IMG/VR virus record: IMGVR_UViG_3300017742_000041
Location: 1-35,940 of that record
Direction: 5' to 3' (one strand)
DNA: 35,940 bases
From: a virus
Below the pieces are notes generated by a model. It worked only from the letters and a program-made list of their open reading frames with translations, did not search any database and was not told the origin of the DNA. The position numbers and the translations under genes are program-made. Positions 1 through 35,940 of the stretch are shown here, one piece after another; position 1 is the stretch's first letter; the number at the start of each line of letters is the position of its first letter.

Positions 1-62
1 ATAGACTTTTAAGATTTGCTTATAACTATGCAATGTCTGGAGAAGGTCTTAAGGTATTATAA
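1..62 (+). CDS. 3' end of an unidentified gene (partial)
   Basis: An open frame enters from the left edge and stops with a TAA at 60-62 that overlaps the next ATG by one base. The visible end reads RLLRFAYNYAMSGEGLKVL. The stop/start overlap is typical of the coupled genes that follow, which supports it being real coding sequence. Too little is visible to name it. Confidence 0.45.
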   Translation, partial: RLLRFAYNYAMSGEGLKVL

Positions 63-415
63 TGGGAATGATAAACGCTGTTAACTCTTTGCGCTATGAT
101 ATGCATGGTCGTAAAAGAAAGACTAGTAGTTTATCTAAGCCTAAAAAGTCTCATAGCTTCAAGACCTCCAGAAGTTATGAGACGCCTTCTAGGCCTTCTG
201 AGCCAGCTTATATGAGCGATTTAAGAAATCTTAAATCTAAGTTGCTACAACCTAAAGAAAGTGAAGAGCATAGATTAGAACGTATTAGAGAGGAAAAGGC
301 TTTTAAAGAAGAGAGATTAAAAATCTCTTCTAATTATGCAATAGCTCCGGCCTATAATAAAGGAGCGTATCAAGTGATACCTAAATCAGACTTAAAATAT
401 ATAGGAAAAAAATAA
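62..415 (+). CDS. Basic conserved hypothetical protein
   Basis: A 117-residue protein with no signal peptide or membrane segment. The first half is rich in Lys, Arg and Ser (for example KRKTSSLSKPKKSHSFKTSR) and probably disordered. A charged Glu/Arg/Lys stretch at about residues 65-85 could be helical. The C-terminus (NYAIAPAYNKGAYQVI) resembles a small conserved hypothetical protein of marine T4-like phages, as far as I recall; this is not verified. The ATG overlaps the upstream stop. The basic composition would suit nucleic-acid binding, but no function can be assigned. Confidence 0.7.
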   Translation: MGMINAVNSLRYDMHGRKRKTSSLSKPKKSHSFKTSRSYETPSRPSEPAYMSDLRNLKSKLLQPKESEEHRLERIREEKAFKEERLKISSNYAIAPAYNKGAYQVIPKSDLKYIGKK

Positions 416-417
416 TT

Positions 418-573
418 ATGAATTCAAAAGTACAAAAAAGTTATGAAAAGATGATGAAGTCATTTGATAAGCAAGATGAATCAGCTAATAGAGTGTTTAA
501 TGCAATCTATTTTTTATACGGTGCATTTACTATGGGCATAACAATTATGCTTATTGAGCTGCTTACTGCATAA
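418..573 (+). CDS. Small single-pass membrane protein
   Basis: A 51-residue ORF starts two bases after the preceding stop. Its N-terminal half is polar and charged (MNSKVQKSYEKMMKSFDKQD) and its C-terminal half is one hydrophobic segment (roughly residues 30-50, AIYFLYGAFTMGITIMLIEL). This would give a one-span protein. It fills the only space between its neighbours and shares their strand, supporting it as a gene. Its stop codon lies inside the late-promoter-like box of the next gene. Function unknown. Confidence 0.5.
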   Translation: MNSKVQKSYEKMMKSFDKQDESANRVFNAIYFLYGAFTMGITIMLIELLTA

Positions 574-576
574 ATA
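569..576 (+). promoter_or_regulatory. T4-type late promoter box (CATAAATA), leaderless geometry
   Basis: CATAAATA matches the T4-family late consensus TATAAATA (the N-ATAAATA form) and is followed by exactly five bases and the ATG at 582. In T4 late promoters this octamer sits at about -13 to -6, so transcription would start at the A of ATG. No Shine-Dalgarno sequence precedes this ATG. Confidence 0.5.
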
Positions 577-581
577 TTATT

Positions 582-1283
582 ATGGCTAATCATAATAGAA
601 AACAATTAAATGATACAGGGTATGTTATTTTAAGAGATATTGTACCGATTAAATTAATTGAAGATATTATAGACTTTTCTAATAAGAATTTAGATCAGTA
701 TGAGAATGATGATGAAGATATACTCTTTAAAACTCAATATAAGTGTTTTAATGCCGGTTTCTGCAATGATATACAAACTCATAATGGCATAAATAATCCA
801 TATGCAAAGATGCATGCTTTTCTTCTTGATTTAATGCAAGAAGAATTTGGATTAAGATTAATTCCTACCTTCCACTTTGGTAGAGTACATTTAAACGATA
901 CTCAAGGTATGAAGTGGCATGTAGATAGACTTGCTTGTGAGGTATCAGTTACAATGCCGTTTGCTTATTCAGGACCTCCATGGCCTGTCTGGCTTGAAGC
1001 GAAAAATGGTAAACAAAAAGTTGAGCTCAAGGTCTCTGATATATTAATTTATAAAGGGTGCGAGATTCCACATCATAGAGAACCATACAACAATGAGTAT
1101 GCTTTTCAACACTACTTTCATTATGTTGATGTAGAATCAGAAATAGGGTCGTTTGCTCAGTATTTTAATCCTAGTAACCAGAGTTACTGGCCTGGCAATA
1201 TAGATAGATTAATACTAGATAATAATTTACCTAATATCAGGGATAAAGAAAAAGAATTTTATAGGGAGAATATAAATGGTTAA
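582..1283 (+). CDS. 2-oxoglutarate/Fe(II)-dependent oxygenase-like protein
   Basis: A 233-residue cytoplasmic protein with the layout of a 2OG-Fe(II) dioxygenase. The N-terminal GYVILRDIVP resembles the opening of phytanoyl/prolyl hydroxylase-like enzymes. The HxD iron motif is H113-V-D115, with the distal histidine at H164 or H165 in CEIPHHREPY. Such enzymes couple 2-oxoglutarate decarboxylation to hydroxylation. The substrate cannot be told here. The 2OG-binding Arg expected after the distal His is not obvious (R166 is a candidate). The gene overlaps the next by eight bases. No Shine-Dalgarno site is visible, and a late-promoter box sits immediately upstream. Confidence 0.7.
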   Translation: MANHNRKQLNDTGYVILRDIVPIKLIEDIIDFSNKNLDQYENDDEDILFKTQYKCFNAGFCNDIQTHNGINNPYAKMHAFLLDLMQEEFGLRLIPTFHFGRVHLNDTQGMKWHVDRLACEVSVTMPFAYSGPPWPVWLEAKNGKQKVELKVSDILIYKGCEIPHHREPYNNEYAFQHYFHYVDVESEIGSFAQYFNPSNQSYWPGNIDRLILDNNLPNIRDKEKEFYRENING

Positions 1284-1659
1284 TGGTATAGAAGATTATA
1301 TAACTGACGACCCTTCTCTTGCAGATTATGCAATTGAAACATATAAGGTAACTACTGACTCTGAAGCGACCGAATCAGGTAAATGGCTATTATGGTCGGA
1401 AAATATCTTTGCAGAACCAGCTAGTGTAGAGTATTTTGATAGATCACTCTATACAAATATTGATATTGCATTTACTGAGCTAGATAGAATGACTGAGTAC
1501 GGTGAATTAGATAATCCTGAAGCTATTTTTGTTCTGTCTCAAGCTTTTAATACTGATAACCCTAAAGTGATTAGATTCTGGAAAAATAATAAATTATACA
1601 TTAATGGTATTGACTATACTCTTAATCCTCAAGGAAATCCAATACCCCGCTCATATTAA
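1276..1659 (+). CDS. Conserved-looking hypothetical protein between two oxygenases
   Basis: A 127-residue acidic protein (many Asp and Glu), with no signal peptide or membrane segment and no motif I recognise. The ATG follows a usable Shine-Dalgarno (AGGGAGA, about 5 bases upstream). It overlaps the previous gene by eight bases, and its TAA shares a base with the next ATG, so it is almost certainly translated with two oxygenases. It could be a partner of either, but only co-location supports that. Confidence 0.65.
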   Translation: MVNGIEDYITDDPSLADYAIETYKVTTDSEATESGKWLLWSENIFAEPASVEYFDRSLYTNIDIAFTELDRMTEYGELDNPEAIFVLSQAFNTDNPKVIRFWKNNKLYINGIDYTLNPQGNPIPRSY

Positions 1660-2204
1660 TGGCACAAGCATATCCTTTTTCTGCTGATTTTCCTATTAAT
1701 GATTTATTATTACCATATAAGCAGCAACTTATAGATGAATACTACCTAGCATTAAAAAATAGTAACGGTTCAGGTTACAGTAAAAGAATAACAATACAAA
1801 AAGTTTTAGATATAATAGAACCTTTATGGATAGATATTATAGATTACCACTTTAAACCTATTAATAGATCATTACCAGAATTTAAAGTATGGTTATACTC
1901 TCAAAATAATACTAACAATAGATCAGTATGGCATAATCACCCTGAAGCAGAGCTTAATTCAGTTTTTTATTTAGATATTCCTAAAGAAGGTGGTCAATTA
2001 CAAATGCTTAATGTTGATCCGGCTATTAATAAATTCAGAGAAGAAACAATAACGGTTCAAAATAATAAACTTTATATAATGCCGTTTTGGTGGTACCACA
2101 GGCCTCTCCCACAAAAGGATTCTAAAGAAAGATTATGTTTTAATATACAATACTATTCTAAAGACAGAATCAGACTAAAACAAAGAAATGGAATTAATTG
2201 GTAA
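1659..2204 (+). CDS. 2OG-Fe(II) oxygenase, phage 2OG-FeII_Oxy_5-like
   Basis: A 181-residue protein with the motif WHNHPEAELNSVFYLD (H92-N-H94-P-E96), which resembles the H-x-H-P...S-G-V-Y-Y-L signature of the 2OG-FeII_Oxy_5 family common in marine T4-like phages. The distal His is H147 in PFWWYHRPLP, and an Arg follows near the C-terminus. The double-stranded beta-helix core spans about residues 85-175. Substrate unknown; relatives have been proposed to hydroxylate proteins or nucleic acids. Start and previous stop overlap as TAATG. It is the last gene before a sigma70-type promoter, so it probably ends this expression unit. Confidence 0.75.
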   Translation: MAQAYPFSADFPINDLLLPYKQQLIDEYYLALKNSNGSGYSKRITIQKVLDIIEPLWIDIIDYHFKPINRSLPEFKVWLYSQNNTNNRSVWHNHPEAELNSVFYLDIPKEGGQLQMLNVDPAINKFREETITVQNNKLYIMPFWWYHRPLPQKDSKERLCFNIQYYSKDRIRLKQRNGINW

Positions 2205-2210
2205 AAGGAG

Positions 2211-2239
2211 TTGACCTCTTACGCTCTAGCGACTATAAT
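2211..2239 (+). promoter_or_regulatory. Consensus sigma70 promoter for the DUF932 gene
   Basis: TTGACC (2211-2216) and a perfect TATAAT (2234-2239) are separated by exactly 17 bases, and a transcript starting near 2246 would carry the AAGGAG ribosome site before the ATG at 2276. It sits in one of the few true intergenic gaps of the window, seven bases after a stop codon. This looks like a host-polymerase early promoter, distinct from the late NATAAATA boxes. Confidence 0.8.
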
Positions 2240-2275
2240 ATAGTTATAAATTAATTGACACAAAGGAGAAATATT

Positions 2276-3211
2276 ATGTCACATGAAGTTGAAACTATGG
2301 CCTACGCTGGAGAATTACCTTGGCACGGACTCGGACACGAAGTACCTGCTGATCTTTCGCCCCAGCAAATGATGGAAGCAGCTGAGCTAGATTGGTCAGT
2401 TGAAAAACAAACCCTTGTTACTTTAGAAGGTGCAGAAGTACCTGAAAAGAAAGCATTGGTTAGATCTTCTGATAATAAAGTATTAGATATTGTTGGTAAG
2501 AACTGGAACCCAGTTCAGAATATTGAAGCTTTTGAATTCTTTGACGACTTCGTCAGATCAGGAGACATGCAAATGCATACCGCTGGTTCACTTAAAGGTG
2601 GTCAGATAGTATGGGGTCTTGCTAAAGTAAATGACTCATTTGAGTTATTCGGTGGTGATAAAGTAGATTCATATTTACTATTTACTAACCCTCATAGATT
2701 TGGACAGTCTATTGATGTTAGATTTACACCTATACGAGTTGTTTGTAATAATACTTTAACTCTTTCATTAAGCCAAGAAGCTAATAATGTTGTTAAACTT
2801 AATCATAAAAAGCAATTTGACGCTGAAGAAGTAAAAAGAATGCTTGGTGTAGCCGAGTTTAAAATGAACCAGTATAAAGAAATGGCTCAGTTCTTAGGTA
2901 CTAAGGAATTTAAATTAGATAACGTTAGAGAATATTTTAACGATCTATTTCCTACTTACTCTAAGAAAGAGTCTGATGAGTTAGTAATATCTAGACCTGG
3001 TCAAAGGTTAGAAGAACTTCTTAACTCACAGCCTGGCGCTAATTATGCTCAAGGATCATGGTGGTCTGCTTTTAATGCAGTTACTTATTATACTGATCAT
3101 GAGAGAGGTAATGATGCTGATTCAAGACTACAAAGTGCTTGGTATGGTCAATCTAAAAACCTTAAGATTAAGGCATTAGAAAAGGCTTTAGAGTATGCAG
3201 AAGCAGCCTAA
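2276..3211 (+). CDS. DUF932 phage/plasmid-like protein
   Basis: A 311-residue protein beginning MSHEVETMAYAGELPWHGLG, the typical opening of DUF932 proteins (phage/plasmid-like family). The family is common in large phages and plasmids and its biochemical role is not established. The start at 2276 is chosen over an in-frame TTG 21 bases upstream because the latter overlaps the strong AAGGAG site that serves this ATG. The gene has its own consensus sigma70 promoter and is followed by an intrinsic terminator, so it can be expressed early and strongly as a one-gene unit. No membrane segment or signal peptide. Confidence 0.85.
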   Translation: MSHEVETMAYAGELPWHGLGHEVPADLSPQQMMEAAELDWSVEKQTLVTLEGAEVPEKKALVRSSDNKVLDIVGKNWNPVQNIEAFEFFDDFVRSGDMQMHTAGSLKGGQIVWGLAKVNDSFELFGGDKVDSYLLFTNPHRFGQSIDVRFTPIRVVCNNTLTLSLSQEANNVVKLNHKKQFDAEEVKRMLGVAEFKMNQYKEMAQFLGTKEFKLDNVREYFNDLFPTYSKKESDELVISRPGQRLEELLNSQPGANYAQGSWWSAFNAVTYYTDHERGNDADSRLQSAWYGQSKNLKIKALEKALEYAEAA

Positions 3212-3701
3212 TTGGTTATTATCTAAAGAGCTAAGGGATGCGGTTAATAGCCGCACCCCTTTTTATATTCCTAATGCTGTTCCTACTCTTAATTATAAGT
3301 GGGATGATGTTATTGAGCTAATCAATATGGATAAGCAGCTTACCAGGCATATGAAAGCAGGCGGCTTTTTAATTCATTTCTTAAACGATAAATTTCAAAA
3401 TATTGTTGATCTAGCAGATCAAATACAAAATATATTTCCATCACGTACTGGAGATATGTCAGTTCATCTATACGGTTCATTATCAAGAGAATCAGGATCA
3501 CATGGCAGACATAAAGATACAGCTAATGTATTTTTCATACAAGGATCAGGTAGAACTAAATTTGCATTTGATGATGGAAGCAGCTATAATTTATATAACG
3601 GGGATTTACTTTATATACCATGCGGTGTATATCATGACCCTGAACCTCAAGGAGCCAGATTCGGTTTCTCGATAGGATTAGAGGAAGGTAGATATGAATG
3701 A
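3195..3701 (+). CDS. Cupin/JmjC-like Fe(II) oxygenase
   Basis: A 168-residue protein with a cupin/JmjC-type metal site: H106-K-D108 in GRHKDTANVFFIQGSGRTKF, then H147 in DLLYIPCGVYHDPEP, followed by FGFSIGL as the closing strand. This resembles the core of ribosomal-oxygenase-like and small phage JmjC proteins. Substrate unknown. The ATG at 3195 overlaps the DUF932 gene by 17 bases and has no clear ribosome site. The terminator at 3234-3264 falls within its first codons. The N-terminal RTPFYIPNAVP looks genuinely protein-like, so a later start is less likely. Confidence 0.65.
   Translation: MQKQPNWLLSKELRDAVNSRTPFYIPNAVPTLNYKWDDVIELINMDKQLTRHMKAGGFLIHFLNDKFQNIVDLADQIQNIFPSRTGDMSVHLYGSLSRESGSHGRHKDTANVFFIQGSGRTKFAFDDGSSYNLYNGDLLYIPCGVYHDPEPQGARFGFSIGLEEGRYE
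3234..3264 (+). terminator. Intrinsic terminator inside the start of the next ORF
   Basis: Arms at 3234-3243 and 3251-3260 pair at nine of ten positions (core TGCGG/CCGCA plus AGGG/CCCT, one A-C mismatch) around a 7-base loop. A run of five T (3260-3264) follows. It lies 23 bases after the DUF932 stop but within codons 14-24 of the downstream cupin-like ORF. It would end early transcripts from the 2211 promoter. Confidence 0.75.
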
Positions 3702-3885
3702 ACTAACTGTAGGAATTATTTTAGGTATAGGTATGTTAGCCCAATACTTAGGTTATAGACAAGGGCATAAAGACGGAGCAGGTGCTATGTATGATATGCT
3801 CTACAGTCAAGGTAAGAGGGATGGTAAATTTGTTGTTATTAAACTTATTCAAGAACCAGGTGTAAATGATGGACGTAATTTTTGA
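3694..3885 (+). CDS. Small membrane-anchored protein
   Basis: A 63-residue protein with a short N-terminal hydrophobic segment (about residues 4-20, LTVGIILGIGMLAQYLGY) and a charged Gly/Lys/Asp-rich tail. It is preceded by a GAGGAAGG ribosome site and overlaps both neighbours by several bases. The repeated G-x-x-x-G pattern (YRQGHKDGAGAMYDM...QGKRDG) may be helical. No function can be assigned. Confidence 0.55.
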   Translation: MNELTVGIILGIGMLAQYLGYRQGHKDGAGAMYDMLYSQGKRDGKFVVIKLIQEPGVNDGRNF

Positions 3886-4303
3886 CGTAGATGGAACATT
3901 AATGGACTTAGATCATAGGCGTAAATTCCTAGACGGATCTATGGGTAGAAAAGATTGGAGTGGATTTGTAGATGCTACTAAAGATGATACTCCTAAAGAT
4001 CAGGTTCATTCAGTTGCTAAAGCGCTTGCAGCGCAGGGACATAAAATAGTTATTTTAACAGGTAGAAATCAAGCGCAGCATGACATAACTGCGTTACAAC
4101 TAAAAGATATTCCATATGATACTATGATAATGAGACCAGATGATAACTATGATGCTGATCAGGATTTAAAATCTGGTATGCTAGATCATCTCATTAGTTT
4201 AGGTTATAACCCTACTTTAGTTTTTGATGATAGAGATACAGTAGTAAATATGTGGAGAGATAGAGGGCTTATATGTTGTCAAGTAGCCCCAGGAGATTTT
4301 TAA
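3866..4303 (+). CDS. HAD-family polynucleotide 3'-phosphatase-like protein
   Basis: A 145-residue protein of the HAD superfamily. Motif I is FDVDGTL with D7 and D9 as nucleophile and acid/base, ILTGRN is motif II, and LVFDDRDTVVNMWRDRG near the C-terminus supplies the metal-binding acids. The ending QVAPGDF matches the end of the phosphatase domain of T4 PseT/Pnk (QVASGDF), as I remember it. T4 Pnk is a kinase-phosphatase fusion acting in nucleic-acid and tRNA repair. Here no kinase domain is attached. Either ATG of the ATGATG start could be used. The TAA overlaps the next ATG. Confidence 0.75.
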   Translation: MMDVIFDVDGTLMDLDHRRKFLDGSMGRKDWSGFVDATKDDTPKDQVHSVAKALAAQGHKIVILTGRNQAQHDITALQLKDIPYDTMIMRPDDNYDADQDLKSGMLDHLISLGYNPTLVFDDRDTVVNMWRDRGLICCQVAPGDF

Positions 4304-4560
4304 TGAGTCAATATGATGAAATAGTAGAAAGGCAAAGAGCTTTATTAGAAGCAGAGAAATGGGCATCAACAGTTAAATCAATACATGCTCATGCTTTTAA
4401 TTCAATGTGGTATGATACTAGAGGAGAAGACGGCTCTGTATTAGATATTGAGTACAATAATGGGGTTATAAAAAGAGAAATTAAAGAGACTGGAGAGGTA
4501 GTATTCTTTGGTCATGAACTAACCGGTGAAGCACTTTTAGATGCATACAGCAGGTCTTAG
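4303..4560 (+). CDS. Hypothetical protein downstream of the HAD phosphatase
   Basis: An 85-residue soluble protein (begins MSQYDEIVERQRALLEAEKW, helical at the N-terminus, then a beta-rich half with EDGSVLDIEYNNGVI). The start at 4303 is preferred because AGGAGA lies six bases upstream and the ATG overlaps the previous TAA (TAATG). An in-frame ATG at 4273 would lie inside the phosphatase gene without a ribosome site. No family recognised. The coupling suggests co-expression with the phosphatase. Confidence 0.65.
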   Translation: MSQYDEIVERQRALLEAEKWASTVKSIHAHAFNSMWYDTRGEDGSVLDIEYNNGVIKREIKETGEVVFFGHELTGEALLDAYSRS

Positions 4561-4565
4561 AGGTA

Positions 4566-4573
4566 TATAAATA
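4566..4573 (+). promoter_or_regulatory. Perfect T4 late promoter box (TATAAATA), leaderless geometry
   Basis: An exact TATAAATA followed by exactly five bases and the ATG at 4579. The nearest purine-rich ribosome-like sequence (AGAGG, 4559-4563) is about 15 bases away and would lie upstream of the predicted transcript start, so a message made here should be leaderless. Confidence 0.6.
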
Positions 4574-4578
4574 ATAAT

Positions 4579-5232
4579 ATGAATGTGATAAAATCTAAAG
4601 TATGTACTGTGGTCGATGGCATCTTTTCTGATGCTCAATTAGAACATATGGATAACTATTTTGCAAGCTACCCTTTCTGGGGACTTGGTTATGATATGCA
4701 AGAATATGGAGCTAAGTCTGCTACGTTATGTAAATCTCTTAAGTGGGAACAATGGGTAGGCTTTCATGGTATTATTCAAGATATAAATGATATAATGCAA
4801 AAAAGACTTTTAGAGCTGGATATTGAAACACCTTTATTCTCTAGAGCTTTAATGAATAATTTTAAGTTCGGTGACTCACCTATGTATCATAAAGATTCAC
4901 CTAATAATCCTAAAGGGTTAACTTATATGGTTTATCCTAATATGTGTTGGGATCATAACTGGGGTGGTGAAACTAAATTTGCAGATGAAGATCATAATGT
5001 AGTTGACTGTGTTAATCCTAAACCAGGTAGACTTGTTATTTTCCCTGGTAATGTTGATCATGCAGGAATAGCGCCTACTAAAATACACGAAGGTTATGGA
5101 CGATTTTCAATAGCGTATCAGGATCCGTTAGGGTTTCCTAAAAGTGAAGATCGTAAAACTGTTCAAGCCGAGGATATAGAAAATACTTCCTACGTATCTT
5201 TATATGGTGATGATTATAAAAGGCTTAATTAA
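4579..5232 (+). CDS. 2OG-Fe(II) oxygenase, prolyl-4-hydroxylase-like
   Basis: A 217-residue protein with a complete 2OG-Fe(II) active site. H104-K-D106 lies in SPMYHKDSPNNPKG, distal H161 in IFPGNVDHAGIAP, and the 2-oxoglutarate-binding R175 follows in YGRFSIAYQ. The intervening WGGETKFADE and NPKPGRLVIF are typical beta-helix turns of the P4H-like 2OG-FeII_Oxy families. Substrate unknown. It is one of five Fe(II) oxygenase-like genes in the window and, like the one at 582, sits directly behind a late promoter box with no ribosome site. The stop overlaps the next ATG. Confidence 0.8.
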   Translation: MNVIKSKVCTVVDGIFSDAQLEHMDNYFASYPFWGLGYDMQEYGAKSATLCKSLKWEQWVGFHGIIQDINDIMQKRLLELDIETPLFSRALMNNFKFGDSPMYHKDSPNNPKGLTYMVYPNMCWDHNWGGETKFADEDHNVVDCVNPKPGRLVIFPGNVDHAGIAPTKIHEGYGRFSIAYQDPLGFPKSEDRKTVQAEDIENTSYVSLYGDDYKRLN

Positions 5233-5363
5233 TGGATGAATTATCAAAGTTTAAAAATAAAAAAGTGAAACTAAATTTCTTTCAAAGAATATATAGAAAG
5301 TTATTAGTTAAATATAAATTATGGAGAATGAAAAAAAATGACCCTTTCATTTATGAAGATTGA
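5232..5363 (+). CDS. Very small basic protein
   Basis: A 43-residue ORF, very rich in Lys and Arg with aromatic residues (FQRIYRKLLVKYKLWRMKK) and an acidic end (FIYED). The ATG overlaps the previous TAA and its TGA overlaps the TTG start of the next gene, so it fits the coupled chain. The pattern could form an amphipathic helix. Too short for a family assignment; support is mainly positional. Confidence 0.4.
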   Translation: MDELSKFKNKKVKLNFFQRIYRKLLVKYKLWRMKKNDPFIYED

Positions 5364-6115
5364 TTTATTTTAATGGTTGCAGTTATACTTATGGAATAGG
5401 TACAGGTAGGCATGACACGTTGCAAATTTGCAGTAAGTATTGTTATCCTACAGTAGTTTCTAATAACTTAAATAAAGAAGTTATTAATGAAGCTGAGCCA
5501 GCTTCGTGTAACTTTAATATCTTTAGGAAAACAACTAAGTATTTAAGTTCTAATAATCCAGAAGCTGTAGTTATAATGTGGTCTGATCCGTTAAGGTTTG
5601 AACTTTTTAAACCTGAACTTTGGGATAACAGTGCTTTTGATTGTGGCATTAATCAAATTACTCCTCAAAATACGCAAAATATAAAAGATTATTATGTAAG
5701 AGAAGCACTTGAAGGATATTTTGGCTTTATTGCTAATGAATCTAAATTAGCATTAGATACTTTAACTATGATGGCTAATATACAATTACTTTGTGAAGCT
5801 AGAAATATACCTATTTTACAAATGCAATACAAATCTAATTTAGAAAGATATGTAAGACATAGTAAGGTTTTAGATACTGATGTAAGAGATAATAAATTAT
5901 TATTAGATAACATTAACTATTATATTGATTTTTTTGATACAAAAGATCATGTATATGGTTATAAACCTCAAGACATGCACTCATTTGAAACATTAAGAAA
6001 GGACAATAACTTACCTAACTCTTTATTTAGTATGGGGCATCCAGGAAGAGAAGCTCATAAATTTATGGGTGAATGGGTAAGTACATATTTTAAAGAAAAT
6101 GACTTTATTAGTTAA
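5360..6115 (+). CDS. SGNH/GDSL-hydrolase-like protein (first of a tandem pair)
   Basis: A 251-residue protein. The start IYFNGCSYTYG places a candidate nucleophile S8 in the block-I position of SGNH hydrolases, and SMGHPGREAHKFMGEW near the C-terminus matches the closing catalytic-His block. The middle VVIMWSDPLRFEL resembles the strand-plus-loop of the same fold. SGNH enzymes often remove or transfer acyl groups on glycans. The target is not visible. The only in-frame start before the motif is TTG at 5360, overlapping the previous stop. It shares motif order with the next gene and overlaps it by 17 bases, so the pair probably arose by duplication. Confidence 0.65.
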   Translation: MIYFNGCSYTYGIGTGRHDTLQICSKYCYPTVVSNNLNKEVINEAEPASCNFNIFRKTTKYLSSNNPEAVVIMWSDPLRFELFKPELWDNSAFDCGINQITPQNTQNIKDYYVREALEGYFGFIANESKLALDTLTMMANIQLLCEARNIPILQMQYKSNLERYVRHSKVLDTDVRDNKLLLDNINYYIDFFDTKDHVYGYKPQDMHSFETLRKDNNLPNSLFSMGHPGREAHKFMGEWVSTYFKENDFIS

Positions 6116-6836
6116 CGGTTGCAGTTTTAGTTATGGTGATGAATTACAGAACCCTGAAGAAGAGAGGTATTCTACTCATCTTGGTAGGCTTCTTGACATT
6201 GATGTTATTAATAAAGCATGGCCTGGATCTTCAAATGAAAGAATATGGCGCACGACAAAAGAACAACTATTTGAAGATAGAAACATTACTAAATGTTTAA
6301 TATTATGGAGCGATATAGCAAGAGTAGAAAATATTCACTTAGATAGTCATTTAATTAGTCATAAATGGGATATGCCTAGACCTGATCCTTTTTTTCAATT
6401 TTCTCCTGCTAGATTAGGTTCTGATCCTTGGAGAGCTCTTAAAACTGAGTATGAGGATTATTATTCAAATGTTTATACAAATGAAACAGGAATAAGTAAA
6501 ACCTTTTTCTATATGTATGATATTGTTATGACTTGCAAGCTTTTAAATATAGATTATTATCAAGGCTGGTTTCATCAAGGAAACAAATATACAATATCAA
6601 AAACTTTTAACAACCGTAATTTAGGTCTTAAGACAGGCTTAGAGTTTGTTGAAACTTATGTAAATGATTTAAAAGAGAAGCTAACCGGTAATCAGAGTAT
6701 AGGTTTTGATAGTCGTTCTTTATCTTTTAACGAATTTACAGAAAAAAATAATTTAGATAAAATGCCATTAGGTCATCCGGGACCAAAAGCGCATGAGGAG
6801 TATGCTAAATATTTGTACGATAATTTTATGAGGTGA
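6099..6836 (+). CDS. SGNH/GDSL-hydrolase-like protein (second of the pair)
   Basis: A 245-residue paralogue of the preceding protein. LLVNGCSFSYGDE opens it (S9 the candidate nucleophile), ILWSDIARVEN is the central block, and MPLGHPGPKAHEEYAKYL closes it. The strongest identity between the pair is in these catalytic blocks; the middle has diverged, suggesting different substrates or partners. It runs directly into the carbamoyltransferase gene, three bases away. That placement suggests a joint role in modifying a sugar or small molecule, which is inference from context. Confidence 0.65.
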   Translation: MTLLVNGCSFSYGDELQNPEEERYSTHLGRLLDIDVINKAWPGSSNERIWRTTKEQLFEDRNITKCLILWSDIARVENIHLDSHLISHKWDMPRPDPFFQFSPARLGSDPWRALKTEYEDYYSNVYTNETGISKTFFYMYDIVMTCKLLNIDYYQGWFHQGNKYTISKTFNNRNLGLKTGLEFVETYVNDLKEKLTGNQSIGFDSRSLSFNEFTEKNNLDKMPLGHPGPKAHEEYAKYLYDNFMR

Positions 6837-6839
6837 TTT

Positions 6840-8279
6840 ATGTATTTAGGATGGAGTGAAGGTTTTCATGATGCAGCAGCATCAGTAATTAATAAAAATG
6901 GTGATATCGTATTTGCTTCTCATTCAGAGAGGTTTTCAGGTAATAAACATGAGAAATATATCTCATCTGAGCTTAAAGATTATATTGATAGTAATTTTAA
7001 TATAAAAACAACAGCACTTTTTGAAAAACCATTTCTTAAAAAGACTAGACAGTTATATGCTGGTCAATTTAATACTGTTTTTTCAAAGAGACAACTTGCA
7101 TGGAGTCCAGATAAAACATTCCATCATCACAAGTCACATGCAGCTGCAACTTTCCAAACATCAGACTATAATGAAGCAGCGGCTGTTGTTGTTGATAGTA
7201 TTGGTGAGTGGGATACGACTACTATATGGAAGTGTTCATATGATGATAATGGATACGCTCAATACAAAAAAGTATACACTAAAAGCTATCCTAATTCTAT
7301 AGGGTTATGGTATACAGCATTAACTCATTTTGTAGGATTAAGACCTCTTGATGAAGAATATATTTTTATGGGCATGGCTGCATTCGGAAAATATAAAAAG
7401 GACTTATTACCTAAACTCTTTTCATTATTCAGTCATAACTTACACAAAGGTATACCTAAATCTATGGTTGATGCAATGGGACTTGATAGATACAAGCCTG
7501 CTGATATTGCATTTAATGCACAAATTATTTTAGAGAATAAATTAGAGGGATTGTTTAATAAGGCTCTAGAGATATCTGATAATGTTGTTTACGGAGGAGG
7601 TGTTGCTCTTAATTGTGTAGCTAACTCTAAGTTACATGAACAATGCAAAGGCAACTTATGGATATTTCCTAATCCTGGAGACGCAGGGGGGTCGCTTGGC
7701 GCTGCCGCTTTAGCCTACGGCAAAAAAGTAAACTGGGAACATCCATACTTAGGATTTAATATTGAACCATCTAAACCTATTAAAGCTCTAGCAAAAGAAA
7801 TAGTAATTCATATTAAAAAATATGGTATGTGTGGTGTAGCGGTTGGTCCAGCTGAATTTGGACCTAGAGCTCTTGGTAATAGATCTTTACTAGCTGATCC
7901 CAGAGGAGCTAAAGCTCAAGATCAAGTTAATACTATTAAAAGAAGGCAGAAATTTAGACCGTTTGCTCCTGCTGTATTAGAAGAAGATGTTAACTTGCAT
8001 TTTAAGCCAGGTTATATTTCACCTTATATGCAAATGGTAGTCGACTGTACTGATCCTAATTTGCCAGCCATTACTCATAAAGACGGTACATCAAGAATAC
8101 AAACTGTCTCAAAAAACGAGCCTACAATCTTTAGAGCAATTCTAGAGGAATGGAAAAAAAGAACAGGATGCTCAGTCCTGTTAAATACTTCTCTTAATAT
8201 AAGAGGTGAACCTATGGTTAATAACATATCAGACGCAGATAGGTTCGAAGAAAAGTATGGGGTTAAAGTTTTTTATTAA
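6840..8279 (+). CDS. Carbamoyltransferase, NodU/CmcH/TobZ family
   Basis: A 479-residue enzyme that would transfer a carbamoyl group from carbamoyl phosphate to a hydroxyl of a sugar or natural product. The N-terminal Kae1-like domain shows HHHKSHAAATF (metal/adenylate-binding His) and VVDSIGEWDTT, then YGGGVALNCVANSKL and NPGDAGGSLGAAALAYG. The C-terminal domain has GPAEFGPRALGNRSLLADPR and FRPFAPAVLEED, the family hallmarks. It is shorter than many bacterial members (which are often well over 500 residues) but has all blocks. The start follows GAGGTGA. Relatives occur in marine T4-like phages, possibly for capsid, tail-fibre or surface-glycan modification. A stem-loop covers its stop codon. 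Confidence 0.9.
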   Translation: MYLGWSEGFHDAAASVINKNGDIVFASHSERFSGNKHEKYISSELKDYIDSNFNIKTTALFEKPFLKKTRQLYAGQFNTVFSKRQLAWSPDKTFHHHKSHAAATFQTSDYNEAAAVVVDSIGEWDTTTIWKCSYDDNGYAQYKKVYTKSYPNSIGLWYTALTHFVGLRPLDEEYIFMGMAAFGKYKKDLLPKLFSLFSHNLHKGIPKSMVDAMGLDRYKPADIAFNAQIILENKLEGLFNKALEISDNVVYGGGVALNCVANSKLHEQCKGNLWIFPNPGDAGGSLGAAALAYGKKVNWEHPYLGFNIEPSKPIKALAKEIVIHIKKYGMCGVAVGPAEFGPRALGNRSLLADPRGAKAQDQVNTIKRRQKFRPFAPAVLEEDVNLHFKPGYISPYMQMVVDCTDPNLPAITHKDGTSRIQTVSKNEPTIFRAILEEWKKRTGCSVLLNTSLNIRGEPMVNNISDADRFEEKYGVKVFY

Positions 8280-8283
8280 CCCC
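8259..8283 (+). other. Stem-loop across the carbamoyltransferase stop codon
   Basis: GGGGTTAA (8259-8266) and TTAACCCC (8276-8283) form a perfect 8-bp inverted repeat around a 9-base loop. The TAA stop lies in the 3' arm. No T-run follows, so it is not a standard intrinsic terminator. It could pause or stop polymerase, or protect an mRNA end, at the border of the curli module. Confidence 0.55.
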
Positions 8284-8288
8284 TAATT

Positions 8289-8304
8289 TGCCTAAATAAA
8301 GGCA
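8289..8304 (+). other. Short stem-loop abutting the first module start codon
   Basis: TGCCT (8289-8293) and AGGCA (8300-8304) pair around AAATAA, ending one base before the ATG at 8306 and holding the AAGG that would act as its ribosome site. Folding would hide the start. The loop region also reads CTAAATAA, a weak relative of the late box. Confidence 0.4.
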
Positions 8305-8305
8305 T

Positions 8306-8602
8306 ATGGAAACATTTTTAGAATTAGTAGGCGAACTCGGAGCACCCATTGCAGGATCATTAGTAATGGGTTTCTTTATCTTTACCGTTATTAAACAAAT
8401 TCTAGAAGGAATTGTTGACGATATTAAAACGTTAACTGGTTTCTGTAAGATGCTTGAGAATAGAGCACGTACTATGAGCAATGAAATGATTAAAATAGAT
8501 CTTCTTGTTAGTAGTGCACTTGAGTTAAAACCCGATATTGATAGAATAGCTCGTGCTGAGAATTTTATCGAAGATGATAAGCTTGATGTAAGGAGAGACT
8601 AA
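8306..8602 (+). CDS. Small membrane protein with cytoplasmic helix, holin-like candidate
   Basis: A 98-residue protein. One transmembrane segment lies near residues 12-32 (APIAGSLVMGFFIFTVIKQI), followed by a long amphipathic, probably coiled-coil region to about residue 80. This single-span plus helical-tail plan resembles small YvrJ/BhlA-like phage membrane proteins, some of which are holin-associated; the match is by layout, not by a diagnostic motif. It has the same plan as the next gene, and the TAA overlaps that gene's ATG. It opens the block that carries the curli genes, so it could also serve that system. Confidence 0.55.
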   Translation: METFLELVGELGAPIAGSLVMGFFIFTVIKQILEGIVDDIKTLTGFCKMLENRARTMSNEMIKIDLLVSSALELKPDIDRIARAENFIEDDKLDVRRD

Positions 8603-8907
8603 TGGATGAATTAGTATTAGTTGCTTCAGAAGATCCTACTATAGTTACGCTTATTAATGATTATGGCTTTCCTGTTATAATGTCAGTTGGTATGGGGTAT
8701 TTCATTTATTATGTATGGTGGTTCATTGGAGAACATATTGAACCACAAATAGAAGAAATGCATATGGCATTAATAAGAGTGATTGATCAGACTAGAATGC
8801 TTGATCAAGATCTTATCCGACTTCAACAAAAAGTAAATGTAGTATTAGAATACAGAGAAGTGGAAAAACTAAAGGAAAAAGTCAATGAAAAAGGTACTCG
8901 CAAGTAG
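8602..8907 (+). CDS. Small membrane protein, YvrJ-like, paralogue of the previous gene
   Basis: A 101-residue protein with a transmembrane segment at about residues 20-45 (LINDYGFPVIMSVGMGYFIY then VWWFIG) and a helical tail (MLDQDLIRLQQKVNVVLEY). The GFPVIMSVGMGYFIYY block is close to the YvrJ-type pattern of an N-terminal glycine followed by a hydrophobic run, seen in small phage membrane proteins. AGGAGA precedes the start. Its 3' end overlaps csgF by 23 bases, tying it to the curli operon. Holin function is possible but unproven. Confidence 0.6.
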   Translation: MDELVLVASEDPTIVTLINDYGFPVIMSVGMGYFIYYVWWFIGEHIEPQIEEMHMALIRVIDQTRMLDQDLIRLQQKVNVVLEYREVEKLKEKVNEKGTRK

Positions 8908-9361
8908 TTTATTTTTAGCATCTATAGTTAACGCTCAGGAATTAGTCCATGAGTTTAAAAATCCATCATTCAGTGGAAGCGGTCAAGGTGCTCACTACCT
9001 AACAATAGAAAATCAAGAACATTCAAGAAAAAAAGCTATAGAAGAAGCTCTGGAATCTGCTAGAAAGGCAGCACAAAGAGAAGCTGATAATACAACTATG
9101 GCTAAATTTATACGTAATTTAGAAAGCAGAATTTATGCTCAAATGTCTAAACAACTAGTTGAATCTATGTTTAGTAATGATGGTTCTGTAAGATTTGGAT
9201 CTTTTACTCTAGAAGGAAATGTAGTTACATATGAAGTAATTACAAATGAGGATGGTTCTGAATATATTAAAATGACCATTACAGACTCAAATGGTACAGA
9301 GACAATAATCGAAATTCCAGTTGGTACAGGTAATTTTGGTCAGGATCCTGATGTTGGTTAG
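8885..9361 (+). CDS. csgF: Curli assembly protein CsgF
   Basis: A 158-residue secreted protein. Signal peptide residues 1-17 end at VNA before QELVHEFKNPSFSGSGQGAH. In E. coli CsgF the mature N-terminus reads FRNPNFGGNPNNGAF, the segment that enters and closes the CsgG beta-barrel. The F-x-N-P-x-F-x-G-x-x-x-x-G/A core is conserved here. The middle (LESRIYAQMSKQLVESMF) matches the helical region and the end (DGSEYIKMTITDSNGTETII) the C-terminal strands, where E. coli has a similar D-x-x-T-G/N-x-x-x-T-I pattern. It overlaps both neighbours and lies directly before csgG. CsgF normally couples subunit export to nucleation at the cell surface. Confidence 0.9.
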   Translation: MKKVLASSLFLASIVNAQELVHEFKNPSFSGSGQGAHYLTIENQEHSRKKAIEEALESARKAAQREADNTTMAKFIRNLESRIYAQMSKQLVESMFSNDGSVRFGSFTLEGNVVTYEVITNEDGSEYIKMTITDSNGTETIIEIPVGTGNFGQDPDVG

Positions 9362-10313
9362 ATATTTATTAACAGCACTTCTACTTACAAGCTGCGCATC
9401 AGTCCCTCAATGGTCTGAAGGACCGGGTCAGTGTGCGTATGAATCAGGTAAGTATGAAGAGGGCTGGAGTAAAGACGTTGTAACTGGTATCGCTAAATCA
9501 GTTACTAGAAAATATATATGTATTGAAAATCCTGAAGTTGTAAAGCTTCCTTCTTACTTAGAGTTATTACAATTACCTCCAGCTAAAGATAAGCCTATAG
9601 TTACAGTTTACAGCTTTATAGATAAAACAGGACAAAGAAAAGCAAGGGAAGGTATTGCAGATTTTTCAACAGCAGTAACGCAGGGTGGAGTTGAGATGGT
9701 TATTGATGCTCTAAAAACAGCAGGCGACGGTACCTGGTTTAGAGTAGTAGAAAGAAATGGTATAGACCATTTAGTTAGAGAAAGACAAATTATTAGATCA
9801 GCGAGATCTGATATGGCAAATAAAACAGGTCAAGACGATAAAGGTATTCAACCATTGTTATTCGCTGGTATTATTTTAGAAGGTGGTATTATTGGTTACG
9901 ATACAAATATCAAATCAGGAGGACGAGGAGCTCGTACTCTAGGAATAGGTTATAGTAAACGATATCGTCAAGATGTTGTTACAGTTTCTATGAGAGCAGT
10001 GTCGGTTCTCACAGGTGAAATATTATTAAATGTTCAAACGAGAAAGACTATACTGAGTTATGGCTCAGGAGGAGACGTCTTCCGTTTTATCGAGCAAGGA
10101 ACTCAACTAGTCGAGTTTGAAGATGGTGTGGGAAATAATGAGTCAGTGACTTATGCGGTACGTACAGCTATTGAAGCTGGGGTACTAGAATTAATATACC
10201 AGGGTCACGATAGAGGATTCTGGGTAATCGAGGATGGGCATAGACACCCACATCAACATGATGGCAAGAATGAATTGCATCCTCAAAACGAAAAGGTAAA
10301 CGAAAATGAATAA
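9351..10313 (+). CDS. csgG: Curli secretion channel CsgG (outer-membrane lipoprotein)
   Basis: A 320-residue protein (E. coli CsgG has 277). The start at 9351 gives a lipoprotein signal with lipobox LLTSC and C15 as the lipidated residue; an in-frame ATG at 9321 would lie deeper in csgF. After an insert of about 50 residues, the CsgG fold follows: TVYSFIDKTGQRK, IADFSTAVTQGG, RERQIIRSAR, LEGGIIGYDTNIKSGGRGAR, GEILLNVQTRKTILSYG, VFRFIEQGTQ and HDRGFWVIED, most with close counterparts in E. coli. At the pore constriction (E. coli Y51, N55, F56) Phe is kept (F105), Asn becomes D104 and the Tyr is not conserved. The C-terminal tail is His-rich (DGHRHPHQHDGKNELH). It overlaps csgF by 11 bases and the curlin-like gene by 8. 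Confidence 0.95.
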   Translation: MLVRYLLTALLLTSCASVPQWSEGPGQCAYESGKYEEGWSKDVVTGIAKSVTRKYICIENPEVVKLPSYLELLQLPPAKDKPIVTVYSFIDKTGQRKAREGIADFSTAVTQGGVEMVIDALKTAGDGTWFRVVERNGIDHLVRERQIIRSARSDMANKTGQDDKGIQPLLFAGIILEGGIIGYDTNIKSGGRGARTLGIGYSKRYRQDVVTVSMRAVSVLTGEILLNVQTRKTILSYGSGGDVFRFIEQGTQLVEFEDGVGNNESVTYAVRTAIEAGVLELIYQGHDRGFWVIEDGHRHPHQHDGKNELHPQNEKVNENE

Positions 10314-11037
10314 ACTTATAAGTATAGCTTTGCTATTGTCGACTTCTTTTATTTTCGCGCAAGCCTCTGATGATAATGAAATTCTAATTGAACAAACCGG
10401 TGACACTTTAAGCTTATTTATAGACCAGATTGGTTTTGGTAATAAGATAGGTGGTACTGATTTTTCAAGTTCCAGTTCAGATATGATAATTACTGGATCA
10501 AGTTTAAATTTCGATTTAGACTTTTTAGGAAATCAAAATATTTTATTTGGAAAAGTAGTAGCTGATAGTTCGACATACAAACTAGATTTTACTGGTGATT
10601 CAAATGAAATAGATTGGGATATTGGAGAAACTGGAAGTTCAGATTCTTCTAATATTAATTTTGACGTAACTGGAGATTCTAATACATTTGATTTAGATCA
10701 AGGTTACTTAGCTAGCGCAGAAAGATTAGATGCTGATCTAATATTATTAGGTAATTCTAATGTATTTGATATTGATTGGGAAGCAGATGATATCACATGG
10801 AATTTTGATGTTACTGGAGACAGTAATAACATTAATACATTACAGAATGATGGTTCACAGTCCTTAACTGTAGAACTTAATGGTGATTCTGCTGATATAG
10901 ATATTAACCAGATAAGTGGTACGTGTGCGGGCAACATAACAGGTTGTGCAACCCCTAATGCTACTATTAATTTAGATATTACATCTGATAATGCTACAAT
11001 ACAAATTAATCAAAAAGATTCAGCTAACGACTCTTAA
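10306..11037 (+). CDS. Curlin-like repeat protein 1 (candidate amyloid subunit)
   Basis: A 243-residue secreted protein. The signal peptide ends near FAQA before SDDNEILIEQTGDTLSLF. About eight repeats of 20-30 residues follow, built on alternating hydrophobics and G-D/N-S-N turns: DFLGNQNILF, DFTGDSNEIDWD, DVTGDSNTFDLDQ, LLGNSNVFDID, DVTGDSNNINTLQ, LNGDSADIDINQ, TSDNATIQINQ. This echoes the curlin repeat (Q-x-G-x-x-N-x-x-x-x-x-Q), though with more Asp and less Gln than CsgA. A Cys pair sits near the end (GTCAGNITGC). Position right after csgG, overlapping it by 8 bases, fits a CsgG substrate. Whether it is the CsgA-like or CsgB-like subunit cannot be told. Confidence 0.75.
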   Translation: MNKLISIALLLSTSFIFAQASDDNEILIEQTGDTLSLFIDQIGFGNKIGGTDFSSSSSDMIITGSSLNFDLDFLGNQNILFGKVVADSSTYKLDFTGDSNEIDWDIGETGSSDSSNINFDVTGDSNTFDLDQGYLASAERLDADLILLGNSNVFDIDWEADDITWNFDVTGDSNNINTLQNDGSQSLTVELNGDSADIDINQISGTCAGNITGCATPNATINLDITSDNATIQINQKDSANDS

Positions 11038-12145
11038 TTTGTTACTCATCAATGGGGTCTTTGCTGACCCCATCGGTGATATTATAGAGCAAACTGGTTC
11101 AGCTCAAATATTAAGAGAATCTGATCAATTAATTCTCACCCCTGACTTTCTCCCTGAAATACAATTATACGATACTGCTGAAACAGCTAACGGCAGAATG
11201 CTTATTGAATTTAAGGATAAAGCAGAACTCGCTCTTACTGAACATACAAAAATTTTAATTGACGAAGTTATTTTTGACCCTGATCCAAGCAAGTCAAAAA
11301 TGACAATGAAATTCGTACAAGGAACAGCAAGATTTGCGTCAGGTAAACTTGCTATAATGAATAAAAAAAATATAGATATTCAAACTCCTACAGCAACAAT
11401 AGGAATAAGAGGTACTGACTTTACTACAACTGTAGATGAAATAGGTAGATCATTAATTATTTTATTACCTGATGAAAATGGTGATGCCTCAGGAGAAATA
11501 ACTGTAACCAACCTTGGTGGCACAATTACTTTAAATGAAGCCTACCAGGCTACGATGGTCAACACTTTAGATACAGCTCCTAGCCAGTCGCTTACTTTAA
11601 ATAATATCACTCCTAGTATGATTGATAATATGTTTATTGTTAATCCTCCTCAAGAAGTAAAAGAACAAATTGAAGAAGAAGCAAGAGCTGATATGAATGA
11701 GGATCAAGGTATATTAGATGTAGATTACTTAGCTTATGATGAACTTGATAAAGACTATGACGATTATGCTAATGATCCTGATTATGATGCAAGAAACGGC
11801 AGGATTGATATTGATTACCTAGCTGGTGATTTTTTACCTGATTTATTAGATGCTGTTGAAGAGCTGTTGAGGACAACCGATGAGCTAGGTAGTGAACAAT
11901 TAAGTGGTAGTGTAGGTGGATGGGCTCTTAAAGGTGCTCAGTTTGGACTTAATCAAGATAGTCAATATAATGTCTTTGAAGAAGATGGTAAGTTAATATT
12001 TTATAGATCAGTTAACGGTGTTATAAGTATTACTTTTGCTTCAGGAGCTAGTTTTAGTTTAACATCTAATTTAGACGGCTATCAAGGTACTATATTAGGT
12101 AATGGTGGTGATGATATCTTTATTACTATTACACAAGGTAATTAG
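10991..12145 (+). CDS. FecR-domain exported protein
   Basis: A 384-residue protein. The N-terminus (KLIKKIQLTTLNLLLINGVFA) is a signal-peptide-like segment cut before DPIGDIIEQTG. A FecR domain spans about residues 45-200: ETANGRMLIEFKDKAELALT, KFVQGTARFASGKLAIMN, IQTPTATIGIRGTDFTTTV, ITVTNLGGTITL. FecR-fold domains act in the periplasm as signal sensors or ligand scaffolds. A highly acidic, Tyr/Asp-rich stretch follows (about 235-275) and a beta-rich end with GNGGDDIFITI. The gene overlaps curlin 1 by 47 bases. FecR proteins frequently neighbour CHASE2-cyclases in bacteria, as one does here downstream. No ribosome site is obvious, so translation is probably coupled. Confidence 0.8.
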   Translation: MLQYKLIKKIQLTTLNLLLINGVFADPIGDIIEQTGSAQILRESDQLILTPDFLPEIQLYDTAETANGRMLIEFKDKAELALTEHTKILIDEVIFDPDPSKSKMTMKFVQGTARFASGKLAIMNKKNIDIQTPTATIGIRGTDFTTTVDEIGRSLIILLPDENGDASGEITVTNLGGTITLNEAYQATMVNTLDTAPSQSLTLNNITPSMIDNMFIVNPPQEVKEQIEEEARADMNEDQGILDVDYLAYDELDKDYDDYANDPDYDARNGRIDIDYLAGDFLPDLLDAVEELLRTTDELGSEQLSGSVGGWALKGAQFGLNQDSQYNVFEEDGKLIFYRSVNGVISITFASGASFSLTSNLDGYQGTILGNGGDDIFITITQGN

Positions 12146-12174
12146 TTGATTAATTTAACAATTGAATATATAAT
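12146..12174 (+). promoter_or_regulatory. Possible sigma70 promoter for the second curlin/cyclase segment
   Basis: TTGATT (12146-12151) and TATAAT (12169-12174) are 17 bases apart, right after the FecR stop codon. A start near 12181 would lie past the ATG at 12175 but upstream of genes at 12287, 12491 and 13221. The DNA is very AT-rich, so chance is not excluded. Confidence 0.4.
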
Positions 12175-12297
12175 ATGACTAAAATAAAAACAGAATATTT
12201 ATGGATGCTTAAACCAATATCTAAAAAGAATAAAAAGATAAGAAATAAAGCAAAAATAAAAGATGCTAGAAGAGCAGGAGTATATAATGCCAACTAA
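12175..12297 (+). CDS. Very small Lys-rich ORF
   Basis: A 40-residue ORF, strongly basic (KKNKKIRNKAKIKDARRAG). It overlaps the next gene's start by 11 bases. No ribosome site is clear and the possible -10 box touches its ATG, so it would need transcription from further upstream. Codons are ordinary for the region. Weak but plausible. Confidence 0.3.
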   Translation: MTKIKTEYLWMLKPISKKNKKIRNKAKIKDARRAGVYNAN

Positions 12298-12487
12298 ATT
12301 TAAACCGTCAGCTAAAAAATTCGTAAGAGGTGGTAATCCTCATACAGCACCTATTGAACATTTTTATATTAAACAGACACCTAAAAAGGAACTTATTGAC
12401 TATATAAATAATGGACAGAAGCCAAAAATAAAACAGAAATGTAGAAATGAGTTAGACCGTAGAGGTATAGAACTAGTATGGAAGTAA
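12287..12487 (+). CDS. Small basic conserved-type phage protein
   Basis: A 66-residue soluble protein (begins MPTKFKPSAKKFVRGG; ends CRNELDRRGIELVWK). The start is set by an AGCAGGAG ribosome site six bases before the ATG at 12287; the in-frame ATG 24 bases earlier lacks one. The C-terminal KKELIDYINN and KIKQKCRNELDRRGI suggest a compact helical domain. The opening resembles small conserved proteins of marine T4-like phages by memory only. It interrupts the curli-related genes and is probably unrelated to them. Confidence 0.65.
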   Translation: MPTKFKPSAKKFVRGGNPHTAPIEHFYIKQTPKKELIDYINNGQKPKIKQKCRNELDRRGIELVWK

Positions 12488-12490
12488 TAA

Positions 12491-13219
12491 ATGATTAAAA
12501 AAATAGTATTTGGTATAGTTTTCATTATCATATGCTTATTAGCGTTTGCGTCTAATGCTGACGATAACGTTATATCATTAGAACAAACTGGCGACACCTT
12601 TCAACTTGGCGTAGATCAATATGGTTTTAATAATAATATAGAGATGCTTGATACTAATTCATATATTACAGCATCTAGTTTAGACATGTATTTAGTACAG
12701 ATTAATACAACCTCAGGCGGCCTTCCTAATAATATTACTTTTGATGAAGTAAGTGGTACTGGTAATCAAATGAAACTAGCGCAGGGTGCTGCATGGACTA
12801 CACTTGATTCAGATACTGATTTAACTTGGTGGGTAGATAATTATGAGAGTGGTGGTCATGATATAGATATTACTTTATATGGTGATTACAATAAATTAGC
12901 AGTTCAACAAACAAACCAAACAGGTGCATTAGATGGTCATAGCTTTGATTTGCATTTAGCTGGAGATTATAATGAGGTCCAAATAAAGCAGCAAAGTAAT
13001 GGTGCGAAAAATATTGACCTTACAATTTACAATGACTATAATGATGTATTCATTAGACAGAAAGGGAATGGCGCTACACACAATGCCAATATTACTCTTG
13101 ACGGGTTATATGGAACTGATTTAATTTTAAAGCAAATGAGTGGAACAAATCAAACATATACTTTAAGTGTCGACTGCATGACAGTTGGTGGATGTTCAAC
13201 ATCAGTAACTCAAGAGTAA
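12491..13219 (+). CDS. Curlin-like repeat protein 2 (candidate amyloid subunit)
   Basis: A 242-residue secreted protein. The signal peptide (KKIVFGIVFIIICLLAFASNA) precedes DDNVISLEQTGDTFQLGVDQ. That opening is nearly the same as in curlin 1 (S/A-DDN-x-I-x-x-EQTGDT-x-x-L-x-x-DQ-x-GF-x-N-x-I). Repeats are closer to classic curlin: ITLYGDYNKLAVQQTNQTG, LHLAGDYNEVQIKQQSNGA, LTIYNDYNDVFIRQKGNGA, then LYGTDLILKQMSGTNQ. Gln follows each strand, as in CsgA/CsgB. Two Cys lie near the C-terminus (DCMTVGGCS). GGAAG precedes the start, and the next gene, the cyclase, begins one base after the stop. Likely a second subunit, perhaps nucleator versus fibre. Confidence 0.75.
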   Translation: MIKKIVFGIVFIIICLLAFASNADDNVISLEQTGDTFQLGVDQYGFNNNIEMLDTNSYITASSLDMYLVQINTTSGGLPNNITFDEVSGTGNQMKLAQGAAWTTLDSDTDLTWWVDNYESGGHDIDITLYGDYNKLAVQQTNQTGALDGHSFDLHLAGDYNEVQIKQQSNGAKNIDLTIYNDYNDVFIRQKGNGATHNANITLDGLYGTDLILKQMSGTNQTYTLSVDCMTVGGCSTSVTQE

Positions 13220-13220
13220 G

Positions 13221-15038
13221 ATGAAACTCTGGCATGCCGGGATTACCTTACTTGCTCTTTTAGCTCTAAGAGTAGCTGATCCTTTTTTATTAGAAGCAAC
13301 AAGATTAAATTATTTTGATATGCTTCAACGTAATCACGAGGTGCAATTATCTGATCAAATAATTTTGGTTGATATAGATGAAAAGTCACTAAAAAAATTA
13401 GGTCAATGGCCATGGCCAAGAGATGAGTTTGCCTTTGAGTTAAATAATATTCCTCCCAATAACCTGGTTGCGCTTTCTATTATACTTTCAGAAAAAGATA
13501 GATTTAATGGTGATTGGAATCTTGCAGAAACATTACAATATTATCCTACTATATTAGCTACTGCCCCGACCAATCAAATTCAAACTGAGAGAGAATTACA
13601 CGTCGGTACAGCAACTTTAGGTAGAATACCAGCTCAAGAATATACTTTAGATTTTCCAGGAATATTATTACCATGGGAAGTTTTAGCTAAATCCACAGAC
13701 GGTTATGGATCAATAGGTGCTGTACCTGACATAGATGGTGTAGTTAGAAAAGTACCAATTATTGTTTCTGCTAATAAAAAGGTTTACCCTTCTTTTGCTC
13801 TTGAAATACTAAGAGTAGCAGTAGGAGATATATCCTATCAAATAAAAACAAACGATATTGGTATTGAATGGGTGCGTATCCCTGCGTATGACAAGATCTC
13901 TACGTTAAATGATGGAACAGTATATAACACGTACTGGAATAAATTTAAACGTGTTAGCTTAGGGGATATAAGGGGAGAGAATATACCTCAGGGTAGTATC
14001 TTGATAATAGGAGCTACATTTGAGGGAACAAATATTATACCCACTCCTGTAGGTGCAATGTACCCTCATGATATTCAGGCTAATTTAGTAAAGACAATGA
14101 TAGATGGTACCGTTATTAAACGTCCCAATTATTTTTCTTTTGTCGAGCTAATCGCTCAAGCACTTCTTGGTCTTCTTTGTCTCGTTCTATTAAGTCGAGC
14201 TGCCGTTTGGATGTCTGGTGTTGCCAGCCTCGTTTTCGTTGGGTTTGTTGGTTTAGCTTCTTCTTCAGTTTTCTATTCAAAATATCTCTTATTTGATCCA
14301 ACTTGGATTATTGTTTCTACCGTATTAGTATTTAGCCATGGCGCATTTGTACAATTTTATAATACTTATAAACAAAAGCAAGAGATAAAAAAACAATTTG
14401 GTACATATGTATCTCCTGAATTAGTTAAACAATTACAAGATGATCCGTCACTTTTAAAGTTAGGTGGTGAGAGAAAAGAAATGAGTTTCATGTTTATGGA
14501 CATATGTGGATTCACTCCCATATCAGAACATTATAAGAACAATGATGATCCAGAAGGCCTTGTAGAATTAGTAAATAAATTTCTTGATTTACAGACTAAG
14601 ATTATCCTAAATAATAATGGAACAGTTGACAAATATATGGGTGATTGTATCATGGCTTTTTGGAATGCACCTCTCCCTTGTGAAAACCATGCTGATATGG
14701 CTATAAAAACATCTATAGAAATTATAGAAGCGACTAAAAAACTTAATGAAGAACTTAAACCTCTCAATCTTCCTCCTATCAATGTTGGCATTGGTGTCAA
14801 TACAGGTGAGTGCATCGTCGGAAACATGGGATCAGAAGTTAGATTTGACTATTCCGTTATTGGAGATGCCGTCAACCTTGCCGCTAGACTCGAAGGTCAA
14901 ACAAGAAATTACGAAGGGGTGGACTTGCTGCTATCACAGTTCAGTCGTGAAGCAAGTACAGAAGGAAAATTCAGAGAAGTTGATAGAATCCAAGTCAAGG
15001 GCAAGACTGAAAAAGTTACGGTTTATACATGTAGTTAA
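13221..15038 (+). CDS. CHASE2-domain membrane adenylate/guanylate cyclase
   Basis: A 605-residue class III nucleotide cyclase. An N-terminal membrane anchor (about 7-22) is followed by a periplasmic CHASE2 sensor (about 40-300: LSDQIILVDIDEKSLKKLGQ, WPWPRDEFA, GSIGAVPDIDGVVRKVPI, LIIGATFEGT). Three hydrophobic spans follow near 305-385, then a linker (KKQFGTYVSPELVKQL) and the cyclase domain (about 415-600). Catalytic residues are present: metal-binding D427 (FMDICGFT) and D475 (MGDCIMAFW), K471 (VDKYMGD), and N552 and R556 in GDAVNLAARLEG. It should be active; the nucleotide preference is not certain, though K471 suggests ATP. It follows curlin 2 by one base. Phage-borne CHASE2-cyclases are unusual, and here it accompanies FecR and curli genes. 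Confidence 0.9.
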   Translation: MKLWHAGITLLALLALRVADPFLLEATRLNYFDMLQRNHEVQLSDQIILVDIDEKSLKKLGQWPWPRDEFAFELNNIPPNNLVALSIILSEKDRFNGDWNLAETLQYYPTILATAPTNQIQTERELHVGTATLGRIPAQEYTLDFPGILLPWEVLAKSTDGYGSIGAVPDIDGVVRKVPIIVSANKKVYPSFALEILRVAVGDISYQIKTNDIGIEWVRIPAYDKISTLNDGTVYNTYWNKFKRVSLGDIRGENIPQGSILIIGATFEGTNIIPTPVGAMYPHDIQANLVKTMIDGTVIKRPNYFSFVELIAQALLGLLCLVLLSRAAVWMSGVASLVFVGFVGLASSSVFYSKYLLFDPTWIIVSTVLVFSHGAFVQFYNTYKQKQEIKKQFGTYVSPELVKQLQDDPSLLKLGGERKEMSFMFMDICGFTPISEHYKNNDDPEGLVELVNKFLDLQTKIILNNNGTVDKYMGDCIMAFWNAPLPCENHADMAIKTSIEIIEATKKLNEELKPLNLPPINVGIGVNTGECIVGNMGSEVRFDYSVIGDAVNLAARLEGQTRNYEGVDLLLSQFSREASTEGKFREVDRIQVKGKTEKVTVYTCS

Positions 15039-15363
15039 TGAGCCCACTGACTTTCAATTAAACTACTTTTGGCTTATGAATTTTTTAGATATGAGTATGT
15101 CATATCATTATGTACATGATCATCCTAATATAAAAGAAGGTAATCCTCTATTACCTGAAAAACCTAATGCAGGGCAATTCATATTACAAAAGGGACTTAC
15201 AGCTCCTCTTCTAGCTGCAAACTCTAGTTACGAAGATATGGTATTTTATAATGTAGTTCTAACAATAGTTGTCTTAAGAAACCATTACCTGTATAATACG
15301 ACATCAAGATGTGCTGGACCTGCTAACTATCACGTTGATGGTTATAATGTAAACTGTAATTAA
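14980..15363 (+). CDS. Small membrane protein (DUF5658-like), start uncertain
   Basis: The sequence after the cyclase stop encodes FWLMNFLDMSMSYHYV, then KEGNPLLPEKPNAG and FYNVVLTIVVLRNHYLY. This gives two membrane segments around an E-G-N-P-L-L-P motif like that of small DUF5658-type membrane proteins. The stop at 15363 is firm but the start is not. TTG at 14980 gives 127 residues with a GGAAAA-type site; ATG at 15076 gives 95 but cuts the first span. The frame is also open back to an ATG at 14746, deep inside the cyclase, where it begins with a signal-peptide-like KNLNLSIFLLSMLALVSI. It probably belongs to the cyclase transcript. Confidence 0.5.
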   Translation: MIESKSRARLKKLRFIHVVNEPTDFQLNYFWLMNFLDMSMSYHYVHDHPNIKEGNPLLPEKPNAGQFILQKGLTAPLLAANSSYEDMVFYNVVLTIVVLRNHYLYNTTSRCAGPANYHVDGYNVNCN

Positions 15364-15368
15364 GGTAT

Positions 15369-15376
15369 AATAAATA
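15369..15376 (+). promoter_or_regulatory. T4-type late promoter box (AATAAATA) for the lysozyme gene
   Basis: AATAAATA matches the N-ATAAATA late form and lies in a 56-base gap, 43 bases before the lysozyme ATG. A transcript starting near 15382 would include the CGGAG ribosome site at 15410-15414. Late expression suits a lysis enzyme. Unlike four other boxes in the window, this one has a normal leader. Confidence 0.55.
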
Positions 15377-15419
15377 GTTGAACTAATACATAATCTATTA
15401 TATAATATACGGAGTAAAT

Positions 15420-15866
15420 ATGTACGATAAACAAAAAGTAATTGATCAATTAAAAATTGACGAAGGTATAGTTTATGAGATCTATAAAGATCACTTAGGT
15501 TATCCTACATTCGGAATAGGACACTTAGTTCTAGAATCCGACCCTGAGTTTGGTCAAGATGTTGGTGTTCCTGTTTCAGAGGAAAGATGCTTAGAAGTAT
15601 TTGACCATGATCTTGAAGTTACTGTTAATGAGTGTAAAGTATTATTTTCTGACTTTGATGAAAAGTTAGATGAGGTGCAGGAAATACTTATTAATATGAT
15701 GTTTAATATGGGAAGAACTCGTTTAAGTAAATTTAAAAAATTTATTGGAGCTCTTGATGAAAAAAATTATGATGAGGCAGCTAATCAAATGATGGACTCA
15801 AAGTGGTATAACCAAGTTGGTAAAAGATCAGAAAGATTAGTTGAAAGAATGAGAAATGCAGGATAA
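15420..15866 (+). CDS. e: T4-type lysozyme (endolysin, GH24 family)
   Basis: A 148-residue muramidase that cleaves peptidoglycan between N-acetylmuramic acid and N-acetylglucosamine. LKIDEGIVYEIYKDHLGYPTFGIGHLV gives the T4 lysozyme triad E15, D24 and T30 (E11, D20 and T26 in T4). Further matches are INMMFNMGRTRLSKF and MDSKWYNQVGKRSERLVERM, with T4-like SRWYNQ spacing. Length is close to T4's 164 with a shorter end. No signal peptide, so a holin is needed for access. It has a CGGAG site and a late-promoter box. Its stop overlaps gene 33. The curli module lies between it and the holin-like genes at 8306-8907. Confidence 0.95.
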   Translation: MYDKQKVIDQLKIDEGIVYEIYKDHLGYPTFGIGHLVLESDPEFGQDVGVPVSEERCLEVFDHDLEVTVNECKVLFSDFDEKLDEVQEILINMMFNMGRTRLSKFKKFIGALDEKNYDEAANQMMDSKWYNQVGKRSERLVERMRNAG

Positions 15867-16119
15867 AAAAACAATCCAACAACAAATAGACGAAAAAATA
15901 ATTACAGTAAAAGACTTTGCTCTATCTATAGAAACTTTTGTTAATGATAAAAAAATAGGCTATTTAGATGCTCTTACGCATTATGCAGATCAAAATAGTG
16001 TAGAAATAGAAACAATAGCTTCTCTAGTAAAGAATAGTCATGTATTAAAGGCTAAACTTGCTGCTGAATCTGAAGGTAAAAAATTATTAAAAGCATCTGG
16101 CAATAAACTCCCTATCTAA
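15856..16119 (+). CDS. 33: gp33-like late-transcription coactivator
   Basis: An 87-residue protein whose middle and end (IGYLDALTHYADQNSVEIETIASLVKNS, KAKLAAES) align in pattern with the RNA-polymerase-binding part of T4 gp33 (SYLEATTAFLEENSIPE and FAKFI) as I recall it. In T4, gp33 bridges the sliding clamp and polymerase to activate TATAAATA promoters. It is shorter than T4's 112 residues, as in marine relatives. The location beside genes 59 and 32 repeats T4 gene order. Its presence supports reading the NATAAATA boxes in this window as late promoters. Confidence 0.75.
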   Translation: MQDKKTIQQQIDEKIITVKDFALSIETFVNDKKIGYLDALTHYADQNSVEIETIASLVKNSHVLKAKLAAESEGKKLLKASGNKLPI

Positions 16120-16826
16120 TGGAAGGTTTTGTTGTTAGAAATCTTCTATCGCGAGAAGAAGTAACTGATCTTATGTCACTCTGTAATAGAGACTGGGAAA
16201 GAGCTTCTTCTATAGATGCTAAAGGTACTGAGCTTTCATATGATTCATCTAGAATTACTGAAATGGTTGGTCTAAATTTTCATGAATTAGGTAGCATTCC
16301 ATCAAAAATCATAAAAAAAGCTAATAGTATTTTCAATAATAAATTTTATACTAATGAGTCTATTAGTATTCTTAAATATGATTCAAGGCTAGGGGCTAAA
16401 TTTGACTATCATACTGATGATATTAACTATAAAGTTTATATTGACGGTAACGGTAATAGAATAACAGACCCTGAAGAATATTTTATTATTAATTCACGTC
16501 CTAGAAGAAAGATTTCAATAACAGTTGCACTTAATAATAAATGCGACTATAATGGAGGTGACTTTAAAATTCAACCCGATGGTGAGCAGAATTCGTTTGA
16601 ATACAATGCTAAAAATATTGATTTGAATTTAGGTGACGCTGTTTTATTTGATTCAAGGATGTATCATGGAGTTACTCCTGTTACAGAAGGTATTAGATAT
16701 TCAGCTATAATATGGTTATATCATTTAGAGGAATTTTATGATTGGTGGAGCACAAACGATCAAATCCCTTCCGAAGGGTTCGATAGATTTAAGAGGTACT
16801 ATGAAAAGTACGATATCCCCTTATGA
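16119..16826 (+). CDS. 2OG-Fe(II) oxygenase, PKHD-type
   Basis: A 235-residue protein with a full active site: H98-T-D100 in KFDYHTDDIN, distal H183 in FDSRMYHGVTPV, and R193 for 2-oxoglutarate in EGIRYSAIIWLY. The RRKISITVALNNKCDYNGGDF segment is the characteristic strand pair and GG turn of PKHD-type/prolyl-hydroxylase-like families. Substrate unknown. The ATG overlaps the gp33 stop, and its 3' end overlaps gene 59 by 26 bases, so it is embedded in the replication/late-control operon. Confidence 0.8.
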   Translation: MEGFVVRNLLSREEVTDLMSLCNRDWERASSIDAKGTELSYDSSRITEMVGLNFHELGSIPSKIIKKANSIFNNKFYTNESISILKYDSRLGAKFDYHTDDINYKVYIDGNGNRITDPEEYFIINSRPRRKISITVALNNKCDYNGGDFKIQPDGEQNSFEYNAKNIDLNLGDAVLFDSRMYHGVTPVTEGIRYSAIIWLYHLEEFYDWWSTNDQIPSEGFDRFKRYYEKYDIPL

Positions 16827-17394
16827 GGTTTATATAAAGTATCTTGCTCTTAAGCAACATTTTACAACAGAACATTATAATTATTTTACTTATAACGGTA
16901 AAGTAAGAGCATCTGAACACGCATTTAATATTAGAAAAGACAAATACTTTTTTATGAAGTTATCTAAGCATAAAGATGTAGAAAATTTCCTTTTAGCTAA
17001 TATAGTTGACGGTGATAAAGATTTCTGGATTGGTGAATTAAGAGAATCTGCACCGGAAGATGTATATCGTAACTGGAAAAAAAGACAAGAAGCTTTAACT
17101 TATACTTTTAAAAACGAGTTAAGTAATCTTGATGATAATTTTGATAAAAACTTTGCTGTCGAAAAGTATGGCCATCCGCACTTGCTTAGGTTATATTTAA
17201 GAAATGAAGTTTGTATTGAAACAATGTGCATACTTGATATGCTAGTGAATTATAGTAAAACTTGGAACAAATATTTACAAAAAGACTTGATCTGGGAAGA
17301 TAAATATACTATAATAACCAAGTATAGGCCTTTTCTATCTATAGATTTAGATAAGTTTAAGACCATTACTTTGGATTATTTTAATGATAGATAA
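16801..17394 (+). CDS. 59: gp59-like loader of the replicative helicase
   Basis: A 197-residue protein (T4 gp59 has 217). Recognisable features are VYIKYLALKQHF, FNIRKDKYFFMKLSKH (T4 has RRDKYFFQKLSEK), DFWIGELRESAPEDVYRNW and the C-terminal LYLRNEVCIETMCILDML. In T4, gp59 loads gp41 helicase onto gp32-coated ssDNA at forks and recombination intermediates. The start at 16801 is chosen because AAGAGG lies a few bases upstream; earlier in-frame codons from 16738 lie inside the oxygenase gene and read as non-family sequence. Gene 32 follows after a repeat-bearing leader. Confidence 0.85.
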   Translation: MKSTISPYEVYIKYLALKQHFTTEHYNYFTYNGKVRASEHAFNIRKDKYFFMKLSKHKDVENFLLANIVDGDKDFWIGELRESAPEDVYRNWKKRQEALTYTFKNELSNLDDNFDKNFAVEKYGHPHLLRLYLRNEVCIETMCILDMLVNYSKTWNKYLQKDLIWEDKYTIITKYRPFLSIDLDKFKTITLDYFNDR

Positions 17395-17431
17395 ACCGCA
17401 AATAAACCGCAATATATACCGCAATACGCAA
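17391..17431 (+). repeat. 11-bp tandem repeats in the gene 32 leader (possible operator)
   Basis: ATAAACCGCAA occurs twice in tandem (17391-17401, 17402-17412), then ATATACCGCAA (17414-17424) and a partial TACGCAA (17425-17431), running into the AGGAG site of gene 32. T4 gp32 represses its own translation by cooperative binding to its leader, so a repeated single-stranded binding array here is a natural candidate operator. Confidence 0.65.
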
Positions 17432-17440
17432 GGAGATAAT

Positions 17441-18346
17441 ATGTCGCAATCATTTGAAGCACTTAAGAAGAACTCGGCTTCTGAGCTTAATAAACTTACC
17501 GAGGCACTAACTAAACTGGATAGCAGTCCTAAAAAGCAAAATGGACCAGATGATAGAATCTGGAAACCTGATGTTGATAAAGCAGGGAACGGTTATGCAG
17601 TTATCAGATTTTTACCAGCACCAGAAAATGAAGATGTACCATTCGTAAGAGTATGGGATCATGGCTTCCAAGGACCTACTGGGCAATGGTATATCGAAAA
17701 ATCTTTAACTACTGTTGGTCAGAAAGATCCTGTATCTGAGTATAATACTATGCTCTGGAATTCAGGTATTGAAGCTAATAAAGACTTAGTTAGAAAATAT
17801 AAAAGAAGGCTTTCTTTTTATTCTAACATTTATATTGTTAAAGACCCTACTAGACCTGAAAATGAAGGTAAAGTATTCCTCTACAAATATGGTAAAAAGA
17901 TCTTTGAGAAATTAAATGATCTTATGAACCCACAATTTGAAGATGAAAATCCTGTTAACCCGTTTGACCTTTGGGCTGGAGCTGACTTCAAGCTTAAAAT
18001 ACGTAATGTAGAAGGTTACAGGAATTATGATAAGTCGGAATTTGATAGTCCAGCACCGCTAAGTAGCGATGACAGCTTGCTTGAAACAGTTTGGAAAACA
18101 GAGTATCCTCTTAATGAGTTTACAGTTTCTGAAAACTTCAAGACATATGATGAATTAAAGACTAAGCTCTATAGAGTTTTAGCCTTAGGTGAAACAAGTA
18201 GTCAACCAGTTGCTTCAGCACCTCAACCTCAACCTGAGATAGCTGCACCATCTATTCCTACTACATCAGCCGATGAAGATGTTCCTCTTTCTTCTGACTC
18301 TGGTGATGACGACACAATGTCGTTTTTTCAGAAATTAGCTGAATAG
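17441..18346 (+). CDS. 32: gp32 single-stranded DNA-binding protein
   Basis: A 301-residue protein, the same length as T4 gp32. The start at 17441 follows CAAGGAGATAAT; an earlier in-frame ATG at 17384 lies in gene 59. The basic N-terminal segment (LKKNSASELNKL) suits cooperative self-binding. The OB-fold core includes YAVIRFLPAPENE, WDHGF, QWYIEKSL, YSNIYIVKDPTRPENEGKVFLYKYGKKIFEKL and FDLWAGADFKLKI. An acidic tail (SADEDVPLSSDSGDDD then FFQKLAE) resembles T4's partner-docking end. There is no cysteine at all, so the T4 zinc site is absent. A strong terminator follows, and the leader has repeats that may mediate autoregulation. Confidence 0.95.
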   Translation: MSQSFEALKKNSASELNKLTEALTKLDSSPKKQNGPDDRIWKPDVDKAGNGYAVIRFLPAPENEDVPFVRVWDHGFQGPTGQWYIEKSLTTVGQKDPVSEYNTMLWNSGIEANKDLVRKYKRRLSFYSNIYIVKDPTRPENEGKVFLYKYGKKIFEKLNDLMNPQFEDENPVNPFDLWAGADFKLKIRNVEGYRNYDKSEFDSPAPLSSDDSLLETVWKTEYPLNEFTVSENFKTYDELKTKLYRVLALGETSSQPVASAPQPQPEIAAPSIPTTSADEDVPLSSDSGDDDTMSFFQKLAE

Positions 18347-18360
18347 CTAATTCTCTTCTG

Positions 18361-18390
18361 GGGGCGGTATCATGCTGCCCCATTTTTTTG
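18361..18390 (+). terminator. Intrinsic terminator of the gene 32 operon
   Basis: GGGGCGG (18361-18367) pairs with CTGCCCC (18375-18381) (seven pairs, one G-T) over a TATCATG loop, followed by A and seven T (18383-18389). It lies 15 bases after the gp32 stop. On the other strand no T-run follows, so it acts only in the plus direction. Confidence 0.9.
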
Positions 18391-18395
18391 TTTGA

Positions 18396-18472
18396 GCGCC
18401 CATAGCTCAATTGGATAGAGCAACAGCCTTCTAAGCTGTAGGTTCCAGGTTCGACTCCTGGTGGGTGCGCCA
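18396..18472 (+). tRNA. tRNA-Arg (anticodon UCU)
   Basis: A full cloverleaf fits. The acceptor GCGCCCA pairs with TGGGTGC (one G-T), the D-arm is GCTC...GAGC, the anticodon stem ACAGC/GCTGT encloses the loop CTTCTAA with TCT in the centre, and the T-arm CCAGG-TTCGACT-CCTGG is complete. Discriminator G is followed by an encoded CCA. It reads AGA (and AGG), the arginine codon used most in this AT-rich phage. It begins six bases after the terminator T-run and ends one base before the stop of the convergent tape-measure gene. Confidence 0.95.
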
Positions 18473-18473
18473 A

Positions 18474-20846
18474 TTATTTAGAAACTAATACTGATACTGG
18501 AACGTATGATGCCGAACCACCTGAACCATAAGTTATTGTTTTACTTGATGAGGGTGCTGTGACGTTTGTTTGTGATGAGTTATCTATTACTGAAGTATTT
18601 AACACTTGCTGTACTACAGCCGTTCTTAAAGCATTGACCTGTCTTTCAGTAATAGCTTGACCTTGAACAGCGACACCTAAAGTATCAGCTATTTCTGATA
18701 TATTACTTAAGTTATCTGCATCTAATTTAGATATTGTTTTTATAAACTTGTTTAATTTCTCGTAGTTAGAAGTTCCTGCAATATTTTCATCTGATAATGT
18801 GCTCATAACATTACGTATTGCATTAGCACCAGTTACAAAATTTGTTAATTGTTCCTCATCTACTTCTTCATAACTTTTAATAGTAGCACTCATTAATTGC
18901 ATACCTTTTGCGGCATCTTCAAGAGGTGATTCTTTAAATATACTAGCAAAATAATTCATACCATTATCAAAAACTAATAGCGATCTATCCCAAAATCCTG
19001 AATCTTGCATTTGTGTAAATTCTTCTGCAGTTGTTTTACCTCTTGATCCTGTGACTACACTATAAAGTGCTTGGCCTATCTTTTCAAAGTTTTCTGTATC
19101 TATAGCAGGTAGTGCATTCAAACTTGCAATACCCTCTTCTAATTCTACTAAAGCATTCTTATCAAATAAAGATCCTGCCCCTGTTAACTTTCTTAAACTG
19201 TTTACTTTTGATCTTTCTAATCCACTCATTAATGCAGTTAAAGATTGACCTAAAGCTTCAAAATCTGATTTTAATACTTCTGAATTTCTAACTGACCCTA
19301 CCTTTTCGCCCATGTCATTAAGTATATCTACTGGTTTAGATACCAGTGATTGAAGGTCTTCCATACCTTTTACTAGAGTAGTAAAGTCTTCTGCTGTTAA
19401 TGATGTCATTACCCCTGCAGCTTTAGCATTTTTAAAACCGTCTAACATTGCTTTAACACTCTCACCTATTAATGTTAAACTCTCTTTTAACCTTTCTTTA
19501 TTAGGCATATTGTTTAATGTTGTTAGACCAAAAGCTAAGGACTTTAAGGTATTTTTCTCAGCTAATGTAGTAATAATATTAGCACCTTTTTTATCATTAC
19601 CAAAATAGTCAGTTAAAGGATCTAAGAATTTTTCAATTGCTGTTCCAGCACCAGCTAGGTTGCTTTGTAGCTTATCATCATATTTAATAGAGTTTAAATG
19701 GTTGATACCATCAGCAAAACTTTTAAGGTTTACTTCTGATAGTTTTTCTATTACAGACACCCCGCCTTTTCCGCTCCAGAATGTATAAGAATTACTTGTA
19801 AAGTCACCTATACCTTTTCCTACTTCTGCTATTCTTGATGCGAACATAGGATCAACTTCTATATCTGCTAAAGTTTCTACTCCATCTTTTAATTTTTGGT
19901 AATTAGTAGCATTAAAGATTTGTAGTCCAACAGCTCCTAAAATTGGAGTCTGTAAGCTAGTTATTGCAGCTCCTAGATCATCAAAAACTTTGGTATCAAG
20001 CTCCGTGTTGTTTAATGTGGTAACACCAGCTGCTAAATTTTCAAAGTTAGATCTAGAGAATATATTAAAGCCTAATGCTTCCCCGGCCTGAATATCTTTA
20101 TTAATAGCGTTTATTGCAAGGTTTAATTGTTTAAATTTGTCTATTGTAAGATCAAGGCCGTTTAATCTTCTCATTCCTTCATCGACTTTTATAAGACCTT
20201 CACCAAATGTTTCTACTGCTTTTGCGCCAACATACAAAGCACCAGTTACCATTAAAAGTCCACCACCTAGTAATCCTAAAGTGCCTCCAACAACTGCACC
20301 ACCCATCATTCCAGCCCTGCCAAGGCCACCAATTGCACCACCTATTGTAGCTCCAACTATTCCTCCCCCTAAACCTGCCCCTGTCATTCTACCAGCTTGT
20401 TTATCTAAATTTTTATAAGATGAAGCAAGCCTATTTACTGCCTGTGTATTTTTATCTATCTCTGCTGTAGTCTGCTTATTTGGTGAAAAGAAGCCAGCTA
20501 TACCGGACATCATTCCCCCTTTACCTACTTTACCTTCATTTTGCTCAGTAGCAAATGCGGCAAGCGGGGCTAGGCTTGAGCCAATATTACCTAGTATAGA
20601 TTGAATATTTGTTAAAACTGTTAGCTGTGAACCAGCTAGATTATTAGCTTGATTTAATTGTGTATCTAATGTATTGACAAGGGTAGCGTTTCCTGAATCT
20701 ATTGCAGCAGTTAACTTATTAATACGCATAACCTGCTGACCAATAAGCCCAAATACTTGTGCGTTAGTTTTAAGATCGCCTTGACCTTTAGGTAATTTCT
20801 TTCCTATTTTAGGTTGGTCGAAAGTCCCGCTACCATCTTTTGCCAT
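18474..20846 (-). CDS. Tail tape-measure-like protein (gp29-type candidate)
   Basis: A 790-residue protein. After a helical N-terminus comes a long Gly-rich hydrophobic stretch (about 155-215, GLGGGIVGATIGG, GGTLGLLGGGLLMV), typical of tape-measure proteins that enter the host membrane. The rest is built of eight or nine repeats of about 55-65 residues with the pattern L-x-x-G-x-x-x-L-N-x-L...F-x-x-I-G-x-A-L (AAGVTTLNNTELD, KDGVETLADIEVD, ADGINHLNSIKYD, AFGLTTLNNMPN, EEGIASLNALPAID). T4 gp29 has about 590 residues, so this is longer. It is last in the minus-strand block after the gp26/chaperone gene, the usual slot for a tape measure. GGA precedes the ATG. Naming it gp29 is inference. Confidence 0.65.
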   Translation of the reverse strand: MAKDGSGTFDQPKIGKKLPKGQGDLKTNAQVFGLIGQQVMRINKLTAAIDSGNATLVNTLDTQLNQANNLAGSQLTVLTNIQSILGNIGSSLAPLAAFATEQNEGKVGKGGMMSGIAGFFSPNKQTTAEIDKNTQAVNRLASSYKNLDKQAGRMTGAGLGGGIVGATIGGAIGGLGRAGMMGGAVVGGTLGLLGGGLLMVTGALYVGAKAVETFGEGLIKVDEGMRRLNGLDLTIDKFKQLNLAINAINKDIQAGEALGFNIFSRSNFENLAAGVTTLNNTELDTKVFDDLGAAITSLQTPILGAVGLQIFNATNYQKLKDGVETLADIEVDPMFASRIAEVGKGIGDFTSNSYTFWSGKGGVSVIEKLSEVNLKSFADGINHLNSIKYDDKLQSNLAGAGTAIEKFLDPLTDYFGNDKKGANIITTLAEKNTLKSLAFGLTTLNNMPNKERLKESLTLIGESVKAMLDGFKNAKAAGVMTSLTAEDFTTLVKGMEDLQSLVSKPVDILNDMGEKVGSVRNSEVLKSDFEALGQSLTALMSGLERSKVNSLRKLTGAGSLFDKNALVELEEGIASLNALPAIDTENFEKIGQALYSVVTGSRGKTTAEEFTQMQDSGFWDRSLLVFDNGMNYFASIFKESPLEDAAKGMQLMSATIKSYEEVDEEQLTNFVTGANAIRNVMSTLSDENIAGTSNYEKLNKFIKTISKLDADNLSNISEIADTLGVAVQGQAITERQVNALRTAVVQQVLNTSVIDNSSQTNVTAPSSSKTITYGSGGSASYVPVSVLVSK

Positions 20847-20854
20847 TTATTTTC

Positions 20855-21223
20855 CTATTTACCGAACGCTTTTCCAGCTTCACTAATACCAAATGCACCA
20901 AGTGTTACTACAACAAATGATGTATAAATTGTATCAGATATAACTAGATCTTGACCCATAAATGCAGTGATTAGATCACAAACACCAAATATAGTCATTA
21001 AACTAAATGAAATAAATCCAATTATTGCCTTTTCATTTACGTCATTATCATCCAGAAATAAGTCCATAAATTTTCTTTTAGGAGGAGCTAGCTGCTTACG
21101 TGCTGCTTCTGCTTCTTCCTTTAATTCCTTTATAGTATCTTCTTGACCATCAATCTTTTCGATTAAAGCCATATACTTATCCAGATCTATTTCTACTTCA
21201 TTCCTGTCATTATCTTTAGCCAT
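20855..21223 (-). CDS. Two-span membrane protein with coiled-coil N-terminus
   Basis: A 122-residue protein. The N-terminal 45 residues are charged and heptad-like (IDGQEDTIKELKEEAEAAR), then KRKFMDLFLDD, and two membrane segments at about 66-90 (AIIGFISFSLMTIFGVCDLI) and 96-115 (TIYTSFVVVTLGAFGI). AGAGG precedes the ATG. It overlaps the end of the predicted gp26 frameshift extension by eight bases and lies directly before the tape-measure gene. The two-span plan would fit a holin or a membrane-docking baseplate-assembly factor. I do not recognise the family. Confidence 0.65.
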   Translation of the reverse strand: MAKDNDRNEVEIDLDKYMALIEKIDGQEDTIKELKEEAEAARKQLAPPKRKFMDLFLDDNDVNEKAIIGFISFSLMTIFGVCDLITAFMGQDLVISDTIYTSFVVVTLGAFGISEAGKAFGK

Positions 21224-21404
21224 TATTATTCCTCTTTCTAGCTTCTTCCTGAGCCTTTAAATAATCCACTAACATTTCAGTATATAACTCACGCTCAAAC
21301 GGATACATATTTTCTAGCTCCGTTAACGAGTATTTATGATGCTGAGCCAGGTTAAACTGTAATTGATAATGATTTCCTAAGTCCGTATGGCTTAGGCTAA
21401 CATA
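21216..21404 (-). CDS. -1 frameshift extension of gp26 (gp51-like)
   Basis: The -1 frame, entered at the slippery site, is open for 62 codons and ends with TAA at 21218-21216. It has no ATG, GTG or TTG until far in (the MYPFER Met), so it is not a stand-alone gene. It encodes YQLQFNLAQHHKYSLTELEN, then MYPFERELYTEMLVDYLKAQ, a pattern I associate with the gp51-like small protein that follows gp26 in marine T4-like phages. The gp26 fusion would be 306 residues. This parallels lambda gpG-gpGT. An alternative is a missing T in the homopolymer in this assembly. Confidence 0.65.
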   Translation of the reverse strand, partial: YVSLSHTDLGNHYQLQFNLAQHHKYSLTELENMYPFERELYTEMLVDYLKAQEEARKRNNNG

Positions 21405-21410
21405 AAAAAA
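21376..21410 (-). promoter_or_regulatory. -1 programmed ribosomal frameshift signal
   Basis: On the minus strand T-TTT-TTT (21410-21404) is a perfect X-XXY-YYZ slippery heptamer in the gp26 frame. A 7-base spacer is followed by a stem-loop, CCTAAG (21396-21391) with CTTAGG (21381-21376), extendable by CC/GG (21390-21389 with 21384-21383) across a one-base bulge. The zero-frame stop overlaps the stem. This is the textbook arrangement. Confidence 0.7.
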
Positions 21411-22135
21411 TCAGCTAACCCTCTCAACTCCCTTTCAAATTTATCACCTTCTTCATTTTCATATTTTATTTTTAAATATAAAACTGGAGCTAATGATAAA
21501 AATTCTTGTATTTGTGCAAAGTTCTTTGATGTTAAACTTGAAAGAAATTCATCTTTCTCTTCTTGGTTATAGTCATCTAAAACATAAACTTCACTACCAT
21601 CTTGATTGTAAACTGATTCGATTACACTTGATATTAATGATACAGCAATATCTCCTGCTGCTTTATCTTCATTAGGTTTCATATCTATAGCATCTAATTG
21701 AGAGTATGCTGGGTATCTTAATTTAATAGAATAGGTATCATCCAATTTTATTCTGTCAGCTATTTCTTTTTCAGAGTTTACTTTTATTTCTGCGTCATCT
21801 AAATTTAAATCTGTTTGAATATAAACTGGTGTATCTTCAGTTGAATTCTTTTCATCTAAAATATTTAATTTAATTATATTATTAATAGAGACTGCTCTCA
21901 ATTTAATAAACAGATATTCTAATTCGAATGAAGCTAATTTTCTTACATCAATATCTTCTACTAAACAGTTATTACAAACCTGCATAACTGATTCAATAAT
22001 TGACTTATCTGAGTTTGATTGTTGAGCAAAAAGAAGTAATTTTTCTTCTTTTACTGTAAAAGGTTTCACTTTAATCACTTTTTTAGATATTGGTAGCTCA
22101 ATATCAAAAATTGGTGTATCAATTTTTGGTAACAT
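21392..22135 (-). CDS. 26: gp26-like tail/baseplate assembly protein (T4_baseplate family)
   Basis: A 247-residue protein (T4 gp26 has 208). LPKIDTPIFDIELPISKKVI, KPFTVKEEKLLLFAQQS, VRKLASFELEYLFIKLRAVS and LVEDIDV match the T4 gp26 family (T4_baseplate, PF12322) as I remember it: an N-terminal beta region, the K-E-E-K-L-L helix and the E-Y-L-F-x-x-L-R-A motif. The last residues are LADFFMLA. The FF codons are in a run of seven T followed by a stem-loop, so part of the ribosomes should shift -1 and add a 62-residue extension. It sits upstream of the tape-measure gene, the place of tail-assembly chaperones in lambda-type phages. GGAGA precedes the ATG. Confidence 0.8.
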   Translation of the reverse strand: MLPKIDTPIFDIELPISKKVIKVKPFTVKEEKLLLFAQQSNSDKSIIESVMQVCNNCLVEDIDVRKLASFELEYLFIKLRAVSINNIIKLNILDEKNSTEDTPVYIQTDLNLDDAEIKVNSEKEIADRIKLDDTYSIKLRYPAYSQLDAIDMKPNEDKAAGDIAVSLISSVIESVYNQDGSEVYVLDDYNQEEKDEFLSSLTSKNFAQIQEFLSLAPVLYLKIKYENEEGDKFERELRGLADFFMLA

Positions 22136-22151
22136 TATTTTTCTCCATTAT

Positions 22152-22910
22152 TTAATCGAATCCCGATCCTAGGGTTTTTGCATTATTAATTAAGTTTAAA
22201 GCATCTTGAACATTCGATGGTTTTTCAAAGCTTTTAACTACCTCTACAGCACCTTTCATTTTACTTATAAATTGAAATAAATTTAATCCTTTACCACCCG
22301 CAGTTCCTTGAGGTACTGGGTTAGATTCTGGTATAAAACTTCTGTAACTTAGCTGTACTGTTAGAGTTGTAATCTCATTATTTTGCTGCCAACCTAGCTC
22401 AATATTGCCTAAGTTAATTATTGCAGCATCTCTAATTTTATATGTTGTAATAGTTTCTGATTCTGACATAGGTGAATATATTTCTATATCTAAATCCATG
22501 GCATAGTCTTCTTGGTATCCAACTTGGCCAAATAAAGTCTCTTGACCGTCGATTTCAGTTACAGAATTCTCAGAGCCTACTTGATAATTAACATGTCTTA
22601 AGGCCCATTGGTTAAAAAAATCTAAAACTGTGTTATTGTTATCTAAAAAGAATTCAAGACTAATTGTACTAGGAGCATAATTTACTGCTCTTTGCTCTGA
22701 AACACCAAACCCTTGTCTTCTTACTTGAGTAGTAACTAAATTTAAAGCTGGTATGGCAAAGGCATAACCTAGAAGGCTCAATGATTCTCTATTTTTAGCC
22801 CATCCTGGCTGCTTACCTCTAGGGTTAAATTTTACTTGACATAAGTTAGGGACTTGTAATCCCTGCATTCCATTAACCTTAGATTTTATGTCATTTATAT
22901 TAAATGTCAT
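22152..22910 (-). CDS. 54: gp54-like baseplate tail-tube initiator (tube-fold protein)
   Basis: A 252-residue protein with a tail-tube fold pattern. VPNLCQVKFNPRG opens it, SISLEFFLDNN-type strands follow, then LDFFNQWALRHVNYQVGS, YAMDLDIEIYSP and a closing beta-hairpin (NLGNIELGWQQNNEITTLTVQLSYRSF). T4 gp54 ends its tube domain with a comparable PELSYDGDNQITTFDVTFAYR, so gp54, which starts the tail tube on the baseplate, is the best fit. T4 gp54 is longer (320). A gp19-like tube protein or gp3 terminator is the main alternative. The ATG overlaps the upstream stop. Confidence 0.6.
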   Translation of the reverse strand: MTFNINDIKSKVNGMQGLQVPNLCQVKFNPRGKQPGWAKNRESLSLLGYAFAIPALNLVTTQVRRQGFGVSEQRAVNYAPSTISLEFFLDNNNTVLDFFNQWALRHVNYQVGSENSVTEIDGQETLFGQVGYQEDYAMDLDIEIYSPMSESETITTYKIRDAAIINLGNIELGWQQNNEITTLTVQLSYRSFIPESNPVPQGTAGGKGLNLFQFISKMKGAVEVVKSFEKPSNVQDALNLINNAKTLGSGFD

Positions 22911-23560
22911 TACTTATTCCATTTATTACGAGAATCATTAAATACTCTTTGTCTATTAGCTCTAACAAATCTCTCTAGCGGTAGCTGTAAAATAATATCC
23001 CATTCTTGTGGATGTATCTTTAATAATTTGCCCCTTATATTAGTATTTAGGTACTTTTTAAAACAGGGTTTCCAATAACTCTTAGGAACATCTAGTAACT
23101 TTATCTTATCATATGTAACATCTAAGAATGCTTTATCTCCCAACATAGTATCTAGACCTTCTGTACCACTAGTATCTTCTACTAAAAAATTATATAGTTG
23201 AGTTAATAAAACTGCTCTTTCTTCATATGGTAAATAGTGGAAGTTTAACCCACAAACATATTCAGGTGTTACATCTACTAGTACTATTAATGGGTATCTA
23301 TCATAGTATGGTAACAGTCTCTCGTTGTTTGCATTTTTAGGCATATAATTAAAAAGAAATATATCACCTGGTTTAAAAGGTATTTGAGCAGTTGCATTTT
23401 CTTGAACTGATTTTCTTTTAAGAATATTAGCCGGTCTTTGATTTTGTAATTCACCAGCTTTTTGTTTAAAGTATTCCCTAGATCTCTTATTCATATCAGC
23501 TGAAATATTTAAAAGAGCTGCATCTTTAATAATTTTTTGAAAAAGATATTGTAAAGCCAT
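22910..23560 (-). CDS. gp2-like DNA end-protector/head-completion candidate
   Basis: A 216-residue protein. The central segment FKPGDIFLFNYMPKN, LPYYDRYPLIVLVDV and VCGLNFHYLPYEERAVLLTQLY is a pattern I associate with phage proteins annotated as gp2, the DNA end protector of T4-like phages. It looks like an SH3-like beta domain followed by helices. In T4, gene 2 lies beside gene 4 (50/65), and here the adjacent upstream gene is gp4-like, which supports this. The C-terminus has DIILQLPLERFVRANRQRVF. Stop and start overlap with both neighbours. The name is tentative. Confidence 0.5.
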   Translation of the reverse strand: MALQYLFQKIIKDAALLNISADMNKRSREYFKQKAGELQNQRPANILKRKSVQENATAQIPFKPGDIFLFNYMPKNANNERLLPYYDRYPLIVLVDVTPEYVCGLNFHYLPYEERAVLLTQLYNFLVEDTSGTEGLDTMLGDKAFLDVTYDKIKLLDVPKSYWKPCFKKYLNTNIRGKLLKIHPQEWDIILQLPLERFVRANRQRVFNDSRNKWNK

Positions 23561-24000
23561 TATTTGATCCCTAGTTCATTCTCGGTCATTATTTTAAAAT
23601 CCCAGCCTCTATCTTTACAATATTCAGTAGCTGCGTTCCATTTAGCCTCATTAACACCCCAAGCTCTAACCTCATTTAAATACTTTTTAGTAGGGGATTT
23701 ACTTTTAGTTATTTTAGGCGGCATTGTCTGTTTATATGGTTTTACTTCAATTAAAGATTCTTTAATACTGCTCCCTATTTTTCTTTTAACATAAAAATCA
23801 GGAAAGTATCTATGCTTTCTTCCATCTAAAGGGCTACGATATGGGATTGCTATCTCCTCACTTGCCCATCCTATTACATCATTATGCCTGTCTAAATAGG
23901 ACATTAGCTTACATTCCCATAGACTTCGATAAATAATATTTGTAGGGTTACCTAAATACTTGTAATAGTTAATAGGTTTAAATTTACCTTTATACGCCAT
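23560..24000 (-). CDS. 4: gp4-like head-completion protein (T4 gp50/65 family)
   Basis: A 146-residue protein. AYKGKFKPINYYKYLGNPTN, IYRSLWECKLMSYLDRHN and FPDFYVKRK...ESLIEVKPYKQT are hallmarks of the T4 gp4 head-completion family. The D-x-Y and E-V-K residues resemble the core of a PD-(D/E)xK-type nuclease fold (P-D-F-Y...E-V-K). It acts after DNA packaging, before tail joining. A TATAAATA box lies five bases before the ATG on the minus strand with no ribosome site, so the transcript may be leaderless. It leads the minus-strand block. Confidence 0.85.
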   Translation of the reverse strand: MAYKGKFKPINYYKYLGNPTNIIYRSLWECKLMSYLDRHNDVIGWASEEIAIPYRSPLDGRKHRYFPDFYVKRKIGSSIKESLIEVKPYKQTMPPKITKSKSPTKKYLNEVRAWGVNEAKWNAATEYCKDRGWDFKIMTENELGIK

Positions 24001-24005
24001 TTAGA

Positions 24006-24013
24006 TATTTATA
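24006..24013 (-). promoter_or_regulatory. Perfect T4 late promoter box on the minus strand, leaderless geometry
   Basis: Read on the minus strand, TATAAATA is followed by five bases (TCTAA) and the ATG of the gp4 gene at 24000. It occupies the 22-base divergent gap between gp4 and gene 48. No Shine-Dalgarno site is present on the gp4 side. It would drive the whole minus-strand tail block. Confidence 0.65.
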
Positions 24014-24022
24014 GGACTAAAC

Positions 24023-25003
24023 ATGTCAGTAAGAGCCGGTTTAATTAAACCACCAGAAGTAAAAATGAAAGGAAATAGGTTAGGCGGTATGAGTCAACTC
24101 GCATACCCAGATGATTTAGCTCAATATGGGTTTATAATGAACTTTCAAGAGTATACTTATAGAGTTAATACAGATAATCCTCTAAAAATAGATACTAAAA
24201 ATTCTATCATTTTACCTTTACCTGAGAAATTAGGTCAAGAATATAATGCTTCCTTAAAAGATGAAGAATTAAATCCAATAGGACAAGCTATCTCTTTAGC
24301 CACTAATGCACAAGTAAATGAAGGTGCCGGTGAAGGATTCACAGGTACTATTGATGCGGCAATTAACAACTCTAAAAAAAGTGCTCTAGAAATGCTAGGG
24401 GATATGTCAACTGGTGGAGCCCAAGAAGGTTTTGCTGGTTTAAGAGGTCTTCAAGCAGCTGCAAAAGCAGCTGGTAAAAGTATATCTCCAGATTTTATAG
24501 TTTCAGCTGTTGAAGCGGGGGCAGGAAATATATTTAACCCTGCTAATATTACTGCATTTAAAGGTACACCAATAAGAAAACATAAACTAAATTGGAAATT
24601 AGTACCAAGGAGCAAATCTGAATCAGAAACTTTAAGTAATATAGTTAAATTAATTAGAAGAAGTATGCATTCACAGCTCGATGGGTTCGGAGATGGTTCT
24701 TCTGCAACTAGCGGAGCTTTCTTTCAAAGATATCCAGATATTATACAATGTGCTTTAATTACACCTGATATTAATAATAGTATTTTTTATAAACCAGCTT
24801 TAGTATCTGCTTTTGGAGTTGACCATACCGGTCAAGGTGGTCTTAACTTTTTCCAGGGTACTGGTAGTCCAGTAGAGTATACTTTAAGTTTAGAAATTAA
24901 TGAAATAGACTTTATTACTAGATCTGACTTTGAAGATGTTGAGGAAACAAATGATAACACTAATAAGAATAGAGGTTATGCGGGTGGAAGGAGTTTTAGT
25001 TAA
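24023..25003 (+). CDS. 48: gp48-like baseplate tail-tube cap protein
   Basis: A 326-residue structural protein (T4 gp48 has 364). The early SIILPLPEKLGQEYN, the Ala/Gly-rich middle and the C-terminal PVEYTLSLEINEIDFITRSDFE match the gp48 pattern: I-x-L-P-x-P near the start and the Y-T-L-S-L-x-F/E-x-E-x-x-x-x-T-R ending. It caps the baseplate centre and connects to gp54 and the tube. TTATAGGACTAAAC supplies AGGA before the ATG. The stop overlaps gene 53. It diverges from the minus-strand block. Confidence 0.85.
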   Translation: MSVRAGLIKPPEVKMKGNRLGGMSQLAYPDDLAQYGFIMNFQEYTYRVNTDNPLKIDTKNSIILPLPEKLGQEYNASLKDEELNPIGQAISLATNAQVNEGAGEGFTGTIDAAINNSKKSALEMLGDMSTGGAQEGFAGLRGLQAAAKAAGKSISPDFIVSAVEAGAGNIFNPANITAFKGTPIRKHKLNWKLVPRSKSESETLSNIVKLIRRSMHSQLDGFGDGSSATSGAFFQRYPDIIQCALITPDINNSIFYKPALVSAFGVDHTGQGGLNFFQGTGSPVEYTLSLEINEIDFITRSDFEDVEETNDNTNKNRGYAGGRSFS

Positions 25004-25512
25004 TGAAATACTTTGATTCATTTCCAGAAGTAGTATATAATAATTACACAACAAAAAATATTATATCTAAAGTAAAGCTATCAGATATTCTATCAGAAGA
25101 TCTTTTTTCATATGCTAATTATACTATGTCACCTAATGATAAACCATGGACAATAGCTCATGATTACTATGAAGATGTTGATAGAACATGGCTTGTATTT
25201 TTAAGCAATAATATAGTTGATCCATATTATGAATGGCATTTAGATCAATTTAATTTTGAAAAGTATATAATAAAAAAATACGGTTCATTAGAAGCTGCAA
25301 CTACAAATATTGAGTATTATACTAATACAGATGGGATTAAATATTCTAAAGACACATATACGTACGCTGACGTATCTGTAAGGAATACTCTTACACCAGT
25401 ATACTCATACAATAGAGAAGATGATGATAATGAAGCTAAAAGAGTCATAAGACTCTTAAGATACGATTTAGCTGGTGCTGCAGAAGAAAATTTAAAAAGG
25501 CTTTTGAAATAA
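25003..25512 (+). CDS. 53: gp53 baseplate wedge protein
   Basis: A 169-residue protein (T4 gp53 has 196). The opening YFDSFPEVVYNN, then NDKPWTIAHDYYEDVDRTWLVFLSNNIVDPYYEWHL, matches T4's region around PEELANAIYGNPQLYWVLL and NYDPYYGW. The D-P-Y-Y-E/G-W motif is diagnostic. The C-terminus (ENLKRLLK) is helical as in T4. The next gene's ATG is one base after its TAA. gp53 bridges baseplate wedges to the hub. Confidence 0.9.
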   Translation: MKYFDSFPEVVYNNYTTKNIISKVKLSDILSEDLFSYANYTMSPNDKPWTIAHDYYEDVDRTWLVFLSNNIVDPYYEWHLDQFNFEKYIIKKYGSLEAATTNIEYYTNTDGIKYSKDTYTYADVSVRNTLTPVYSYNREDDDNEAKRVIRLLRYDLAGAAEENLKRLLK

Positions 25513-26805
25513 ATGAGTGAAATTCCAGCAGTACATCCAGGTGCTTATTCTTTTACTGAATTGTTTATAAGTGCAATAAGCGGTGGTGAAGAGCTATATC
25601 TTGATTTAATGCCTCTTTTACGTAATGTAACTATAAGTAGTTCTATTAATCAGAAAGCCATGACAATTAGTATGGTTATCTTTGATTCAGCTGGAATATT
25701 TAAGAGGTATGGTTTAAAAGGAGATGAACTAATAGTAGCTACCTGGAAAACACCTGAGTATATATCTACTACTAAACAAAGAGAAATAGCTTTTAGAATT
25801 ACTAATATAGGTGGTCTAGGGTATAACGAAACATCGGATGAAAGTGTTTTAGCTATAGCTGGAGTATCTGAATTAGGTTACGTGCAATCATTTACTTCCG
25901 TAGATAATTATTTTTCAGATAATATTTCTACTGCTGCTCAAAAAGTATTCGATAAAGCAAAAGAAAAGGCTATAGAATTAGATAAAAAGTTTTATTTTGA
26001 TTCTAAGAATAATTTAACTATTGATGAGACAGAAGGCACTAATGATTTTATAATTCCAAGTGATACTCCATTTGATACTATGGACTACTTAGCAAGCTGG
26101 GCTAAAACTTCTCCATCTTATTCTAATTTATTTTTCTTCTATCAAGATCTTGAGGGGTATAATTTTAAATTATTAGATAATCTTTTTCATGATGTGCATG
26201 ATATTAGTTTACAAGAAAGAAGTTTTAATTTTAGTGGTGCAGATAATGCCCGCTCAACGATTACAAGACCAGATATAGCCTGTAAACAGATAATAAGTTT
26301 TAATCAAATTAATAGAAGCAGTTCATTTGCTTTTGCTGAATCTGGAGCTATACATAATACTATAGCTACTGTTGATTATTTTACAAAAAGCGTTGAGCGT
26401 AAAAGCTTAAAGTATGTTCAAGAAGATGTTGATCCTTTATTAAGTACTTTACCAGTAACAGATGATTTCCTAGATACGTTTGGTAAAGAATCAAATTCAA
26501 CAGATTGGCTTCATATTAATAAGGGCTTGCCAAATTATATTGATACTAGTGACTCACATATCGCTAAAAAAATATATGGTAATGTCTTTTTTAATAACTT
26601 AATTCAGATTAGAATACCTGGCAATTCTGATTTAGATATTGGTGAAGGTGTATATTTAAATATTAATGAAATGAATACTGCTTCAAATAAAAAAGAAGCT
26701 GATTCTATGCTTAGTGGTAAGTTTTTAATAAAAGATTTAACACATTCCTTTACTGCTACTACTTATTATCAAATAATTAATTTATGTAGAATTGGAGATT
26801 ATTAA
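25513..26805 (+). CDS. 27: gp27-like baseplate hub protein
   Basis: A 430-residue protein (T4 gp27 has 391). The N-terminal LLRNVTISSSINQKAMTISMVIFD corresponds to the first tube-like barrel of gp27. FRITNIGG and YVQSFTSVDNYFSDNISTAA follow, then FIIPSDTPFDTMDYLASWA and LFFFYQDLEGYNFKLLD as in T4 (FENYLSYVREVA, FVFVWQDIMGVNMMD). A late barrel ends with GKFLIKDLTHSFTATTYYQI. gp27 trimerises and adapts the hub to gp5. The location before gene 5 and after 53 supports it. Confidence 0.85.
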   Translation: MSEIPAVHPGAYSFTELFISAISGGEELYLDLMPLLRNVTISSSINQKAMTISMVIFDSAGIFKRYGLKGDELIVATWKTPEYISTTKQREIAFRITNIGGLGYNETSDESVLAIAGVSELGYVQSFTSVDNYFSDNISTAAQKVFDKAKEKAIELDKKFYFDSKNNLTIDETEGTNDFIIPSDTPFDTMDYLASWAKTSPSYSNLFFFYQDLEGYNFKLLDNLFHDVHDISLQERSFNFSGADNARSTITRPDIACKQIISFNQINRSSSFAFAESGAIHNTIATVDYFTKSVERKSLKYVQEDVDPLLSTLPVTDDFLDTFGKESNSTDWLHINKGLPNYIDTSDSHIAKKIYGNVFFNNLIQIRIPGNSDLDIGEGVYLNINEMNTASNKKEADSMLSGKFLIKDLTHSFTATTYYQIINLCRIGDY

Positions 26806-28283
26806 TGCCTAAACAAGATTTAAATTACAGTAAGTTTCAATGGCATTTTGGGGTAGTAGAAGATAGAAATGACCCATTTAATATTGGTAGAGTAAAAGTT
26901 AGATTCTATGGAGTTCATTCTGATAAACTAGATAACGTAAGCACAGCTGATTTACCATGGGCTACTGTTATACAATCACCTATGTCACCTGGTACTTCAG
27001 GAGTAGGTGGGCCTTTAATAGGTTTAGTAGAAGGCACTTGGGTTATTGGTTTCTTTATTGACGAAGGGTTTTATCAAAAGCCTATGATACTTGGAGCCGT
27101 ACCAGGTGTACCTGGAGAAGAACCTCAAGAAAATACTGCATTTAATGATCCTAATTTAAACTATCCAAGAAACACAAAAGGGCTACATGAAATAGGAGAA
27201 CCAGACGCTAGTTATTTATCTCGTGGAAAAAAAGCTGAAGATCATGTTAATCTTAAAAAGAAAAGAGCATCAAGAGTAACTAAGGTACCTACTGCTAAGG
27301 CACCTTCTTTAAAACTACAAGATGACAAGCCTACTGCTGACTATGAAAATAAAACCTGGGATGAACCTCATCCAAGAGGGTATGATGGTAAAGCACCGGA
27401 AAAAGATTACGGATCAAAATACCCATTTAATTATGTTTTTGAATCTGAAAAGGGTAGTATTTTAGAGCTAGATGATTCTCTAGACAATGAGCGAATACAT
27501 AGTTATCATAAGTCTGGTACATTTCAAGAAATTCAAGCTGATGGCTCTAGAGTTACTAAAGTAAAGGGGAAAGACTACGAGATATATTTAAACGGTAAAA
27601 ATGTTCAGGTGACTGGAGATGTTAATATAACAGTAACAGGTAACGTTAAACTATCTGTTAAAGGTGATAAGTATGAAGAGATCGAGGGTAATCATTTTGT
27701 AACTATAGGTAAAGATAAGATAGAAAAAATTGGTGGTAACCATCTTACTGAAATACTTACAGACAGATCAACTCAAATAAACGGTAATAATGCTATGCGA
27801 GTAACAGGTAATGATATAAGATCAATAGAAAAAAATGAATCTTTACAAGTTGGCGGCACCCATGATGAGCAGATTGTTGGTAATCAATCCGTAACTATTC
27901 TTTCTGATAGAAAAACTATAGTAGGCGGCACAGATGCTACAGCTGGAGCAAAAACAGGTGATTATGGTTATGCTAATAATTTAAATATGGGTTCTGGTAA
28001 AAATTTAAATATTAAATCAGTAGAAGCAACACAGCTATTAGCAGGAACAACTCAGCTTATGAATGCTGGAACAACTCAGACTTTAACGTCTACTACACAA
28101 GATATTAATGCAGAGACTGGTACACTAGACTATAATACAGGTTCTATTGATGTAGTAACAGGTAATATTACTGATACTAATGTAACATTACATACTCATA
28201 CTCACTTACAGACAGGTGGTACTGCTCCTGATGGAGACGGACCAGATAATAAACAAACTGTAGCACCAACTGACGGGACTTAA
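26805..28283 (+). CDS. 5: gp5-like central spike without a lysozyme domain
   Basis: A 492-residue protein. The N-terminal OB-fold (FGVVEDRNDPFNIGRVKVRFYG, PWATVIQSPMSP, GTWVIGFFIDEG, KPMILGAVPG) attaches to gp27. A charged linker of roughly 120 residues follows in place of the T4 lysozyme domain: no GH24 motifs are present. From about residue 240 a beta-helix of short repeats (QVTGDVNITVTGNVKLSVKG, EIEGNHFVTIGKDKIEKIGG) forms the spike. The tip has H463-x-H465-x-H467 (HTHTH) that could bind metal as in other contractile spikes. So the puncturing device is kept while peptidoglycan cutting is absent here. The upstream stop overlaps the start. Confidence 0.9.
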   Translation: MPKQDLNYSKFQWHFGVVEDRNDPFNIGRVKVRFYGVHSDKLDNVSTADLPWATVIQSPMSPGTSGVGGPLIGLVEGTWVIGFFIDEGFYQKPMILGAVPGVPGEEPQENTAFNDPNLNYPRNTKGLHEIGEPDASYLSRGKKAEDHVNLKKKRASRVTKVPTAKAPSLKLQDDKPTADYENKTWDEPHPRGYDGKAPEKDYGSKYPFNYVFESEKGSILELDDSLDNERIHSYHKSGTFQEIQADGSRVTKVKGKDYEIYLNGKNVQVTGDVNITVTGNVKLSVKGDKYEEIEGNHFVTIGKDKIEKIGGNHLTEILTDRSTQINGNNAMRVTGNDIRSIEKNESLQVGGTHDEQIVGNQSVTILSDRKTIVGGTDATAGAKTGDYGYANNLNMGSGKNLNIKSVEATQLLAGTTQLMNAGTTQTLTSTTQDINAETGTLDYNTGSIDVVTGNITDTNVTLHTHTHLQTGGTAPDGDGPDNKQTVAPTDGT

Positions 28284-28285
28284 AA

Positions 28286-28981
28286 ATGGCATGTGGACCA
28301 GGTAAAGGATTAACTAAATTAAATGGACTAAAGGATGCAGCTATGGGAGCAGTTGACGGGCTCACCTCAGGTGCAGAAGGTATAATGGGAAGTCTCGATA
28401 GTTTAGGAGCAACTTTAGATGCGCAGGTAAGTAGTATAGCTGGTGGTCTAAAAGAGATGCTCCCTACTATAGAGCTACCAGAATTGCCTACTATTCCAGA
28501 ATTTAAAATACCAGAGTTAAAGTTACCAGAATTATCTTTACAATTAGAAGTAGGCAGTATTATTAATAAAATAAAAAGTAATAATCCACTTGATAAAGCC
28601 CAAGCGTTAAAAAATTTAGATAGCTTACAAGATAAGTTTCCTGATATGGATTTAACTAGTTTAACAGCTGATATTAAAGCAGGTAAAATTGATATAGATA
28701 ATCTTTGCAAAATGGTACCTAATGTAGAGAAGATAGATGGAGTATTTCAAATAAAAGGCATTCCTGCAACAGCACCGGAAATAGACGCAGAATCAATAGC
28801 TGCATTTGCAATATCGGTTGATACAGCAGGACTTGAAAAGGCTGCCAGTGAGTTGGTTGAGTCAGTTGATCAAGATAAATTAACATCTGCTTTAGCAAAT
28901 ATTACAGCTTCTATAGATATAGAAAAAGTAGAGCAAGAAAAAGAACAGATTAAAAGCATATCTACATTTATACGCATGTAG
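28286..28981 (+). CDS. Unrecognised virion-block protein with proline-rich linker
   Basis: A 231-residue protein. The start MACGPGKGLTKLNGLKDAAM is small-residue rich, followed by helices and a striking P-E-L/P-x-I-P-E repeat (PELPTIPEFKIPELKLPELS), then mostly helical sequence to the end. There is no signal peptide or membrane span. It sits two bases after gene 5 and before gene 25, so it is probably a tail or baseplate component, perhaps a linker at the spike. I do not recognise a family. Confidence 0.6.
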   Translation: MACGPGKGLTKLNGLKDAAMGAVDGLTSGAEGIMGSLDSLGATLDAQVSSIAGGLKEMLPTIELPELPTIPEFKIPELKLPELSLQLEVGSIINKIKSNNPLDKAQALKNLDSLQDKFPDMDLTSLTADIKAGKIDIDNLCKMVPNVEKIDGVFQIKGIPATAPEIDAESIAAFAISVDTAGLEKAASELVESVDQDKLTSALANITASIDIEKVEQEKEQIKSISTFIRM

Positions 28982-28988
28982 AACGTAA

Positions 28989-28996
28989 GATAAATA
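28989..28996 (+). promoter_or_regulatory. T4-type late promoter box (GATAAATA), leaderless geometry
   Basis: GATAAATA fits the N-ATAAATA late form and is followed by exactly five bases (AAAAT) and the ATG of gene 25 at 29002, with no ribosome site upstream. It lies in the 20-base gap after the unrecognised gene and would drive the wedge genes 25-6-7-8. Confidence 0.5.
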
Positions 28997-29001
28997 AAAA
29001 T

Positions 29002-29403
29002 ATGGCTACGACTATTACAAACAATATCTTTTTTTCAGATCTTAGGTCTGACTTAGCTGTTAATCCAGCTAATGATGATGTAATTTTAAGTGTAAATGAA
29101 AAAGCTATAGAGACTTCTATAATAAATTTATTACAAACAAATTTCTATGAAAGACCTTTTCAACCAGAAATAGGCTCTAATATTAGATCTTTATTGTTTG
29201 AACTTGCTACTCCTCAAATGCAGTATAATTTAAAAGAGGCAGTTTTAGAGACTATTGAGAACTTTGAACCTAGATGTCAGATATTGGATGTTTTAGTTGA
29301 GAGTAATGAAGATGAGCATAGTTTAAAAGTTTATATTACATTTCAAGCAATAAACGCAGAAAGACCAGTCACATTCGATTTGGTTTTAAATAGGGTACGA
29401 TAA
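29002..29403 (+). CDS. 25: gp25-like baseplate wedge protein
   Basis: A 133-residue protein, the same size as T4 gp25 (132). FSDLRSDLAVNPANDDVILS, the helix EKAIETSIINLLQTNFYERPFQPEIGSNI and the E-P-R motif in IENFEPRCQI are the conserved gp25/TssE features. gp25 forms the wedge part that nucleates sheath polymerisation. It overlaps gene 6 by one base. Confidence 0.95.
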   Translation: MATTITNNIFFSDLRSDLAVNPANDDVILSVNEKAIETSIINLLQTNFYERPFQPEIGSNIRSLLFELATPQMQYNLKEAVLETIENFEPRCQILDVLVESNEDEHSLKVYITFQAINAERPVTFDLVLNRVR

Positions 29404-31217
29404 TGGCAAATACGGTAACATCAGTAGTAAATTTAGATTTTGATACTATAAAAAATGAACTAAAAACTTTTTTAAGAACACAGGCTAATATTAAAGATTA
29501 TGACTTTGAAGGGTCAAATATTAGTACTTTACTAGATGTACTATCATATAACACCTATTTAAATAATCATTATACTAATATGATAGCTAATGAAATGTTC
29601 TTAGATACAGCTCAAATAAAAGACAGTATAATTTCACATGCTAAGGAATTAAATTACGTACCTAAATCTTCTAGTTCAGCTAAAGCTGTTATTAATGTTA
29701 AGGTCTTTCCTAATAATGACCCAGGCTCAGTCTCAATTCCAAAGTGGCATAAATTTCAATCAACTATAAACGGTAAAGTAAAAACATTTTCAACCCAGAG
29801 TGACTTGATTATTACTAAGTCAGCCAATACCACAGGCGGCGCCGAATGGATTGGTAATAATATAGAAGTATATGAAGGTACTATTATTGAAGAAACATTT
29901 GTTGTAAGCACAGCAAATAACTTTATAGCTGAAATATCTAATAAAGATATAGATACAGATCATTTAGAAGTTAATATTAAATTATCTAATACATCAAGCA
30001 CTAATGCGGTTTGGTCTAAAGCAGATACTTTATTTGGACTTAGTGCTAGTTCAAACGCCTATTTCATTGAACCAGCTAAAGCTGATAAATTTAGAGTTTC
30101 TTTCGGTGACGGTACTTTCGGTAAGAAATTGACTCCAGGTAATTTAGTAAGAGTTAAATATAGAATTACATCAGAGAAAGAAGGTAATAATGGTAAAGTA
30201 TTTTCTAATTTAGATTTAGTTTCAGGACAATATGGTAACGTTACAGTAACAACTGTTACCAATTCTTCTGGAGGTGCAGAAGCAGAATCTATTGAAAGTA
30301 TAAGAAAAAATGCTCCAAGAGCTTTTCAAGTTCAAGAAAGAGCAGTTACAAGCAATGATTATGAAATACTAGGTAAGAGAGAATTTCCTGAAATACAAAA
30401 TATTTTAGCCTTCGGTGGCGAGCAATTAAACCCACCTAGATATGGAAAAGTTATTTTAGCTGTTGACATGAAAAATGCAGACGGCGTTCCAGCGTCTACT
30501 AAAAAATCTATATCAGACTTCTTTACTAAAAAAACACCAGTGGGTATAGATGTAGAAGTTGTTCAACCAGAATTTACATTTTTAGAAGTAGTGAGTGATA
30601 TTAAATATAATATATCTGTTACTGCACAGAACTCTGATACTATTAAAACTAAAGCTCAAAATGCACTTCTTAACTTTGCAGAATCAAATATTAACGCCTT
30701 TAATTCTAAGTATAGAAACTCTAAAGCATTAAATTCAATGGATAACAGTGATAATAGTATACTGTCTTCAGAATTAAAATTAAGGCTATTTAAGAAAATA
30801 ACCCCAAATTCATTATTGGCAGCTTCTTATGAATTGCTTTTTGATAATGAGCTACAAGCAGATGATATTTTTAATTCTACTACATCTAAAGCTTTATACT
30901 TACCTGCTATAGAATCATCTTTATTTACCTATAAAACAGATACAAATGCTTTCTTTATTGATAATGGAACAGGTGGCTTAAAAATAGTAAAATTAGATAC
31001 AGCTAATAAGTTTGTTGAACTATTATCTGATGCTGGTACTGTAAATTATACTACTGGAAAAGTAGATATTAACTCTATACTAATTCCCTCTTTCAGTGGC
31101 GGTATCTTAAAAATATTTGCAAGGGCTAAAAATAAAGACTTATTAAGTAAGCAATCAAATATTTTGCAATTAAATTCTGAAGATATTTCTTTAAATGTAA
31201 TACAAGAGAGATTATAA
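29403..31217 (+). CDS. 6: gp6-like baseplate wedge protein
   Basis: A 604-residue protein (T4 gp6 has 660). The early DYDFEGSNISTLLDVLSYNTYLNNHYTNMIANEMFLDTA and HAKELNYVPKSSSSA are the conserved gp6 N-terminal region. Later, RVSFGDGTFGKKLTPGNLVRVKYRIT and NAPRAFQVQERAVTSNDYEIL match the J/gp6-like middle domain. It forms the inner iris of the baseplate with gp7 and gp53. It is followed by a one-base gap to the next gene. Confidence 0.95.
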   Translation: MANTVTSVVNLDFDTIKNELKTFLRTQANIKDYDFEGSNISTLLDVLSYNTYLNNHYTNMIANEMFLDTAQIKDSIISHAKELNYVPKSSSSAKAVINVKVFPNNDPGSVSIPKWHKFQSTINGKVKTFSTQSDLIITKSANTTGGAEWIGNNIEVYEGTIIEETFVVSTANNFIAEISNKDIDTDHLEVNIKLSNTSSTNAVWSKADTLFGLSASSNAYFIEPAKADKFRVSFGDGTFGKKLTPGNLVRVKYRITSEKEGNNGKVFSNLDLVSGQYGNVTVTTVTNSSGGAEAESIESIRKNAPRAFQVQERAVTSNDYEILGKREFPEIQNILAFGGEQLNPPRYGKVILAVDMKNADGVPASTKKSISDFFTKKTPVGIDVEVVQPEFTFLEVVSDIKYNISVTAQNSDTIKTKAQNALLNFAESNINAFNSKYRNSKALNSMDNSDNSILSSELKLRLFKKITPNSLLAASYELLFDNELQADDIFNSTTSKALYLPAIESSLFTYKTDTNAFFIDNGTGGLKIVKLDTANKFVELLSDAGTVNYTTGKVDINSILIPSFSGGILKIFARAKNKDLLSKQSNILQLNSEDISLNVIQERL

Positions 31218-31218
31218 T

Positions 31219-34200
31219 ATGTATAGTCCTGAGTTTATTTCAAACTTTATTGAAGATCAATTCCCAGAAATATTCAGAGAATCTAACTCAGAAATTGTGC
31301 AATTTGTACTTGCTTATTATGAATGGCTTGAAACATCTAATCAAACAACTAATGTTCTTCGTAACTTAAGTAAAAACAGAGATATAGATGACACCATCTC
31401 AGATTTTATAATTCATTTTAAGAAAACATTTCTACAAGGCACACAATTAGAATCTGAATCAGATGAACGATTCATGATCAAACACATTAGTGACCTTTAT
31501 CAATCTAAGGGCAGTATACGTTCTATCGAACTTTTAATTAGAATGTTATTTGGTCAAGAAATAGAAGTTTTCTTACCTAGTTCAAGAGTTTTAATTCCTT
31601 CACAGAGTTCATTTACAAAACCAGTATACTTAGAGCTTTCACCATCAGAAAGAACTCGTAACTATATTGGTAAAGAAGTAATTGGATCTAGCTCACTTGC
31701 CACAGCGTTTGTAGAATCAGTTATAACTAAAGTAATAACTGGTAAAAGAGTTACTTTAGCATTCTTATCTAATGTAGTAGGTAATTTTCAAACTGGTGAA
31801 TTTATAAGTGATGATGGACTTATTGAAGATGCTCCAAAAATGGTAGGTTCACTTACTAATATAAGTATCACAAATGGTGGAAGATTATTTCAAGTAGGAG
31901 ATACTTTTAATGTTATATCTACTTCTGGTAAAGACGGTAGAGCAAAAATTACCGGGGTACAAGATGCTACAGGTAAAGTAGATTATACATTAGCTAATGG
32001 AGGGTATGGATATACAGTATCTAATACTTATACACGTACGCTATCTTCTAACGCTACTTTAGTAGTTAATAATACTAGTAACTCTAATACAGAAATAGAT
32101 GACTTTTTCTTATTTGAAACAGTAAGTCAACCGCTTGCTAATGTTACCTGGACATCTGGAATGACAGCAACTAATTTTATAAATGCAGCTAATAGTGGCA
32201 GTTTATTAGTTGGTGTTAACATTGCGTCAAATACAGCTGTTGCTAACGGGCATTGGGTACAGACCGGTACTGGTAATTTAGTTACTATTATGGTAGCTAA
32301 CGGTAATTTTGCTCATGCTGATTTTATTCGAGTTGGTGCAATCAGTAATGTTGTAAGTAATGTTGCAATTGATACAGTTGTTAATGCTACAGCTACAGGT
32401 GAATTTATTGGAAGAGAGGTAAGAGAAACTGCTAATGTTATAGGTTTAAATGCAAACAATAAACCGTTTTTTAAAGGACCTTATACATATGTTGTTGGGT
32501 CATCTAGTAATACTTATGCTAACGTAGCAAATACAGGTACAGGAATTGGTGGTGATTACGAAGTTGGTTCTCTTGGCACACAAGAAACACTATCCCTATT
32601 TACTGATATTATTGGAGCTAATAATACAGCATTAAATCCAGTACCAACATCTAATGTGCATGTTAACGGATCAAACTCAGGAGTAGGATTTGTTGATTCA
32701 GTAACTATAGATACTAAAATAGGTATTAATAATATAGCTAATTCCGGAATGCCTTTTGCAGCTAACGGTACCTTTTCAGCTGGTGATTATATATTTGAAG
32801 CTAATGTAGTAGTGAATAGTATTGCAGTTACAACAATAGGTTCAGGGTATAGTAATTCAGATACAGTTGTATTTACAGGAGGCAGTCCAGGGACTGTCGC
32901 TACAGCTAATATTGTAACAGATGGTAGTGGAACAGTTCAAGGAATAGAAATATCTAATAACGGTATTCAATATGAGAGTGTGCCTGCAGTTACTATTACT
33001 TCTTCTGGAGCTGGAGCTGTACTTAAGGCAAGAATGAGAGCATCCGGTAATTCAATTGGAGCTGTAGGAACTATTAAATCAATTAATGCTACTCATATAG
33101 TAGCTAGAAATTTATCAAACGGGACTTTTACTAATAGTAGAACTATAACTAATGAAGGTGTTAATGCATTTGCTAATGTTACTTCTTCATCTTTAATGGG
33201 TGGTACAGGATATGCTCCATCAGATACAGTTACATTTTCTGGTGGATCACCTAACGTAACAGCAACAGGAATATTCTCAGCTAATGCAGCTAATTCTGGT
33301 TCTGTAAATAGTATAACTTTAAATGAACCTGGCTCAGAATACGACTCTAATGCCACAATGAGTATATCAACATCAACAGGCACCGGTGCTTCATTATCTG
33401 TAAATATGGATTTTGGCTACGGCTTACCAAAATCAGGTCAGGCAGATTTAACTACTATATTATATAATGCCCTTACGTTTAGTACATTTACTATTGGTAC
33501 TATAGAATCACTTAACTTTATTAATCCAGGAAGCAGTTATAATTTAGATCCTGTTCCTCTTGCTCATAATCCTTATGTAGCTGGGTTTAATAGAAGAGAT
33601 ATAGTATGTGTTATAGGTAATAGAAACGGGTTATTTATTCCTGGTGAAAATTTAGGCCAGACTTTATCTTTAGCTGGGTTCTTAGTTTTACATAGTGGTA
33701 ATGTAACTCTAGATGGAGGAGCTGCTATTACTATAGGAGAAGGTGTCTCTCAAGTAGCTACAGGAGCTACTGGTGTTATTGAATCATCTAATGCTACTCA
33801 TATTAAAATATCAAATCCAATAGGTACCTTTAATGATGCTACAGATATTATAACTCTTTCATCTAATGCTGCTGTTAATCCCGATTCTTCAGGTGTTACT
33901 GCTAATACTATAACTTCAATTGCTACAGGAAGATATAAATCAACATCTATTGTTAATGAAGTTGAGCAGGTAAAAATAAGAAGATTAAAATTTGGCCAGG
34001 CTTTTGTTGCTGGAGCATCGCTCACAGGCTCAACATCTGGAGCAACTGCTGATGTTTTATTTGCTTACCAAGACGACACAACTTTACCAATTGGATTAAA
34101 CGCTGTAATTAACGCAACTGTTATCACCGCAAACGGAGTTGCATCTAATTTAGAAATAATTGATTCTGGGTATGGTTATGAGGCTAATACTATAGTACAA

Positions 34201-34506
34201 TTGCAGAGCAATGATACACCATTTATCGTAACGGGAAAAGCATTTACAGGTAAACAGGGAGTAGGTGCTGGTGAATGGAGAGATAGAATAAGTTTTATTA
34301 GTGATGTTTCAAAAGTCCAAGATAGTAATTACTATCAAGAATATTCTTATGTTGTAAGAACTGGTATCGCGTTAGCTAAATATGAAGAGCAACTTAAAGA
34401 AATATTACATGTATCAGGTACTAAGTTATTTGGTGAGGTAGTTAAAGTAAGAGAATCAGATACGTTGACATTAGCATCTGCAAATGCAACTATAACAACG
34501 AGTTAA
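31219..34506 (+). CDS. gp7-like baseplate wedge protein with repeat modules
   Basis: A 1095-residue protein (T4 gp7 has 1032). The N-terminal PEFISNFIEDQFPEIFRESN, FVLAYYEWLETSNQ, RDIDDTISDFIIHFKKTF and LYQSKGSIRSIELLIRMLFG is typical of a large wedge/structural protein placed at gp7 in marine T4-like phages. The rest is mostly beta-rich. Two close modules of about 65-70 residues (GSGYSNSDTVVFTGGSP near 32838 and GGTGYAPSDTVTFSGGSP near 33200) share the pattern G-x-G-Y-x-x-S-D-T-V-x-F-x-G-G-S-P and recur in gp8. The C-terminal helix YEEQLKEILHVSGTKLFGE is conserved-looking. Position between 6 and 8 matches gene 7; identity by sequence with T4 gp7 is not clear. Confidence 0.75.
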   Translation: MYSPEFISNFIEDQFPEIFRESNSEIVQFVLAYYEWLETSNQTTNVLRNLSKNRDIDDTISDFIIHFKKTFLQGTQLESESDERFMIKHISDLYQSKGSIRSIELLIRMLFGQEIEVFLPSSRVLIPSQSSFTKPVYLELSPSERTRNYIGKEVIGSSSLATAFVESVITKVITGKRVTLAFLSNVVGNFQTGEFISDDGLIEDAPKMVGSLTNISITNGGRLFQVGDTFNVISTSGKDGRAKITGVQDATGKVDYTLANGGYGYTVSNTYTRTLSSNATLVVNNTSNSNTEIDDFFLFETVSQPLANVTWTSGMTATNFINAANSGSLLVGVNIASNTAVANGHWVQTGTGNLVTIMVANGNFAHADFIRVGAISNVVSNVAIDTVVNATATGEFIGREVRETANVIGLNANNKPFFKGPYTYVVGSSSNTYANVANTGTGIGGDYEVGSLGTQETLSLFTDIIGANNTALNPVPTSNVHVNGSNSGVGFVDSVTIDTKIGINNIANSGMPFAANGTFSAGDYIFEANVVVNSIAVTTIGSGYSNSDTVVFTGGSPGTVATANIVTDGSGTVQGIEISNNGIQYESVPAVTITSSGAGAVLKARMRASGNSIGAVGTIKSINATHIVARNLSNGTFTNSRTITNEGVNAFANVTSSSLMGGTGYAPSDTVTFSGGSPNVTATGIFSANAANSGSVNSITLNEPGSEYDSNATMSISTSTGTGASLSVNMDFGYGLPKSGQADLTTILYNALTFSTFTIGTIESLNFINPGSSYNLDPVPLAHNPYVAGFNRRDIVCVIGNRNGLFIPGENLGQTLSLAGFLVLHSGNVTLDGGAAITIGEGVSQVATGATGVIESSNATHIKISNPIGTFNDATDIITLSSNAAVNPDSSGVTANTITSIATGRYKSTSIVNEVEQVKIRRLKFGQAFVAGASLTGSTSGATADVLFAYQDDTTLPIGLNAVINATVITANGVASNLEIIDSGYGYEANTIVQLQSNDTPFIVTGKAFTGKQGVGAGEWRDRISFISDVSKVQDSNYYQEYSYVVRTGIALAKYEEQLKEILHVSGTKLFGEVVKVRESDTLTLASANATITTS

Positions 34507-34507
34507 T

Positions 34508-35940
34508 ATGGCACATAGTTTTATTACAAATAATTTTAAAGTTTCGAGCGCTGAGCAGTTTAAAGAGTCATTAACTGAACCGGCTAATACAATACTGTAT
34601 CTTTATTATGGTAAGCACACACCTTTTCCTAACGGGGATGTAACTCCAGCATTTGAGGAGTCTGTTAATGCTATCCATTATGAATCATATAGAAATATGA
34701 TTGGTGGTAAAAAGATTGATAATGTAGATGTTATGCATATGGTTAACAGAAAAGATTGGTCAAGTGGAACAGCCTATTCAATGTATGATGATACTACTGC
34801 ACATTTAGATGAAACTGATTTTTTTGTAATAAGACAAGAAACATCTAATTATAATGTCTTCAAATGCATAGATAATAATTATGGTGCTAATTCAATTCAA
34901 GCGCCCTCATTAACAGAAACAAATGCTAATGATACAATTTATATAACTGCTTCTGATGGTTATCAATGGAAGTATATGTATACAATTCCAGAATCAGTAT
35001 ATGATAAATTTACAACAGATGATTATATACCAGTTATTGCTAACACAGATGTTATAACAAATGCTATAGATGGATCTATTCAGGTAATTAAGCTTACTGA
35101 TGGAGGTAATAATTACTCAAGTTATGCAGAAGGGTTTGTTACTCAATTTGGTGTAGCTGGAGACAATAAATTAATCTCTTTATCTGGAACAACAAGTACC
35201 GTTCTTAATGTAGGTAGTACCTCAGGGTTTGTTAAAGAGGAAGTTACTACTTCATTTGTAAATGGTTTAAGAATATTAGACGGGGGTGCTGGTTTTACTA
35301 CATCAGATACTATTGCTATAACCGGGTCAGCTACTGCTGTGGCTACAGCTAGTATTTCTAGTGTTGATAGTAATGGAGCTATTACTGGAGTTAACTTAAC
35401 TTCAAGAGGTAAAAGTCATTCAGGTACTCCAACTGTTACAGTTACAGGAGCTTCTAATACAGCAGCTGCTTCTATTTTAGCCAGTTTAGGTACAGCTAAT
35501 GGTGTTGTTATAGATTCTAATTCTACTCATTTAACTGTCTCATCTATAAGTGGGGTAATAGACACCGCGGATGAAATAACAGGCACAACATCATCTACTA
35601 AATCTAATATAACAGCTGTAACTCAGATAGGTGATAAACTTTCTTCTAATACAGACTTCTATAAAGGATCATCTTTTTATATTGAATCTGGTACTGGAGC
35701 AGGTCAAATAGGTATAATCGATGAATATATAGTTACAGCAAATGAAAAAAGAGTCTTACTTGCTTCTGAATTAGATAATTCCTTAGCTTCAGATAGTAAA
35801 TTTTCTATCAGTCCACAAGTTATAATTACTGGAGATGGATCAGGAGCTGTAGCAAGAGCACGAGTTAATAGTTTATTAAATGCTAATGTTGTAGCTAATG
35901 TAGAAGTAATAAATGTTGGATCTGATTATACATATGCAAA
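34508..35940 (+). CDS. 8: gp8-like baseplate wedge protein (partial, runs off the window)
   Basis: An open frame of 477 codons from the ATG at 34508 to the window edge with no stop. Its N-terminal 180 residues match the gp8 family: FKVSSAEQFKESL, ILYLYYGKHTPFPNGD, MIGGKKIDNVDVMHMVNRKDW, DETDFFVIRQETSNYNVFKC and DGYQWKYMYTIPE. T4 gp8 has only 334 residues, so this version is already longer and carries added beta modules (LDGGAGFTTSDTIAITGSA, TPTVTVTGASN) like those in the preceding protein. gp8 dimers join the wedge periphery. Confidence 0.85.
   Translation, partial: MAHSFITNNFKVSSAEQFKESLTEPANTILYLYYGKHTPFPNGDVTPAFEESVNAIHYESYRNMIGGKKIDNVDVMHMVNRKDWSSGTAYSMYDDTTAHLDETDFFVIRQETSNYNVFKCIDNNYGANSIQAPSLTETNANDTIYITASDGYQWKYMYTIPESVYDKFTTDDYIPVIANTDVITNAIDGSIQVIKLTDGGNNYSSYAEGFVTQFGVAGDNKLISLSGTTSTVLNVGSTSGFVKEEVTTSFVNGLRILDGGAGFTTSDTIAITGSATAVATASISSVDSNGAITGVNLTSRGKSHSGTPTVTVTGASNTAAASILASLGTANGVVIDSNSTHLTVSSISGVIDTADEITGTTSSTKSNITAVTQIGDKLSSNTDFYKGSSFYIESGTGAGQIGIIDEYIVTANEKRVLLASELDNSLASDSKFSISPQVIITGDGSGAVARARVNSLLNANVVANVEVINVGSDYTYA

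Follow-up and report, generated by a model that had tools for sequence, protein, structure and literature searches.

An intrinsic-terminator-like hairpin conserved inside the first codons of a phage oxygenase gene that follows DUF932

Results

The hairpin lies inside the gene downstream of DUF932

The window, which is the whole stretch of DNA analyzed here, is a record of 35,940 bases from a marine virus of bacteria, and it contains T4-like genes for a gp32-type single-strand binding protein, the tail tube, the baseplate wedge and the baseplate hub. The features of the locus under study are listed in Table 1. The 3' end of a DUF932 gene overlaps by 17 nt with the ORF of a putative oxygenase; three further overlapping ORFs lie behind it and would share a readthrough transcript with the oxygenase. 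The ribosome site and the DUF932 gene that a preliminary description had read from this DNA were both recovered.

Table 1. Positions of the features at the DUF932 locus and of a comparable hairpin in other contigs
Feature	Position	Strand	Evidence or remark
Sigma-70-like promoter TTGACC-17-TATAAT	2211-2239	+	11/12 positions match; enrichment before DUF932 relatives
Shine-Dalgarno sequence AAAGGAG	2262-2268	+	7 nt 5' of ATG 2276; read from sequence
DUF932 gene, 311 aa	2276-3211	+	PF06067, E 1.3e-42; phrog_1221, E 6e-66
JmjC/cupin-type oxygenase gene, 168 aa	3195-3701	+	PF08007, E 5e-10; L16 arginine hydroxylase profile matches
Intrinsic-terminator-like hairpin and T run	3233-3264	+	Oxygenase codons 13-24 (stem 13-23); loop is codon 18
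Further overlapping ORFs	3694-3885, 3866-4303, 4273-4560	+	Each overlaps the preceding ORF (8, 20 and 31 nt, from the ORF list)
Hairpin in lipoprotein-like ORF	L186:2985-3050, L176:1713-1776, L178:3788-3851		L176 and L178 by alignment

The DUF932 protein (P0001) matched PF06067 with 146.5 bits against a gathering threshold of 23, and its predicted structure had a pLDDT of 85 and a pTM of 0.81. Since a Foldseek search of this model against the PDB gave no match at E <= 0.001 and the sequence profile reached only one chain (E 0.098), we claim no function for DUF932. The oxygenase matched PF08007 (JmjC_2) with 39.4 bits against a gathering threshold of 22, although only profile positions 89-121 of 127 were covered. 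A profile built from five relatives matched ribosomal L16 arginine hydroxylase chains (best E 3.8e-6), and residues H106, D108, H147 and R155 were invariant in five oxygenase sequences. We take H106, D108 and H147 to be the HxD...H metal site of JmjC_2. The protein thus resembles the L16 arginine hydroxylases and JmjC_2 cupin oxygenases in its profile match and these invariant residues, but it is much shorter than the matched hydroxylase chains (168 versus 373-407 aa). Putative iron oxygenases also cluster around DUF932 in the window (ORFs 582-1283, 1659-2204, 3195-3701 and 4579-5232); three of the four have Pfam 2OG-Fe(II) or JmjC matches, and ORF 582-1283 matches a phage family labelled ferrochelatase.

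The stem of the hairpin occupies positions 3233-3261 and is followed by TTTTT at 3260-3264, the first two T residues of which pair in the extended stem. Its fold energy was -16.8 kcal/mol (z -3.9), which was equalled by 1 of 200 shuffles, and under one fixed rule it was the strongest terminator-like site on both strands of the window. At the sequence level, the region therefore has the stable G+C-rich stem-loop and the U run directly after the stem that characterize intrinsic terminators. The preliminary description had placed the hairpin within codons 14-24 of the oxygenase gene; we found that the embedding is correct and that the stem is shifted by one codon. In the window, the hairpin begins 21 nt after the DUF932 stop and 38 nt after the oxygenase ATG, distances that would allow a ribosome-controlled attenuator of the pyrBI or trp kind. 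Because the promoter of a full-length oxygenase transcript must precede ATG 3195, every such transcript passes the hairpin; the preliminary description had proposed expression by readthrough or antitermination unless a later start is used.

Conservation and covariation of the embedded hairpin

DUF932 was found directly before the oxygenase gene in at least eight contigs including the window, which comprise seven distinct sequences and five lineages (the window group, L012, L011, L009 and L092). Among the matches listed, the hairpin was present at the same codons in all seven distinct sequences, with the loop on codon 18 in six of them, and the predicted oxygenase start codon lay upstream of the hairpin in all five lineages. 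The T run was kept no more than 2 nt from the stem in four lineages, and it was broken in L012 (CTCTTTAT). In the six sequences that were measured, the distance to the first base of the hairpin was 32-38 nt from the oxygenase ATG and 20-35 nt from the DUF932 stop, the latter gap being 20 nt in L012, 31 nt in L011, 35 nt in L009 and 32 nt in L092.

Covariation was assessed in an alignment of six sequences (the window, L006, L012, L011, L009 and L092), with 500 shuffles and slid controls for comparison. For seven of the 13 stem pairs, at least one sequence had both partners replaced, a number reached by 3 of the 500 shuffles; because this small set includes sequences close to one another, it counts few independent events. 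The proportion of paired cells was 85.9% (0/500 shuffles), measured on the window's own fold, which favours the window on this quantity. The covariation score was 0.467 (0/500 shuffles; slid controls at most 0.174), and all three measures exceeded the slid controls. A fourth measure, the number of further pair types, was weaker, with 20 of the 500 shuffles reaching the native value. RNAalifold, run unaided, recovered 10 of the 13 pairs, five of which had double changes.

The codons of the stem face each other in the order 17/19, 16/20, 15/21 and 14/22. Ala16 is encoded by GCG and pairs with Arg20 CGC in the window, L006, L012 and L011, and it is encoded by GCC and pairs with Gly20 GGC in L009 and L092. 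A silent choice at codon 16 thus accompanies a residue change at codon 20, and this swap may be a single event. When the residues were fixed and the codons redrawn synonymously (2000 draws per sequence), no draw reached the native fold energy in the window, L006, L012, L011 or L092, and four did so in L009. Under the terminator rule, no redraw was as good as the native sequence in five of the sequences; in L012 there were at least 4 of 2000, a lower bound since draws far above the native energy were excluded.

The hairpin accompanies DUF932 rather than the oxygenase

DUF932 relatives were taken from IMG/VR and GTDB contigs, in lists of at most 80 matches, and from the Melnitz record; the locus lists of the analysis comprised the best 80 of 150, 80 of 84 and 80 of 177 matches. 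Of 51 representatives below 90% identity, 50 were usable, one DUF932 stop having been dropped by the ORF caller or the flank rule, and sites of -12 kcal/mol or better were counted as terminator-like. Among the matches listed, such a site followed the stop of 20 of the 50 DUF932 genes versus 7 of 218 other ORFs at the same loci, and in an enlarged set it followed 27 of 83 DUF932 stops versus 15 of 305 other ORF stops. In L010 and the L207 group, where no oxygenase adjoins DUF932, the gene is followed after 19-22 nt by a strong hairpin that is intergenic and has a T-rich run behind its stem. In L168, which is 66% identical, no strong terminator was found after DUF932, and a strong terminator in this position is accordingly common but not universal.

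Among the matches listed, none of 22 distinct oxygenase relatives without an adjacent DUF932 had a terminator-like site. This set required a model start of at most 36, a distinct sequence and enough flank; the alignment begins at model position 13 or before in only five of them (L090, L091, L094, L100 and L101), the remainder were placed by extrapolation, and the set contains some near-duplicates. In L090, related neighbours surround a 40% identical oxygenase gene with the same N-terminal segment, and both DUF932 and the hairpin are absent. Because, among the matches listed, the hairpin is missing where DUF932 is missing and is present after DUF932 in L010 and the L207 group, where no such oxygenase is adjacent, we rejected the view that it is a property of the oxygenase family and assign it to DUF932; position, enrichment and comparative linkage support its being the terminator of that gene.

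The embedding as such was not peculiar to DUF932. Among the matches listed, 6 of the 27 terminator-like sites after DUF932 lay within the following ORF, compared with 3 of 15 after control genes, which suggests that embedding is not rare in these compact genomes. The new part in these sequences is the conservation at the same codons together with covariation.

Two further kinds of hairpin were observed near DUF932. In 12 sequences (L053, L049, L052, L046, L054, L058, L050, L066, L064, L197, L068 and L070), a covarying hairpin lies approximately 20-45 nt past the DUF932 stop, within a small ORF of membrane type that surrounds this stop. Three of its eight pairs were changed on both sides across the 12 sequences, its tail is T-poor without a good T run, and it is possibly a second, different embedded RNA element. 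In other contigs, a hairpin GCGGGGCT...AGCCTCGC, then CGTTTT, falls within the codons for a lipoprotein-like signal peptide in the gene that follows DUF932 (Table 1).

Promoter and upstream side of the DUF932 unit

The promoter named in the preliminary description is present, and its function is predicted from its sequence. A single match of this kind is not significant here, as the AT-rich stretch 1-6000 contained 26 promoter-like sites versus 29.5 expected. In the whole window, TTGAC-N18-TATAAT with at most one mismatch was found 11 times versus 2.6 expected, a count that none of 100 shuffles reached. Among the matches listed, good sigma-70-like sites were found upstream of 23 of 46 DUF932 genes versus 24 of 197 other ORFs, and 21 of the 23 begin 61-76 nt upstream of the start codon; the 46 are those of the 51 representatives that aligned from residue 1 and had 130 nt upstream. 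No promoter-like site precedes DUF932 in L009, one of the embedded lineages (score 0), and the score was only 7 in L010 and L207. The DUF932 gene is thus repeatedly, though not universally, accompanied by its own promoter and terminator, both identified by sequence.

No terminator-like site was found on the + strand between the end of the upstream ORF (2204) and the promoter in a scan of positions 1-6000, so upstream transcripts can enter DUF932. The one-gene unit of the preliminary description therefore stands in its promoter, ribosome site, gene and 3' terminator-like site, and it is closed only on its 3' side, the 5' side being open. The expectation that DUF932 is expressed early is not secure, because a late-promoter-like TATAAAT lies at 2245-2251, downstream of the -10 box and upstream of the ribosome site of DUF932. 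Such motifs were tried as a guide to timing and proved uninformative in the window, since both forms were below their expected counts (TATAAATA, 4 versus 11.3; TATAAAT, 20 versus 32.3).

Two other promoter-like sites were observed. TTTGCA-18-TATAAT (10/12) at 3561-3590, inside the oxygenase gene, is of a kind found at chance level here and could serve the genes overlapping behind the oxygenase independently of readthrough. A second exact match to TTGAC-N18-TATAAT, TTGACC...GACTATAAT, lies at 13014-13042 in the 3' end of ORF 12491-13219, approximately 180 nt before ORF 13221.

Discussion

A leaky terminator embedded in frame is the preferred reading

The observations on the hairpin are its sequence, in-frame embedding, conservation, covariation and linkage to DUF932. 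We consider it probable, at roughly 75%, that positions 3233-3264 are an embedded and leaky terminator of the DUF932 unit in which both messages are kept by selection. The intrinsic terminator of the preliminary description agrees with the fold energy, the rank of the site in the window, the T run and the linkage to DUF932, and a genuine, leaky intrinsic terminator is the most likely identity of the hairpin; termination itself, its efficiency, the readthrough ratio and selection as the cause of conservation are what we infer from these data. Transcription of the unit would start at the promoter at 2211-2239, and most polymerases would stop at 3260-3264. A fraction would read through into the oxygenase gene and the overlapping genes behind it, and this leakage would set the ratio of DUF932 to the downstream cluster. 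The terminator would occupy part of the first 23 codons of the oxygenase gene, in their reading frame, and selection would keep both messages, such that a differing stem base often comes with a differing partner even where this changes the amino acid (Arg20/Gly20).

Translation may contribute to the leakage. According to the available text of Li and colleagues, translation lowered the efficiency of a terminator 30 bp past a start codon in E. coli by only about 10%, ribosomes repressed terminators very close after a stop codon, and efficiency was maximal beyond approximately 27-30 nt from the stop, although the host of the window virus may differ (PMC4824070). The gap of 21 nt in the window (20 nt in L012) is shorter than this range, so translation of DUF932 may weaken the terminator; an intermediate gap of this size is compatible with leakage that depends on translation in the window's clade. 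The gaps in L011, L009 and L092 (31, 35 and 32 nt) lie beyond the E. coli range.

On this possibility rests a bolder reading, which we regard as unlikely: the hairpin would act as a translation-sensing valve that is held open by a ribosome finishing DUF932 shortly behind the polymerase or by one starting the oxygenase. If so, the rate of DUF932 translation would set transcription of the oxygenase cluster, and terminated messages would end inside an ORF as non-stop messages, giving a use to the tmRNA genes of some related phages. The available text of the Melnitz paper gives tmRNA genes in 17 of the 47 contigs of the Melnitz cluster (PMC9004378). The window and seven related stretches, all of them fragments, yielded no tmRNA.

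Alternative explanations

A conserved RNA element with another job is improbable but survives best among the alternatives. The hairpin would then protect or set the 3' end of a DUF932 message produced by processing, or it would slow oxygenase translation, without terminating transcription. The T-poor tail of the covarying hairpin in the small ORF of 12 sequences speaks for such a role and indicates that a hairpin behind DUF932 need not be a classical terminator, and the tail in L012 is T-poor as well. On the other hand, a T run is retained at most 2 nt from the stem in four of the five lineages with the oxygenase, and the stem with a T-rich run recurs in L010 and L207, where DUF932 stands without the oxygenase.

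It is still less probable that a phage antitermination factor controls readthrough and switches the oxygenase cluster on later. This arrangement would suit a hairpin that all full-length oxygenase transcripts cross, with overlapping genes behind it, but simple leakage accounts for the same layout.

The preliminary description had also allowed that the oxygenase uses a later start, in which case the hairpin would be an ordinary intergenic terminator beside a miscalled start. In cyanophages Syn30 and S-P4, a related gene is indeed annotated from a later ATG, past a hairpin. In the window, no ATG, GTG or TTG occurs in frame between codon 1 and Met45, the next in-frame start, which lies past the conserved W36. 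Residues W7, L13 and A16 are invariant in five sequences, the oxygenase start is at most 17 nt from the end of the DUF932 stop in all five lineages, and L090, L091, L094 and L100, which have no DUF932, align over the same N-terminal segment (model start 5-13). This shared segment is more likely to be part of the enzyme than a 3' untranslated region that is read in. The comparison with homologues suggested in the preliminary description thus places their starts before the hairpin and not downstream of it, and we rejected the later start as very improbable.

The least probable reading, that the AT-rich genome, in coding the peptide L..AV.SRTPFF, yields the hairpin as a by-product lacking any RNA function, can point to the conservation of this peptide at the protein level and to the terminator-like sites inside ORFs after control genes (3/15), but it was rejected because the stem differences are compensated even where residue 20 changes, only 0-4 of 2000 synonymous redraws reach the native energy, and, among the matches listed, 0 of 22 family members without an adjacent DUF932 have the hairpin.

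Comparison with known systems

The embedded, leaky terminator that we prefer is similar to the E. coli tR2 construct W48 and the pyrBI leader as described in the available text of PMC4824070, in which a hairpin with a U run also lies within an ORF, tens of nucleotides past its start codon. The geometry of W48 is nearly equal to that of the window (30 bp versus 38 nt), and both sites lie downstream of a translated gene. The known cases are an engineered construct or a short leader peptide, whereas in the window the stem is formed by conserved codons of a full-length enzyme gene and covaries in five phage lineages.

The window DUF932 gene also invites comparison with autonomous, moron-type gene cassettes. 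Such cassettes in phage genomes have their own promoter and their own terminator. At the sequence level, DUF932 is similar to them in standing between other genes with its own promoter-like and terminator-like sites, but its terminator is shared with the coding region of the next gene and there is no terminator on the 5' side. L090 has a related gene order without DUF932 and also lacks ORF 1659-2204, so the two gene orders differ by more than DUF932 alone, and DUF932 is at most a candidate single-gene insertion.

The nearest named DUF932 in the phage collection is that of Methylophilales phage Melnitz (MZ577097), with 58% amino acid identity. It is likewise preceded by a sigma-70-like site but is followed by only a weak hairpin (-7.6 kcal/mol) and by another gene. 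As far as the available text of the Melnitz paper goes, predicted terminators were kept only if they were intergenic or lay within a 10-bp overlap of an ORF start or end (PMC9004378). A filter of this kind would miss a site like the window hairpin, and such filtering may be one reason why embedded sites go unreported. In the titles and abstracts of the open-access literature, from which subscription journals are largely missing, we found no conserved, covarying terminator inside a phage ORF and no mention of DUF932.

If the hairpin works as proposed, it would represent naturally occurring dual coding: the same bases would carry a terminator and an enzyme N-terminus, and compensatory change would preserve both. 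Annotation filters that admit intergenic sites only, like the one applied to Melnitz, would discard such sites, so that operon boundaries may go unnoticed in compact phage genomes. The relatives with and without DUF932 form matched pairs that could serve as a test system for the effects of translation on natural intrinsic termination.

Minor observations

In Syn30 (L080:1465-1620) and S-P4 (L081), the hairpin is GGGAGTA-GAAA-TACTCCC behind CobS, within an open frame upstream of the annotated start of the related oxygenase-like gene. We regard it, together with the hairpins of the lipoprotein-like and small membrane-type ORFs, as a lead outside the main claim. A tRNA was the only Rfam match at gathering thresholds, and an ordinary terminator-like hairpin with a T-rich tail lies at window positions 18361-18381, between the gp32-like gene and tRNA-Arg.
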